A stretch of DNA of 64,000 bases from Rhodoferax lacus (GTDB lineage: Bacteria; Pseudomonadota; Gammaproteobacteria; Burkholderiales; Burkholderiaceae_C), in the NCBI RefSeq assembly GCF_003415675.1, contig NZ_QFZK01000005.1, positions 124,001-188,000 on the forward strand, in the 5' to 3' direction. The stretch's first letter is position 1; the number at the start of each line of letters is the position of its first letter. The notes under the pieces are model-generated. The model was not told where the DNA came from. It saw only the letters and a program-made list of their open reading frames with translations, and did no database searches. Positions 1 through 64,000 of this stretch are shown here, piece by piece. Position numbers and translations under genes: made by a program.

Positions 1-2
1 AC

Positions 3-179
3 TATCTGGAGGCCAGTATTGCGGTGACTTCTCTGCTGTTTCTGGCCACGATGGGGGTGGTGACGGCGCGCACCAGCGGAGTGAGTGTGGCGCCCAGCGT
101 GCTGCGCGTGACCTTCTGGGGTGCAGCGGCCATTGCCGTCACAGCGAGCGTGGGCTCGCTGTTTGGTGTGGTGGTTTGA
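3..179 (+). CDS. VIT1/CCC1-family transporter, C-terminal fragment
   Basis: Only the last 58 codons are present; the gene begins before the window. The residues form two hydrophobic segments joined by a short loop, and the end reads RVTFWGAAAIAVTA then GSLFGVVV before TGA. This resembles the C-terminus of VIT1/CCC1-family membrane proteins, which move iron or manganese across membranes. The family call rests on this short tail and is moderate. No terminator is obvious before the next gene, whose start lies 107 nt downstream. Confidence 0.55.
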   Translation, partial: YLEASIAVTSLLFLATMGVVTARTSGVSVAPSVLRVTFWGAAAIAVTASVGSLFGVVV

Positions 180-286
180 GTATGCGCATCGCCAGGCAGG
201 TCGGCATGCTCTTCCGTGCGGGGTCGCACAGACTTGTGACTCTTGCAGCGCGATGCTCGAAGTCTTCCATTTGAAAGGCTCCCCCC

Positions 287-1669
287 ATGCAATACCAAAG
301 CGTCAATCCTGCCAACGGCGATGTGCTTCAGACCTTCAAGACCCTCAGCGATGCGCAGCTGGAGCATTCGCTGGCCACGGCCGATGCCTGCTTCAAGACC
401 TGGAAGACCACCGGCTTTGCCGAGCGCGCCGTCATCCTCCACAAGGCGGCCGAGTTGCTGCGTGCCAACGTGGACCACTTTGCCAAGCTGGCCACATTGG
501 AGATGGGCAAGCGCATCAACGAAGCGCGCTTTGAGGTGAGCTTCAGTGCCGACATCCTGGCCTACTACGCCGATCATGCCGAAGAGTTTCTGGCGCCCGT
601 TGCGCTGCACCCCAGGGCCGGTCAGGCGCACATGGAAAGCAGTCCGCTGGGCGTGCTGTACTGTGTGGAGCCTTGGAACTTCCCGTATTACCAACTGGCC
701 CGCGTGGCCGGCCCGCAGCTCATGGCTGGCAATGTGCTGGTGGTCAAGCATGCGGGCTGTGTGCCCCAATGCGCCATGGCCTTCGAGAAGCTGCTGCTGG
801 ATGCCGGAGCGCCCACAGGCGCCTACACCAATCTGCAGATCTCGCACGCGCAGTCCAACACCGTGATTGACGATGCACGCGTGCGCGGCGTAGCCCTCAC
901 CGGCAGCGTGGAAGCCGGCCGTGTGGTGGCCGCACGGGCCGGGCAGAACCTCAAAAAATCCTCCATGGAACTCGGCGGCAGTGACGCCTTTATCGTGCTC
1001 GACGATGCCGACATGGCCACCACCATTCCCTGGGCGGTGTGGGGCCGCATGTTCAATGCCGGCCAGACCTGCTGTGCGGCCAAGCGCTTCATCGTGCTCG
1101 ATGCCGTGGCCGATGAATTCCTGGTGAAGTTTGAACGTGCCCTGGCCGCCCTGGAAGTGGGTGACCCCATGGACGAAAAGACCACCCACGGCCCGCTGTC
1201 CAGCGAGGCGGCCCTTTTGCAACTCCAGGCCCAGGTGGACGCGGCCGTGTACTCCGGTGCCCGCGTGCTCATGGGTGGCAAGCGCCTGCTGCGGCCCGGC
1301 TCGTATATGGAAGTCACCATGCTCACCGACATCAAGCCCGGCAACCCGGCGTACCGCGACGAGTTTTTTGGCCCGGTGGTTTCCTTCTACCGCGTCAAAA
1401 CCGAAGCCGAAGCCATTGCCCTGGCCAATGACTCCGACTTCGGCCTGGGTGGCTCGGTCTGGACCAGCGATGTGGCCCGCGGCCAGCGCGTGGCCAGCCA
1501 GATCGACACCGGCATGGTGTTCATCAACAACCTGGACTGGACCGATGCCGAACTGCCCTTTGGTGGCATCAAGTACTCGGGTTATGGCCGGGAGCTGGGC
1601 AACATGGGCATACAGGAGTTCGTCAACAAGAAGCTGGTGCGCACAGTCAATCTGCAAGCGCCGTCTTAA
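287..1669 (+). CDS. NAD(P)-dependent aldehyde dehydrogenase, succinate-semialdehyde dehydrogenase (YneI/Sad) type
   Basis: A 460-residue aldehyde dehydrogenase that oxidises an aldehyde to its acid with NAD(P). Visible motifs are PWNFPYY in the N-terminal cofactor domain, the general-base motif ELGGSDAF, the catalytic cysteine region GQTCCAAKRF (two adjacent Cys where E. coli YneI has CA), and the C-terminal PFGGIKYSGYGRE. Length and motifs match E. coli Sad/YneI (462 aa), so succinate semialdehyde is a likely substrate, but this is inference. The ATG has an AAAGG about nine bases upstream. The gene lies 18 nt before a zinc alcohol dehydrogenase and probably shares its transcript, suggesting sequential alcohol-aldehyde-acid chemistry. 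Confidence 0.85.
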   Translation: MQYQSVNPANGDVLQTFKTLSDAQLEHSLATADACFKTWKTTGFAERAVILHKAAELLRANVDHFAKLATLEMGKRINEARFEVSFSADILAYYADHAEEFLAPVALHPRAGQAHMESSPLGVLYCVEPWNFPYYQLARVAGPQLMAGNVLVVKHAGCVPQCAMAFEKLLLDAGAPTGAYTNLQISHAQSNTVIDDARVRGVALTGSVEAGRVVAARAGQNLKKSSMELGGSDAFIVLDDADMATTIPWAVWGRMFNAGQTCCAAKRFIVLDAVADEFLVKFERALAALEVGDPMDEKTTHGPLSSEAALLQLQAQVDAAVYSGARVLMGGKRLLRPGSYMEVTMLTDIKPGNPAYRDEFFGPVVSFYRVKTEAEAIALANDSDFGLGGSVWTSDVARGQRVASQIDTGMVFINNLDWTDAELPFGGIKYSGYGRELGNMGIQEFVNKKLVRTVNLQAPS

Positions 1670-1687
1670 ATCCTTGAAAGGACCGTG

Positions 1688-2680
1688 ATGCACGCGATGG
1701 TGCTGCGCGCAACAGGCGCGCCCCTGCAATGGACCGAGCTGCCCGACCGCCTGCCGGGGCCGGGTCAGATCCGGGTGCAGGTGACAGCCTGTGGTGTGTG
1801 CCGCACCGACCTGCATGTGGTGGACGGCGAGTTGCCGCACCGGCGCCTGCCCATCATTCCCGGCCATGAGATCGTGGGCCGCATCGATGCCCTGGGTCCG
1901 GGCGTGCAGGGCATGAAAGGTTTGGAAGTGGGCCAGCGCGTGGGCATTCCCTGGCTGGGCCACACCTGCGGCGTCTGTCCCTATTGCCGCATGCAGCACG
2001 AGAACCTGTGCAATGCGCCGCTGTTCACCGGCTTCACGCGGGACGGCGGCTTTGCCACCGCCACGCTGGCCGATGCGCGCTTTGCTTTTCCCCTGGGGGA
2101 GGTGGGCAGTGACGAGTCGCTGGCGCCGCTCTTGTGTGCCGGGCTGATTGGTTGGCGTGCACTGGGTGTGGCCGGGCCGGGCGAGCACATAGGCCTGTAC
2201 GGTTTTGGCGCGGCGGCCCATATCCTGGCGCAGGTGCTGCGCTGGCAGGGCCGCAGCGTCTATGCCTTCACCCGCAAGGGCGATGCAGCCGGGCAAGCCT
2301 TTGCCCGCAGTCTGGGCGCCGTGTGGGCTGGTGACAGCGAAGCCACACCGCCCCAGCCGCTGGATGCGGCTATTATTTTTGCCCCCGTGGGCGAGCTGGT
2401 GCCACTGGCGCTGAAGGCCGTGCACAAAGGGGGGCGGGTGGTGTGTGCCGGCATCCATATGAGTGACATACCGCGCATGCCCTACAGCCTGTTGTGGGAA
2501 GAGCGCCAGCTGCTGTCGGTGGCCAACCTCACGCGCCAGGACGGTCTGGATTTCTTGCGCCTGGCACCCGGCATGGGCATTGTCACGCGCACCACACCCT
2601 ATGCCTTGCAGGATGCCAACCTGGCCTTGGCCGACTTGCGCGCCGGGCGCTTTGAAGGGGCGGCGGTGCTGTTGCCCTGA
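1688..2680 (+). CDS. zinc-dependent alcohol dehydrogenase (MDR superfamily)
   Basis: A 330-residue medium-chain dehydrogenase. The catalytic zinc ligands appear as GVCRTDLH and PGHEIVG near the N-terminus. The structural-zinc cysteines follow in the stretch HTCGVCPYCRMQHENLC. The Rossmann domain starts around LYGFGAAAH, where the usual GxGxxG is degenerate (GFGAAA). I chose the ATG at 1688 because AAGGA sits six bases upstream; an in-frame GTG lies three bases earlier. It follows the aldehyde dehydrogenase closely and is probably co-transcribed. Substrate cannot be read from the sequence. Confidence 0.85.
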   Translation: MHAMVLRATGAPLQWTELPDRLPGPGQIRVQVTACGVCRTDLHVVDGELPHRRLPIIPGHEIVGRIDALGPGVQGMKGLEVGQRVGIPWLGHTCGVCPYCRMQHENLCNAPLFTGFTRDGGFATATLADARFAFPLGEVGSDESLAPLLCAGLIGWRALGVAGPGEHIGLYGFGAAAHILAQVLRWQGRSVYAFTRKGDAAGQAFARSLGAVWAGDSEATPPQPLDAAIIFAPVGELVPLALKAVHKGGRVVCAGIHMSDIPRMPYSLLWEERQLLSVANLTRQDGLDFLRLAPGMGIVTRTTPYALQDANLALADLRAGRFEGAAVLLP

Positions 2681-2709
2681 GACGCCAGCACAAGCCGGCG
2701 AACGATGAC

Positions 2710-3849
2710 CTAAGGCCGGTCGGCGAACTGCTGATGGATCAGCAGGCGTGCCTCGCGCGCGTCCAGCAAGGCCGCGACGCACTCCGCATCCAGGCGGCCT
2801 TTGGCCACTTCGCTCTGCAGCTCGGCCTGCACCTCGGCCGCGGCCCAGGGCTCCTTGTAGGGGCGGCGGTTGCTGAGGGCGTCATACACATCGGCCACGG
2901 CCACGATGCGCCCCTCCAGTGGAATCTCGGCCATCTTCAGGCCCCGGGGGTAGCCCGAGCCGTCGCCACGCTCATGGTGGGTGGACACGATGTTGACCAT
3001 CACGCGGGTGGCCAGGTCGCTGGGCACGTTCATGTCATGGCTGATGCGCTCAATGATCTGCTCGCCTATGCTGACGTGCTGCTTCATGACTTCCCATTCC
3101 TCTGCGTTGAGCCGCCCGGGCTTGAGCAGCACCGCGTCCGGTATGCCTATTTTTCCGATGTCATGTAGCGGTGCGAACAGGTGCAGGTATTCAATGAACT
3201 CGTCCGACAGGCTGTGCTTCTCGGCCATCAGCTGCCCCATCAGGCGTGAATAGTGGGCCATGCGCTCCAGGTGCTGGCCGGTCTCCAGGTCACGGATGCG
3301 GGCCAGGCCCACTGCCACCTGAATCGTGCCCACCATTCCGTGCACCAGGCGGCGCTGCAGCAGGAACAGCTGCGAGATCAGGTCGGAAAACGCATCCAGA
3401 AAATTCGCCACGTCCGGCGTGAACACGTTCTCGCGTTTGGAGTCATAGAACAGAAAAGCCGCCAGCTCGCTGCCCTGGTACACCGGGCAGGTGTAGCTGC
3501 CCAGGTAGCCCTGTTGGGTCAGCCACGAGGTGTGCTTGGTGCGCGCCTGAAACGACTCGGCAATATTGCCCACGATGCGGTTCTGCCGGTCCGCCACCAG
3601 GGCGCTGAGCGATGGAACGCTGGCCAGCGTGACCTCGTAATGCTTAAGCAGGACGTTGTCGGTGTTGCTGCTGACAAAGGTCTTGAGCAGATCGGTTGTC
3701 GGGTCATAGAGCGCCACGGCCACACGGTCCACGAAGTCGTAGCGGCTGCGTATCAGGCCATGAATGCCCTTGAGGCGCTGTGTGAGGTCATCGGTCGCAG
3801 CTGCTGGCTTCACCAGTTGGGGCAGGGAGGGGTTGGAATCCATTGGCAT
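2710..3849 (-). CDS. GAF plus HD-GYP domain protein, probable cyclic-di-GMP phosphodiesterase
   Basis: A 379-residue signalling protein. The N-terminal half looks like a GAF sensor domain. The C-terminal half is an HD-GYP domain with HDIGKIGIP and later HHERGDGSGYP, so the HD dyad and the GYP signature are intact. Such domains hydrolyse c-di-GMP. The open frame continues upstream past 3849, but that part is antisense to the MYG1-family gene. I placed the start at ATG 3849, which has AGAGG just upstream; ATG 3843 is an alternative. It is divergent from the MYG1 gene with 75 nt between. Together with the GGDEF-EAL protein at 5723 it points to c-di-GMP control in this neighbourhood. Confidence 0.85.
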   Translation of the reverse strand: MPMDSNPSLPQLVKPAAATDDLTQRLKGIHGLIRSRYDFVDRVAVALYDPTTDLLKTFVSSNTDNVLLKHYEVTLASVPSLSALVADRQNRIVGNIAESFQARTKHTSWLTQQGYLGSYTCPVYQGSELAAFLFYDSKRENVFTPDVANFLDAFSDLISQLFLLQRRLVHGMVGTIQVAVGLARIRDLETGQHLERMAHYSRLMGQLMAEKHSLSDEFIEYLHLFAPLHDIGKIGIPDAVLLKPGRLNAEEWEVMKQHVSIGEQIIERISHDMNVPSDLATRVMVNIVSTHHERGDGSGYPRGLKMAEIPLEGRIVAVADVYDALSNRRPYKEPWAAAEVQAELQSEVAKGRLDAECVAALLDAREARLLIHQQFADRP

Positions 3850-3912
3850 AGACCTCTGAGCAAAGCTGTATCTTGCAAACCATCTTAAACCGCATTGGGG
3901 CAGGGCGCCGCC

Positions 3913-3918
3913 TAAAAT
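3913..3918 (+). promoter_or_regulatory. candidate -10 box abutting the MYG1-family start codon
   Basis: TAAAAT is followed by six bases and then the ATG at 3925. There is no Shine-Dalgarno sequence. If this is the -10, transcription would start at or next to the A of ATG, giving a leaderless mRNA. No good -35 is visible. Confidence 0.35.
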
Positions 3919-3924
3919 CGCGGT

Positions 3925-4896
3925 ATGACTGAACACACAACGATTGCCACCCACAGTGGCAGCTTCCACGCCGACGACGTTTTTGGCGTGGGCATTCTGA
4001 TGGGGGTCTTCCCATCGCACACCCTGGTTCGTACACGCAAGCAGGAACGCATCGATGCGGCCGACTTTGCAGTGGACGTGGGCGGCCAGTGGGATGCAGC
4101 CCGGGGGCGCTTTGACCACCACCAGCGCGGCTTTGCCGGTGCGCGCCCCGCGCGCCTGGTGGACGGGGCTGAAGTGGCCGGTGTGGGCTATGCCAGCGCA
4201 GGCCTGGTGTGGGCCGCGCAGGGCGAGGCCTATGTGGCCGACCTGGCCCGCCGCAGCGGCTATGTGCTCAGTGCCGAGGCCATTGGTGAGACCGTGCGCT
4301 CCATCGACCACTCGCTGGTGCAGTACCTGGACATTGTTGACACCGGTCAGGGCGATGTGGCCCCCGGCATCTTCGGCCTGTCGGCCTTGGTGGCCCAGCT
4401 CAACACCAACTGGATGGAAGAGAAGGGCCTGGACAACGAGGCCAAGGCCCAGCTGCAGCAGGACCGCTTTTGCGAGGCCATCGCCATCGTGCGAAAGTTT
4501 CTGGACCGGGCCATCATCAAGAAGATCTCGCAGCTCCAGTCGCAAGACATTGTGCGCAATGCCCCACGCCTGCTGGGCGGGCAGGTGCTGCATCTGCAAG
4601 AGGGCGGCATGCCCTGGACGCGCGTGGTGGTGGATGAAATGCCCGAGGTGCTGTTCGTGGTCTACCCGGACTCGGATGGCGACCAGTTCCAGGTGAAGAC
4701 CGTGCCGGTGGAGGCGGGCTCCTTTGTCTCGCGCAAAGACCTGCCCCAAAGCTGGTCCGGCCTGCGCGACCAGGAACTGGCCGCCGTGACCGGTGTGGCC
4801 GACAGCGTGTTCTGCCACAGCAACCTGTTCATTGGTGGTGCCAGGAGCCTGGAGGGCGCCCTGCGCCTGGCCGAGCTGGCGCTGCAGGCAGCCTGA
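3925..4896 (+). CDS. MYG1 family protein (UPF0160), predicted metal-dependent hydrolase/exonuclease
   Basis: A 323-residue member of the MYG1/UPF0160 family. The N-terminus carries the hallmark [10 protein letters not shown], followed by DVGG and FDHHQRGF, the acidic and histidine residues that resemble the metal site of DHH phosphoesterases. Eukaryotic MYG1 is reported as a 3'-5' RNA exonuclease; the bacterial role is not established. No signal peptide, so cytosolic. The start has no ribosome-binding site and a -10-like box directly upstream. The ynfA gene follows within about 20 nt and may be co-transcribed. Confidence 0.85.
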
Positions 4897-4918
4897 TCCT
4901 GCGCACACCCTCTCCGTG

Positions 4919-5263
4919 GTGAACACGCAAGCCCCGCTGGAACTGCTGCGACTGGCAGCCCTGTTTGCCGTGACGGCCCTGGCTGAAATTGTGGGTTGCT
5001 ACCTGCCCTGGCTGGTGCTCAAGCAGGGACGCAGCGCGCTTCTGCTGCTTCCCGCGGCCCTGTCGCTGGCCACCTTCGCGTGGCTGCTGACCCTGCACCC
5101 GAGTGCCGCCGGGCGTACCTATGCAGCCTACGGCGGCATGTACATCGCCGTGGCCTTGCTGTGGCTGCGTCTGGTGGACGGCGTGGCCCTCACGCGCTGG
5201 GACCTGGCCGGTGCGGCGATTGCGCTGCTGGGCATGGCGGTGATTGCGCTTCAGCCGACCTGA
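4919..5263 (+). CDS. ynfA: YnfA/UPF0060 family small membrane protein
   Basis: A 114-residue integral membrane protein with four hydrophobic segments. Family landmarks are [16 protein letters not shown] at the start, [13 protein letters not shown] in the middle and [17 protein letters not shown] at the end. YnfA proteins resemble small multidrug resistance transporters, but their substrate is unsettled. The frame is open further upstream over the end of the previous gene. I chose GTG 4919 (GTG 4916 also possible) because it yields the usual length of about 110 residues. A hairpin-rich repeat element begins about 40 nt after the stop codon. Confidence 0.8.
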
Positions 5264-5322
5264 AAACCCGGAGGTGGGCACGCATTTTGGCGATCCAAGG
5301 CCACATTCCTGCATGCGGGTGC

Positions 5323-5392
5323 GCAGGAGGGGCAAGGGCGGGCTCCTCATGGCGGAGTACCGCAAATCGTCGCCCGCCCTTGCCCCTCCTGC
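5323..5392 (+). repeat. hairpin A1, core in forward orientation
   Basis: Perfect 21-bp arms at 5323-5343 and 5372-5392 enclose a 28-nt loop. Within the loop, CTCAT and AAATCG flank an apical stem GCGG/CCGC with tetraloop AGTA (5352-5363). No U-tract follows, so this is not a canonical terminator. Confidence 0.85.
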
Positions 5393-5489
5393 TCACTGGG
5401 GCGCGGCTGTGCTTGACGAAAAAAAAAGACCGAATACCGACCATCCAACCGGCGCGCAATGTCTTGAATCGCTGGTTCACACGGGGGTT

Positions 5490-5566
5490 GCGCGGCAAGG
5501 GGGGTGTGCCGGGCGCCGATTTGCGGTACCCCGCCATGAGGTGACCGGCATACCCCCTTACCGCGC
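5490..5566 (-). repeat. hairpin A2, core in reverse orientation
   Basis: Arms of 22-23 nt at 5490-5512 and 5545-5566 pair with a one-base bulge and two G-T type wobbles. Read on the minus strand the loop carries CTCAT, an apical stem GCGG/CCGC with tetraloop GGTA, and AAATCG. The core is complementary to that of A1 over 24 nt with one mismatch. Confidence 0.8.
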
Positions 5567-5672
5567 AGCGAGTGAAAAAAGCTTCACTCCCGCGGGCTTG
5601 TGCAGCGAAAGCATTTGCCTACTGGTTCGTACTTTTGTGCCGCGTAAACGGTTGATAATCAAATTACAAAAA

Positions 5673-5703
5673 GTGCAGCTTTTTAGACTGCACCTGTTTT
5701 TCT
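5673..5703 (+). terminator. hairpin plus T-run in the leader of the GGDEF-EAL gene, possible attenuator
   Basis: A GTGCAG/CTGCAC stem (5673-5678 and 5688-5693) with a nine-base loop is preceded by AAAAA and followed by CTGTTTTT. It lies about 20-50 nt before the GGDEF-EAL start, downstream of an AT-rich GATAAT that could be a -10. It could be an intrinsic terminator or attenuator, or an operator. Confidence 0.35.
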
Positions 5704-5722
5704 GCCCAGAGACACATCGCAG

Positions 5723-7864
5723 GTGGAGACACATGACGCTTCAAGCTACCTTCGTTGCGCGGCCCCTATGGCGGTGACGCCCTCGGCCTGGGCGCAAGCC
5801 ATTCTGCAATCCCATCCGGACGGTATCGCCCTGATTGACGACGGCTACGATCTGGTTTTTGCCAATGCACAGTATCTGGCTCTGTGGGGGTTTTCAGACC
5901 AGAGCGCCAAAGGCATGACACTGAGCGAACGGCTGGAGCACCAGATCAACCTGTTGGCCGATCCGCAGGGTGATGCCATCGCTTTTCGCCTGATACAGCC
6001 TGCAGGGGATTCCCAAAAAATCCGGTATTTCAAACTCAAGGATGGTCGCTGGCTGGAGCGCATGAACTACCGGCACAGCGTGGTGGGCGAGTTCGTGGGC
6101 GTGGTGTCGCAGTGGCGCGATGTGACGGACCAGTACACAGACACGCTGGCCGCGCAGTATGAGCGGGACCTGATGCACTCCATGATGGACAGTGTGCCGG
6201 ACCAGATTTTTTTCAAGGACCGGGACAGCCACTTCATACGCATCAACACCAGCCTGGCCAAACGCTACGGGCTGGAACAGCCGGCGCTGGCGGTGGGCAA
6301 GTCCGATGCGGACTACTACTCCGCCGAGCACGCCAGCCAGACCCGCGACGAAGAGCTGGAGATCATGCGCACCGGAAAGCCCGTCTTCAACCAGCTGCAC
6401 AACGAGGTATGGAGTGACGGCAGCGAGGCCTGGAATATTTCCATGAAGATGCCCTTGCGTGATGCAGCGGGGAACATCATCGGCACCTACGGCATTGCGC
6501 ACGACATCACCGAACACAAAAAGGCCGAAGCCCTGATCTGGCGCCAGGCCAACTTTGATGCGCTCACCGGTCTGCCCAACCGGCGCATGTTGCGGGACCG
6601 CTGGGAGCAGGCCCTCAACAGCCACAAGCGCAGTGGGCACGGCATGGGCATGCTGATACTGGACCTGGACCATTTCAAGGAAGTCAACGACAGCCTGGGC
6701 CATGCCCTGGGAGACCAGTTGCTGGTGCTGACCTCGCGGCGCATAGAAACTTGCCTGCGGGCCACCGATACCTTGGCGCGCATGGGGGGAGATGAATTCG
6801 CCATCATCCTGACCGACCTGATGCCCGCGGCCGACATAGGCGACATTGCCCACAAGATCGTTGGCTGCTTCGAAGAGCCCTTTGACCTGGAGGACCAGCA
6901 GGTGTTTGTCACGGCCAGCATTGGTATCGCGCTGTATCCGCAAAACGGTGAAAGCTTTGACGACTTGCTCAAACTGGCCGATCAGGCCATGTACGAGTCC
7001 AAGGCCAAGGGCCGCAATGGTTTCAGCTTCTTCACCAACTCATTGCAGGAGCGCGCGCACCAGCGCCTGCGCATGGCCACCGACCTGCATGCGGCCCTGG
7101 CCAAACAACAGTTCCATCTGGTGTACCAGCCGATTGTGGAATTGCGCACCGGCAGCATACGCAAGGCCGAGGCGCTGATACGCTGGAACCACCCCGAACA
7201 CGGCCTGGTGCCGCCCGGCGTATTCATTCCGCTGGCAGAGTCCACCGGCCTGATTGTGGAAATTGGCGAATGGGTGTTTCGCACCGCAGCACAACAGGTG
7301 CGCGCCTGGCATACCCAGATTCACCCCGAGATGCAGGTGGCGGTGAACAAGTCGCCGCTGCAGTTTCAGAGCAAGGTGAGCATGACGGGTGAATGGGCCG
7401 ACTACCTGGAGTACTGCTGCATACCGGCCAAGGCCATCGTGGTGGAGATTACCGAGGGCCTGCTGCTCGACGCCAGCGAGTGGGTGCAGACGCAGCTCGC
7501 AACCACGCGCGAACGCGGCATGCAGGTGTCGCTGGATGACTTTGGCACGGGCTACTCGTCGCTGGCGTACCTGCACCGCTATGACATCGACTACCTCAAG
7601 ATCGACCAGTCCTTCACGCGGGACCTGCACGCGGGCTCCAAGAACCTCACGCTGTGCAAAGCCATCATCCGCATGGCGCACGAGTTGGGCATGCGCGTGG
7701 TGGCCGAAGGTGTGGAGACCCAGCTGCAAAGAGACCTGCTGCTGGACGCGGGCTGCGACTTCGGCCAGGGCTACTTCTTTGCCAGGCCCCTGCTGCCTGC
7801 TGACTTTTTGCAGTGTGCGCTGGCCCCCGCCTACAGCAGCCCGGCGCTGGCCGCCAGCAAGTAG
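5723..7864 (+). CDS. PAS-PAS-GGDEF-EAL cyclic-di-GMP signalling protein
   Basis: A 713-residue soluble protein. Two PAS domains (about residues 25-130 and 150-270) precede a GGDEF domain with intact GGDEF at 355-359. An EAL domain follows, with EAL at 483-485, [21 protein letters not shown] and GQGYFFARP, so both synthesis and breakdown of c-di-GMP are possible. No membrane segment is seen, so the PAS domains probably sense an internal signal. The start is uncertain: GTG 5723 has a poor ribosome-binding site and ATG 5768 has none. The last 34 nt overlap the convergent Dcu gene, an unusual 3' overlap. Confidence 0.9.
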
Positions 7865-9171
7865 CCCATCAGGCAGGAGGTGCTCACCCCGATCAGGCCG
7901 GGCAGTATGAAGCTGTGGTTGATCACATATTTGCCGATGTGGGTGGTGCCCGAGCGGTCAAACTGGATGGCCGCCAGGTCGCTGGGGTAGGTGGGCAGGA
8001 TGTAGTAGCCGTAGGACGCGGCGGCAAACGCCACGATGTAGCCCGGTGGCACGCCAATGGCCAGGCCCACAGGCACCATGGCGCTGATGGCCGCAGCCTG
8101 CGAGTTCACCAGCTTGGAGACCAGCAGCAGGGCCAGGGCATAGGTCCAGGGCTGGGTCTTGACCATGTCGGACAGCGTGGCCTTGAGCTGGGGCAGGTTG
8201 GCCTCGAACACGGTGTCGGCCATCCAGGCAATGCCAAACACTGCCACCACCGCCACCATGCCGGCGCGAAAGACCTCGGTCTTGCCGATGCTGCCGGGGT
8301 CGGTTTTGGTGCAGATGATCATCAGGGCACCGGCCAGCATCATGAACATCTGGATGGTCAGCACCATGGACAGGGGCTTGCCGCCAATGAGCGGGCGCAG
8401 GTTCTGGAAGGCACCCAGGAAGGCCACCACGGCAATCGAGCCGATGAAGATCCACATGGCCGTCCACTGGTCTCGCGTGAGCACCTTGCCGATCAGGGAC
8501 ACGCTGTCGCCATAAACCACCTGGCGTTGCTCCGGGTCGGCAATGCGCTTTTGAAAATCCACATCGTCCTTGAGTTCCTTGCCGCGGAACCAGCTGAAGA
8601 TGCCAATCAGCAGCACGCCGGCCAGGGTGGAGGGAATGGTGATGGACAGCACCTGGATGAAATCAATCACCTGGCCGTTGACCGGAAACTTGGCCAGAAA
8701 GGCCACCAGTGAGACCACAGCCACCGACACCGGGCTGGCCAGGATGCCCATCTGGCTGGCAATCGAGGAGGCGGCCATGGGGCGCTCGGGCCGGATGTCG
8801 TTCTTGATGGCAATGTCGTAAATGATGGGCAGCATGGTGTAGACCACGTGGCCCGTGCCGCACAGAATGGTCAGCAGGCAGGTGGTGAAGGGCGCCAGGA
8901 TGGAGACGTATTTGGGATTGCGCCGCAGCACCTTCTCAGCCCCCAGCAAAATCACTTCCAGGCCGCCGGAGGCCTGCAGTGTGGCCGAGGCGGCCACCAC
9001 GGCGATGATGGTCAGCATCACGTCCACCGGCGGCTTGCCGGGTGCGAGATTGAAGGCAAAAGTCAGCACGACAATGCCGATGCCGCCCAGCAGGCCCAAG
9101 GCTACGCCGCCCTTGCGGGCGCCGTAGAACAGGCAGATCAAAATAATGGCAACTTGCAGCAAGACATCCAT
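7831..9171 (-). CDS. anaerobic C4-dicarboxylate transporter, DcuA/DcuB family
   Basis: A 446-residue, strongly hydrophobic carrier. N-terminal segments include [14 protein letters not shown] and the conserved [20 protein letters not shown]; the C-terminal half has [13 protein letters not shown]. Length equals E. coli DcuB (446 aa). Family members exchange or import fumarate, malate, aspartate or succinate, typically when oxygen is absent. CTGGAG lies seven bases before the ATG. An FNR/CRP-like palindrome lies about 80 nt upstream. Its 3' end overlaps the GGDEF-EAL gene by 34 nt. I cannot separate DcuA from DcuB by eye. Confidence 0.9.
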
Positions 9172-9243
9172 GGGGCACTCCAGAAAGAAGCCTTGACTGT
9201 AGGTTGTATTCGGGTAAACCCTAGGCTTTAGCCATGCGGTTTA

Positions 9244-9257
9244 TTGACCAGGGTCAC
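9244..9257 (-). promoter_or_regulatory. FNR/CRP-family-like palindrome upstream of the Dcu carrier
   Basis: TTGAC-CAGG-GTCAC is a near-perfect inverted repeat matching the FNR consensus TTGAT-N4-ATCAA at 7 of 10 positions. Its centre is about 79 nt before the carrier start. A weak TAGGGT -10 lies where a class II site centred near -41.5 would need it. CRP-like reading (GTGA-N6-TCA) is equally possible. Confidence 0.35.
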
Positions 9258-9295
9258 GCTTTGTCGAGTTGCCAGGGACTGCAGCCAGTGGGCAT

Positions 9296-9326
9296 AAAAA
9301 AAGGGCATCTTGCGATGCCCTTTTTG
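9296..9326 (-). terminator. intrinsic terminator after icd, bidirectional in form
   Basis: The stem AAGGGCATC/GATGCCCTT with a short loop is flanked by seven A's on the left and five T's on the right. On the minus strand it ends icd with a T-run. It also insulates the divergent side of the dicarboxylate carrier's regulatory region. Confidence 0.85.
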
Positions 9327-9365
9327 CTGAGCCAGCCGCTTGGCTGGATCAAAGCTTCACACCGC

Positions 9366-11597
9366 TCAGGCCGTTTCCAGCGCCGCGTTGAAGGTGGCGC
9401 TGGGTCGCATGACGGCGTCCACCTTCTTGGTGTCGGGCAGGTAGTAGCCACCGATGTCCACTGCATGGCCTTGCACGGCCTTGAGTTCTTCGGTGATTTT
9501 CTGCTCGTTGTCGGTCAGGGCCCGGGCCAGCTTGCTGAAGCGGGCTGCGAGCTCCTTGTCTTCGGTCTGCGCGGCGAGTTCCTGGGCCCAGTACATGGAC
9601 AGGTAGTACTGGCTGCCACGGTTGTCGAGCTGGCCGGTCTTGGGCGATGGGCCCTTGTTGTTGTCCAGCAGCTTGCCAGTGGCAGCGTCCAGGGTCTTGG
9701 CCAAAATTTTGGCCTTGCTGTTGCCGGTCTTGATACCCAGGTCTTCCAGGCTCACTGCCAGGGCCAGGAACTCGCCCAGGGAATCCCAGCGCAGGTGGTT
9801 TTCTTCCACCAGCTGTTGCACGTGCTTCGGAGCCGAGCCGCCGGCACCGGTTTCGTACATGCCGCCACCCGACATCAGGGGTACCACGGACAGCATCTTG
9901 GCGCTGGTGCCCAGTTCCATGATGGGGAACAGGTCGGTCAGGTAGTCGCGCAGGATGTTGCCGGTGGCGCTGATGGTGTCCAGGCCGCGGATGACGCGCT
10001 CCAGCGTGTAGCGCATGGCGCGCACCTGGCTCATGATCTGGATGTCCAGGCCGGTGGTGTCGTGCTCGTGCAGGTACATCTTCACCTTGGTGATCAGCTG
10101 CGCTTCGTGCGGGCGGTACTGGTCCAGCCAGAACACCACGGGCATGCCGGAGTTGCGGGCGCGTGTTACGGCCAGCTTGACCCAGTCGCGAATCGCGGCG
10201 TCCTTGCACTGGCACATGCGCCAGATGTCACCGGCTTCCACGTTCTGGCTCAAGAGCACTTCGCCAGTGGCTACATCGGTGATGTTGGCCACGCCGTCTT
10301 CGGCAATCTCGAAGGTCTTGTCGTGCGAGCCGTATTCTTCGGCCTGCTGGGCCATCAGGCCCACATTGGGCACGGTGCCCATGGTCTTGGGGTCAAAGGC
10401 GCCATGCCATTTGCAGAAGTTGATGATCTCCTGGTAGATGCGGGCGAAGGTGGATTCAGGCATCACGGCCTTGACGTCCTTCAGGCGGCCATTGGCGTCC
10501 CACATCTTGCCGCCATTGCGGATCATGGCGGGCATGGAGGCGTCCACGATGATGTCGTTGGGCGAGTGGAAGTTGGTAATGCCCTTGGCCGAGTCGACCA
10601 TGGCCAGCTCGGGGCGGTGCTCGTGGCAGGCGTGCAGGTCGCGCTTGATTTCGTCCTGCTTGCTTTGCGGCAGGCTGGCGATCTTGCCGTACAGATCGGC
10701 CATGCCGTTGTTGACGTTGACGCCGAGTTCCTTGAACAGGTCGCCGTGCTTGGCAAATGCGTCCTTGTAGAAGATCTTGACGCAGTGGCCGAACACGATG
10801 GGGTGCGACACCTTCATCATGGTGGCCTTGACGTGCAGGGAGAACATCACGCCAGTCTTGCGCGCGTCTTCAATTTCCTGCTCATAGAAGGCTTCCAGGG
10901 CCTTTTTGCTCATGAACATGCTGTCAATCACCTCGCGGTCCAGCAGCTTAGTGCTGGGCTTGAGGACAATGGTCTTGCCGCTTTTGGTGATGAGTTCCAT
11001 CTTGACTTCGCGGGCGCGGTCCAGGGTCATGGACTTTTCACCGTGGTAGAAGTCGCCGCTGTGCATGTGCGACACGTGCGAGCGCGAAGCCTGGCTCCAC
11101 TCGGCCATGCTGTGCGGGTTCTTGCGGGCAAATTCCTTCACGGCCTTGGGCGCGCGGCGGTCCGAGTTGCCTTCTCGCAGCACCGGGTTGACGGAAGAGC
11201 CAATGCACTTGGCATAGCGCGCGCGGATGGCTTTTTCTTCTTCGGTCTTGGGTGCTTCGGGGTAGTCGGGCAGGGCGTAGCCCTTGCCCTGGAGTTCGCG
11301 GATGCAGGCAATCAGCTGGCCTACCGAGGCGCTGATATTGGGCAACTTGATGATGTTTGCTTCGGGTTTGAGGGTGAGCTTGCCGAGTTCGGACAGGGTG
11401 TCGGGCACACGCTGTGCCTCGGTCAGGCATTCGGGGAAGGCCGCCAGCACGCGCGAGGCCACCGAGATATCGCTGGACACCACCTTGACGTCGGCCGCGG
11501 CGGCAAATTTTTGCACGATGGGCAAGAACGCACAGGTCGCCAGCAGGGGCGCCTCGTCCGTCAGGGTGTAAATGATGGTGGATTTGTCGGCGTTCAT
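9366..11597 (-). CDS. icd: isocitrate dehydrogenase, NADP-dependent, monomeric type
   Basis: A 743-residue enzyme of the large monomeric IDH class (usual length about 740), unrelated in size to the 416-residue dimeric type. It oxidatively decarboxylates isocitrate to 2-oxoglutarate in the TCA cycle. Recognisable blocks are [12 protein letters not shown] near residue 85, [18 protein letters not shown] near 130, [20 protein letters not shown] in the middle, and the C-terminal [19 protein letters not shown] lies about ten bases before the ATG, a strong site. The gene is followed by a clear terminator and appears monocistronic. Confidence 0.97.
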
Positions 11598-11762
11598 CGT
11601 GGCTTACTCCTTGTGTTCATTGAGCGGGATTTCGCATTGCAGCATTCGATCTTACGTGAGGCGCTTGCACCCTGGCTTACAGCCGGGGGATTCTAGAACC
11701 CATTTCTGCGGCTGGAACTGTCCTGCATCAGAGGGCGGACTGGTATCCGGCACTTTGCACAC

Positions 11763-12599
11763 TCAAAAGGTCTTCAGGATGGCCTGGTGCAACGCGGGCG
11801 TGATCTCGGGCAGCACGCCAAACCAGGCCTGGAAGGCCGGGCGTGCCTGGTTGAGCAGCATGCCCAGGCCATTCACGGTGGGGTTGCCGCGCAGGCGGGC
11901 GGCTTGCAGCAGCGGGGTTTCCAGCGGGATGTAGATGGCGTCCGACACCAGCGCCGTGGTGGGCAGGCGGTCCAGCGCGATGTCCAGATCGGGCTGGCCG
12001 TGCATGCCCTGGTTGGTGGTGTTGACCAGCAGGGCCACGTCACTCAGGGCTTCGCTGCGCTCGCTCCAGTCGTAGACCGCAACCGCCGCGCCAAACTCGT
12101 CGGCCAGGGCTTGCGCCTTGCTGCGGGTGCGGTTGATCAGGCGGACTTCGGTGGCGCCTTGGTCCAGCAGGCTGAGTACCACGGCGCGCGCTGCGCCCCC
12201 CGCGCCCAGCACGGCGGCCGGGCCGGCGTTGGCAGCCCAGTCGGGCTTGGCATCCCGCAGGCTCTGCAGGTAGCCAAAGCCGTCGGTGTTGAAGCCGTGC
12301 AGCGCGCCCTCGGGCGTGACCACAATGGTGTTGACCGCGCCCATGCGGCGGGCCAGCGGGTCCACCACGTCCATCAGCTTCATGGCCTCCACCTTGTGCG
12401 GGATGGTGACGTTGCAGCCGGCCAGGCCCAGGGCTTTGAGGCCGCGGATGGCGTCTTCCAGCCGGTCGGGCTGCACCGGGAACAGGCCATAGGCGCCTTG
12501 AAGGCCGTACTGGCGGATCCAGTGGTTGTGGATGGTGGGCGAGCGGGAGTGGGCCACGGGCCAGCCCATCACGCCTGCCATCACGAATTGGTTTGCCAT
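11763..12599 (-). CDS. aroE: shikimate 5-dehydrogenase
   Basis: A 278-residue NADPH enzyme reducing 3-dehydroshikimate to shikimate in aromatic amino acid synthesis. Motifs: VAHSRSPTIHN near the N-terminus (shikimate binding), NVTIPHKVEAM (catalytic Lys), NTDGFGYL, the nucleotide fold GAGGAARAV, and the NRT phosphate-binding motif NRTRSKA typical of NADPH-using AroE. The frame is open upstream to 12776, but ATG 12599 gives the normal length and has AAGGA ahead of it. It is divergent from the chromate transporter, 115 nt away. Confidence 0.95.
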   Translation of the reverse strand: MANQFVMAGVMGWPVAHSRSPTIHNHWIRQYGLQGAYGLFPVQPDRLEDAIRGLKALGLAGCNVTIPHKVEAMKLMDVVDPLARRMGAVNTIVVTPEGALHGFNTDGFGYLQSLRDAKPDWAANAGPAAVLGAGGAARAVVLSLLDQGATEVRLINRTRSKAQALADEFGAAVAVYDWSERSEALSDVALLVNTTNQGMHGQPDLDIALDRLPTTALVSDAIYIPLETPLLQAARLRGNPTVNGLGMLLNQARPAFQAWFGVLPEITPALHQAILKTF

Positions 12600-12714
12600 T
12601 TGCGGGTGTCCTTGTATTTTTTGAACTGGCGCCATTATCCAAACAAGCGCGGCCTGTTTGGCACCGGGCCTTTGCGGCCATACTTGGCAGCACCTTTTTG
12701 ATTGCGCACTTGCG

Positions 12715-14079
12715 ATGACCTCCAGCCCCACAGCTTCTGACGCACCTGTCGCACCCATCACACCCGAGGCCCCCACTTTCTGGCGGGCGTTTGCCTACTG
12801 GCTGCGTCTGGGCTTCATCAGCTTTGGCGGACCGGCCGGGCAAATTGCCATCATGCATGAGGACCTGGTAGAAAAGCGCCGCTGGATTTCGGAGCAGCGC
12901 TTTCTGCATGCCCTGAACTACTGCATGGTGCTGCCCGGCCCGGAGGCCCAGCAACTGGCCACCTACATCGGCTGGCTGATGCACCGCAAGCGCGGTGGTC
13001 TCGTGGCGGGCATGCTGTTTGTGCTGCCTTCGCTATGTATCCTTATTGCACTGTCCTGGGTGTACATGGCCTTCGGGCAGGTGCCTGCGGTGGCCGGAGT
13101 GCTGTATGGCATCAAGCCTGCGGTCACGGCCATTGTGGCTGCCGCCGCCTACCGCATTGGTTCGCGGGCCCTGAAGAACCATTGGCTGCGCGCCATTGCC
13201 GTGCTGGCCTTTGTGGCCATCTTTGCGCTGGACTTGCCGTTTCCGGTGATCGTGCTGGTGGCGGGTGTGCTGGGCTACCTGGGTGGCCGCTATCGGCCGG
13301 CACAGTTTGCAGTGGGCGGCGCGCATGCGGGCGGAACGAAGGCCGCGGGCCCGGCCGTGATCGATGACGCCACGCCCACGCCACCCCACGCCCTGTTTTC
13401 CTGGGCCCGCTTTGCCCGGGTGCTGGTGGTCGGGGTGGGGCTGTGGCTGGCCGCTATGGGGGTGCTGGTGGCCTTGTACGGCTGGGACGCCACGCTGTCG
13501 CAAATGGCCTGGTTCTTTACCAAGGCCGCGCTGCTGACCTTTGGCGGCGCCTATGCCGTGCTGCCCTATGTGTACCAGGGAGCGGTGGAACACTTTCACT
13601 GGCTAAGCCCTTTGCAGATGGTGGACGGCCTGGCCCTGGGTGAGACCACACCGGGGCCGCTGATCATGGTGGTGTCCTTTGTGGGCTTTGTGGGCGGCTG
13701 GACGCAGGCCATTTTTGGCAGCGGCTCGCTCCTGCTGGCCGGGGCCGTGGCGGCATCGGTGGTGACCTTCTTCACCTTCCTGCCGTCCTTTGTGTTCATC
13801 TTTCTGGGCGGCCCCTTCATCGAGTCCACCCATGGCAACCTGAGGTTCACCGCGCCGCTCACCGGCATCACAGCAGCCGTGGTGGGTGTCATCGTCAACC
13901 TGGCGGTGTTCTTTGCCTGGCATGTGCTGTGGCCCACGGGATGGGCCGGGCGCTTCGAGTGGGCGGCTCTGGCCATTGGCGCGGTGGCCGCGCTGGCGCT
14001 GTTTCGCTACAAGGTGGGCGTGATCCGGGTGGTGCTGGGGGCGGGTTTGGCGGGACTGGCCTGGCAGCTACTTCGCTAG
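12715..14079 (+). CDS. chrA: chromate transporter, two-domain ChrA type
   Basis: A 454-residue membrane protein built from two homologous CHR halves. The first half opens with RLGFISFGGPAGQIAIMH and contains CMVLPGPEAQQLA; the second carries LLTFGGAYAVLPYV and ALGETTPGPLIM, the corresponding repeats. Long ChrA proteins export chromate; some members have other or unknown oxyanion roles. I started at ATG 12715, which removes an unlikely N-terminal stretch that overlaps the divergent promoter region. The stop codon lies in a small inverted repeat (AGTCCC/GGGACT, 14078-14096) shared with the end of the convergent GFA gene. Confidence 0.9.
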   Translation: MTSSPTASDAPVAPITPEAPTFWRAFAYWLRLGFISFGGPAGQIAIMHEDLVEKRRWISEQRFLHALNYCMVLPGPEAQQLATYIGWLMHRKRGGLVAGMLFVLPSLCILIALSWVYMAFGQVPAVAGVLYGIKPAVTAIVAAAAYRIGSRALKNHWLRAIAVLAFVAIFALDLPFPVIVLVAGVLGYLGGRYRPAQFAVGGAHAGGTKAAGPAVIDDATPTPPHALFSWARFARVLVVGVGLWLAAMGVLVALYGWDATLSQMAWFFTKAALLTFGGAYAVLPYVYQGAVEHFHWLSPLQMVDGLALGETTPGPLIMVVSFVGFVGGWTQAIFGSGSLLLAGAVAASVVTFFTFLPSFVFIFLGGPFIESTHGNLRFTAPLTGITAAVVGVIVNLAVFFAWHVLWPTGWAGRFEWAALAIGAVAALALFRYKVGVIRVVLGAGLAGLAWQLLR

Positions 14080-14095
14080 TCCCGCGGGAAGGGAC

Positions 14096-14512
14096 TCACT
14101 CTGGCAAGGCCACGTTGTGCGCACCACCGCTGGAGGAGGGCACCCCGGGCTCGATGGCGTAGTAGTCACCCGCCTCCGCGGTGTAGATGTGGGCGGCAAT
14201 GTGCAGGCCTTGTGGCGCATCCAGGCTGCCAGCGGCAATCGACACGCGGGGCCCGCCTGTTTCCTCGAAGAACAGGCTGGCGCCACAGACATTGCAAAAG
14301 CCGCGCCGGTAGCCCGGCACCGCGCTGTACCACTGCAGGCTGCTCTGCTGCAGCAGCGTAAAGTGCTCCCGCCGGCAGGCCGTGGCCGCCACAAAATGGC
14401 CGCTGGTGCGGCGGCACTGCTCGCAGTGGCAGGCAATGATGTCGCGCAGCTTCCCGCTCACCGCATAGCGCACGCCGCCGCAGGCACAGCCGCCAAAAAT
14501 GTTGGTTGTCAT
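14096..14512 (-). CDS. GFA-family protein (glutathione-dependent formaldehyde-activating fold)
   Basis: A 138-residue zinc protein of the GFA/Mss4-like fold. The cysteine pattern is clear: GCACGGV near residue 9, CHCEQCRRTSG near 30, and FCNVCGASLFF around residue 73. The founding member was proposed to condense formaldehyde with glutathione, but most relatives have no proven function. GGAG is placed well before the ATG. It is convergent with chrA and divergent from phaR. Confidence 0.85.
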   Translation of the reverse strand: MTTNIFGGCACGGVRYAVSGKLRDIIACHCEQCRRTSGHFVAATACRREHFTLLQQSSLQWYSAVPGYRRGFCNVCGASLFFEETGGPRVSIAAGSLDAPQGLHIAAHIYTAEAGDYYAIEPGVPSSSGGAHNVALPE

Positions 14513-14570
14513 TCAGTTCTCCAAACAGTGCATTAGGGTAATCCTGTTGTGTAAATGAATAGCGGCTCCC

Positions 14571-14590
14571 TAGAATGTGCTGCAGTGCAG
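14571..14590 (+). promoter_or_regulatory. candidate phaR promoter with overlapping TGC-rich operator
   Basis: TTGTGT (14547) and TAGAAT (14571-14576), 18 bp apart, form a plausible promoter. Just downstream TGCTGCAGTGCAG (14578-14590) is a TGC-rich inverted sequence covering the expected transcription start. PhaR repressors are known to bind TGC-rich sites and repress their own gene, so autoregulation is inferred. Confidence 0.35.
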
Positions 14591-14625
14591 TACATTGGTC
14601 TGCAACACAGAACGCTCCAGACAAC

Positions 14626-15075
14626 ATGCCAAAAACCGCCAATAAAGAACCCGGCTCCACCGAGCGGATCATCAAGAAGTACCCCAACCGCAGGCTTTAC
14701 GATACCGACACCTCCAGCTACATCACCCTCACCGAGATCAAGCAACTGGTCATGGACAGCGAGGCCTTTGTGGTGCGCGACGCCAAGACCGGCGATGACC
14801 TCACTCGCAGCATCCTGCTACAGATCATCCTGGAAGAAGAAGCCCACGGCTCGCCCATGTTCACCGCGCCGGTGCTCTCCAACATCATCCGTTTCTACGG
14901 CCACACCCTGCAGGGCTTTATGGGTGGCTACCTGGAAAAGAACATGCAGGCCCTGATGGACATGCAGTCGCCCGTAGTCAAGGGCGTGATCGGCACCAAC
15001 ATGTTCACGCAGATGCAGGAGCAGATGCAAAAGCAGACCGAGCAGTTTTTGGGCAGTCTGGGCATCAAGCGCTGA
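14626..15075 (+). CDS. phaR: polyhydroxyalkanoate synthesis repressor PhaR
   Basis: A 149-residue DNA-binding regulator. The N-terminal PHB/PHA accumulation domain is unmistakable: [21 protein letters not shown], followed by the segment ending LQIILEEE. The C-terminal part is Met/Gln-rich and helical ([16 protein letters not shown]), the portion thought to contact PHA granules. It represses phasin genes until PHA accumulates. I chose ATG 14626; the frame is open 17 codons upstream but would include the promoter. phaC and phasin genes are not in this window. Confidence 0.93.
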
Positions 15076-15106
15076 CCCTTTGAAAAGGTGTCCCCGCAAA
15101 TGCTGG

Positions 15107-15112
15107 GACAAT
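15107..15112 (+). promoter_or_regulatory. candidate -10 box abutting the rimO start codon
   Basis: GACAAT is followed by six bases (CGGGGC) and the ATG at 15119, the same geometry as at 3913. No Shine-Dalgarno sequence is present. A leaderless rimO mRNA is possible; no well-spaced -35 is visible. Confidence 0.3.
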
Positions 15113-15118
15113 CGGGGC

Positions 15119-16534
15119 ATGAGCGAAGCCACCCCATCCACTGTCCCCACCCTGGCCCCGGCCAACAAAATCCCCAAAGTCGGGTTTGCGTCCCTGGGCT
15201 GCCCCAAGGCCCTGACCGATTCCGAGCTGATCCTCACCCAGCTCAGCGCCGAGGGTTACCAGACCTCCAAGACTTTCCAGGGCGCTGACATCGTCATCGT
15301 CAACACCTGCGGCTTTATTGACGAGGCCGTACAGGAAAGCCTGGACACCATCGGTGAAGCATTGGCCGAGAACGGCCGCGTCATCGTTACCGGCTGCCTG
15401 GGCGCCAAGACCAGCAAGGACGGTGGCAACATGGTGCGCGAGCTTCACCCCCGCGTGCTGGCCGTGACCGGCCCGCATGCCACGCAGGAAGTGATGGACG
15501 CTATTCATTTGCACCTGCCCAAGCCGCACGATCCGTTTACCGACCTGGTGCCCAACACCTTTGGCGTGGCCGGCATCAAGCTCACGCCGCGCCACTACGC
15601 CTACCTGAAGATCAGCGAGGGCTGCAACCACCGTTGCACCTTCTGCATCATCCCTAGCATGCGCGGCGACCTGGTGAGCCGCCCCATTGGCGATGTGCTG
15701 ACCGAAGCGCGCGCCCTGTTTGAAGGCGGCGTGAAGGAACTGCTGGTGATCAGCCAGGACACCTCGGCCTATGGTGTGGATGTGAAGTACCGCACGGGCT
15801 TCTGGGACGGCAAACCGGTCAAGACCCGTATGCTGGATTTGGTGCAGTCGCTGGGCGAACTGGCCGCCCCCTATGGCGCCTGGGTACGCCTGCACTACGT
15901 GTACCCCTACCCCAGCGTGGACGCCATCCTGCCGCTGATGGCCAGCGGCCTGGTGCTGCCCTACCTGGACGTGCCTTTGCAGCACAGCCATCCCGATGTG
16001 CTGCGCCGCATGAAGCGCCCGGCCAGCGGCGAGAAGAACCTGGAGCGCATCCAGCAGTGGCGCGAAATCTGTCCGCAGCTGGTGGTGCGCAGCACCTTTA
16101 TTGCCGGCTTCCCTGGTGAGACGGAAGAGGAGTTCCAGCACCTGCTGGACTTTCTGGAAGAGGCGCAAATCGACCGCGCCGGTTGCTTTGCCTACAGCCC
16201 TGTGGACGGTGCTGCGGCCAACGAGTTGCCCGGCATGTTGCCACCCGAGGTGCGTGAAGAACGCCGCGCCCGCTTCATGGCGGTGGCCGAGCGTGTCTCC
16301 GCCGCCCGCCTGCGCCGCCACATTGGCGCCACCATGCAGGTGCTGGTGGATTCAGCCCCCGGCATGGGCAAAAAGGGCGGCACTGGCCGCAGCTATGCCG
16401 ACGCGCCGGAGATCGACGGCATCGTGCGCCTGCTGCCACCTGAAAAAATCAGCAAGACGCTGAAGGTGGGTGAATTCACCAAGGCGCGCATTGTGGGCAC
16501 CGAGGGGCACGACCTGGTGGCGCAGCCTTTCTAG
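15119..16534 (+). CDS. rimO: ribosomal protein S12 methylthiotransferase RimO
   Basis: A 471-residue radical-SAM methylthiotransferase that adds a methylthio group to an aspartate of ribosomal protein S12. The N-terminal UPF0004 domain has its cluster cysteines in [14 protein letters not shown] and TGCLGAK. The radical-SAM cluster is [17 protein letters not shown], with Cys169, 173 and 176. A C-terminal TRAM domain follows. The end SLGCPKA plus the GDLVSRP segment fits RimO rather than MiaB. I started at ATG 15119; upstream codons are unlike the family. It is convergent with the RNase II-like gene, with repeat element B in between. Confidence 0.95.
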
Positions 16535-16600
16535 GCTTCGGTGGTCTGTTGTGGCCACGTTCTGACTGTTTCGTACGAACATTCGCCTGCGTGTGGGTGC

Positions 16601-16668
16601 GCAGGGGAGCCGGGGCGAGCTCCTCATGGTGGAGTACCACAAATCGTCGCCCGCCCCGGCTCCCCTGC
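16601..16668 (+). repeat. hairpin B1, core in forward orientation
   Basis: Arms 16601-16620 and 16649-16668 pair over 20 bp with one A-C mismatch around a 28-nt loop. The loop matches A1 except that the apical stem is GTGG/CCAC instead of GCGG/CCGC: both strands changed, keeping pairing. The tetraloop AGTA and the CTCAT/AAATCG internal loop are unchanged. Confidence 0.85.
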
Positions 16669-16766
16669 TTACAGGTGCGTTGTTGCGTTCATAAGGAAAT
16701 GCCAATACCGTTTCACTGCTCCTGGTCTTGTGCACTGGTATTCAAGCGTTGCGTTTGCAGGGGGTC

Positions 16767-16840
16767 GCGCGGCAAGGGGATACGCCGGGCGACGATTTGT
16801 GCTCGCACCATGAGGAGTCCGGCGTATCCCCTTGCCGCGC
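16767..16840 (-). repeat. hairpin B2, core in reverse orientation
   Basis: Perfect 22-bp arms at 16767-16788 and 16819-16840. On the minus strand the loop has CTCAT, apical stem GTG/CAC with a CGAG tetraloop, and AAATCG. The outer arm part GCGCGGCAAGGGG is shared with A2, while the inner part differs but remains complementary. Confidence 0.85.
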
Positions 16841-16903
16841 AGCGAGCGAAATAGCCTCACTCTTGCTGCCATGGCGGCCAGAGTCCCGAAGTGACTTCAA
16901 ACC

Positions 16904-18388
16904 CTAAGCCTCAACAGCAAAATCAATAAACCCGCGCTCCACATTGGTAGACACCAATCGCACCCGCAACTTGGCGCCAATGGCCGGGCCCGTGCTGACC
17001 AGCAGCTTGCCTTCCACCGGCGGATTAAGCAGCCGCACCCACACGCCGTCCGGCGAATTACCGGTGACGATGGCGTTGAACACCTCGCCTGTGCGTGACT
17101 CCAGCACCAGCGCCGCATCCGACTTGCGCATGCGCCGCTCCACCTTGCGGGCTGCATCTTCCTGGCGCGTGCAGTGCTGCGCCAGCGTGGCCAGTTCCTC
17201 CAGCGAGTACGGCGGCGTCTGGCCTGCCAGGGCGGCCTTGAGCATGCGCGAGGTGATCAGGTCGGGGTAGCGCCGATTCGGCGCCGTGGAGTGCGTGTAG
17301 TCGCGAACGGCCAGGCCGAAGTGGCCGATACCTGTTTCGCCCGGCGCCTCCACCACGTACTCGCCCGAACCCATGAGCTTGATGATGACCAGCGACAGGT
17401 CGGCAAAGCGCAGCGGGTCGGCTTGGTGGCGCTTGGCCAGAAAGGCTTCCAGGGCCCGGGAGTCCGGGGTGTTGGGCAAGTCCTCGCCGTATTCCTTGGC
17501 CACCGCCACAATGCGCAGCCAGCGATCGGGAGAGCGCACCACGCGGCGCAGGGAGCCCGCACCGGATTGACCCAGGTAGCGCGCGTTACAGCCGTTGGCG
17601 GCAATCATGAATTCCTCAATCAGCTGGCGGGCGCGGTTTTGCTCCTGCTGGGCGATGCCAACCACCTGCTCGCCTTCGAACAGGGCGCGCGGCGCAAACG
17701 TTTCGAATTCCAGCGAGCCTTTGGCGTGGCGCAGAACGCGCATCTTCTGCGCCAGGGCGTCCTGCTGGCGCAGCTGCAAGTCCATGCCCGGCACGCTCTG
17801 CGCGGCGACCGGCAGGGGGCCCGAGCCGTCGATCCACAGCGACACCGCGTCATAGGCCAGCTTGGCCTGGTTGTGCACCGTAGCGCGGTACAGCGTGGCC
17901 TCCTGCAACTGGCCGTCGCTGGCAAACAGCATGTCGGTCACCACGGCCAGGCGGTCCACACCTGCGCCCAGAGAAGTCAGGTTGGTGGAGAGCCTCTCGG
18001 GCAGCATGGGGAAGATGCAGGCCGAGGTGTAGATGGTGGCGGTGTTGGTGCGCGCATGGTCGTCCAGGGCGCTGCCTTTTTTGACCAGGGCATCGACATC
18101 GGCAATGGCCACCAGCAGACGCGTGCGGCCGCCTTTCAGCGCTTCGCACACGGTGAGCTGGTCCAGGTCCAGCGAGTCGTCGTTGTCGATGGAGCACCAC
18201 AGCAGGCTGCGCAGGTCGCGCACGGCAGGGGTGCTGTCGCTTGCCGCGCCCGCAATTGAGGCCAACTCCTGCAGCGCCTGGGCCGAGAAGGCGGTGAGCA
18301 ACTGGCGCTCGCGCATGGAGGCAATGGCAATGCGAACCAGGTCGCTGCGGTGGTGTGGTGGGCGGGCTCTGAAGGTGGAGGCAGACAT
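16904..18388 (-). CDS. RNB-domain ribonuclease, RNase II-like, without N-terminal cold-shock domains
   Basis: A 494-residue protein dominated by an RNB exoribonuclease domain. The acidic active-site motif reads SIDNDDSLDLDQ near residue 66; the second half has HFGLAVRDYTHSTAPNRRYPDL, which includes the conserved arginine region of RNase II/R. Compared with RnR in this window (IDGEDARDFDDA) the last motif Asp is Gln. There is no clear cold-shock pair at the N-terminus, and only a short S1-like C-terminus (GVWVRLLNPPVEGKLL). It should degrade RNA 3' to 5', but substrate choice may differ. A -10-like AATAAT ends five bases before the ATG. Confidence 0.85.
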   Translation of the reverse strand: MSASTFRARPPHHRSDLVRIAIASMRERQLLTAFSAQALQELASIAGAASDSTPAVRDLRSLLWCSIDNDDSLDLDQLTVCEALKGGRTRLLVAIADVDALVKKGSALDDHARTNTATIYTSACIFPMLPERLSTNLTSLGAGVDRLAVVTDMLFASDGQLQEATLYRATVHNQAKLAYDAVSLWIDGSGPLPVAAQSVPGMDLQLRQQDALAQKMRVLRHAKGSLEFETFAPRALFEGEQVVGIAQQEQNRARQLIEEFMIAANGCNARYLGQSGAGSLRRVVRSPDRWLRIVAVAKEYGEDLPNTPDSRALEAFLAKRHQADPLRFADLSLVIIKLMGSGEYVVEAPGETGIGHFGLAVRDYTHSTAPNRRYPDLITSRMLKAALAGQTPPYSLEELATLAQHCTRQEDAARKVERRMRKSDAALVLESRTGEVFNAIVTGNSPDGVWVRLLNPPVEGKLLVSTGPAIGAKLRVRLVSTNVERGFIDFAVEA

Positions 18389-18393
18389 GGTCC

Positions 18394-18399
18394 ATTATT
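18394..18399 (-). promoter_or_regulatory. candidate -10 box abutting the RNase II-like start codon
   Basis: On the minus strand AATAAT is followed by GGACC and the ATG at 18388. There is no usable ribosome-binding site. This is the third -10-to-ATG arrangement of this kind in the window. Confidence 0.3.
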
Positions 18400-18557
18400 G
18401 ATCTTTGCCATGTGCCCCATGCCTGAATGGAGGCATATTGGGAGCGTGCTGCAACACCGCGCAGGGTAAAGATTTGCTTACCGAAGCCTTTCCCTGTTCC
18501 ATGTCAGTGACGAAGTGATCGCTTTGCAACAACATAGGCAAAAAGCAAAGTACCCAC

Positions 18558-19790
18558 ATGACCCACATTCCGAAGCTGTCCACACTGCGCTGGCAATACG
18601 TGGCCGCTGCGCTCGCGCTGGCGGCCGCTGCATTTTTTGTCTTCAGGTGGTGGCAGGGGCCACAGGTTGCGGTCGAGACCGTGCTGCGCCGCGACTTCGT
18701 GCAGACCGTGGTGGCCAGTGGCCATGTGCAAAGCCCCAACCGCGTGGATGTGGGTGCGCAGATTACGGCCACCGTGGCCCGCGTGCCTGTGCAGGAGGGC
18801 CAAAGCGTGACGGCAGGCACCCTGCTGGTGGAGCTGGGCACCAGTGAACTCAAGGCCACCGAGCGCCAGGCCGAACAGACGCTGGCCCAGGCCCAGGCCA
18901 GGTTGCGCCAGCTAAAGGAAGTGCAGGCGCCCGTGGCCGAGCAGGCGCTGCGTCAGGCCCGGGCCAGCCTGGACAATGCCAGCGCCGCCTGGCGGCGCAG
19001 CCAGGAGCTGTTTCAAAAAGGCTTCATAGGCCAGGCGGCGCTCGATGACGCCCGCAAGGCCACAGAGCTGGCTGACGCGCAAATGCGTTCAGCCCAAAAG
19101 CAGTTGGACACCACGGCCGCGACAGGCAGTGACTACGCTGTTGCCGCAAGCACCGTGGATGGCGCCCGTGCTGCGTTGGATGCAGCCCATGCGCGCACCC
19201 AATACGCGACGATTCGCTCGCCGCTGGACGGCGTGCTGATCGCCCGCAATGTGGAGGTGGGCGATGTGGTGCAGGCAGGCAAGGTGCTCATGACCTTGTC
19301 GCCCAACGGCCGGACGCAGATCGTGGTGGCCATTGACGAGAAGAACCTGCACCTGATTGCCCTGGGCCAGCAGGCCCTGGTCTCGGCCGACGCGTATCCG
19401 AAAACGAAGTTCCAAGCCACGCTGGTCTACATCAACCCGGGTGTGAATGTGCAGACCGGCGCGGTGGACGTGAAGCTGGATGTGGAGCAGCCGCCTGCGG
19501 TGCTGCGCCAGGACATGACGGCGTCGGTGGACATCGAGGTGGCGCGCAGGCCGCAGGCCTTGCTGCTGTCGGCGGCTGCCGTGCGCGATGCCGATGGTGC
19601 GAGCCCATGGGTGCTGCGCGTGCAAGACGGGCGGGCTGAAAAAGTGAACGTACACCTGGGCTTGCGCAGCGGCGGACAGGTGGAAGTGACAGAGGGCCTG
19701 CAGGAGGGCGACGCGGTGCTGACGGGTGCCACCACGGTTCGGCCGGGCAACAGGGTCCGCGCACTGGGCGCGCCTGGTGCAAGGCCCTAG
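18558..19790 (+). CDS. periplasmic adaptor subunit (HlyD/MacA family) of an ABC export system
   Basis: A 410-residue membrane-fusion protein. An N-terminal hydrophobic segment (about residues 13-28) anchors it in the inner membrane. It is followed by a lipoyl/barrel-sandwich half (VDVGAQITATVARVPVQEGQ), a coiled-coil hairpin rich in Ala, Gln and Arg (about 95-190), the second lipoyl half (ATIRSPLDGVLIARNVEVGD) and beta-barrel domains. Such adaptors link an inner-membrane pump to an outer-membrane channel. The next two genes encode the permease and ATPase, so this is one transporter. The upstream 169 nt are divergent with the RNase II-like gene and contain small inverted repeats (TGCCT/AGGCA at 18420-18435). 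Confidence 0.88.
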   Translation: MTHIPKLSTLRWQYVAAALALAAAAFFVFRWWQGPQVAVETVLRRDFVQTVVASGHVQSPNRVDVGAQITATVARVPVQEGQSVTAGTLLVELGTSELKATERQAEQTLAQAQARLRQLKEVQAPVAEQALRQARASLDNASAAWRRSQELFQKGFIGQAALDDARKATELADAQMRSAQKQLDTTAATGSDYAVAASTVDGARAALDAAHARTQYATIRSPLDGVLIARNVEVGDVVQAGKVLMTLSPNGRTQIVVAIDEKNLHLIALGQQALVSADAYPKTKFQATLVYINPGVNVQTGAVDVKLDVEQPPAVLRQDMTASVDIEVARRPQALLLSAAAVRDADGASPWVLRVQDGRAEKVNVHLGLRSGGQVEVTEGLQEGDAVLTGATTVRPGNRVRALGAPGARP

Positions 19791-19822
19791 GCAAAGACAC
19801 AAATTCAGAAGCAAGAACAGAC

Positions 19823-21064
19823 ATGTTCACCACCTGGTTGCCCTTCGAGTGGATTGTGGCCATCCGCTTTTTGCGCGAAGGCCGCTTGCAGACCCTGTTC
19901 ATCATTGCCGGTGTGGCCATTGGCGTGGGCGTGATCGTGTTCATGTCGGCGCTCCTGGCCGGGCTGCAGGGCAACTTCATTCGCCGCATCCTGTCGGCCC
20001 AGGCGCACATCCAGCTGGTGCAGCCGCAGCAGGTGACGCGGCCGCTGCGCCTGGGGCGTGATGCACCACCCGGTCAGGTGGAGGGCGCGATTGTGCAGCC
20101 GCCGCTGCAACTCACCAAATCCATGGACCAGTGGCAGGCCGTGGTGGCGCAGGTGCGCGCCATGCCGGGCATCAAGGTGGTGTCGCCGCTGGCCAGTGGG
20201 CCGGTGCTGGTGGTGCGGGGCAATGCCACCAAGGCCGTCACGGTGTCGGGCATAGAACCCGAGACGTATTTCCGCATCGTCGATTTCAGCGACAAGATCG
20301 TGCGCGGTAATCTGCGCCTGACGGGCTCGGACATCCTCATTGGCACCGAGCTCAGCAGCGACCTGGGCGTGGACGTGGGGGACAAGCTGCACGTGACCTC
20401 GGCCAGTGGCGCCAGCACGGTGCTGTCCATCGTCGGCGTGTTTGACCTGGGCAACAAGGGCGCCAATCAGCGCAGCACCTTCACCACCTTGCGCATGGCC
20501 CAAAGCCTGTTGGACATGCCCGGCGGCGTGACCAGCGTGGAGGTCACCGTGAACGACATTTACGCCGCAGAAACCCTGGCCCAGCGCATTGCGACGGATA
20601 CCGGCGTGCAGGCCGACAGTTGGATCAAGAGCAGCGCGCAGTTCTTCGCCGCCATCAGCGCGCAGACCACGGCCAACACGGCCATCCGTTTCTTTGTCGG
20701 ACTGTCGGTGGCCTTTGGCATTGCCAGCGTGCTGGTGGTGGTGGTGGTGCAGAAGTCGCGCGAGATTGGCATTCTGCGGGCCATGGGCATTTCGCGCGGG
20801 CAGATCTTGCGGCTGTTCCTGCTGCAGGGTGGCTTGCTGGGGCTGGGCGGCGCCATGGCCGGGTGCGGCATTGGTGCCCTGGCCTTGGTGCTGTGGCAAC
20901 GGTTTGCCCGCAATGCCGATGGCACGCCGCTGTTTCCCCTGGCGTTTGATCCCAATCTGTTTGCGCTGGCGCTGGTGCTGGCCACGCTGACCGGCTTGCT
21001 GGCAGCGTTTGCACCCGCCCTGCGCGCCGCGCGACTCGATCCGGTGGTGGCGATCCGTGGCTGA
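19823..21064 (+). CDS. ABC transporter permease, FtsX/MacB/LolC-like
   Basis: A 413-residue permease. One N-terminal membrane helix (about 23-47, [21 protein letters not shown]) is followed by a large periplasmic domain (about 50-280). Three C-terminal helices belong to the FtsX fold ([22 protein letters not shown], then a Gly-rich pair). This is the four-helix topology of MacB/LolCE mechanotransmission permeases, with the ATPase on a separate chain. It starts 32 nt after the adaptor and ends 10 nt before the ATPase, an evident operon. The gene order adaptor-permease-ATPase is that of DevBCA-type exporters. Substrate unknown. Confidence 0.88.
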
Positions 21065-21074
21065 AGAACCTGTG

Positions 21075-21758
<684 letters not shown>

Positions 21759-21799
21759 CCAGGTGATTCGGTGAGCCTTGCTGTCAGTGCGCCGTGCTG

Positions 21800-24325
21800 T
21801 TAGTGCGTCTGGCTGCGCGGCAGCAGCCAGCGGTAAAACCACTGCTTGGCACCTTCCACCATCAGCAGGTACAGCACCAGCAAAACCGTGAGCAAGCCAA
21901 AGTAGGCTGGTGGCAGCGGCACAAAGCCGAGCAGCGGTGCCAAGGGCGTGAAGGGCAGGGCCATGGCGGCCACCACCACGCCAAGCGACGTCAGCACCAG
22001 CCAGCGATTCGGGTGGCTGCGCAAGGGGTTGCGCCGCGTGCGGATGACAAAGATCACCAGCACCTGGGTGGCAATCGACTCGACAAACCAGCCGGTGTGG
22101 AACAAGGCCTCGTCGGCATCGATCAGGCGGATCAGCAGGTAGAACGTCAGGAAGTCAAACAGCGAACTGATGGGTCCGATGGTCAGCATGAAGTTGCGGA
22201 TGAACGCCATGCTCCAGCGCTTCGGCGCGGCCAGGTCCTCGGAGTCCACATCGTCCAGCGGCAGCGCAATCTCCGACACGTCGTACATCAGGTTGTTGAG
22301 CAGAATCTGCAGCGGCAGCATGGGCAAAAACGGCAGGAACACAGTGGCCGCAGCCATGCTGAACATATTGCCGAAGTTGGAGCTGGTGGCCATCATGATG
22401 TACTTCATCACATTGCCAAAGGTGCGGCGTCCTTCCAGGATGCCGGCGTGCAGCACCATCAGGTCATGCTCCAGCAGGATCATGGCTGCGGCCTGTTGCG
22501 CCACGTCCACCGCGTCCTTGACGGAGATGCCCACATCGGCGGTGTGCAGCGAGGGCGCATCGTTGATGCCGTCACCCAGATAGCCCACCACGTGGCCACG
22601 CGCCTTCAGGGCCAGGATGATGCGGTTTTTTTGCGAGGGGTTGACGCGGCAGAACAAATTCACGGACTCCACCCGGGCGCGCAGGGCATCGTCGTTCATG
22701 GTCGCAATCTCGGTGCCGGTCAACAGGCCCACAATCGGCACGCCGAGTTGCTCGCACACATGGCGGGTCACACGCTCGTTGTCTCCGGTGACGATCTTCA
22801 CCGCCACCCCACTGGCCGCCATGGCTTGCAGGGCCAGGCCCGCGCTGGCCTTGGGCGGATCCAGAAAGGCGGCAAAGCCCGCAAACACCAAGGCACTCTC
22901 ATCCGATACCACCGCGTGCTGCAGGTCGGCGGCGGTGGCACGCCAGGCCACGCCCAACACCCGGAAGCCCTCTTCGCCCAGTTGGTTGAACACGGCGTCG
23001 ATCTGTGCGCGGGCTGCGCTGTCCAGTGGCAGTTCCCGGCCGTCCGTGGACTCATAGTGGGTGCAGAGTTTGAGGATGTCTTCGGGCGCGCCTTTGACGA
23101 TCAGCTGGCGCTGGGGTTGCACTTGGGGCTGGGTCTGCCCGTGGCCCGCTGCCAACTGCAGCAGCACCGACACGCGCCTGCGCTCAAAGTCAAACGGTAC
23201 TTCGTCGACCTTGGTCCAGCCCGTCACGTCCTGCTCGGTGTGCTGCAGGATGGCGTCATCCAGCGGGCTCTTGAGGCCGCTCTCAAAAAAGCTGTTCAGG
23301 TAGGCCAGTTGCAGCACGCGTTCACTGGGCTGGCCCATCGCGTCCGTGTGCTTCTCCAGTTTGATGCGGGCTTCGGTCAGGGTGCCGGTCTTGTCGGTGC
23401 ACAGCACATCCATGGCGCCCATGTCCTGAATGGCAGACGGACGCTTGACGATCACCTGGAGTGCGGCCATGCGCAGCGCACCCTTGGTCAGCGTGACCGA
23501 CACCACCATGGGCAGCAGCTCGGGTGTCAGGCCCACGGCCAGTGCCACCGCAAACAAAAACGATTCCAGCAGAGGCCGGTGCAGGGCCACGTTCACCAAG
23601 AGCGTGAACAGCACCATCAGCAAGGTGAGCCGCATGATGAGCATGCCGAACTGGCGCGTGCCCTGCTCAAAGGCGGTGGGCGGAGCGGTTCTGTTCAGGT
23701 CCACTGCAATCTGGCCAATGGCCGTGGCGCTGCCGGTGCGGCCAATCAGCGCTGTGGCCGAACCGCTGACCACCGAGCTGCCCAGAAAGATGCGGTCGCT
23801 GGCATCCAGATCCCAGGTGGCGTCCTGGGCCTTGGGTTGGGGCTTGGCCGTGGCTGCTTTCTTCTCGATGGGGAAGGGCTCGCCCGTGAGCTGCGCCTGG
23901 TTGACGAAGAAGTCGTGCGCCTCCAGCAGGGTGGAGTCAGCGGGTACCAGACTGCCAGCGGACAGCAACACCACGTCACCCGGCACCAAGTCAAACACGG
24001 GCACCTCCATCGGCACGCCATCACGCAAGGCGGAGGCCATCACGGCCACCTGCAGGGCCAGCTTGTCGGCAGCAGCACCTGCCCGGTGGGCTTGCACAAA
24101 GTCCAGTGTCACGCTCATGACCACAATCACACCAATGATGAGTGCGCCACTGCGGTCACCCGTCAGTGCCGACAGCGCGCTGGCAGCCAGCAGAATCAGG
24201 ACGAGGGGATTGCGGAAGTAGGCCAGGAACTGCAGCGCCAAGGCGGTCTGCGTGGATTTTTGCAAGCGGTTGGGACCGTGCTCTTGCAAGAGGCCCTGGG
24301 CTTGTTTGCTGGTTAAACCGTTCAT
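21800..24325 (-). CDS. mgtA: magnesium-translocating P-type ATPase, MgtA type
   Basis: An 841-residue P3B-type ATPase. Key motifs: QLTGEPFPIEKK (TGE), the phosphorylation site CTDKTGTLTEA, the nucleotide-domain segment IVKGAPEDIL, and the hinge VGYLGDGINDAPSL. SPLDDAIL just after the phosphorylation domain and the absence of P2-type Ca2+ motifs favour MgtA, which imports Mg2+. It is about 55 residues shorter than E. coli MgtA (898), mostly at the N-terminus. Upstream, a tRNA-Leu terminator ends only about 20 nt before the ATG, leaving no obvious room for a separate promoter. No strong ribosome-binding site is seen. Confidence 0.92.
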   Translation of the reverse strand: MNGLTSKQAQGLLQEHGPNRLQKSTQTALALQFLAYFRNPLVLILLAASALSALTGDRSGALIIGVIVVMSVTLDFVQAHRAGAAADKLALQVAVMASALRDGVPMEVPVFDLVPGDVVLLSAGSLVPADSTLLEAHDFFVNQAQLTGEPFPIEKKAATAKPQPKAQDATWDLDASDRIFLGSSVVSGSATALIGRTGSATAIGQIAVDLNRTAPPTAFEQGTRQFGMLIMRLTLLMVLFTLLVNVALHRPLLESFLFAVALAVGLTPELLPMVVSVTLTKGALRMAALQVIVKRPSAIQDMGAMDVLCTDKTGTLTEARIKLEKHTDAMGQPSERVLQLAYLNSFFESGLKSPLDDAILQHTEQDVTGWTKVDEVPFDFERRRVSVLLQLAAGHGQTQPQVQPQRQLIVKGAPEDILKLCTHYESTDGRELPLDSAARAQIDAVFNQLGEEGFRVLGVAWRATAADLQHAVVSDESALVFAGFAAFLDPPKASAGLALQAMAASGVAVKIVTGDNERVTRHVCEQLGVPIVGLLTGTEIATMNDDALRARVESVNLFCRVNPSQKNRIILALKARGHVVGYLGDGINDAPSLHTADVGISVKDAVDVAQQAAAMILLEHDLMVLHAGILEGRRTFGNVMKYIMMATSSNFGNMFSMAAATVFLPFLPMLPLQILLNNLMYDVSEIALPLDDVDSEDLAAPKRWSMAFIRNFMLTIGPISSLFDFLTFYLLIRLIDADEALFHTGWFVESIATQVLVIFVIRTRRNPLRSHPNRWLVLTSLGVVVAAMALPFTPLAPLLGFVPLPPAYFGLLTVLLVLYLLMVEGAKQWFYRWLLPRSQTH

Positions 24326-24345
24326 GGTCCGGCCAGTGTGAACAC

Positions 24346-24381
24346 AAAAAGAAAAAGGCCTGTGACTTTCGTCACAGGCCT
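24346..24381 (-). terminator. intrinsic terminator of the tRNA-Leu gene, just upstream of mgtA
   Basis: On the minus strand an 11-bp perfect stem AGGCCTGTGAC/GTCACAGGCCT closes on a GAAA tetraloop and is followed by TTTTTCTTTTT. It lies ten nucleotides past the tRNA 3' end and about 20 nt before the mgtA start codon. Confidence 0.9.
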
Positions 24382-24390
24382 CATCTATTT

Positions 24391-24477
24391 TGGTGCCCAG
24401 AAGAAGACTCGAACTTCCACGATGTTGCCATCGCCAGCACCTGAAGCTGGTGCGTCTACCAATTTCGCCATCTGGGC
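24391..24477 (-). tRNA. tRNA-Leu (anticodon CAG)
   Basis: An 87-nt tRNA with encoded CCA. The acceptor stem pairs GCCCAGA with TCTGGGC, discriminator A, then CCA. The anticodon arm is CCAGC-TTCAGGT-GCTGG, giving anticodon CAG for codon CUG, the major leucine codon in these genes. The long variable arm (TGGCGATGGCAACATCG region) is typical of class II tRNA-Leu, and the T loop is TTCGAGT. It has its own extended -10 promoter and a strong terminator. Confidence 0.97.
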
Positions 24478-24487
24478 ATCGACTCGA

Positions 24488-24496
24488 ATTATAGCA
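24488..24496 (-). promoter_or_regulatory. extended -10 promoter of tRNA-Leu
   Basis: TGCTATAAT on the minus strand is a perfect extended -10 (TGN-TATAAT) about 10 nt upstream of the mature tRNA 5' end. No strong -35 is visible at 16-18 bp, consistent with extended -10 use. A GC-rich discriminator as in stringently controlled promoters is not obvious (TCGAGTC). Confidence 0.7.
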
Positions 24497-24722
24497 CCCG
24501 AAATTGAGCGCTTTTGAGCTGCCACTTCACTTTTTGTAAATTACTTGCGTGCGGCAGATTCACACCACAAGCGCGCAGGTTGCTGAGCAGCCCGCCATGC
24601 GCTGTGTCACGTTTCTGGCGCATACTTATAGCCACAAGGAAAACCTGCCTGTCGATTGCCAGCCGTCGCATGCAGTGTGGAGTGTTTGGTTTCTGTGCCA
24701 GCGAGGCTGGCCCGGACAGCTC

Positions 24723-27053
24723 ATGAAAGCGAGAGATTTCATTAAAAATATCAGCCAGACCAGCGGCCTGCTGGACGAAGTAGAAGGTATTGTTCAAGGT
24801 CACCGCGACGGACACGGTTTCGTGTCCCGTGACGACGGTGCTCCCGACATCTATTTACCCCCCAATGAAATGCGCGCCGTGCTCCACAAGGACCGCGTCA
24901 AGGTACGCATAGTCCGCAGTGACCGCAAGGGCAGGCCCGAGGGCCGGGTGGTGGAGATTGTGGAACGTTCCACCCAGCCCATCATTGGCCGCCTGCTGCA
25001 GGAAAGCGGTGTCTGGCTGGTCGCCCCCGAAGACAAGCGCTATGGCCAGGACGTGCTGATCCCCAAGGGCGCCACCAGCGTGGCCAAGGCCGGCCAGGTG
25101 GTGGTGGTGGAACTGGTGGAGCCCCCGGCCCTGTTTGGCCAGCCGGTGGGGCGCATCAAGGAAGTGCTGGGCGAGGTGGATGACCCTGGCATGGAGATCG
25201 AGATTGCCGTGCGCAAGTACAGCGTGCCGCATGAGTTCTCGCAGGCTTGCGTGGCGCTGGCGCGCACACTGCCTGACAGCGTGCGCCCGCAGGACCACGC
25301 CAACCGCGTGGACCTGACCGATATTCCCCTGGTCACCATCGACGGTGAAGACGCGCGCGATTTTGACGATGCCGTGTACTGCGAGCCCCACACCAAGGGC
25401 CGCGGCCGCAGCGCCACCAAGGGCTGGCGCCTGTTGGTGGCCATTGCCGACGTGAGCCACTATGTGGAGAACGGCAGCGCCATCGACATCGACGCCTATG
25501 ACCGCGCCACCAGTGTGTACTTCCCGCGCCGGGTGATTCCCATGCTGCCGGAAAAATTGTCCAACGGCCTGTGTTCCCTGAACCCCGAGGTGGAGCGCCT
25601 GTGCATGGTCTGCGACATGCTGGTGACCGAAGACGGTGAAGTGGATGCCTACCAGTTCTATCCCGCAGTGATGTGGAGCCATGCGCGCTTTACCTACACC
25701 GAGGTGGCGGCCATTCTGGGCAACACGCGTGGACCAGAGGCCATCAAGCGCCGGGACCGTGTGGACGACTTGCTGAACCTGCACGGCGTGTTCCAGGCGC
25801 TGACCAAATCGCGCCAGAAGCGCGGCGCGGTGGACTTCGAGACCACCGAGACGCAAATCGTTTGCGACGACAACGGCCGCATCGAAAAAATCATTCCGCG
25901 CACCCGCAATGTGGCGCACCGCGTGATTGAAGAGGCCATGCTGGCGGCCAATGTGTGCAGCGCCGACTTCATTGCCCAGAGCAAGCACCCCGGCCTGTTC
26001 CGCGTGCACGAGGGCCCCACGCCCGAGAAGAAGGAAATCCTGCGCAACTACCTCAAGGCCACGGGCCTTGGCATGAGCATCAGCGACGACCCCAAGCCGG
26101 GCGAGTTCCAGGCCATTGCGCTGGCAACCAAGGACCGGCCGGATGCGCAGCAGATCCACTCCATGCTGCTGCGCTCCATGCAGCAGGCGATTTACACGCC
26201 CACCAACAGCGGCCACTTCGGCTTGGCATTTGACGCCTATACCCACTTCACCAGCCCGATCCGGCGCTACCCGGATTTGCTGGTGCACCGGGTCATCAAG
26301 GCGACTCTGGCGAAGACGCGCTACCAGTTGCCAGTGCTGCCTACGCCCGGCGAGGCGCATGCCAAGCTGGCGCGCCGCCTGGAAAAAGGTTTGGCCTCCA
26401 AGGTCAAGGATCCCACCGAGAAACCACGCAAGGCCAGTGCCGAAGGCCTGGCCTGGCAGGCTGCGGGCCTGCATTGCAGCGCCAACGAGCGCCGTGCCGA
26501 CGAGGCCAGCCGCGACGTGGAAGCCTGGCTCAAGTGCAAGTACATGCGCGAGCACCTGGGCGAGGAATACGGCGGTGTGGTCAGCTCGGCCACCAGCTTT
26601 GGCCTGTTTGTGACGCTGGATGCCATGTACGTCGAAGGCCTGGTGCACATCACCGAGCTGGGGGGCGAGTACTTCCGCTTCGATGAGGCGCGCCAGGAGT
26701 TGCGCGGTGAGCGCACCGGCACACGCTATGCCATTGGCACGCGCGTGCGCATCCAGGTGAGCCGCGTGGACCTGGACGGGCGCAAGATCGACTTCCGCCT
26801 GGTTAACGAAGGCATGGGGCTGGCCAGCCGTCCACCTGCGGGCGCCGACAAGCCGGTGGCGCGCGAGGGCAAGGCACGTGCGCCTCTGGCGGATCGCTTC
26901 GAGCTTGATGGCGGCGGGCGCACGGCTCCCTTCAAGGACGACTCACGCAAGCGGAGCGCGGCCAAATCGGGGCGTGTTGGCAAGTCGGCCTCGGCCAAGT
27001 CTTCCGAGCGCCCAGCAGTCGCCTCCAAAAAGGCCGCACGCAAAAAGCGTTAG
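24723..27053 (+). CDS. rnr: ribonuclease R
   Basis: A 776-residue 3'-5' exoribonuclease that degrades structured RNA. Order of domains: N-terminal cold-shock domains (about 20-200, with GHRDGHGFVSRDD), the RNB catalytic domain with IDGEDARDFDDAV and SPIRRYPDL, a C-terminal S1 domain (GGVVSSATSFGLFVTL), and a Lys/Arg/Ser-rich tail. The frame is open 58 codons further upstream, but that part has no resemblance to RNase R. ATG 24723 has a weak ribosome-binding site, so the exact start is uncertain. It is convergent with nnr: only 4 nt separate the stop codons and no terminator is visible. Confidence 0.95.
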   Translation: MKARDFIKNISQTSGLLDEVEGIVQGHRDGHGFVSRDDGAPDIYLPPNEMRAVLHKDRVKVRIVRSDRKGRPEGRVVEIVERSTQPIIGRLLQESGVWLVAPEDKRYGQDVLIPKGATSVAKAGQVVVVELVEPPALFGQPVGRIKEVLGEVDDPGMEIEIAVRKYSVPHEFSQACVALARTLPDSVRPQDHANRVDLTDIPLVTIDGEDARDFDDAVYCEPHTKGRGRSATKGWRLLVAIADVSHYVENGSAIDIDAYDRATSVYFPRRVIPMLPEKLSNGLCSLNPEVERLCMVCDMLVTEDGEVDAYQFYPAVMWSHARFTYTEVAAILGNTRGPEAIKRRDRVDDLLNLHGVFQALTKSRQKRGAVDFETTETQIVCDDNGRIEKIIPRTRNVAHRVIEEAMLAANVCSADFIAQSKHPGLFRVHEGPTPEKKEILRNYLKATGLGMSISDDPKPGEFQAIALATKDRPDAQQIHSMLLRSMQQAIYTPTNSGHFGLAFDAYTHFTSPIRRYPDLLVHRVIKATLAKTRYQLPVLPTPGEAHAKLARRLEKGLASKVKDPTEKPRKASAEGLAWQAAGLHCSANERRADEASRDVEAWLKCKYMREHLGEEYGGVVSSATSFGLFVTLDAMYVEGLVHITELGGEYFRFDEARQELRGERTGTRYAIGTRVRIQVSRVDLDGRKIDFRLVNEGMGLASRPPAGADKPVAREGKARAPLADRFELDGGGRTAPFKDDSRKRSAAKSGRVGKSASAKSSERPAVASKKAARKKR

Positions 27054-27057
27054 CCGG

Positions 27058-28518
27058 TCAAGTCCGGTGGCAGAGTTGCGATGCGCTGAGCACCGTGCCC
27101 TGCCACTGGTCTGCTGCTTGGCCATGGCGGTACACCGCTTCGCAGGCCGCCTGCATGGCCGGCCGCCCTGCAGCCAGGTGCGCACCCACCAGCCCGGCCA
27201 GAACATCGCCCGTGCCGGCCGTAGCCAGCTTGGCATTGCCGGTGGGATTGATGCGCGGAATGTCCCCGGGCGCTGCAATCACGGTGCCGGAACCCTTGAG
27301 CACCACCACGCATTGAAAACGCTCTGCCAGTGACTGGGCGGCGCCCAGTCGGTCTGCCTGCACCACGGCCGCGGTGGTCGCCAGCAGGCGCGCGGCTTCC
27401 AGCGGGTGGGGCGTGATCACGGTGTGGCCCGCAGGGCGTTGTGCCAGTTGCTGTTGCAGGACCGGGCTGTGGGCGATGTGGTTCAGGGCATCTGCATCCA
27501 GCACCAGTTGTTTGGCGTGGCCCAGAATTAGCGGCAACGATTCGGCAATCGCCTGGCCCCCTCCGCAGCCCGCCACCAGTGTCATGGCGCTCCAGTCCAG
27601 GTCGTCGAAGCTGCGGAACATCAGCTCAGGGCATTGCGGGTCCAGCGTTAGTTCGGGCGCGCCCAAGGGGCAGACAAAGACACGGCCGGCTCCCCCATGC
27701 AGGGCCGAGCGGGCCGCAAGCAAGGCCGCTCCCGTCATGCCGGGCGCGCCGCCCACGATGCAGACATCGCCAAACGTGCCCTTGTGGCTGGCATGTAGTC
27801 GCCGCGTGATGGCCACTGGCCCGGCCAGCAGGGCTTGTGGCGGGCTGCTGTCTTGCACGCCCAAGTCGTTGAACCAGATGTCGCCACAGGCATCCCGCCC
27901 GCCACCGGTAAACAGGCCGGGCTTCAGGGTCAAGAGGCTCAGCGTGTGCTGGGCCGTCACATGCATTGGCATTGCAGCACCGGTGTCGGCATCCAGACCG
28001 CTGGGCAGGTCCACCGCAATCGTGGGTGTGCTGGCAGCATTCATGCAGGCCACCCAGTCGGCATAGGCACCCTGCAGCGGTCGCAGGGCGCCGATGCCGA
28101 ACAGGGCGTCCAGGCAGGCGTCAAAGGCCTCTGGCGGGTGGTCGTTGAATGAGACGCCTGCTGCCCGGGCCTTCAACCAGGCCGCATGGGCGTCAGTGGA
28201 GGATTTTTCGGGGTCATGCGCCAGGCTCACCACCACCTGCTTGCCCCATTGCTGCAGGTGGGCGGCTGCCTCCAGCCCGTCGCCGCCGTTGTTGCCGGGG
28301 CCGCAGGCTACCCAGATCGTCCTGGCATGCGGCACCACGGCAAGTGCGAGGCGGGCCAGGGCCAGGCCGGCGAACTCCATGAGAGACCTGTTGCCAGTGC
28401 CTGCCGGGTGACTTCCTTCCAGGGCGCGCGTATGCGCTGAATCCCGCAGCGGCCAGGCGCGGGCACCGGCCGCACCCAAACCCGTGCCGGGCAGGACGCG
28501 CTCAGAATTCGTAGACAT
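27058..28518 (-). CDS. nnr: bifunctional NAD(P)H-hydrate epimerase / ADP-dependent NAD(P)H-hydrate dehydratase
   Basis: A 486-residue fused metabolite-repair enzyme. The N-terminal YjeF_N domain (about 1-215) carries GPGNNGGDGLEAA and VDLPSGLDADTG and epimerises damaged R-NAD(P)HX. The C-terminal YjeF_C/ribokinase-like domain (about 230-486) has KGTFGDVCIVGGAPGMTGA and ATAGTGDVLAGLV and dehydrates S-NAD(P)HX. I placed the start at ATG 28518, which overlaps the stop of the upstream MBL gene by 17 nt and indicates translational coupling. It is the last gene of a minus-strand run dadA-HDOD-MBL-nnr. Confidence 0.93.
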   Translation of the reverse strand: MSTNSERVLPGTGLGAAGARAWPLRDSAHTRALEGSHPAGTGNRSLMEFAGLALARLALAVVPHARTIWVACGPGNNGGDGLEAAAHLQQWGKQVVVSLAHDPEKSSTDAHAAWLKARAAGVSFNDHPPEAFDACLDALFGIGALRPLQGAYADWVACMNAASTPTIAVDLPSGLDADTGAAMPMHVTAQHTLSLLTLKPGLFTGGGRDACGDIWFNDLGVQDSSPPQALLAGPVAITRRLHASHKGTFGDVCIVGGAPGMTGAALLAARSALHGGAGRVFVCPLGAPELTLDPQCPELMFRSFDDLDWSAMTLVAGCGGGQAIAESLPLILGHAKQLVLDADALNHIAHSPVLQQQLAQRPAGHTVITPHPLEAARLLATTAAVVQADRLGAAQSLAERFQCVVVLKGSGTVIAAPGDIPRINPTGNAKLATAGTGDVLAGLVGAHLAAGRPAMQAACEAVYRHGQAADQWQGTVLSASQLCHRT

Positions 28519-29389
28519 CGCCTTCACGCGCCAGACGGATGTCCATGCCGGCGGTGTGCTCGGCATTGGCTGCCAGGGCCGCGGCAAACACGGTCTCCAG
28601 CGCGTCGTCGCTGCGCGTGGGTTCATGGTGGGTGCAGAACAGCAGCTTGGCGCCTGCCGCCTTAGCCGTGGCCATGCTGCTGCTGTAGGTGCCGTGGCCC
28701 CAGCCTTTTTTGCTGGCGTATTCGGCGTCGGTGTAGGAGCTGTCGGCGATCAGCACATCCACGCCCCGCATGGCCTCCACAATCGACTGCGCCTTCTCAT
28801 CCACAAACATCTGGTAGTCGTCGTAACCCTCCTCGCCGGGTTCGTAGATGTTGTAGGGCGGCTCGTGGTCGCCGGTAAAAAACACCGACTTGCCATCGCA
28901 TTCCACGCGGTAACCAAAGTCGATCACCGGGTGGTTGAGCAGGCAGGGCGTGACCCTGGCCGAGCCCACCTGCACGGTCTCGTTGGGCATCAGGGTGACG
29001 TATTCGATCTTGGCCTTCATCTCCACTTCGCGCACCGGGAAGAAGCTGTATTGCAGTTGCACCTGCATGACCTGCTCGATGCCCTTGCCGCTGACCGGAT
29101 CAAAGCCGCCGTGCAGGCGCAAGGTGTTGCCGGGAATGAAGTTGGGAATGAACAGCGGCAGGCCCTGGATGTGGTCCCAGTGCGAGTGGGTGATCAGCAC
29201 GTTGGCAGTCACAGGCAGCTCGGCCAGCAGCATTTGCGAGAGCGGGAAAATGCCGGTGCCGGCATCCAGGATGATGAGCTCGTTGTTGTCCGTGCGAATC
29301 TCGATGCAGGTGGTGTTGCCGCCATAGCGCACCGTCTTCGGGCCCGGGCAGGCAATGGATCCACGTACACCCCAAAATCTGACTTTCAT
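28502..29389 (-). CDS. MBL-fold metallo-hydrolase, cyclic-nucleotide phosphodiesterase/PhnP-like
   Basis: A 295-residue metallo-beta-lactamase-fold protein. The N-terminus KVRFWGVRGSIACPGP and the following GGNTTC are typical of a subfamily related to PhnP and 3',5'-cNMP phosphodiesterases. The metal motif is THSHWDHIQG; later ligands appear in FTGDHEPP and ADSSYTD. Substrate is not deducible; a phosphodiester or cyclic nucleotide is a reasonable guess. ATG 29389 gives the normal family N-terminus. Ten nucleotides separate it from the HDOD gene upstream, and its end overlaps nnr. Confidence 0.85.
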   Translation of the reverse strand: MKVRFWGVRGSIACPGPKTVRYGGNTTCIEIRTDNNELIILDAGTGIFPLSQMLLAELPVTANVLITHSHWDHIQGLPLFIPNFIPGNTLRLHGGFDPVSGKGIEQVMQVQLQYSFFPVREVEMKAKIEYVTLMPNETVQVGSARVTPCLLNHPVIDFGYRVECDGKSVFFTGDHEPPYNIYEPGEEGYDDYQMFVDEKAQSIVEAMRGVDVLIADSSYTDAEYASKKGWGHGTYSSSMATAKAAGAKLLFCTHHEPTRSDDALETVFAAALAANAEHTAGMDIRLAREGDVYEF

Positions 29390-29399
29390 AGGCAGGGCC

Positions 29400-30242
29400 T
29401 CACAGTTTGGCGAACAGTTTCGCCTCTTCATACACGGCGGTCAGGTCGCCCATGGAGGCGATGACCTCGTCCAGCGTACCACCCAGGCGTTTTTGCACCG
29501 TCAGGGGAAATTCGTCAATGCAGGGGTTGCCACCAAAGCCGAACTTGAGCTTCTTGCTGATCTGGTTGGCACCAAAGACACAGGCAATCATGTCGGTGTC
29601 ATGCAGGGACTCCAGGCTTTGGTGGCCAATGGTTTCCGTCAGCGCGGGAGCAAAACGCCACTTTTGCACCAGCATGGCCCCCACCACAAAATGGTCGGCG
29701 CCTATGTGCTTGTGCAAGGCCAGGTGCAGGGGCATCTCCCGGCTCTGGCTTTCCAGCAGGGCAGCCTTGAATTCATTCGGCATGAACTGTGCAAAAACCA
29801 CCTTGCCGAAGTCATGTAACAAGCCGCCAATAAAGCAGTCCATGGGGTCGGCATCATTCACCCGGTGGGCCAGTTGCTTGGCCAGGCCGGCCGTGGCCAG
29901 CGAGTGCAGCAGGTATTGCTGCACATCGAAACCGGACGGGTTGTCCTTGGGCAACATGCCGATGGCGGCAATACTGAGTGCCAGGTTTTTGATGGTGTTG
30001 AAGCCCAGGTACACCACGGCGTGGCCAATGGAGGTGATTTGCTTGGGCAGGCTGTAGTAGGCCGAGTTGACGACCTTGAGAATCTTGACAGTGACCACCG
30101 GGTCCTTGTCGATCACGTCGACCAGATCCTTGGGTGTGCTGTTGACGTCACGTGTGAGTTCCAGAATGCGTTGCACACTGCGGGGGAACGCTGGCATGCC
30201 ATCGACAGCGGAAGCCAGTTTTTGGGAAAGTTCGGGACTCAT
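29400..30242 (-). CDS. HDOD-domain signalling protein
   Basis: A 280-residue protein consisting mainly of an HDOD domain (about 10-210): MPAFPRSVQRILEL, KDPVVTVKILKVVNSAYY, FIGGLLHDFGKVVFAQ. HDOD proteins are related to HD hydrolases but usually act as non-catalytic signalling scaffolds; here an HD pair (LLHDFGK) is retained. The C-terminal 70 residues are helical and unassigned. It lies between dadA (60 nt upstream, with a small TAGGC/GCCTA hairpin in the gap) and the MBL gene (10 nt). Confidence 0.88.
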   Translation of the reverse strand: MSPELSQKLASAVDGMPAFPRSVQRILELTRDVNSTPKDLVDVIDKDPVVTVKILKVVNSAYYSLPKQITSIGHAVVYLGFNTIKNLALSIAAIGMLPKDNPSGFDVQQYLLHSLATAGLAKQLAHRVNDADPMDCFIGGLLHDFGKVVFAQFMPNEFKAALLESQSREMPLHLALHKHIGADHFVVGAMLVQKWRFAPALTETIGHQSLESLHDTDMIACVFGANQISKKLKFGFGGNPCIDEFPLTVQKRLGGTLDEVIASMGDLTAVYEEAKLFAKL

Positions 30243-30302
30243 GGATGGTGCGCTAGGATTATTTGGATTGTGTCAGCTAGGCTCTGCAGCGCCTAACGAT
30301 AT

Positions 30303-31547
30303 TCAGGATTTGAAACGTGCGGGTTGCACAAGCGCTGTGTCCAGGTCCGCTTGTTTGCCCTGCATCATGTCGGCCAGTATGCGGGCCGAGCCGCAGGCCA
30401 TGCCCCAGCCGTTGTGACCGTGCGCCAGATTGAGCCAGACGCCAGGACGGGCGCTTTGGCCGACCAAGGGCAGGGCATCGGGAGAGAACACACTGGCGCC
30501 TTTCCAGAGCTGCATGCTGCGGCTGAAATCGGCAGCTCCGGGGAAGTGGGTTTGCAGGGTCTGGTAGAGCAAGCGGGTCGTGGCCTCAGGCCTGGACTGC
30601 AGCGAGCCGCCCAGTTCTGCACCGCCGGACACCCGCACGCGTGCGCCTATGCGGCTGATGGAAACCCGGCTGTGGCCATCCACCACGGTGCTGCGCGGCG
30701 CGTTCAGGGGCTCGCGGATTTGTGCGCTCAAGGAGTAGCTCCACACACGCGTCAGCGGTATCTGCCGCGGTGTGGATGCCAGGAGCGTGGCCGCACCCGT
30801 TGCGGCACACAGCACGACCTGGTCAAAGGACTGGGCGCCCAGTAGCTCGGTCTGCACCTGAAGGCCTGCAGACTGAGTCAGAGCTGTCACGGGGGTTGCG
30901 AAATGAAAAACCACACCCAGCTCCAGCGCCCGCTCCTTGAGCGCGTGGGCAAACTGGCGGCAATTGCCATGCGCGTCGTTGGGGAAATGAATGGCTGAGT
31001 GCAGGGTTACACCCTCGCCCAGGGCCGGCTCCAGCTTGCGCGCTTCTTCTGGCGTCAGAACCTTTGCAGCAATTCCCTGCGCCTTCAGGGCCGCCAGGCG
31101 CTCCTGGCTGGCTGTCAGTTCGCGCTCAGAACGAAGAATCAGCAACTGCCCCTGGGACTGTTCAAACACCAGGGCAGCCTGGGTGGCAAGTGTCTGCTGG
31201 CGTTGCTGGCTGTAACTTAGCAGGGCCTGTGCAGCGGCAAAGCGCTCCAGATAAGCCTTGGGTGCAGACTTCCAGCCCGCGAGCCAGCGCAGATCGGACA
31301 GCGAACTGCTGCGCCCCAGTGCGATGGCCGACGGGGCCAGCCAGGTGCGCAGGCGCGAGGCCTGTGGCCATGGCGCAAAAGCCATGGGGTGCGACAGGCT
31401 GGGCGCCTGGTGCCCCGCGCAGGCAAAGCTGGCTTCTTCTGCCACGGCAGCATGGCGCTCGAAAACAGTGACCGCATGACCGTCCAGAGCCAGTTCGTAC
31501 GCCGTGCAAATGCCGACGACGCCGGCGCCGATTACCGCAATTTTCAT
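30303..31547 (-). CDS. dadA: D-amino acid dehydrogenase small subunit (DadA-like FAD oxidoreductase)
   Basis: A 414-residue FAD-dependent oxidoreductase. The N-terminal Rossmann motif is VIGAGVVGICTAYELALDG, followed by VFER; the C-terminus has the FAD-binding LNLAHGHNGWGMACGSARILADMM. DadA oxidatively deaminates D-amino acids, mainly D-alanine, to 2-oxo acids at the inner membrane. Size matches the family (about 415-435). Other DAO-family enzymes cannot be fully excluded because the usual neighbour alr (dadX) is absent. It is divergent from rpsB and heads the run dadA-HDOD-MBL-nnr. Confidence 0.82.
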   Translation of the reverse strand: MKIAVIGAGVVGICTAYELALDGHAVTVFERHAAVAEEASFACAGHQAPSLSHPMAFAPWPQASRLRTWLAPSAIALGRSSSLSDLRWLAGWKSAPKAYLERFAAAQALLSYSQQRQQTLATQAALVFEQSQGQLLILRSERELTASQERLAALKAQGIAAKVLTPEEARKLEPALGEGVTLHSAIHFPNDAHGNCRQFAHALKERALELGVVFHFATPVTALTQSAGLQVQTELLGAQSFDQVVLCAATGAATLLASTPRQIPLTRVWSYSLSAQIREPLNAPRSTVVDGHSRVSISRIGARVRVSGGAELGGSLQSRPEATTRLLYQTLQTHFPGAADFSRSMQLWKGASVFSPDALPLVGQSARPGVWLNLAHGHNGWGMACGSARILADMMQGKQADLDTALVQPARFKS

Positions 31548-31615
31548 GAAAGCCCTAATTTTCCCGATGGGTCAGAACCTTGGCCTGGGGAGTGCCGGGA
31601 CGGCAGACTCTTCCA

Positions 31616-31624
31616 TGCTAAAAT
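31616..31624 (+). promoter_or_regulatory. extended -10 promoter candidate for rpsB-tsf
   Basis: TGCTAAAAT matches an extended -10. It would give a leader of about 140 nt before rpsB, long enough for the S2-binding leader structure that autoregulates rpsB-tsf in other bacteria. I did not resolve such a fold here. Confidence 0.45.
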
Positions 31625-31771
31625 CGAATGGTTGTGCAGGTGGTGCGCTTGATGCCACACACGACGAACTCGCAAACCGGTTCTGACAAGGTGTTGTGTT
31701 TTGAAGAATTCTATTCTCTCAAAAACGCAATTGACGGACCGGATTTAAGACCTAACCTTTGGAGAAAATCT

Positions 31772-32524
31772 ATGGCAGTTACTATGCGCGAAATGCTGGA
31801 AGCCGGCGTTCACTTTGGACACCAAACCCGCTTCTGGAACCCCAAGATGGCCCCGTTCATCTTCGGTCACCGCAACAAGATCCACATCATCAACCTGGAA
31901 AAGTCGCTCCCGATGTTCCAGGAAGCAGCCAAGTTTGTGCGCCAGCTCACCGCCAAGCGCGGCACCATCCTGATGGTGGGCACCAAGCGCCAGGCCCGCG
32001 AAATTGTGTCCGCTGAAGCGCAACGCGCCGGCGTGCACTACGTTGACCAGCGTTGGTTGGGCGGCATGCTGACCAACTTCAAGACGGTCAAGACTTCCAT
32101 CAAGCGTTTGAAGGACATGAAGGTTCAGCAAGAAGCTGGTCTGGACGCCATGAGCAAGAAAGAACAGCTGATGTTCGCCCGCGAACTCGAGAAGCTGGAA
32201 AAAGACATTGGCGGCATCCAGGACATGGTCACGCTGCCTGACGCGATTTTCGTGATCGACGTGGGCTACCACAAGATCGCCATCGCTGAAGCCAAGAAGC
32301 TGGGCATTCCCCTGATCGGTGTGGTGGACTCCAACCACTCGCCCGAAGGTATCGACTACGTGATTCCCGGTAACGATGACTCCTCCAAGGCTGTCACCCT
32401 GTACGCCCGTGGCATTGCTGACGCCGTGATCGAAGGCCGCGCCAGCGCCTCCGATGATGTCGTCAAGGCCGTGGCCGCTGCCGAAGGCGCGGACGAGTTT
32501 GTCGAGGTCAGCGAAGCCGCTTAA
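31772..32524 (+). CDS. rpsB: 30S ribosomal protein S2
   Basis: A 250-residue small-subunit protein. The N-terminus is diagnostic: [23 protein letters not shown]; later [22 protein letters not shown] and the [23 protein letters not shown] block match S2. ATG 31772 follows GGAGAAAATCT, a strong ribosome-binding site. It heads the plus-strand block and is followed by a terminator-like hairpin before tsf, so tsf levels may depend on readthrough. Confidence 0.98.
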
Positions 32525-32540
32525 AGCTTTTGCCCGCCTC

Positions 32541-32570
32541 AAAAAGGGGGCTTGTGTGCCCCTTTTTTTT
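32541..32570 (+). terminator. intrinsic terminator/attenuator between rpsB and tsf
   Basis: AAAAAGGGG pairs with CCCCTTTTT around a nine-base loop and is followed by a run of eight T's. It lies 17 nt after the rpsB stop and 40 nt before tsf, so it could reduce tsf relative to rpsB. Confidence 0.85.
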
Positions 32571-32610
32571 AGCTGATATTGAACATTGAACTGATTACGG
32601 AGAAATACAG

Positions 32611-33534
32611 ATGGCTACGATTACCGCAAGCATGGTTGCTGAACTGCGTGGAAAAACCGACGCGCCAATGATGGAATGCAAGAAGGCTTTGACCGAAGCC
32701 GAAGGCAATATGGAAAAGGCCGAAGAGCTGCTGCGCGTCAAGCTCGGCAGCAAGGCTGGCAAGGCCGCCGCACGTGTCACCGCCGAAGGCGTGGTTGTCA
32801 ACAGTGTGGAAGGCAATGTGGGCGCGCTGCTCGAAGTCAACTGCGAAACCGACTTCGTCACCAAGAATGACAGCTTCCTGGCCCTGGCCAATGCTGCTGC
32901 TGCCCTGATCGCGAAGAACAATCCCGCAGATGTGGCTGCTCTGGGTGCTTTGGCCTATGAGCAGGATGGCTTTGGCCCCACCCTGGAAGATGTGCGCAAG
33001 GGCCTGATCGGCAAGATCGGCGAAAACATGACTTTCCGCCGCTTCAAGCGTTTTGCCTCCGGCGCCAAGCTGGCCACCTACCTGCACGGCACGCGCATCG
33101 GCGTGGTGGTCGAGTTCGAAGGTGACGACGTGGCTGCCAAGGACGTTGCCATGCACGTCGCCGCCATGAAGCCGGTGTCGCTGTCGAGCTCGGAAGTGCC
33201 CGCTGAACTGGTCGAGCGCGAGCGTTCGGTTGCTGCTGCCAAGGCCGCAGAAGATGCCGCCGTGGCCACTGCTGCCGGCAAGCCTGTGCAGTCCGCAGAA
33301 ATCGTTACCAAGCGCATCGAAGGCGGTGTGCAGAAGTTCCTGAAGGAAGTCTCCCTGTTCAACCAGGCCTTCGTGAAGAACGACAAGCAAACCGTGGAGC
33401 AGATGCTCAAGGCCGCAGGCACCATCGTCAAGGGCTTCACCCTGTACGTGGTTGGCGAAGGCATTGAGAAGAAGGTCGACGACTTCGCAGCCGAAGTGGC
33501 CGCACAAGTGGCTGCTGCCAAGCAAGCTGCTTGA
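32611..33534 (+). CDS. tsf: translation elongation factor Ts
   Basis: A 307-residue nucleotide-exchange factor for EF-Tu. The N-terminal UBA-like domain has [19 protein letters not shown], followed by the core with [15 protein letters not shown], the EF-Tu contact region. Size fits betaproteobacterial EF-Ts (about 295-310). CGGAG precedes the ATG. Downstream genes follow on the same strand. Confidence 0.98.
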
Positions 33535-33582
33535 TCAACGTCACAACCCCACCCACACCAAGATCAAGTCAGGACCTCACCC

Positions 33583-34305
33583 ATGCAGAACGCTAAACCC
33601 GCCTTCAAGCGCATCTTGTTGAAGTTGTCAGGCGAGGCGCTCATGGGGGACGACCAGTTCGGTATCAACCACAGCACCATCGTGCGCATGGTCGACGAAG
33701 TGGCCGAGGTCACCCGGCTGGGTGTAGAGGTGGCGGTGGTGATTGGTGGCGGCAACATTTTCCGTGGCGTGGCGGGTGGCTCGGTCGGTATGGACCGTGC
33801 CACTGCTGACTACATGGGCATGCTGGCCACTGTGATGAATTCACTGGCCCTGGGCGACACCATGAACAAGGCCGGTCTGACGGCCCGCGTGATGTCGGCG
33901 ATCGGTATCGAGCAGGTGGTGGAGCCCTATGTGCGCCCCAAGGCCTTGCAGTACCTCGAAGAGGGCAAGGTCGTCATTTTTGCGGCCGGTACCGGCAATC
34001 CGTTCTTTACGACCGACACAGCAGCTGCCCTGCGCGGCGCCGAAATTGGCGCACAAATTGTGCTCAAGGCCACGAAGGTGGATGGGGTGTACAGTGCCGA
34101 TCCGAAAAAAGACCCGGATGCCGTGCGCTACACCACGCTGACGTTTGACGAGGCCATGTCCAAGAACCTGGGCATCATGGATGCCACCGCTTTTGCCCTG
34201 TGCCGCGATCAGAAGCTGCCGATCAAGGTGTTTTCCATCTTCAAGCACGGTGCACTGAAGCGCGTGGTTATGGGTGAAGACGAAGGCACACTGGTTCATG
34301 TCTAG
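33583..34305 (+). CDS. pyrH: UMP kinase
   Basis: A 240-residue hexameric amino-acid-kinase-fold enzyme converting UMP to UDP. Motifs: [25 protein letters not shown], the TAD loop at [13 protein letters not shown], and [17 protein letters not shown]. It lies 48 nt after tsf and 54 nt before frr, as in most proteobacteria. Confidence 0.98.
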
Positions 34306-34359
34306 GACGTGGTGCTTTTGCTGGCTTCATTGCTATTGGGTTGACTGGAGGAGAAGAGT

Positions 34360-34920
34360 ATGTCGATTGCAGAAATCATGAAAACACTTGAAGAAAAAAT
34401 GGATCACTCCATTGACGCCTTCAAGAACAATCTCACCAAGGTCCGTACGGGCCGTGCCAATCCGGCTTTGCTGGACACAGTGCATGTGGACTACTACGGC
34501 GCCATGATGCCGCTGAGCCAGGTGGCCAATCTGTCGCTGATTGACTCGCGCACCATTGGCATCCAGCCCTGGGAAAAGGGCATGGGCCCCAAGATTGAAA
34601 AAGCCATTCGCGAAAGTGATTTGGGCTTGAACCCGGCCAGCATGGGCGACCTGATCCGGGTGCCCATGCCCGCCATGACGGAAGAGCGCCGCAAGGAGCT
34701 GACCAAGGTGGTGCGCAACGAAGGCGAGGGCGCCAAGGTGGCCATTCGCAACATCCGTCGCGATGCCAACGAAGGCGTGAAGAAGCTGGTGAAAGACAAA
34801 CTGGCGTCGGAAGACGACCAGAAGCGTTCGGAAGCCGACATCCAGAAGGTCACCGACAAGCACATCACCGAAGTGGACCGTCTGGTGGTTTCCAAAGAGC
34901 AGGACATCATGGCCGTTTAG
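34360..34920 (+). CDS. frr: ribosome recycling factor
   Basis: A 186-residue factor that splits post-termination ribosomes together with EF-G. Diagnostic segments: [15 protein letters not shown] near residue 25 and the C-terminal [20 protein letters not shown]. Length is typical (185-186). GGAGGAG lies about ten bases before the ATG, a very strong ribosome-binding site. Confidence 0.98.
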
Positions 34921-34949
34921 GCCTGGGTCCAACTGAACGCAAGCTCGCC

Positions 34950-35678
34950 ATGGCTGTTGCACCGGAGTCTGTTCCCAGACATATCGCCATCGTGATGGAT
35001 GGCAATGGGCGGTGGGCATCCAAGCGGTTTTTGCCCCGTATCGCCGGCCACAAGCAGGGTGTTGACGTGCTCAAGCGCACGGTGCGCTCCTGCGTGCAGC
35101 GCGGCGTGCAGGTGCTGACGGTTTTTGCTTTCTCTTCGGAGAACTGGAAGCGTCCGGCGGATGAAGTATCCGGCCTGATGGAAATCCTGGTGGTGGCCCT
35201 GTCACGCGAGCTCAACCAGCTCAAGAAGGAAGGCGTGCATCTACAGTTCATCGGTGCCCGCGAGGGCTTGTCCGAGCGTGTACGCAACAGCCTGCTGGAG
35301 GCCGAGCGCGAAACCGCTGACAACCGCACCTTGATTCTCAATGTCTGTTTCAACTACGGCGGCCGTTGGGACGTGGTGCATGCGGCGCAGGCCTTGGCTG
35401 CTGCAGGCAAGCCCATCACCGAGGAAAGTCTGGCACGCGAACTCTCCACGGCTGCAGTGGGCGACCCCGATCTGATTGTGCGCACCGGTGGGGAAATGCG
35501 CTTGAGCAATTTTCTGCTCTGGCAGGCGGCCTATAGCGAGCTGTATTTCTGCAATGTGCTGTGGCCCGATTTTGATGAAGCCGCACTGGACAGCGCCATA
35601 CGCGCCTATTCCGGTCGCGAACGGCGTTTCGGAATGACTTCCGAGCAGTTGCCCACGGGCAAGCTGCTGTCTGCCTGA
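34950..35678 (+). CDS. uppS: isoprenyl transferase, undecaprenyl diphosphate synthase
   Basis: A 242-residue cis-prenyltransferase that makes the C55 carrier lipid for peptidoglycan and O-antigen. The FPP site is IAIVMDGNGRWA with the catalytic Asp; then TVFAFSSENWKRP, NYGGRWD, and DLIVRTGGEMRLSNFLLWQ near the end. It shares the plus-strand run with cdsA (8 nt downstream) and dxr, combining isoprenoid and lipid genes. Confidence 0.97.
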   Translation: MAVAPESVPRHIAIVMDGNGRWASKRFLPRIAGHKQGVDVLKRTVRSCVQRGVQVLTVFAFSSENWKRPADEVSGLMEILVVALSRELNQLKKEGVHLQFIGAREGLSERVRNSLLEAERETADNRTLILNVCFNYGGRWDVVHAAQALAAAGKPITEESLARELSTAAVGDPDLIVRTGGEMRLSNFLLWQAAYSELYFCNVLWPDFDEAALDSAIRAYSGRERRFGMTSEQLPTGKLLSA

Positions 35679-35686
35679 GGGCGCAC

Positions 35687-36541
35687 ATGCTAAAGCAAAG
35701 AATCATCACGGCGCTGGTGCTGCTGGCCATACTGCTGCCGGCCACCTTTTATTCAACGCCTGTGCCCTTTGGCGTAGTGACGCTGGTTCTACTGGCCTGC
35801 GCAGCCTGGGAGTGGGCGCGGCTCAATGGCTTTGCTTCCACGGCTTCACTTTGCACCGGAGTGGCTTGCGCTGCACTCTGCGCCGGCAGCTGGTTTTGGG
35901 GGCTACCTATGGCGCGGACGGGGCCGTTGTGGCTGGTCGTTGGCGGCTTCTGGGTGCTTGCCAGTGCCTGGGTTTTGCGCGCCGGCGCGGCGTCCTGGCT
36001 GGCACTGCCTGCTGCGCTGCGTTTGCTGGGTGGACTGGTGCTGCTGTGGGCCGCGTGGCTGGCAGTGATGCAGGCCAGGCTGGCCGGCATCAACTTTTTG
36101 CTTTCGGTGCTGGTGCTGGTGTGGAGCGCTGACATCGGTGCCTATTTTGCAGGTCGCAAGCTGGGCGGCAAGTTCTTTGCCAACAAGCTGGCACCTTCCA
36201 TCAGCCCCGGCAAGACCTGGGAAGGTGTGGTGGGTGGTGCGACAACCGTTCTGCTGGTGGCCTTGGGCTGGATTTATGCCGATGGCCACGGCACACCCGA
36301 TTCCGCCAGCGTGTACAGCCACCTGTGGGCCAGGGGCCTGCCGGTGCTGTTGATTGGTGTTGCCTTTTTGACGGCCATGAGTGTGGTGGGTGACCTGGTG
36401 GAGTCGCTGTTCAAGCGCGCCGCTGGCGTCAAGGACAGCAGCAACCTCTTGCCCGGCCATGGCGGCGTGCTCGACCGTGTGGACGCGCTGCTGCCCATTC
36501 TTCCCTTGGCCATGATGCTGGTAAGTGAGGGCCTGGTATGA
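35687..36541 (+). CDS. cdsA: phosphatidate cytidylyltransferase
   Basis: A 284-residue integral membrane enzyme making CDP-diacylglycerol, the precursor of all phospholipids. About eight hydrophobic segments are visible. The family signature near the C-terminus includes SPGKTWEGVVGG, then SLFKRAAGVKDSSNLLPGHGGVLDRVDAL, with conserved Lys, Asp and Arg residues. It overlaps dxr by the four bases ATGA, indicating coupled translation. Confidence 0.96.
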   Translation: MLKQRIITALVLLAILLPATFYSTPVPFGVVTLVLLACAAWEWARLNGFASTASLCTGVACAALCAGSWFWGLPMARTGPLWLVVGGFWVLASAWVLRAGAASWLALPAALRLLGGLVLLWAAWLAVMQARLAGINFLLSVLVLVWSADIGAYFAGRKLGGKFFANKLAPSISPGKTWEGVVGGATTVLLVALGWIYADGHGTPDSASVYSHLWARGLPVLLIGVAFLTAMSVVGDLVESLFKRAAGVKDSSNLLPGHGGVLDRVDALLPILPLAMMLVSEGLV

Positions 36542-37725
36542 AACAACGCATTGCCATTTTGGGATCGACCGGCTCCATCGGGGTAAACACCCTGGAGGTG
36601 CTGTCCTTGCACCCCGACCACTACGAGGTGTTTGCCTTGACGGCCTCCACCAGTGTGGATGCCCTGTTTGCCCAATGCTGTTTGCACAAGCCCGCCTTTG
36701 CCATCATGGCCGATGCCGCCAGTGGACGCGACCTCAAGCAGCGCTGCACAGCCGAAGGCTTGGCTGTCGAAGTGCTGTGGGGCATGCAAGCCATTGCTGA
36801 CATTGCCGCTCATCCGCAGGTAGATGCGGTCATGGCGGCTATTGTGGGTGCTGCTGGTTTGGCGCCCTGCATGGCTGCGGCGCGCAGCGGCAAGCGGCTG
36901 CTGCTGGCCAACAAGGAAGCGCTGGTGGTGGGGGGCCATTTGTTTATGGATGCGGTGCAGGCGGGTGGCGCCACTTTGCTTCCCATTGACAGCGAACACT
37001 CCGCCATATTCCAGTCACTGCCCGATGACGCTTCCACCTGGAAGTCGCTGGTCGACAAAATCATACTGACTGCCTCGGGTGGGCCTTTTCGGGCGCGCGC
37101 CCCAGGGACGCTTGGCACGGTGACGCCGCTAGAAGCCTGTGCCCACCCCAACTGGGTGATGGGGCGCAAGATTTCGGTGGATTCGGCCACCATGATGAAC
37201 AAGGCGCTGGAAGTCATTGAAGCCAAATTTCTGTTTGGCATGGAGCCGCGCCAGATCGAGGTGGTGATTCACCCGCAAAGCGTGATTCACTCCATGGTCC
37301 AGTTTGTTGACAACTCGGTGGTGGCCCAACTGGGCACGCCGGACATGCGTGGCCCCATCGCCTATGGCTTGTCTTGGCCGCGGCGTATTCAGAGTGGTGC
37401 CTCGGCATTGGATTTCACGCGGCTGGCGGCCCTGACTTTTGAGCCTTTCAGCTCCAACGACCATATGCTGCGCTATCCCGGCCTGTCCCTGGCTTGGCGC
37501 GTGCTTGAAGGGCCAGACAGTTCTCCGGCGGTGTTGAATGCTGCCAACGAGATTGCCGTGGATGCCTTCCTGAACGGACGGATCCGCTTTGACCAGATTC
37601 ACCACGTCAACCTGGAAACCCTGGGCCGTGTCCGCTTCATGCGACCAGACTCTTTGGACGCCCTGATTGCGCTGGACCTGGAGTCCCGCTCGGTGGCGCT
37701 GGGTATCGCCCAGGGGCTCGGCTGA
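36538..37725 (+). CDS. dxr: 1-deoxy-D-xylulose 5-phosphate reductoisomerase
   Basis: A 395-residue NADPH enzyme of the MEP isoprenoid pathway, acting after DXS. The N-terminal dinucleotide fold is ILGSTGSIGVNTLEV; the metal and substrate site is PIDSEHSAIFQ and MGRKISVDSATMMNK, and NAANEIAVDAFL closes the domain. It starts within the last codons of cdsA. It supplies precursors for UppS in the same run. Confidence 0.98.
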   Translation: MKQRIAILGSTGSIGVNTLEVLSLHPDHYEVFALTASTSVDALFAQCCLHKPAFAIMADAASGRDLKQRCTAEGLAVEVLWGMQAIADIAAHPQVDAVMAAIVGAAGLAPCMAAARSGKRLLLANKEALVVGGHLFMDAVQAGGATLLPIDSEHSAIFQSLPDDASTWKSLVDKIILTASGGPFRARAPGTLGTVTPLEACAHPNWVMGRKISVDSATMMNKALEVIEAKFLFGMEPRQIEVVIHPQSVIHSMVQFVDNSVVAQLGTPDMRGPIAYGLSWPRRIQSGASALDFTRLAALTFEPFSSNDHMLRYPGLSLAWRVLEGPDSSPAVLNAANEIAVDAFLNGRIRFDQIHHVNLETLGRVRFMRPDSLDALIALDLESRSVALGIAQGLG

Positions 37726-37738
37726 CAGGCTGCATTCC

Positions 37739-39109
37739 ATGCTGCTGACACTTGCTGCGTTTCTGGTCGCGATTGCCTTGCTGGTCGCGGTCCATGAGTG
37801 GGGACACTTTTCCATGGCGCGCGCCTGCGGCGTCAAGGTGTTGAAGTTTTCCATCGGCTTTGGCCCGCGCGTATTTGGATGGACATCCAGGCGTTCCGGC
37901 ACGCAGTACCAGGTCGGCTTGTTGCCACTGGGTGGTTTTGTGAAAATGCTCGACGAGCGTGAAGGACCGGTGGACGCAAGCGAGCTTTCCTATGCCTTTA
38001 ACCGCAAGCCGCTCAAGAGCCGGGCGGCCATCGTTGCCGCGGGTCCGCTGGCCAATCTCGTCCTGGCCCTGATTTTGTATACCTGTGTCAACTGGATGGG
38101 AGTCACCGAGCCTGAGGCGCTGGTCTCCAGACCGCCCGTTGGATCCGTGGCTGAAAAGGCGGGCTTCGCAGGGGGTGAGCGCATTGTGCAAGTCAGCTTT
38201 GAGGATGAGCCGCTGCAGGATGTCGTGTCGTTTGAGGATTTCCGTTGGTGGCTGACCCGTGCGGCACTGGGCGCCAAGAGCCTGCGGGTGGAGTACCTGG
38301 CAGCAGGAGAGCAAAAGGGCACCCGGCACTCCGCACGCTTGTCTTTCGAGAGTCTGGATGTGACCCATGCCGACGCGTCGCTGTTTCGCAGCATTGGCTT
38401 TGTCACACCGTACTCACCAGCCCACATTGGTGATTTGTCGCCGGGCGGTGCAGCGCTGGCCGCAGGCCTGCAGCCCGGTGACCTGGTCCTGCAGGTCAAT
38501 GGTTTGCCTATTGCCGATGGCGCGCAATTGCGGGAACTCATTCGCAACTCTGGCGCCAGCAAGGCGCCGCATGCGCAGGTGTGGCGGGTAGAGCGCCAGG
38601 GGCAGCAGTTGGACATTGCTGTCACGCCCCGTCAGGAGAAAGAAGCGGCACAAACCATAGGCCGTGTCGGTGCCATGATCGGCGGCATGCCCTCCATGGT
38701 CCAGGTGCGCTATGGCTTCTGGGCGGGCATGCAGAAGGCGGCTCAAAAAACCTGGGAAGTGTCCGGGCTGACCCTGCGCATGATGGGGCAGATCGTGACC
38801 GGTGAGTCCTCGGTTCGCAATCTGAGTGGTCCCATCACCATTGCGGACTATGCGGGCCGATCGGCTTCCATTGGTTTGGAGCAGTTCATGGTGTTTTTGG
38901 CGCTCATTAGCATCAGTTTGGGGGTACTTAACCTGCTGCCACTGCCCGTGCTCGATGGAGGGCACCTGATGTATTATGGCTGGGAGGGGGTCACCGGGCA
39001 TGCCGTCTCGGAGGCGTGGTTGTCCGGATTGCAGCGCTTGGGATTTGCCTTGTTGCTGGTGATGATGTCGATTGCGATTTTCAATGACCTGTCACGCCTG
39101 CTGTCCTGA
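37739..39109 (+). CDS. rseP: RIP metalloprotease RseP (site-2 protease)
   Basis: A 456-residue inner-membrane zinc protease. The active-site HEWGH lies at residues 19-23 in the first membrane helix, PDZ domains occupy the periplasmic middle (GDLSPGGAALAAGLQPGDLVLQVNG), and the second metal motif is NLLPLPVLDGGHL near the C-terminus. RseP cleaves anti-sigma factors such as RseA and remnant signal peptides. I used ATG 37739; the frame extends upstream within dxr but reads as shadow sequence. The order rseP-bamA is widely conserved. Confidence 0.95.
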   Translation: MLLTLAAFLVAIALLVAVHEWGHFSMARACGVKVLKFSIGFGPRVFGWTSRRSGTQYQVGLLPLGGFVKMLDEREGPVDASELSYAFNRKPLKSRAAIVAAGPLANLVLALILYTCVNWMGVTEPEALVSRPPVGSVAEKAGFAGGERIVQVSFEDEPLQDVVSFEDFRWWLTRAALGAKSLRVEYLAAGEQKGTRHSARLSFESLDVTHADASLFRSIGFVTPYSPAHIGDLSPGGAALAAGLQPGDLVLQVNGLPIADGAQLRELIRNSGASKAPHAQVWRVERQGQQLDIAVTPRQEKEAAQTIGRVGAMIGGMPSMVQVRYGFWAGMQKAAQKTWEVSGLTLRMMGQIVTGESSVRNLSGPITIADYAGRSASIGLEQFMVFLALISISLGVLNLLPLPVLDGGHLMYYGWEGVTGHAVSEAWLSGLQRLGFALLLVMMSIAIFNDLSRLLS

Positions 39110-39151
39110 CCCGGCTTTGCTTTTTTTTCCAAACCAGAATATTTTTATCCC

Positions 39152-41473
39152 ATGCGTTTGAAATCCATTTTTGTACTGCGTACAGTGGCCGCAGTTGTGG
39201 CCGGGCTGGTAGCCCATGCCGCCATTGCGCTGGAGCCCTTTGCAGTACGTGATATCCGTGTTGAAGGTCTGCAGCGTGTGGAAGCCGGCACGGTGTTCGC
39301 ATCCATCCCGGTTCGTGTGGGGGATACCTACAGTGACGAAAAGGCAGCGGCGTCCATCCGCTCCCTGTTTGCCTTGGGGCTGTTCAAGGATGTGCGCATC
39401 GAGGCCAAGGACGGTGTGCTGGTGGTGGTGGTGGAAGAGCGCCCCACCATTGCAGACGTAGAGTTTTCCGGCTCCAAGGAGTTTGACAAGGACATTCTGA
39501 AAAAGGCTTTGCGCGACATTGGCCTGGCAGATGGCAGGCCCTATGACAAGGCACTGGTGGACCGCGCCGAGCAGGAGCTCAAACGGCAGTACATCAGCAA
39601 GAGCATGTACACCACCGAGATCGTCACCACGGTCACCCCCATCGAGCGCAACCGTGTCAACCTGAGTTTTGCTGTGTCCGAAGGGGATGTGGCAAAAATC
39701 AAGGAAATCCGCATCGTCGGCGCGCGCGCCTTCACGGAGTCCCGTCTTCTGGACCTGTTTGACCAGGACACAGGAGGCTGGCTGAGCTGGTATACCAAGT
39801 CCAACCGCTATTCACGCACCAAGCTCAATGCGGATATCGAGACGCTGCGGTCGTTCTACCTGACCCAGGGCTATCTGGAGTTCAAGGTCGACTCCACGCA
39901 GGTGGCCATATCGCCTGACAAGCAGGGTATGAACATCACCGTCAATGTGACCGAAGGCGACCGCTTTGCTGTATCCAGGATCAAGCTGGCAGGCAATTAC
40001 CTTGGGAAGGAAGAAGAGTTCCAATCCCTGATCACCATTAAGGCAGGCGAGGCCTATAACTCAGACCAGGTTGCACAGACCACCAAGGCGTTCAGCGATT
40101 ATTACGGCAACTTTGGTTATGCCTTCGGTCGTGCCGAAGCCAAGACGGACATTGACCGTGCCACCAACCAGGTGGAAATCACCCTGGTGGGCGACCCGTC
40201 CCGGCGCGCCTATGTGCGCCGTATCAATGTGGCGGGCAATGACCGCACCCGCGATGAAGTGATACGCCGCGAATTCCGCCAGTTGGAAGCCTCCTGGTAC
40301 GACGGAGAAAAAATTCGCCAGTCACGTAACCGTGTGGACCGCCTGGGCTATTTCAAGGAAGTGACGATGGACACCCAGGAGGTGCCCGGAACCCAGGATC
40401 AGGTGGACTTGACGGTCAACGTAGTGGAAAAGCCCACGGGCAGCATCAGTTTGGGTGCTGGCGTATCCAGCGCCGATGGCTTGGGGCTCACGTTTGGCTT
40501 TCGCCAGGAAAATGCCTTCGGTTCTGGCAGTTCGCTGGGCGTAGAGGTCAATACCAGCAAATACAACCGCACACTGGTATTCAATACCACCAACCCCTAT
40601 TTCACCGAAGATGGTGTTTCGCGCACCATTAACCTGGCCCAGCGAACCAGCAAACCCTATACCGACATCGACAGCTACTCTGTGCAGACCACCGGGGCGA
40701 GCATGGTTTTTGGCGTGCCGTTTACTGAATCGGACACGGTGTTCCTGGGCGGTGGATTTGACCGCACGGAAATCATTCCCGGAACCCTGCTGCCCACGGT
40801 GTACCAGGACTTTGCCAATGAATTCGGCCTGGTCACCTATTCCTTGCCACTGACCGCGGGGTGGTCGCGCGATACCCGCGACAGTGCACTGGTTCCCAGT
40901 ACCGGACGTGTCCTGCGCCTCAATGGCGAGTGGAGTGTGGCGGGCGACCTGCGCTACGTGCGCAGCACGGCACAGGTGCAGCAGTTTTTTCCGGTTTCCA
41001 AAAAGACGACCTTGGCCTTGAATGCACAGGTCGATCTGGGCATGGGTACCGATGGCCTGAACTACCCCGTGCTGAAAAACTATGCATTGGGAGGCCTGGG
41101 TTCGGTACGCGGCTTTGAGCAGGGCAGCCTTACCACTGCAACACAAAGAGCTGCTGTGATAGCCGCCGGTGGGTTGACCACGGGCATTGCTCCTGGTGGC
41201 CCCAAGAAAATCACCTTGAATGCCGAATTGCTGTCGCCGTTTCCTGGCGGTGGCAGTGACCGTACCCTCCGGTGGTTCGGTTTCGTGGACGTGGGCGGAA
41301 TTTACGGACCCAACGATCCTGTGGTGTTGGATGACATGCGCGCCTCGGTGGGTGTGGGCGTCAGCTGGATTTCTCCAGTGGGCCCGCTTCGCCTGGCCTT
41401 TGCAAAGCCGATCCGCCAATTCGATGGCGATAAAATGCAGTCCCTGGCCTTTCAGATTGGAACCTCCTTCTAA
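39152..41473 (+). CDS. bamA: outer membrane protein assembly factor BamA
   Basis: A 773-residue outer-membrane insertase. A signal peptide (about 1-25, AGLVAHAAIA-LEPF) is followed by five POTRA domains beginning with FAVRDIRVEGLQRVEAGTVF. The C-terminal 16-strand barrel includes the conserved GSVRGFEQGS-type loop 6 motif (VRGF). The protein ends in the aromatic IGTSF expected for BAM substrates. The stop codon overlaps the skp start by one base (TAATG). Confidence 0.98.
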   Translation: MRLKSIFVLRTVAAVVAGLVAHAAIALEPFAVRDIRVEGLQRVEAGTVFASIPVRVGDTYSDEKAAASIRSLFALGLFKDVRIEAKDGVLVVVVEERPTIADVEFSGSKEFDKDILKKALRDIGLADGRPYDKALVDRAEQELKRQYISKSMYTTEIVTTVTPIERNRVNLSFAVSEGDVAKIKEIRIVGARAFTESRLLDLFDQDTGGWLSWYTKSNRYSRTKLNADIETLRSFYLTQGYLEFKVDSTQVAISPDKQGMNITVNVTEGDRFAVSRIKLAGNYLGKEEEFQSLITIKAGEAYNSDQVAQTTKAFSDYYGNFGYAFGRAEAKTDIDRATNQVEITLVGDPSRRAYVRRINVAGNDRTRDEVIRREFRQLEASWYDGEKIRQSRNRVDRLGYFKEVTMDTQEVPGTQDQVDLTVNVVEKPTGSISLGAGVSSADGLGLTFGFRQENAFGSGSSLGVEVNTSKYNRTLVFNTTNPYFTEDGVSRTINLAQRTSKPYTDIDSYSVQTTGASMVFGVPFTESDTVFLGGGFDRTEIIPGTLLPTVYQDFANEFGLVTYSLPLTAGWSRDTRDSALVPSTGRVLRLNGEWSVAGDLRYVRSTAQVQQFFPVSKKTTLALNAQVDLGMGTDGLNYPVLKNYALGGLGSVRGFEQGSLTTATQRAAVIAAGGLTTGIAPGGPKKITLNAELLSPFPGGGSDRTLRWFGFVDVGGIYGPNDPVVLDDMRASVGVGVSWISPVGPLRLAFAKPIRQFDGDKMQSLAFQIGTSF

Positions 41474-41982
41474 TGACGAAACTTAAGACAATTTGGGCTT
41501 CTGGCCTGCTGTGCATGGCTCTGGTTTCTGGTGCGTATGCCCAGGAGTCCCGCATTGCTTTTATCAACTCGCAGCGTATTACCAGCGAGTCGGCGCCGGC
41601 CAAGGCAGCAACCGCCAAGCTGGAAACAGAGTTCTCCAAGCGACAGAAGGAACTCACTGATTTGCAGAGCACCCTGAAGTCCTTCAGTGAGAAGTTCGAG
41701 CGCGACGCACCCACCATGACGGAGAGTCAGCGCGCCGCCAAGCAAAAAGAATTCGTGGAGCAAAACCGCGACTTCCAACGCAAAAAGCGCGAGTTCGACG
41801 AAGACCTGAACGGCCGCCGCAACGAAGAGCTGCAACAGGTGTACGAGAAAGCCACCAAGGCCATTCGCCAGTTGGCTGAATCCGAGAAATACGACCTGGT
41901 TGTGCAAGAGGCGGTTTATTTCAACCCGAAGATTGATATCACCGACAAGGTCATCAAGATCCTGAACGCCGGTGCCAAGTAA
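41473..41982 (+). CDS. skp: periplasmic chaperone Skp/OmpH
   Basis: A 169-residue periplasmic chaperone for unfolded outer-membrane proteins. The signal peptide is MTKLKTIWASGLLCMALVSG and cleavage is likely after AYA. The mature part starts with RIAFINSQRI and is a long Lys/Glu/Gln-rich coiled coil (about 45-130). It ends with the conserved DITDKVIKILNAG. It is translationally coupled to bamA, whose substrates it protects. Confidence 0.95.
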   Translation: MTKLKTIWASGLLCMALVSGAYAQESRIAFINSQRITSESAPAKAATAKLETEFSKRQKELTDLQSTLKSFSEKFERDAPTMTESQRAAKQKEFVEQNRDFQRKKREFDEDLNGRRNEELQQVYEKATKAIRQLAESEKYDLVVQEAVYFNPKIDITDKVIKILNAGAK

Positions 41983-42007
41983 TCGATCTGGTTACGCGTG
42001 CTAGGCC

Positions 42008-42982
42008 ATGCAACTTTCGCTGGCTTTTATTGTTGAAGCGCTGGGTGGAACGCTGCGCGGCAATCCGGCCCTTGAAATTCAGGGTCTTGCCCCCCTGGAG
42101 TCGGCCCAGTCTCAGCACATCAGTTTCCTGAGCAACCCCCGCTACCAGGCGCAATTGCGTGCGACCGGCGCGGGCTGCGTGATTGTGGCGCCCGCCTTGC
42201 AGGACATGGCGCCCACAGGGGTGGCACTGATTGTTGCCGACAACCCTTACCTCTACTTTGCCCGTCTGACCCAGCTTTGGCGCCAGCAGCAAACCCGCAG
42301 CCGCGTGCCCGGCATCCATCCGAGTGCCGTGGTGGACCCGTCTGCACAGGTGGATGCGACCGCCTTTGTCGGTCCCTTGTGCGTGGTCGAGCAGGGTGCC
42401 CGCATCGGCCCAGGCACGGTACTCAAGTCGCGCGTGACGGTGGGCGAGGACTGCGTGATTGGCGCACGTTGCATTCTGCATGCGGGCGTGGTCATTGGCG
42501 CCGACGGCTTTGGCTTTGCGCCGGACGGCGAGCGCTGGGAAAAGATTGAACAACTCGGCGCCGTGCGCATCGGCGACGATGTGGAAATTGGCGCCAACAC
42601 CTGCATAGACCGCGGCGCCTTGCAGGACACGGTGATTGAGGACGGCGTCAAGCTCGACAACCTGATCCAGATCGGCCACAACGTGCGCGTGGGTCGCAAT
42701 ACAGCCATGGCGGGCTGTGTCGGCGTGGCGGGCAGTGCCACTATTGGCGAACATTGCACGATTGGTGGCGGCGCTGTGGTTCTGGGCCATTTGAAAATTG
42801 CAGACGGCGTGAACATCTCGGCTGCCACGGTGGTCACCAAGTCCATTGCCAAGCCCGGCCACTACACCGGCGTGTTTCCACTGGACGACAACGCTTCCTG
42901 GGAGCGCAACGCAGCCACGCTCAAGCAGCTGCACACCTTGCGTGACCGCATCAAGACTTTGGAGAAAGAAAATAAACCATGA
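42008..42982 (+). CDS. lpxD: UDP-3-O-acylglucosamine N-acyltransferase
   Basis: A 324-residue lipid A enzyme that adds the second acyl chain. An N-terminal uridine-binding domain ([20 protein letters not shown]) precedes a left-handed beta helix of hexapeptide repeats (about 100-290). The catalytic His region is [18 protein letters not shown]. The last four bases overlap the fabZ start (ATGA), so translation is coupled. Confidence 0.97.
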
Positions 42983-43419
42983 TGGACATCCACAAAATTC
43001 TCAAACAGCTGCCCCACCGCTACCCCTTCCTGTTGGTGGATCGGGTGATCGAGCTGGAAAAAGGCAAGCGCATCAAGGCGCTGAAAAACGTCACCATCAA
43101 CGAGCCCTTTTTTGAAGGCCACTTCCCCAGCCGCCCGGTCATGCCCGGCGTGCTGATGCTGGAAGCCCTGGCCCAGGCCGCCGGTCTGCTGGCCTTTGAC
43201 GCCCTGGGCACCGCACCCAGCGAAGACATGGTGTACTACTTTGCCGGCATTGACGGTGCGCGCTTTAAACGCCCGGTGGAGCCGGGTGACCAGCTGATTC
43301 TGGAGGCCGAACTGCTGCGCACCAAGGCCGGCATTTTCAAATTCAAGGCCCGCGCCACGGTGGATGGTGAGTTGGCTGTAGAGGCCGAGCTGACCTGCGC
43401 TATGCGCTCCGTGGCTTGA
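42979..43419 (+). CDS. fabZ: 3-hydroxyacyl-[ACP] dehydratase FabZ
   Basis: A 146-residue hot-dog-fold dehydratase of fatty acid synthesis. The N-terminus [16 protein letters not shown] and the catalytic segment [23 protein letters not shown] are diagnostic (active-site His and Glu). It competes with LpxA/LpxD for 3-hydroxyacyl-ACP, which explains the operon with lipid A genes. Two ATGs lie in tandem at 42979 and 42982; the first overlaps lpxD. Confidence 0.97.
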
Positions 43420-43429
43420 GGGTGGCACC

Positions 43430-44224
43430 ATGAGCGCGATTCACGCCACAGCAGTGGTAGACCCCAAGGCCGAGCTGGACAGTTCGGTCACGGTAGGCCC
43501 GTACACAGTGATTGGCCCGCATGTGCGCATAGGCGCCGGCACCACCATTGGCCCGCATGTGGTGATCGAAGGCCACACCACGATTGGGCGCGACAACCGC
43601 ATCTTTCAGTTCAGCTCGCTGGGCGCCATACCGCAGGACAAGAAGTACGCGGGTGAGCCATGCGAGCTCATCATCGGCGACCGCAACACCGTGCGCGAGT
43701 TCTGCACCTTCAACATCGGCTCGCCCGGTGATGTGGGCGTGACCCGCGTGGGCGATGACAACTGGATCATGGCCTATGTGCACCTGGCGCATGACTGCCA
43801 GGTCGGCAACCACACCATTTTTGCCAACAATTCGCAGCTCGCAGGCCATGTGCATGTGGGCGACTGGGTGATTCTGGGTGGCTTTACCGTGGTGCACCAG
43901 TTTGTGCGCATTGGCGCCCACAGCATGACCGCCATGTGCGCCTTGCTGTTTGCCGACCTGCCGCCCTTTGTGATGTGCCAGGGCCAGCCGGCAGCAGCGC
44001 GCTCCATGAACTATGAAGGTTTGCGCCGTCGCGGTTTTTCGCCCGAGCGCATTGCCGCTGTCAAGGCCATGCACAAGGCGCTGTACCGCGATGACCTGAC
44101 GCTGGACAACGCCCGCACCCGCATCGCCGCCCTGGTGGATGACACGCCCGAAGCAGCGCCCGATGTGGAGATGATGTTGGGCTTTCTGGAGCAGACCTCG
44201 CCGCAGCGCGGCATTGTTCGCTAG
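43430..44224 (+). CDS. lpxA: acyl-[ACP]-UDP-N-acetylglucosamine O-acyltransferase
   Basis: A 264-residue trimeric acyltransferase for the first step of lipid A. Hexapeptide repeats form a left-handed beta helix (about 5-190), and the catalytic His lies in [15 protein letters not shown]. The C-terminal helical domain starts near [11 protein letters not shown]. It is 10 nt after fabZ and 7 nt before lpxB. Confidence 0.98.
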
Positions 44225-44231
44225 GCCGCGC

Positions 44232-45416
44232 ATGAGCGCTGTGCCGGGCATGGCCCCTGCGGACGCTGCGCCCAAGGTCGCTATGGTTGCAGGCGAGGTG
44301 TCCGGCGATTTGCTGTCCGGACTGCTATTGGGTGGCCTGAAAGCCCGCTGGCCAGATCTCACCAGTATGGGCATTGGTGGCCCTCACATGGAGCGGCTGG
44401 GCTTTCAGGCCTGGTGGTCCTTCCAGAAGCTGGCGGTGCATGGCTTCAACTGGGAGCTGCTGCGCCGCTACCGCGAGATCGTTGGCATCCGAGACCAGAT
44501 GCGCAAGCGATTGCTCAAAGAGCGGCCAGACATTTTCATAGGTACCGACGCGCCGGACTTCAACTTCAAGCTTGAAGAAGACCTGCGCGCGGCCGGCATC
44601 AAGACCGTGCACTTTGTCTGCCCCTCGGTCTGGGCCTGGCGACCCGAGCGCATGGAAAAAATCCGCCGCAGTGCCGACCATGTGCTGTGCATTTTTCCTT
44701 TTGAGCCAGAGCTGCTGGCACGCCACGGCATTGCCGCCACCTATGTCGGCCATCCGCTGGCCAACGTTATTCCGATGGAGCCTGACAGGGCTGCGGCGCG
44801 GCTGGCACTGGGGCTGGATGCCACGGCGCCGCTGGTGGCCATCTTGCCCGGTAGCCGCCGTTCGGAAATCAGCCATCTTGCGGAGCGCTTCATCCGGGCC
44901 GCTGCGCTGATCCGGGCGGCGCAGCCCACCACGCGCTTTGTGCTGCCAGTGGTGCCGGGCTTTCGAGCCGTGATCGAGAGCCTGGTGCAGCAATGCGGTT
45001 TGCAGGACAGCGTCACCATTTTGGACGGCCAGTCGCATGCGGCCCTGGCAGCCTGTGACGTCACTCTGATTGCCAGCGGCACCGCCACCCTGGAAGCAGC
45101 CCTCTACAAGCGCCCCATGGTTATTGCCTACCACCAGAACTGGCTGTCGTGGCAGATCATGCGCAGAAAGCGCCTGCAGCCCTGGGTGGGCTTGCCCAAC
45201 ATCCTGTGCGCCGAGTTTGTGGTGCCCGAGCTGCTGCAGGACGCCGCCACGCCGCAGGCGTTGGCGGATGCCACCCTGGCCTGGCTGGATGCCCCCAGCC
45301 AAGACCCGCAGCGCTTGCAGGCCTTGCAGACACAATTTGTCGCGCTGCACCACAGTCTGCAGCGCGACACCGCGACAATAGCCACCGATGCCATCCAAAA
45401 AGTCCTCCAAAGTTGA
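44232..45416 (+). CDS. lpxB: lipid-A-disaccharide synthase
   Basis: A 394-residue GT-B glycosyltransferase condensing UDP-2,3-diacylglucosamine with lipid X. Motifs: [13 protein letters not shown] near the start, IDAPDFN-like [22 protein letters not shown], and [17 protein letters not shown] start at 44214 would overlap lpxA; ATG 44232 is preferred. Its end overlaps rnhB by 29 nt. Confidence 0.97.
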
Positions 45417-46020
45417 TCCCGCCAAAATTCATCAGGTCGCCTTCGTCTGGGACAGCACCGGCCTGATTGCCGGTGTGGACGAAGCCGGCCGCGGTCCGCT
45501 GGCAGGCCCCGTGGTAGCCGCTGCGGTGATCCTGGACGACCAGAACCCGATCAAGGGCCTAAACGATTCCAAAAAGCTCAGTGCTTTGCGTCGTGAAAAG
45601 CTCTATGACGAGATCCGCGCCAAGGCCCTGTGCTGTTCGGTGGCCCAGGCCAGCGTGGAAGAAATCGACCAGCTCAATATCCTGCAGGCCACGCTCTTGG
45701 CCATGCGCCGCGCGGTGGAAGGCTTGCGTCTGAAACCCCACAAAGTGCTGGTGGATGGCAACCGTCTGCCCGTGCTGGACGTGCTGGCCGAAGCCATCGT
45801 GCGCGGTGACGCCACGGTGCCCGCCATCTCCGCTGCTTCTATCCTGGCCAAGGTCACACGTGACCGCTGGTGCCGGGAGCTCGACTTGCAGTACCCGCAG
45901 TACGGCTTTGCCGGGCACAAGGGTTACGGTACGGCAGAGCATCTGACGGCACTGCGCACGCACGGCGCCTGCCCCGAACACCGAAAGACCTTTGCGCCGG
46001 TTGCGCAGGTGCTGGTGTGA
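45388..46020 (+). CDS. rnhB: ribonuclease HII
   Basis: A 210-residue RNase that cleaves RNA in RNA-DNA hybrids and at single ribonucleotides. The signature [19 protein letters not shown] carries the first two catalytic acids; others lie in [10 protein letters not shown]-like regions and VDGNRLP. It overlaps lpxB by 29 nt. A GACAAT inside lpxB, eight bases before the ATG, might give additional transcription. The pairing lpxB-rnhB is common in proteobacteria. Confidence 0.95.
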
Positions 46021-46029
46021 GTGTGAGCC

Positions 46030-46806
46030 ATGACTGAACCGACCTTCGTCACCTCGCGCGACAACCCTTTGCTCAAAGAGCTCCGCCGGCTCGCCCAGGA
46101 CAACACGGCGTACCGCCGTGCCGGGCGTTTCTGGATCGAAGGCGACCATCTGTGCAGCGCTGCCTTGCAGCGTGGTTTGCAACCGGCCGTTGCGGTGTAT
46201 GCCGAGTCGCTGTGGACGCAGTTGCGGGGTCCACTGGCCGATGTGGCTGGCAAAAAGGTCGTGGTGAGCGACGCGCTGTTCAAGGACATCAGCGCCCTGG
46301 AGTCCCCGGCCAGCATGGGCTTTGTCTTGGACCTGCCGACCGATACGACCATTGCGCCGCAAGCTGCCACGGTAATCCTGGACCGCGTGCAGGATGCCGG
46401 CAATGTAGGTTCCATTTTGCGCAGCGCCGGTGCCTTTGGTTTTCGGCAGGTGCTGGCTCTCAAGGGTACAGCCGCGCTGTGGAGCCCCAAGGTGCTGCGG
46501 GCCGGTATGGGCGCGCATTTTGGGTTGCGTTTGGTTGAGGGCTTGTCTCTGGAGGACTTGCAGGCTTTGACCCTGCCGCTGGTGGTGACCAGTTCGCATC
46601 AGGGGGAGCTGATTCAGGCTTTGGAGTTGCCCCAGCCCTGTGCCTGGGTCATGGGTCATGAAGGGCAGGGCGTGGGGGCCGAGTTGATGGCGCGGGCTTC
46701 GGTGTTTGTGCGCATCGGGCAGCCAGGGGGTGAAGAGTCTCTCAATGTTGCTGCTGCTGCGGCCATCTGTCTGCATGCCAGTTCGTTGCGCTCTTCAGGC
46801 GGATAG
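46030..46806 (+). CDS. TrmH/SpoU-family RNA 2'-O-methyltransferase
   Basis: A 258-residue SPOUT methyltransferase. The N-terminal substrate-binding domain starts with FVTSRDNPLLKELRRL and RFWIEGDHL. The SAM-binding trefoil knot contains LDRVQDAGNVGSILRSAGAFG, WVMGHEGQGV and GEESLNVAAAAAICLH. It probably methylates rRNA or tRNA ribose. The N-terminus is unlike E. coli RlmB, so I give no symbol. It is the last gene of the block before repeat element C, 35 nt downstream. Confidence 0.9.
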   Translation: MTEPTFVTSRDNPLLKELRRLAQDNTAYRRAGRFWIEGDHLCSAALQRGLQPAVAVYAESLWTQLRGPLADVAGKKVVVSDALFKDISALESPASMGFVLDLPTDTTIAPQAATVILDRVQDAGNVGSILRSAGAFGFRQVLALKGTAALWSPKVLRAGMGAHFGLRLVEGLSLEDLQALTLPLVVTSSHQGELIQALELPQPCAWVMGHEGQGVGAELMARASVFVRIGQPGGEESLNVAAAAAICLHASSLRSSGG

Positions 46807-46840
46807 TTTCTCGGGGTTGGTTCGCTCTGCTTGACCCGGC

Positions 46841-46916
46841 GCGGCAGCGGGGCTTGGGCCAATGCCCTCATACCGGAGTACCGCAAATCGGTCATTGGCC
46901 CAAGCCCCGCTACCGC
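46841..46916 (+). repeat. hairpin C1, core in forward orientation
   Basis: Arms 46841-46864 and 46893-46916 pair over 24 bp with a single C-A mismatch. The 28-nt loop has CTCAT, apical stem CGG/CCG with AGTA, and AAATCG. Arm sequence is unlike A1 or B1. Confidence 0.85.
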
Positions 46917-47003
46917 TCCTGCAGGGTTGGTAAGCGATAGATTTCAAAGGCAATCGTCTGGGCATCCGGTGTTTGTAGTTCGTGCACCAAGCCCATCGCA
47001 ACG

Positions 47004-47077
47004 CGGCAGTGGGGGTGAGGCTGACGCCCGATTTGCGGTACCCCGCTATGAGGGCGTCAGCCTCACCCCCACTGCCG
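47004..47077 (-). repeat. hairpin C2, core in reverse orientation
   Basis: Perfect 26-bp arms at 47004-47029 and 47052-47077, the longest in the window. On the minus strand the loop reads TCAT, apical stem GCGG/CCGC with GGTA, then AAATC. Confidence 0.85.
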
Positions 47078-47190
47078 AGCCAAAGCGCAGGAGTGCGTAA
47101 GTGGCCCAGCCGATGCGTATGAATGAGAGCGTGGTGCTACTCCAAGTAAATTTGCCGTCAGCATCCGCCGGGTTACTACCTACCCTCCGC

Positions 47191-47196
47191 TATAAT
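47191..47196 (+). promoter_or_regulatory. -10 box of the carA promoter
   Basis: A consensus TATAAT with no clear -35 at 16-18 bp. It would give a leader of roughly 115 nt before the carA GTG. I did not find a recognisable arginine or pyrimidine operator in that leader. Confidence 0.55.
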
Positions 47197-47318
47197 CGGT
47201 GGCTTTCCAGAAAACAGCTGTCCCAAGCGCAACTCTGAATCTTCCCCTCTCAAAAGCATCCGCCAAGAGCCCTTCTTGAGCGCGTTTGGGCGTAACCGTA
47301 ACCCATTCGGAGTAACCA

Positions 47319-48485
47319 GTGCTTTTGTCTCTCAAGGGAACCTTCCCACCCGCTATTTTGGCGCTCGCAGACGGCACGGTCTATATTGGCAATTCCATTG
47401 GAGCTGCAGGCTCCACCGTCGGTGAAGTCGTGTTCAACACCTCCATGACCGGCTACCAGGAAATCCTGACCGACCCCAGCTATTGCCAGCAGATCGTCAC
47501 GCTCACCTATCCCCACATCGGCAACTACGGCGTCAACCTCGAAGACGTCGAGTCCGACAAAGTGCAGGCCGCAGGACTCATCATCAAAGACCTGCCCCAA
47601 GTGGCCTCCAACTTCCGCTTGAGCCAGACACTCGATGCCTATCTGGTGGACCAGGGCACTGTGGCCATTGCCAACATCGACACGCGTCAGTTGACCCGCC
47701 AGCTGCGCACCCAAGGCGCACAAAACGGCTGCATCCTGGCGCTGGCCGCCGGTGAAAAAGTCACCAGCGCTGCCATCGAGCGCGCCGTGGCCGCTGCCAA
47801 GGGCGCACCCAATATGTCGGGCCTGGACCTGGCCAAGGTGGTCAGCAGTGACACCACCTACGGCTGGACCCAGACCGAATGGGATCTGGTCAAGGGCTAC
47901 AGCGAGCAGACCACTTCCAAATTCCACGTCGTTGCCTACGACTTTGGCGTGAAGAAAAACATCCTGCGCATGCTGGCTCAACGCGGCTGCAAAGTGACCG
48001 TGGTGCCTGCGCAAACCTCGGCAGCCGAGGCGTTGGCGCACAAGCCCGACGGCATTTTTCTCAGCAACGGCCCTGGCGACCCGGAACCCTGCGACTACGC
48101 GATTGCCGCGGCTAATGAACTGATCGAGTCCGGCATCCCCACCTTCGGCATTTGCCTGGGCCACCAGATCATGGCCCTGGCCTCGGGTGCCAAGACCTTC
48201 AAGATGAAGTTCGGTCACCACGGTGCGAATCACCCGGTCAAAGACCTGGACAGCGGTCGCGTGTCCATCACCAGCCAGAACCACGGTTTTGCGGTGGATG
48301 AGACGAGCCTGCCTGCCACCCTTCGCCCCACCCACATCAGCCTGTTTGACAACACCCTGCAGGGCCTGGAGCGCACCGACAAGCCCGCGTTCTGCTTTCA
48401 GGGTCACCCCGAAGCCTCACCCGGCCCGCAGGATATCGGCTACCTGTTTGACCGCTTCGTGGGCCTGATGGAGGCGCGCGCATGA
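47319..48485 (+). CDS. carA: carbamoyl-phosphate synthase small subunit
   Basis: A 388-residue glutamine amidotransferase subunit feeding ammonia to CarB for arginine and pyrimidine synthesis. The N-terminal domain has [16 protein letters not shown] and [10 protein letters not shown]; the class I GATase domain has [10 protein letters not shown], the nucleophile FGICLGHQ and [13 protein letters not shown]. The start is GTG 47319 with GGAG six bases upstream; no ATG fits. The stop overlaps the start of a LysE-family gene (ATGA). Confidence 0.97.
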
Positions 48486-49138
48486 GTTTTTACGGGGTCA
48501 CCGATCTGTGGACCTACGTGATAGGGGCTGTGGGCATCATTCTGTTGCCCGGCCCCAACTCGCTGTATGTCCTGTCGGTTGCCACGGCGCGCGGTGTGCG
48601 GGCCGGTTACCAGGGTGCCTTTGGCGTGTTCGTGGGTGACACCGTGCTGTTGCTGCTCACGGCCCTGGGGGCGGCCAGTCTGTTGCGCTCCAACCCGGAA
48701 GTTTTTTTGGTGGTGAAGTACCTGGGTGCGGCGTACCTCGCCTGGGTGGGTGTGAACCTGATCTGGGCGGCGATTCAAAAATGGCGCAACAAGGGTGTGG
48801 ACGGCGCTCCTGTAGCCGAAGCCCCGGTGAACCTGCAGCACCCCTTCAAGCGTGCGCTGGTCATCAGCCTGTTGAACCCCAAGGCGATTCTGTTCCTGCT
48901 GTCCTTCTTCGTGCAGTTCATTGACCCGAGCTACGACACGCCCGCCATTCCCTTCCTGATTCTGAGCGCCATCATCATGGTGTTCAGTGCCCTGTATCTC
49001 TCTGCCCTGATCTTCCTGGGCGCGCGCCTGGCCGATGCCTTTCGCGTGCGACGCCGACTCACTGCTGGCCTGTCCAGCGCGGTGGGCGGCCTGTTCCTGT
49101 GGTTTGGAACCAAGCTGGCCACGGCCAGCCTGAACTAG
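48482..49138 (+). CDS. LysE/RhtB-family amino acid exporter
   Basis: A 218-residue membrane protein with about six hydrophobic segments. The family signature [21 protein letters not shown] lies near residue 20, and [18 protein letters not shown] in the middle. LysE/LeuE proteins export amino acids. Its position between carA and carB, with a four-base overlap with carA, couples it to arginine and pyrimidine precursor synthesis. Export of a related amino acid is possible but unproven. Confidence 0.92.
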
Positions 49139-49169
49139 ATAAAACCTAGATATAAAACTAGATAAAAAA

Positions 49170-52424
<3,255 letters not shown>

Positions 52425-52471
52425 ACCGCCATTCAGTCGCTATCATTCGCCCTTCCTTTTTAAAGACAAGC

Positions 52472-52948
52472 ATGGCCACTATTCCCATTACCAAACGCGG
52501 CGCCGAGATCCTCAAGGCCGAGTTGCACAAGCTCAAGACGGTGGAGCGCCCCTGGGTGATCAACGCCATTTCCGAAGCGCGCGCCCAGGGCGACCTGAGC
52601 GAAAACGCCGAGTACGAAGCCGCCAAGGACCGCCAGGGCTTTGTGGAAGGCCGTATCCAGGAAGTCGAAGGCAAGCTCTCGGTGGCCCAGATCATTGACC
52701 CCGCATCGCTCGACGCGGGTGGGCGCGTGGTGTTTGGCGCCACGGTGGAACTCGAAGAAGAAGACAGCGGCGAGCGCGTGAAGTACCAGATCGTGGGTGA
52801 GGACGAGGCCGACCTGAAGCTCGGGCTGGTCAACATCAGCTCGCCGATTGCGCGCGCGCTGATTGGCAAGGAGGAGGGCGATACCGCGGTGGTGCAGGCA
52901 CCCGGCGGCCTCAAGTCCTACGAAATCGTGGCGGTGCACTACATCTGA
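52472..52948 (+). CDS. greA: transcription elongation factor GreA
   Basis: A 158-residue factor that rescues backtracked RNA polymerase. The N-terminal coiled coil has the acidic tip [22 protein letters not shown], and the C-terminal FKBP-like domain ends with [21 protein letters not shown] 52472 gives the exact E. coli length. It follows carB closely, as in many proteobacteria, and overlaps the DUF4149 gene (TGATG). Confidence 0.97.
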
Positions 52949-53400
52949 TGGCCGACTCCAGCGTGTGGCGAAGCCTGCCCTTGTGGCTGGCTGCGGCTTG
53001 GGCCATGAGCCTTACCACCTTGGGCTTTTTTGTGGTGCCCATGTTGTTTGCGAATCTACCTAATCCGGCGATGGCCGGTGGCATGGCGGCCAAGCTGTTC
53101 GCCGCCCAGACCGGCGTATCCGCGGTGTGTGCTTTGCTGCTGCTGATGTGCTTTCGCTCCGAAAAACTCGCACCCAGCGCACGCGTGATTCCTGCCTGCA
53201 CCCTACTGGCGCTGGCCGGTGCCTTGTTGGCGCTGCTGGTGGAGTTTGGCGTGTCGCCACGCATTGTGGCGCGTGACAACCTGGCCCTGTGGCACGGCGT
53301 GGGAACCGCCATGTATTTTGGGCAGTGGGCGTGTGCGCTGCTGGTGTTCGGCAAGCTGGCGAATGCCGCCAGTGCACAGCCAGCCAGCGCCCCGCTTTAA
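52948..53400 (+). CDS. DUF4149 membrane protein
   Basis: A 150-residue protein with four hydrophobic segments (about 10-30, 50-70, 80-105, 120-140), fitting DUF4149. Function unknown. Its start overlaps the greA stop by one base and its stop overlaps the convergent yhbY stop (TTTAA region). The greA-DUF4149 pairing suggests co-transcription only. Confidence 0.8.
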   Translation: MADSSVWRSLPLWLAAAWAMSLTTLGFFVVPMLFANLPNPAMAGGMAAKLFAAQTGVSAVCALLLLMCFRSEKLAPSARVIPACTLLALAGALLALLVEFGVSPRIVARDNLALWHGVGTAMYFGQWACALLVFGKLANAASAQPASAPL

Positions 53401-53882
53401 GTCTGGCTGCGTTTTTTGATGCTGACCAGGTTTTTGGGCTTGGCGCGGCGCACATTGCCACCGGCGGTGAGCCGCTGGTTGCCCAGCACGCGCAGGGTCT
53501 TGACTTCGGGGCGCTGACCGGCGCGTTTGCTGTACTTCAGAACCTTGAAGTCGCGCGGGCCGGCCATGCGGTCTTCATCGACCACGCGTTCTTTTTCCGC
53601 CTTCTCGGGCTGTGGGCGCCACAGCACCAGCAGTTTGCCGATGTGCTGGATGGGTGCTGCGCTGAGATCGGTGCTGAGCTGCTGGAACATGGCTTCGCGG
53701 GCGACGCGGTCGTCCGAAAAAACACGGACCTTGATCAGGCCGTGGGAGTTCAGGGCCAGGTCGATTTCCTTGATGACGTTGGCGGTCAGGCCGTCGCCGC
53801 CGACCAGAACGACGGGATCAAGATGGTGGGCCTCGGCGCGGTGAACCTTGCGCTGGGCGGGAGTCAATTGAATTTGAGGCAT
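53397..53882 (-). CDS. yhbY: YhbY-family RNA-binding protein (CRM domain)
   Basis: A 161-residue protein with a CRM/YhbY domain (about 1-95): [28 protein letters not shown] and [11 protein letters not shown]. YhbY binds pre-50S particles and helps ribosome assembly. The C-terminal 60 residues are basic and poorly conserved. The frame extends upstream, but ATG 53882 fits the family. It is divergent from rlmE with only 31 nt between, and both act on the large ribosomal subunit. Confidence 0.92.
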
Positions 53883-53913
53883 GTGGGTATTATCTCCTGC
53901 GCACGGAAAGACT

Positions 53914-54567
53914 ATGAAAACTAAAACCAGCAGCAAAAAGGTCAACAAGGCCTGGTTGCATGATCACATCAACGACCCCTACGTCAAATTGGCGGCCAGG
54001 GAGGGGTACCGTGCGCGTGCAGCTTACAAGCTCAAGGAAATTGACGAGACCCTGCACCTGATCAAGCCCGGCCAATTGGTGGTGGACCTGGGCTCTACGC
54101 CGGGTGCCTGGAGCCAGTACCTGCGCCGGCGCATGTCGCCAGACGGCGCGGCGGTGGGTGCACTCAATGGCACCATCATCGCGCTGGACCTGCTGCCCAT
54201 GGAGCCGATTGAAGGGGTGACCTTCATCCAGGGGGATTTCCGCGAGGCTGATGTGCTGCTCCAGCTGGAAGCCGCCCTGGCCGGACGCCAGGCAGATATC
54301 GTGGTCTCGGACATGGCCCCCAACCTGTCGGGTATTTCGTCGGCCGATGCGGCGCGGGTGGAGTACCTGGTGGAGCTGGCCATCGAGTTTTCTCAAAACC
54401 ATATGAAGCCGCAGGGCGCGCTGGTGGCCAAGGTTTTCCATGGCGCCAGCTACAACGACGTGGTGCAGCACTTCAAGAATGCCTTCGCCACGGTCAAGCC
54501 CTTCAAGCCCAAGGCCTCGCGCGACCGCTCCTCGGAAACCTTTCTGGTGGGTATGGGGCTGAAGTAG
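53914..54567 (+). CDS. rlmE: 23S rRNA (uridine-2552 2'-O) methyltransferase RlmE
   Basis: A 217-residue FtsJ/RrmJ methyltransferase acting on the 50S A-loop. Motifs: [18 protein letters not shown] (catalytic Lys), [18 protein letters not shown] (SAM), [11 protein letters not shown] with catalytic Asp, and [16 protein letters not shown] precedes the ATG at 53914. The order rlmE-ftsH-folP-glmM that follows is strongly conserved. Confidence 0.97.
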
Positions 54568-54730
54568 TCCGGGGCTGAACCTGGATCAATTCCCTGCGCT
54601 AAATGTGGCCGAAAGTATGAAAAGGCCGTGTCGATTAGCTTGAAACGCCTAAAATGGTGACCAAGTAGTCCAAGCCGTAGCCCCAATCGGTTTTGGCCTA
54701 CACTTTTTTGCGTCCTGTCTGGAGCCTCGT

Positions 54731-56647
54731 TTGAATAATCAGTGGTTTTCGAAAATTGCAGTTTGGTTGGTGATCGCACTGGTGCTGTTCACCGTTTTCA
54801 AACAGTTTGATGCCCGTGGCACAGCCAGCTCGGGCATGATGGGTTACTCCGACTTCCTTGAAGAAGTGCGTGGCAAGCGCATCAAGAGCGCCATCATTCA
54901 GGAAGGGCAGGGCGGTACCGAAATCGTCGCTGTCACCACCGACGACCGCCGTGTCAAAACCACGGCCACTTACCTGGACCGTGGTCTGGTGGGCGACTTG
55001 ATCAACAACGGCGTCAAATTCGACGTAAAGGCCCGCGAAGAGGGCTCCCTGCTCATGACCTTGCTGGTCAGCTGGGGCCCCATGCTGCTCCTGATCGGTG
55101 TCTGGATTTACTTCATGCGCCAGATGCAGGGTGGCGGCAAGGGCGGTGCCTTCAGCTTCGGCAAGAGCAAGGCGCGCCTGCTGGACGAGGCCACCAACAC
55201 GGTGACCTTTGCGGATGTGGCCGGCTGCGACGAGGCTAAAGAAGAAGTGAAGGAAGTCGTGGACTTCCTCAAAGACCCGGCCAAGTTCCAGAAGCTCGGT
55301 GGCCGCATTCCGCGCGGTTTGCTGCTGGTTGGCCCTCCGGGCACCGGCAAGACCCTGCTGGCTAAATCGATTGCCGGTGAGGCCAAGGTTCCGTTCTTCA
55401 GCATCTCGGGTTCTGACTTTGTGGAAATGTTCGTCGGCGTGGGCGCATCGCGTGTGCGCGACATGTTTGACAACGCCAAGAAAAACGCCCCCTGTATCAT
55501 CTTCATTGACGAAATCGATGCGGTCGGTCGCCAGCGTGGTGCCGGTCTGGGTGGTGGCAATGACGAGCGCGAACAGACCCTCAACCAGATGCTGGTGGAG
55601 ATGGACGGCTTTGAGACCAATGTCGGCGTGATCGTTGTGGCCGCCACCAACCGCCCCGACATTCTGGACGCCGCCCTTCTGCGCCCCGGCCGTTTTGACC
55701 GCCAGGTCTATGTCACCCTGCCCGATATCCGCGGCCGGGAGCAAATCCTGAACGTGCACATGCGCAAAGTGCCCTTGGGCCAGGATGTCAGCCCCGGCGT
55801 GATCGCCCGTGGCACGCCCGGCATGAGTGGTGCTGATCTGGCCAACCTGTGCAACGAAGCCGCCCTGATGGCCGCCCGCCGCAATGCACGTCTGGTAGAA
55901 ATGCAGGATTTTGAGCGCGCCAAGGACAAGATCCTGATGGGCCCCGAGCGCAAGAGCATGGTCATGCCCGAAGGTGAGCGCCGCAACACGGCCTACCACG
56001 AGTCCGGCCACGCCCTGATTGGCAAGATGCTGCCCAAGTGCGACCCCGTGCACAAGGTCACCATCATTCCCCGTGGCCGCGCCCTGGGCGTGACCATGAG
56101 CCTGCCCGCGCAAGACCGCTACAGCTACGACAGCGAATACATGCTCAACCAGATCAGCATGCTGTTTGGTGGCCGCATCGCCGAAGAAGTGTTCATGAAG
56201 CAGATGACCACCGGCGCCAGCAACGACTTCGAGCGCGCCACCCACATCGCCCGTGACATGGTCACCCGCTACGGCATGACCGACGCACTGGGCCCCATGG
56301 TCTATGCCGAGAACGAAGGCGAAGTGTTCCTGGGCCGTTCGGTTACCAAGACCACTACCATGAGCGAGCAGACCATGCAAAAGGTGGACGCTGAGGTACG
56401 CCGCATCATCGACCAGCAGTACGCCGAAGCGCGCAAGCTGATCGAAGACAACCAGGACAAGATGCACGCCATGGCGAAGGCCCTGCTGGAATGGGAAACC
56501 ATCGATAGCGACCAACTCGACGACATCATGGCTGGCAAGGAGCCCCGTCCGCCCAAGGACTGGACGCCACGCACACCGAGCTCCGGAACGGGCGATGGCG
56601 GTGGAGCGGCGGCCGTAGCGGCTGACCCGGCGCCCACGGTGGCCTGA
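54731..56647 (+). CDS. ftsH: ATP-dependent zinc metalloprotease FtsH
   Basis: A 638-residue membrane AAA+ protease that degrades regulatory and damaged membrane proteins, including LpxC in enterics. Two membrane segments (about 8-25 and 100-120) frame a small periplasmic domain. Walker A GPPGTGKT is at 201-208, Walker B is [15 protein letters not shown] follows, and the zinc motif HESGH is at 423-427. The start is TTG 54731 with GGAG six bases upstream; the sequence [19 protein letters not shown] matches the family N-terminus. The C-terminus is Gly/Ala-rich. Confidence 0.97.
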
Positions 56648-56689
56648 TCGCTTGCCGGACACCTACCTTGCCTTTTGGCGAGGTCATCC

Positions 56690-56716
56690 AACGGGGCGCA
56701 AGCCCCGTTTGTTTTA
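56690..56716 (+). terminator. intrinsic terminator between ftsH and folP
   Basis: AACGGGGC/GCCCCGTT with a GCAA tetraloop, followed by TGTTTTA. It lies about 40 nt after the ftsH stop and 35 nt before the folP ATG, so folP may rely on partial readthrough. Confidence 0.75.
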
Positions 56717-56749
56717 TTGGCCCACGTAACTTTGCGTACCCACTCGTTC

Positions 56750-57625
56750 ATGCATTGGCAAACTTCCCGCTTTCTGATTGACCTGAGCCGCCCCCAGGTC
56801 ATGGGCATCGTCAACGTCACGCCCGATTCGTTCTCGGACGGTGGACACTTCGCCACGCATCCGTCGGCCATGGCCCATTGCGAGCAATTGCTCAAGGACG
56901 GCGCGGACATTCTGGACATAGGCGGCGAATCCACCCGTCCCGGTGCTCCCGCTGTGCCCGAGGAAGTAGAACTGGCGCGCGTGCTGCCCGTCTTGCGCCA
57001 CGCGGTGACCTTGGGCGTTCCGGTCTCGGTGGACACCTACAAGCCGGCTGTGATGCGGGCCGCCCTGGAACTGGGTGCAGACATCATCAACGACATCTGG
57101 GCTTTGCGCTGGCAGGGCGACAGCAGTGGGCAGATCGGCAGTGATGTGGTGCGGAGTCATGCCACCTGTGGCGTGTGCTTGATGCACATGCACCGCGAGC
57201 CGCAGACCATGCAGACAGCCCCTATGGAAGGTGACGTGGTGCCACAGGTAACGTTCTTTTTGCAGGCGATGGGGCAGCAACTGCGGGAGCAGGGCGTGGA
57301 TGCCCGACGCATCTGCCTGGACCCCGGTATCGGCTTTGGCAAGACGGTGCAGCAAAACTTTGCCTTGCTTGCGCGCCAGGCCGAACTGCTGCCTCTGGGC
57401 TACCCGGTGTTGGCAGGTTGGTCACGCAAGTCTTCCCTGGCAGCGGTGACGCAGACCGCGCCAGCGCAGGTGGCCAGCGTGGACGCGAAGGCGCGCATGG
57501 TACCCAGCGTGGTGGCGGCTTTGCTGGCAGTGCAAAACGGTGCAGCTATAGTGCGCGTGCACGATGTGGCGGAGACGGTGCAGGCTCTCAAGGTTTTGGC
57601 CGCCATGCAGGCGGCCGGTACGTAA
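56750..57625 (+). CDS. folP: dihydropteroate synthase
   Basis: A 291-residue TIM-barrel enzyme joining p-aminobenzoate to dihydropterin diphosphate; the sulfonamide target. Motifs: [44 protein letters not shown] and [12 protein letters not shown] 56750 lies after the terminator hairpin; the frame extends upstream without family similarity. It is followed by glmM 34 nt later. Confidence 0.97.
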
Positions 57626-57659
57626 ACAACAATTCCAACAAACGCGAAAAGGACTCGGC

Positions 57660-58991
57660 ATGGGACGTCAATATTTTGGTACGGATGGCATTCGTGGCAC
57701 CGTGGGGCAAAGCCCCATTACCCCTGACTTTGTGTTGCGCCTGGCGCACGCAGTGGGCCAGGTGCTCAAGGAAAAAGAGACACGTCCCACGGTGCTGATC
57801 GGCAAGGACACGCGTATTTCTGGCTACATGCTGGAAAGCGCGCTGGAGAGCGGCTTCAACTCCGCTGGTGTGGACGTGGTGCTGCTGGGCCCCTTGCCTA
57901 CACCGGGCGTGGCCTATCTGACGCGGGCGCAGCGCGCCTCGCTGGGCGTGGTCATCAGTGCCAGCCACAATCCGTTTGCCGACAACGGCATCAAATTTTT
58001 CAGTGCGCAGGGAAGCAAGCTGCCTGATGCCTGGGAGATTGCAGTGGAGGCCGCCCTGGAGCGTGCGCCGGTGTGGGCAGAGTCGGCGCAGCTGGGCAAG
58101 TCGAGGCGGCTGGATGATGCGGCCGGACGCTACATCGAGTTTTGCAAAAGCACTTTCGCTAGTGACCTGACTCTGAGGGGCTTGAAAATTGTGGTGGATG
58201 GCGCGCACGGCGCCGCCTACCAGATTGCACCCAAGGTCTTCCATGAACTGGGCGCCGAGGTAATTGCCATTGGCTGTGCGCCCGATGGCCTGAACATCAA
58301 CAAGGACGTGGGTGCGACCCATCCTCAGGCTTTGGTGGCAGCGGTGAAACAGCACCAGGCAGACTTTGGCATTGCACTCGATGGAGATGCTGACCGTTTG
58401 CAACTGGTAGACAAGCAGGGGCGACTGTTCAATGGCGACGAGTTGCTGTACTTGATGGCCGATGACCGCCTGGGCCGAGGTGATGCAGTGCCCGGCGTGG
58501 TGGGCACCCTGATGACCAATATGGCGGTGGAAGTGGCGCTCAAAGCCCGCGGTGTGCAGTTTGTGCGCGCCAAAGTGGGTGACCGCTATGTGCTCGAAGA
58601 ATTGGAAAAGCAGGGCTGGATTCTGGGCGGAGAGGGCTCGGGCCATTTGTTGGCGCTCGACAAACACACCACGGGTGATGGGCTGGTCTCGGCACTGCAA
58701 ATTTTGCAGGCCTGTGTGCGCTCTGGCAAGTCCATGGCGCAGTTGCTGGCCGGTGTGGAACTTTTTCCGCAAACCCTGATCAATGTGCGCCTGGCTCCCG
58801 GGCAGGACTGGAAATCGAGTGCAGCCCTGCACAGTGCCACCGCCGCGGTGGAGGCTGAACTGGGCAACACCGGCCGTGTACTGATCCGTGCCAGTGGTAC
58901 CGAACCTTTGGTTCGGGTGATGGTGGAGGCGCGTGATGCAGCGCAGGCCTTGCAGTCTGCGCAGCGCATAGCCGACACACTGAAAGTCTGA
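57660..58991 (+). CDS. glmM: phosphoglucosamine mutase
   Basis: A 443-residue enzyme converting glucosamine-6-P to glucosamine-1-P for UDP-GlcNAc, which feeds peptidoglycan and LpxA. The N-terminus [14 protein letters not shown] and the phosphoserine motif ISASHNP (Ser102, as in E. coli) are clear. The metal loop is LDGDADRL and the C-terminal [14 protein letters not shown] binds phosphate. AAAGGA precedes ATG 57660. Confidence 0.98.
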
Positions 58992-58993
58992 GC

Positions 58994-59503
58994 ATGTCAA
59001 ACACCATCTCAGATGGCATTCGCATTTGCCGTGCCGACTATGCCAACCCGCGCCACGCGACAGCCTTGGTAAGTTTGCTGGATGCCTATGCCCGTGACCC
59101 CATGGGAGGCGGTGAGGCACTGTCCGACTTTGCCAAAGCCAACGTGGTATCTGAATTGGCCAAGCTGCCGTACGCCTTTAGCCTGTTGGCGTTCGATGGC
59201 GAAGGAGATGATGCACCTGTGGGCCTGGCAAACTGCATACTGGGTTTCTCCACCTTTGCCTGCAAGCCGCTCGTGAATGTGCATGACCTCACGGTGGCTG
59301 CAGCCTCGCGTGGACGCCGCATTGGCGAGCGCCTGTTGGTCGAGGTGGAGCGTGTGGCCCGCGCACACGGCGCCTGCAAGATCACTCTGGAAGTGCTGTC
59401 CAATAATCCGGCTCTGCGCCTCTATGTGCGCAGCGGCTTTGCGCAGTACCAGCTTGACCCTGCCGCAGGGCAGGCCAGCTTCATGCAGAAGTGGCTGGAC
59501 TGA
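58994..59503 (+). CDS. GNAT-family N-acetyltransferase
   Basis: A 169-residue GNAT protein. The acetyl-CoA loop is SRGRRIGERLL (about 112-122), preceded by the beta strand VHDLTVAAA and followed by ITLEVLSNNPALRLYVRSGF. Substrate unknown. It starts 2 nt after the glmM stop and is probably co-transcribed with it. Confidence 0.88.
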   Translation: MSNTISDGIRICRADYANPRHATALVSLLDAYARDPMGGGEALSDFAKANVVSELAKLPYAFSLLAFDGEGDDAPVGLANCILGFSTFACKPLVNVHDLTVAAASRGRRIGERLLVEVERVARAHGACKITLEVLSNNPALRLYVRSGFAQYQLDPAAGQASFMQKWLD

Positions 59504-59522
59504 CCCCGGTTGCCGCGATAGC

Positions 59523-59924
59523 CTAGCGTTTTTTGCGTTCTATCAGCTTGGTTTGGGCGAAATCGTCCATGGGGGGCGACTGGCTGTCGCTGTGCAGCAT
59601 GGACAACATATAACTTTCTCCAAAATCGCCTCGGGCGGTCACTTTGTTGAGACGGTAGGCAATGGCGGCCCAGATAATGGAGTAGGCAACAATGGCCAAA
59701 ATGACCATCAGTGACCAAAAATCGAGTTGACGAAGTTGTATTCCAGGCCAATTGGTTTGGGTCATTGCAAAAGAAGCACCCAATACCAGCACAGTGGAAA
59801 ATTGGGTGAATCGGGTGGCGTTTCTTGCGTGAATCTTGTTCAGACCTATCAACACCATACCTATCAGTGCAAGGCCCAGTATCAAAGCCAGCAAAATCAA
59901 ACTGGCGAGGTAAATTGGTTTCAT
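59523..59924 (-). CDS. unknown small membrane protein
   Basis: A 133-residue protein I do not recognise. Three hydrophobic segments are visible (about 4-29, 43-55 and 68-90), followed by a polar C-terminal tail of 40 residues ending KLIERKKR. The ATG follows GGAATTCC with a modest GGAA. Codon use is less GC-rich than its neighbours. It is convergent with the GNAT gene and divergent from ppk, 177 nt away. It may share regulatory DNA with ppk. Confidence 0.65.
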   Translation of the reverse strand: MKPIYLASLILLALILGLALIGMVLIGLNKIHARNATRFTQFSTVLVLGASFAMTQTNWPGIQLRQLDFWSLMVILAIVAYSIIWAAIAYRLNKVTARGDFGESYMLSMLHSDSQSPPMDDFAQTKLIERKKR

Positions 59925-60054
59925 ATTTTTGGAATTCCTTGGCTCTGAGAGTTGATGGCCTTACCCAAATTGTAGGGGATGGGCTGGATTTCCCTGTCGG
60001 ATGTGCAGTGCACTGCACGTTGACTTGCGGATCGTCACACAAATGACTTACTGG

Positions 60055-60072
60055 CTGTCAACAATCAGTCAT
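60055..60072 (+). promoter_or_regulatory. PHO-box-like direct repeat upstream of ppk
   Basis: CTGTCA and CAGTCAT start 11 bp apart (60055 and 60066), the spacing of PhoB sites (consensus CTGTCAT repeats every 11 bp), with an AT-rich spacer. It ends 29 nt before the ppk start. Polyphosphate kinase genes are PhoB-controlled in several bacteria, so this is plausible. Confidence 0.4.
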
Positions 60073-60101
60073 TGTTTTGCCATCGCGAGGGTTGTGGGTT
60101 C

Positions 60102-62198
60102 ATGCCGATATCTGTGTCTCCAGTAAAAAGTGCTCCCCAAGTTGCCGTACCCGCTTTGCTGGACCGCGACCACAGCATTCTGGCGTTCAATGAACGGGTG
60201 CTGAATTGGGCAGAGCGCAGCGACGTACCCTTGCTGGAACGACTGCGCTATCTGTGCATCGTGTCATCCAACCTGGACGAATTTGTCGAAGTGCGGGCCG
60301 AGCCTCATCTGATTGCAGCTCAGGCAGGCGATAGCAAAGGTCTCTACACCGTCGATACATTCCAGCATCTCGCAACGTCCCTGCACGCTTTGGTAGCACG
60401 CCAGTACGCGCTGTACAACGACAAGTTGCTGCCCGCGTTGCAAAGGCAGCACATCCAGATCATTTCCCATGGAGAGCGCAATACTGCGCAGCGGGCATGG
60501 GTGCGCCAGTACTTCAACCGGGAGGTCAAACCGCTGTTGATTCCTGTGGGGCTGGACCCATCGCATCCCTTTCCGCAAGTTGCCAACAAGTCTCTCAACT
60601 TCATTGTCCGTCTGGGCGGCAAGGACGCTTTTGGTCGTTCCAATGAAATAGCCATCGTCAAGGTGCCACGGGTCTTGCCGCGCATGATTCGCATGCCTGC
60701 GCGGGAATCAGGTGGCAAGGTGTTGTTGGTTTCGCTGTCGAGTGTGATCCGGGCCCATTTGACCGATTTGTTTGTCGGACGCACGGTGGATCAGTTCTCA
60801 CAATTCCGTGTTACCCGTCACTCCGATCTGGCGGTTGATGAGGAGGATGTGAAAAACCTGCGTACGGCCCTTCGCCAGGGACTGGTGCACCGGCACTATG
60901 GTCAGGCCGTGCGCTTGGAGGTGTCTGCAGGCTGCTCCGACTATTTGGCCAATATGCTGCTGGGCCAGTTCGAACTGCCACCAGAGTCACTCTACAGAGT
61001 GCCTGGTCCGGTCAATTTGGTACGCTTGACACAGTTGATTGATTTGGCTGACCGCGCGGACCTGTGCTTCCCGCCTTATCGGGGCTCCTACCCTCGGCAA
61101 ATTCATGCCGGGCAATCCATTTTCGAGCAACTCAAAACAGCCGATATCCTGATTCATCAGCCCTTTGAGAGCTTTGATGGGGTGCTGGACTTTTTGCGCG
61201 AAGCAGTACAGGACCCCAATGTCCTGGCGATCAAGCAGACCATTTACCGTACCGGCCCGGACTCGGAACTCATGGACCTGCTGCGCGAAGCTGTCCGCCG
61301 TGGCAAGGAAGTGACCGTGGTCGTGGAGCTCAAGGCACGCTTTGATGAAGAGGCCAATATCAACTGGGCGGAGATGCTGGAGTCCATAGGCGCGCAGGTG
61401 CTTTACGGTGTCGTGGGCTTGAAGACCCACGCCAAGATGATGCTGATCACCCGGCGCGAAGGGCGCTCACTCAAACGCTATGGGCATCTGTCGACGGGCA
61501 ACTACAACCCGCGCACCGCCAAGCTGTATACCGACATCAGCCAGCTCACAGCGGATGTGGCACTGACTACGGATATGGAAAATGTGTTTGTTCACCTTGC
61601 CAGCCAAAGCAAATTGCCGCCCCTGAAAAAGATCTGGCTGGCGCCTTTCTACTTGCAACGCAATCTGATAGCCAAGATGGATGCGCTGGGCAAGTCTGCA
61701 GGGCAGGGCAATGCCTGCCGCATGGTGATCAAGATGAACGCGCTGACCGACGAGGCGCTTATTGAGGGCCTGATGCGTGCGGGCATGCAAGGTGTGCAAA
61801 TCGATCTGATTGTGCGCGGCGCCTGCATGCTGCCAGCACAAGTGCCGGGACAAACCGAGAACATCCGGGTGCGCTCTGTGATTGGGCGGTTTCTGGAACA
61901 CTCGCGCGTTTTCTATTTTCAGGATGGTGGGCAGGAAGAGATGTACCTGTCCAGCGCGGATTGGATGAATCGCAACATGGTGCGTCGTGTGGAACTGGCT
62001 TGGCCGGTGACCGATTCAGCACAGCGCGAGCGCCTCAAGGAAGAGTGCCTGATGGTCTACTTGCATGACCAGGTTGATGCCTGGGATCTGGGTGCGGATG
62101 GTATCTATACGCGTGTCAAAGCGCCTGCGCGTAAAAAAGCGCGAGGGGCGCAAAGTGTGCTGATGGCACGCTACAGCCGCAACATTCAGGGCCAGTAA
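60102..62198 (+). CDS. ppk: polyphosphate kinase 1
   Basis: A 698-residue enzyme that polymerises inorganic polyphosphate from ATP. N-terminal: ALLDRDHSILAFNERVLNWAE and SSNLDEFVEVRAEP. The catalytic PLD-like half has TIYRTGPDSELMDLL and GLKTHAKMMLITRREG, with the autophosphorylated His at about 443, and STGNYNPRTAKLYTDI. ATG 60102 gives a normal N-terminus. A PHO-box-like repeat lies upstream and sixA follows 22 nt after the stop. Confidence 0.97.
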   Translation: MPISVSPVKSAPQVAVPALLDRDHSILAFNERVLNWAERSDVPLLERLRYLCIVSSNLDEFVEVRAEPHLIAAQAGDSKGLYTVDTFQHLATSLHALVARQYALYNDKLLPALQRQHIQIISHGERNTAQRAWVRQYFNREVKPLLIPVGLDPSHPFPQVANKSLNFIVRLGGKDAFGRSNEIAIVKVPRVLPRMIRMPARESGGKVLLVSLSSVIRAHLTDLFVGRTVDQFSQFRVTRHSDLAVDEEDVKNLRTALRQGLVHRHYGQAVRLEVSAGCSDYLANMLLGQFELPPESLYRVPGPVNLVRLTQLIDLADRADLCFPPYRGSYPRQIHAGQSIFEQLKTADILIHQPFESFDGVLDFLREAVQDPNVLAIKQTIYRTGPDSELMDLLREAVRRGKEVTVVVELKARFDEEANINWAEMLESIGAQVLYGVVGLKTHAKMMLITRREGRSLKRYGHLSTGNYNPRTAKLYTDISQLTADVALTTDMENVFVHLASQSKLPPLKKIWLAPFYLQRNLIAKMDALGKSAGQGNACRMVIKMNALTDEALIEGLMRAGMQGVQIDLIVRGACMLPAQVPGQTENIRVRSVIGRFLEHSRVFYFQDGGQEEMYLSSADWMNRNMVRRVELAWPVTDSAQRERLKEECLMVYLHDQVDAWDLGADGIYTRVKAPARKKARGAQSVLMARYSRNIQGQ

Positions 62199-62220
62199 GA
62201 GCAGTCAGAGGAAAGTACCG

Positions 62221-62682
62221 ATGGATCTTATATTGTGGCGTCACGCCGAAGCGGTTGATCTGGAATTGGTTGGTGATGACATGGCGCGCTATCTCACTCC
62301 CCGGGGTGAAAAGCAGGCGGCCCGAATGGCTGCCTGGCTGGATCGGCAAATGCCCAGCGGGGCCAAGGTTTTATCCAGCACGGCGATACGGGCAGAGCAG
62401 ACCGTGCATGCCTTGGGGCGCAAAGTCAAACTTAGTCCGGCACTTGCCCCTTTGGGAACTCCAGAACAATTGCTGGAGTTGGTGCAATGGCCCGATGCCA
62501 AGGGTTGTGTACTGGTGGTAGGCCATCAGCCGACGCTAGGGCAAGTCATTGCCAAATTGCTGGGCTTGAATGCTAGCGAATGTGCGGTGAAAAAAGGCGC
62601 GGTATGGTGGCTGCGCCACCGTGAAAGGGATGGTGTTGGGCAGACCGTTTTGGTGACCGTGCAGTCTCCTGAGTTGTTGTAA
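62221..62682 (+). CDS. sixA: phosphohistidine phosphatase SixA
   Basis: A 153-residue histidine phosphatase. The RH pair of the active site is at residues 7-8 (LILWRHAEA), with LSSTAIRAEQT and VVGHQPTLG giving further phosphate-binding residues. E. coli SixA dephosphorylates a His residue of phosphotransfer proteins (ArcB, PtsN system). AGAGGAA precedes the ATG. It lies directly after ppk, so phosphate metabolism is a second possible context. Confidence 0.93.
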   Translation: MDLILWRHAEAVDLELVGDDMARYLTPRGEKQAARMAAWLDRQMPSGAKVLSSTAIRAEQTVHALGRKVKLSPALAPLGTPEQLLELVQWPDAKGCVLVVGHQPTLGQVIAKLLGLNASECAVKKGAVWWLRHRERDGVGQTVLVTVQSPELL

Positions 62683-62767
62683 TCCGGCATGTAAGGGCAG
62701 CTGCCGTGAAGGCGTAGGCCCGGTACGGCCAATGCGTAAAAAAGGCAAAAAGGGATAAACTTTGCCG

Positions 62768-64000
62768 ATGATCCCCTTGTCGCAAAGCCAAGTCGAGTGG
62801 CCACTGGTGCTGGTAGTTGACGATTCCCCGGATATCCTGGCGCTCATCCATTCCCTGTTGCGCGAGCGGTACCGAGTCAAGAGCGCCAGCAGTGGCAAGA
62901 AAGGATTGCTCATAGCTCAAAGCGAACCAGCGCCCAACCTGATCTTGCTGGATGTGATGATGCCTGGCATGGACGGGCATGAAGTTTGTAGCCTACTCAA
63001 GGAAAATCCCAGGACGCGTGACATACCGGTTATCTTCCTCACAGCCAAAGCCGATATAGAGAACGAAGAAAAAGCATTCTCACTCGGTGCAGTGGACTAT
63101 GTCACCAAGCCTATAGGTGCCAGCGTACTACTGGCAAGGGTAAAGGCTCACATTGCTGCAGATGCCCAGCGCCGAAGTCTGGAGGGAATGTTCAGGGACG
63201 TTATCGAGTATGCGCCAGTCATTTTCCTGATCGCGGATGAGGACCTGAATATTGTTCAAACCAATGCCCAGGCTGAACAGCACTTTGGTTACGGACGCGA
63301 AGAGCTGCTCGGCCTCAACCTCATGGACCTGCTACCGCAAAGTGTACGGTTTATGCGTACGGAAGGTACCCTGGCGAGAGTCCAGCCTGGGGGGGCCGGG
63401 GTTGAGTTCAATCCGGAATTGGTCTGTGTTCGCAAGGACGGTTCGTCCTTTCCCGGTTCGGCCACTTTCAGTCGGCTGGATACCTTGCATGGTCTGTTGC
63501 ATACGGTTGTACTGGTCAATGCCACAGACAAAAAGGAGACACTCAGGAAGCTCAGCGAGTCTCAGGAGTCTTTGCGTGAATTGGCCGCAATCAATGAGAC
63601 CGCTCGTGAAAATGAAAGAAAGCACATTGCACGTGAGGTGCATGACGAATTGGGTCAGGTCATGACGGCTTTGCGTATGAGTTTGTCCTTGATGCCGATG
63701 CAGTTCGGAACCCGCATCCCAGGCTTGATCGACAGCGTGGATGCGATGAAGGCGCTGGTGGATCGAGCCATCAAGGGTGTGAGGAACATTGCCACAGTGC
63801 TGCGTCCGGAGGCCCTGAACATGGGCTTGGTGCCGGCGATTGAGTGGCTGCGTGACGAGTTCCTTCGGCACAATGAAGTACGGTGTGTTCTGGAGTGCAA
63901 AGGATCGACCGATCCCATAGACGAGATGCGCGCAATGCTGATCTATCGCATTGTGCAAGAGTCGCTTACCAACATCAGTCGCTATGCCAAAGCCAGTGAA
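62768..64000 (+). CDS. REC-PAS-histidine kinase (NarL-type HisKA_3), 3' end outside the window
   Basis: The first 411 residues of a hybrid sensor kinase; it runs off the window. An N-terminal receiver domain (about 13-130) has VLVVDDSPD, the phospho-acceptor LLDVMMPGMDG and FLTAK and VTKP. A PAS domain follows (about 145-260). The HisKA_3 dimerisation box ERKHIAREVHDELGQVM has the phospho-accepting His. The HATPase domain has begun (IVQESLTNISRYAKAS). A receiver at the N-terminus suggests input from another kinase. The start ATG 62768 is close to sixA (85 nt). Confidence 0.9.
   Translation, partial: MIPLSQSQVEWPLVLVVDDSPDILALIHSLLRERYRVKSASSGKKGLLIAQSEPAPNLILLDVMMPGMDGHEVCSLLKENPRTRDIPVIFLTAKADIENEEKAFSLGAVDYVTKPIGASVLLARVKAHIAADAQRRSLEGMFRDVIEYAPVIFLIADEDLNIVQTNAQAEQHFGYGREELLGLNLMDLLPQSVRFMRTEGTLARVQPGGAGVEFNPELVCVRKDGSSFPGSATFSRLDTLHGLLHTVVLVNATDKKETLRKLSESQESLRELAAINETARENERKHIAREVHDELGQVMTALRMSLSLMPMQFGTRIPGLIDSVDAMKALVDRAIKGVRNIATVLRPEALNMGLVPAIEWLRDEFLRHNEVRCVLECKGSTDPIDEMRAMLIYRIVQESLTNISRYAKASE

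Follow-up and report, generated by a model that had tools for sequence, protein, structure and literature searches.

A REP-like palindromic repeat of Rhodoferax lacus, nearly confined to one family of Burkholderiales and probably spread as single-hairpin units

Two convergent genes of Rhodoferax lacus are separated by a pair of hairpins facing each other, which raises the question of whether this structure is a copied, mobile element or a local feature of the site. The window analysed here, i.e., the whole stretch of 64,000 nucleotides, is G000:C61:124001-188000 of a 4.9-Mb genome in 71 contigs. The structure, termed element B, is located in the gap between rimO, encoding the 30S ribosomal protein S12 methylthiotransferase (15122..16534, plus strand; TIGR01125 530 bits, cut-off 357), and the gene of an RNB-domain exoribonuclease of 494 amino acids (16904..18388, minus strand; PF00773 268 bits). 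The rimO range is the one searched, and the listed open reading frame starts at 15080. The exoribonuclease scored below the cut-offs of the RNase R and RNase II models (269 bits vs 598 for RNase R) and is a short or divergent member.

Element B comprises a facing hairpin pair, a spacer and short conserved flanks, and was delimited at 16579..16862, without strand, from the alignment to its homologue A and from an alignment of 11 copies. Hairpin 1 (16598..16671, plus strand) scored 86 bits with the covariance model R1 and folded as DNA at -29 kcal/mol (z -6.5); its core, TCAT-GGTGGAGTACCAC-AAATC, lies at 16624-16645. The spacer (16672..16767) is followed by hairpin 2 (16768..16839, minus strand; R1 78 bits; DNA fold z -9.2), with the core TCAT-GGTGCGAGCAC-AAATC at 16794-16813. 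A scan for the core letters between complementary arms found six hairpins only in the window, forming three twin-hairpin elements. The range given in the first-pass annotation spans B only. Element A (5303..5589), homologous to B from end to end in the alignment, carries hairpin 1 at 5321..5394 (plus strand; core 5347-5368; R1 95.7 bits; DNA fold z -9.3) and hairpin 2 at 5492..5565 (minus strand; core 5518-5539; R1 77.6 bits). Element C (46842-47077) consists of hairpin 1 at 46842..46915 (plus strand; core 46868-46889; R1 76.4 bits; DNA fold z -9.1) and hairpin 2 at 47004..47077 (minus strand; core 47030-47051; R1 85.3 bits; DNA fold z -12.3). Matches to the 16-base core with up to three mismatches numbered five in the window, vs 0.29 expected. 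Single-stranded DNA folding covered five of the six hairpins, leaving out A hairpin 2, and each of the five beat all 200 of its dinucleotide shuffles (z -6.5 to -12.3).

The homology of A and B over about 285 bp, flanks and spacer included, had been proposed from the letters alone and was upheld: the local alignment score was 187, as opposed to a mean of 19 and a maximum of 33 in 200 letter shuffles, and 221 of 296 columns (75%) were identical in the global alignment. Identity was 14/18 in the left flank, 66/78 in hairpin 1, 57/95 in the spacer, 70/87 in hairpin 2 and 14/18 in the right flank, the spacer thus being the least similar segment (60%). The words said to be shared at matching distances were in register for the left flank, AATACCG, GGGGGT and CCGCGCAGCGAG...TCACTC, but TCTTG and CTGGT were out of register. 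Outside the hairpin cores C resembles the other two little (local scores 62 for A-C and 35 for B-C).

A covariance search provides insight into how far such a structure has been copied. In the own genome, R1 gave 78 rows at E 0.01, corresponding to 57 places, as 21 of the rows were the other strand of the same palindrome; 150 of 3114 first-look candidates were scored. The claim that the element had been copied was thereby supported. Eleven own-genome copies of the A/B type aligned over their hairpins, one of them without much of the second hairpin, and their homology ran through the hairpins and much of the spacer. Exact ends had been expected from such an alignment; some of the 11 copies shared about 25 to 100 bp of additional flank, and the ends are therefore not fixed. 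At C51:69498-70300 (L005, L025) four hairpins were located within 0.8 kb, which is a local cluster or a nested insertion.

In each hairpin the two arms of an outer stem of 21-26 bp enclose CCTCAT, a small apical hairpin and AAATCG, and common apical hairpins in the own genome were GGYGGRGTACCRC and GGTGCGAGCAC. The core CCTCAT...AAATCG was strongly conserved, while the letters of the outer stem varied freely, with the pairing kept. Among 31 distinct own-genome hairpins (alignment A1), 22 of 27 stem pairs had changed on both sides; 92.5% of the cells paired, vs 70.3% in shuffles, and 172 cells carried two-sided changes, vs 49.6, with none of 500 shuffles as high in either count. Sliding the partners by 1 to 3 columns gave at most 39 such cells. 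Most scans required TCAT and AAATC exactly, wholly or nearly so, and the invariance of these letters in them is therefore built in. A freer pattern with AAATCG-type letters, in which TCAT was not demanded, returned 30 loci, 26 of them stem-bearing at the threshold applied, and TCAT stood upstream in all 26. The best R1 match in each of 28 other genomes had both words exact at the expected place in 20; the remaining 8 showed a shifted length or variants such as TTAT and AAATT.

The apex differed between genomes. A favoured apex was seen in G064 (ACTGGRGTACCAG in 26 of 28 distinct hairpins), in G080 (GCTGGRGTACCAG in 15 of 23) and in G184 (the same in 10 of 14). The own genome was mixed, with at least 10 types among 51 distinct hairpins, as were G189, G264, G167 and G245, where few copies were read. 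The stems varied among the copies of one genome. Several spacers of the G064 elements L261-L267 held GGTAGCGCGCTACC-like words, which form a short inverted repeat of their own.

The first-pass annotation had described a discrete element of fixed layout, and this description was not supported. Units were found singly or as facing pairs; the insert in leuS, discussed below, carries a single hairpin, and for this reason the unit looks like one hairpin. Among the fetched loci, neighbours less than 500 nt apart were facing in 84 cases, tandem in 3 and back-to-back in none. The core-to-core gap of the facing pairs ranged from 87 to 332 (median 140), and their CCTC tags lay outside, which is the HH arrangement of REP dimers.

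The distribution of the repeat was examined at the level of the family, the order and a species collection. In the family, 57 of 299 genomes matched, belonging to 37 of 141 genera, in a search with stricter filters that scored up to 16 candidates per genome. A fuller search of fifteen chosen genomes gave matches in 14 and up to 58 rows (G064), although such row counts may include one palindrome twice; likewise, the 336 matches of one hairpin scan counted overlapping loci more than once. An order-wide draw of 300 genomes yielded four matches: the own genome, two other members of its family, and one genome from a different family, G496, in which a single place scored nearly alike on both strands (45.0 and 44.9) and could be an ordinary palindrome. 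The species collection, of 84,980 species, held the exact 24-base core at 58 loci, under the titles Limnohabitans, Malikia granosa, Hylemonella and Comamonadaceae, or only Burkholderiales or beta proteobacterium. Within the genomes drawn, the repeat is nearly confined to one family of Burkholderiales. Plasmid and phage records gave no match to element B at blastn sensitivity. In G064 (L264, contig C23), two near-identical elements with similar flanks lie 2982 bp apart, which suggests that about 3 kb, the element included, were duplicated in tandem.

Copies were also located inside genes, with in-frame hairpins in UvrA, leucyl-tRNA synthetase (LeuRS) and HrpA. Of 258 distinct hairpins, 50 lay inside stop-free frames of at least 150 codons on both sides and 208 did not. 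The apex length was 2 mod 3 in 46 of the 50 and in 7 of the 208 others. Leaving aside five hairpins without a tied gene (L055, L119, L126, L143 and L197), it was 2 mod 3 in 44 of the 45 hairpins in named genes, the exception being the one in HrpA. The usual frame encodes S-S-x...K-S-S-P-G or, inverted, G-D-D-F...E-E-P. The long frames of these five loci were not accepted as carrier genes; L055 (NCBIfam), L143 and L197 (both Pfam) had no family match, and the chelatase match of L119 starts after the hairpin.

Regularly spaced hairpins on contig C71 and in four other genomes proved to lie inside uvrA, which is of double length (2285 amino acids in the own genome; UvrA models 1907 and 1880 bits). 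Pairs spaced 1.7-1.9 kb in several genomes had been considered as tandem autonomous elements; this was rejected, as the spacing is that of the linkers of the double-length uvrA. From 30 genomes searched, 28 uvrA loci were used (L237 and L238 were left out), giving 29 rows with the own genome, 28 of them readable and one unreadable at site 1. Every linker read had a length divisible by 3. At site 1 the linker measured 141-360 nt in 15 and 30-84 nt in 13 of the 28 rows, and the close relative G315 (96% identity over 524 residues) had 66 nt vs 354 in the own genome. Some long linkers lacked a strong R1 score and some held degraded hairpins. At site 2, G315 was without a hairpin and G304 (97% over 296 residues) had a twin with a different apex. 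The site 2 linker of G189 (L225) contained a different in-frame palindromic repeat of the GTCATTCC...GGATGAC type, which by eye resembles a CGTC/TGTC REP dimer; the same UvrA linker hosts the twin-hairpin family in other genomes.

In the LeuRS of G081, the alignment to the solved structure 6q89 was broken by a hairpin-coded insert of 28 residues (498-525). Across 23 genomes the corresponding loop was exactly 30 nt in 14, among them G185 of the same genus as G081. The hairpin was present in G081 and G137; judged by eye, G245, G087 and G167 have degraded or variant hairpins (inverted in G167), and inserts of other kinds occurred in G051, G210, G264 and G121. The in-frame inserts of G264 (L331), G210 (L330) and G121 (L332), of 87-165 nt, did not resemble the present hairpin, and this loop of the editing domain seems generally tolerant of inserts. 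HrpA carried one hairpin in G080 and one in G184; the scan found none in the other 15 of 17 genomes, where the linkers vary anyway.

Comparison of orthologous places can reveal whether copies come and go. The one clean intergenic site held about 155 bp with one hairpin in G080 and 3 bases in G184 of the same genus. No target duplication was visible there, in agreement with what had been reported for the copies in the window, and the uvrA and leuS linkers are too diverged to judge. Since relatives without the insert were found at the UvrA and LeuRS sites and at this intergenic site, copies have been gained or lost between relatives, with the direction proven at no single site. The same two species shared the element at 9 of 10 comparable sites, and HrpA is a further shared place. 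This share is biased upwards because most of the matching G184 pieces were fetched for carrying hairpins; several G080 elements without a counterpart in the fetched pieces were left out of it, and none of nine 20-kb pieces of G184 taken from predicted places matched a G080 element locus. With all but one of the 10 comparable sites shared between the two species, recent movement may be rare.

Other evidence points to old sites. The gap between an aldehyde dehydrogenase gene and a DUF779 gene held at least one core in each of 12 loci from several genera (L026, L033, L038, L052, L071, L080, L082, L128, L130, L132, L136 and L203), all of which were found through the hairpin, and this intergenic site is old. 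In the hairpin pointing against the genes, 15 of 27 pairs had changed on both sides among 11 sequences, with none of 500 shuffles as high, although the stem was poorly paired in the L082 row; these hairpins are possibly a regulatory site. At the rimO site itself, R1 gave no hairpin in 29 other loci, where the downstream gene was not found either and synteny was lost. Presence in some relatives and absence in others, as the proposed mobility would predict, was seen at uvrA, leuS and one intergenic place, and other sites are old. The comparison of sister species that had been suggested returned a mixed answer, because some sites are old and others were gained or lost between relatives: one site was empty in G184, and the pattern named as favouring ancient local structure, presence at every orthologous site in distant relatives, was seen in part, at the 9 of 10 shared sites and in the 12 loci of the DUF779 gap.

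The same species pair showed how the copies drift. Nine locus pairs supplied 13 orthologous hairpins; differences were counted at 5 of 167 positions in the apex and at 75 of 676 in the arms, in line with the earlier remark that arms drift faster than cores; the core letters themselves, fixed by the scan, were not counted. Among the arm pairs, 17 had changed on both sides and still paired, 35 had changed on one side, 3 had changed on both and were unpaired, and 283 were unchanged. The 20 double changes compare with about 4 expected by chance (0.111 squared x 338).

REPs have been sorted into GTAG and CGTC super-families, the latter forming facing dimers without a transposase, in the account given in the main text of PMC3733652, which does not mention Acidovorax, Comamon- or Rhodoferax. 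The present repeat is like the CGTC REPs described there in its variant tag, in the AT/AT beside the tag, in dimers with the tags outside and in having no linked transposase (PMC3733652). Of the described tags CGTC, TGTC and CCTC, the last was present in 30 of 31 A1 rows, the remaining row having TCTC, TC being demanded by the scan that chose the rows, and AT and AT were present in all A1 and A2 rows, partly by demand of the scan. The loop was of 4 nt, within the described 4-5 nt, in the commonest apex type of 13 nt, and longer apices exist. Thirteen transposase loci were without close copies. The repeat departs from the described stem of 8-9 bp and CCA tail (PMC3733652): it has 2 + 4 bp with a mismatch between, followed by the outer stem of 21-26 bp, and AAAT was followed by CG in 30 of 31 A1 rows and by CA in one. 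Judged by these text definitions, it was not filed under the CGTC super-family because the stem length and the tail fail.

The likeness extends to the genes that host copies, as PMC3733652 describes intragenic REPs in RNA helicases, tRNA synthetases and the uvrA genes of Thioalkalivibrio and O. terrae, the same kinds of gene in other species. Rickettsia palindromic elements, as described in PMC10969869 and PMC3733652, are also palindromic, sit in frame in genes of known proteins and encode a recognisable peptide, much as the present insertions sit in the UvrA, LeuRS and HrpA frames and are absent from homologues. They differ in belonging to another bacterial group, and here 208 of 258 hairpins lie outside long frames and the stems vary freely. 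By analogy, they are the closest class in behaviour. Miniature inverted-repeat elements (MITEs) such as ERIC and NEMIS, as outlined in the same two sources, are likewise short, non-autonomous and dispersed; here, however, no parent transposon was found, and no target duplication was visible at the single clean site. In the search for an autonomous parent, frames lying within 2.5 kb of hairpins in 151 loci were clustered, and for each of the 12 largest clusters the start of one member was inspected by eye; none was recognised as a transposase. The largest clusters were the orthologous aldehyde dehydrogenase/DUF779 place, an acyl-CoA dehydrogenase-like family and UvrA. We read the repeat as REP-like, resembling the CGTC-type REPs and the Rickettsia palindromic elements and standing outside the CGTC definition.

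Several other explanations of these observations were weighed. The strongest of them, tentative as it is, holds that the repeat is a derived CGTC REP, of the group of Rickettsia RPE-4/RPE-6 and Neisseria dRS3, whose outer stem has grown long. The core can be parsed as CCTC (a tag variant), AT, an apex with a 4-nt loop and AT, and the facing dimers, the lack of a dedicated transposase and the copies inside the genes of UvrA, a tRNA synthetase and an RNA helicase agree with what is reported for REPs, but the reported stem of 8-9 bp and the tail CCA are not seen. We consider it rather unlikely that the repeat is a REPIN moved by a resident REP-associated tyrosine transposase (RAYT). REPINs and BIMEs with RAYTs (PMC3116915, PMC8266576) share with it the paired inverted hairpins dispersed in a genome; the present repeat differs from them in its long stems, in having no GTAG tag and in not closely flanking the transposase gene. 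A1 contained no GTAG-type tag, and the outer stem, modelled at 21 bp, far exceeds the 5-13 bp of GTAG REPs given in PMC3733652. A Y1-type transposase gene was present in 222 of 299 family genomes, including all 17 genomes with at least 5 hairpins vs 205 of 282 others (Fisher p 0.005). Counted by genus the link is weak, as the 17 genomes represent 9 genera and the gene occurs in 116 of 141. The gene is also present in many genomes that lack the repeat. The own gene matched the REP tyrosine transposase model at 62.9 bits, though below the cut-off of 80. One transposase locus per genome was scanned in 13 of the 17 high-copy genomes, namely the own L031 and 12 others (in G051 and G245 one of several gene copies), and no hairpin was found within about 1.5-2 kb on each side of the gene; in G080 one hairpin lay about 4 kb away. 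The REP-type tyrosine transposase of these genomes is only a candidate for the mobilising enzyme.

The remaining two explanations dispense with spread as the main process. A functional RNA or DNA structure, such as a 3'-end stabiliser of mRNA, a terminator or a regulatory hairpin, could have been selected at each site, with the copying incidental. The two-sided changes with the hairpin kept in 11 sequences of the aldehyde dehydrogenase/DUF779 gap speak for such selection, and 27 own-genome loci were sorted as 10 convergent, 8 tandem, 5 divergent, 3 unclear and 1 in an open reading frame, by rough heuristic gene calls of which at least one is wrong, A having been called divergent (the YnfA-family gene there is on the plus strand). 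Copies inside reading frames and in unrelated genes, relatives without the hairpin at other sites, and the Rfam search of the window, which found no family at gathering score except a tRNA, stand against it, and we consider this explanation rather unlikely as well. It is highly improbable that the palindromes are purely mutational, made or perfected by local template switching, with a core shared by chance or gene conversion. Template-switch correction is expected to give stem pairing with little sequence constraint, which fits the stems observed; the long exact core in 58 loci, the 11 copies that are homologous across the hairpins and most of the way through the spacer, and the clean presence or absence at the G080/G184 site and in leuS all stand against it.

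The explanation we favour, and consider probable, is that A, B and C belong to a dispersed REP-like palindromic repeat family that spreads as single-hairpin units, almost only in one family of Burkholderiales. The units would spread as folded single-stranded DNA, with the core read by a factor supplied in trans. Copies landing in frame in flexible protein loops would survive, and copies would then be inherited by descent with the stem kept paired, either by selection for the fold or by template switching during replication that copies one arm onto the other. A more specific reading is that the apical part is recognised by a dedicated factor, with a preferred apex that depends on the genus and a stem nearly free of sequence constraint, and that the in-frame copies are a coding lineage of their own, retained in proteins of DNA repair and tRNA charging and in RNA helicases because they serve, for example, to tune translation. 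Given the many apex types in the own genome, we regard this as quite unlikely.

Three features look new: a long stem that covaries around a conserved, asymmetric core, a coding lineage whose apex length is 2 mod 3, and a distribution almost restricted to a single family of bacteria. A search of open-licence papers found no description of this repeat in Comamonadaceae, which is weak evidence. REP-like repeats are common in bacteria, and both their movement without a linked transposase and their recurrence inside uvrA, tRNA synthetases and helicases of unrelated bacteria are presented as open questions in the main text of PMC3733652. The present family repeats this choice of uvrA, tRNA synthetase and helicase targets in another bacterial family, with clean empty leuS loops, and raises two testable questions: what reads the core, and whether the stems stay paired through selection or through replication errors in which one arm is copied onto the other.
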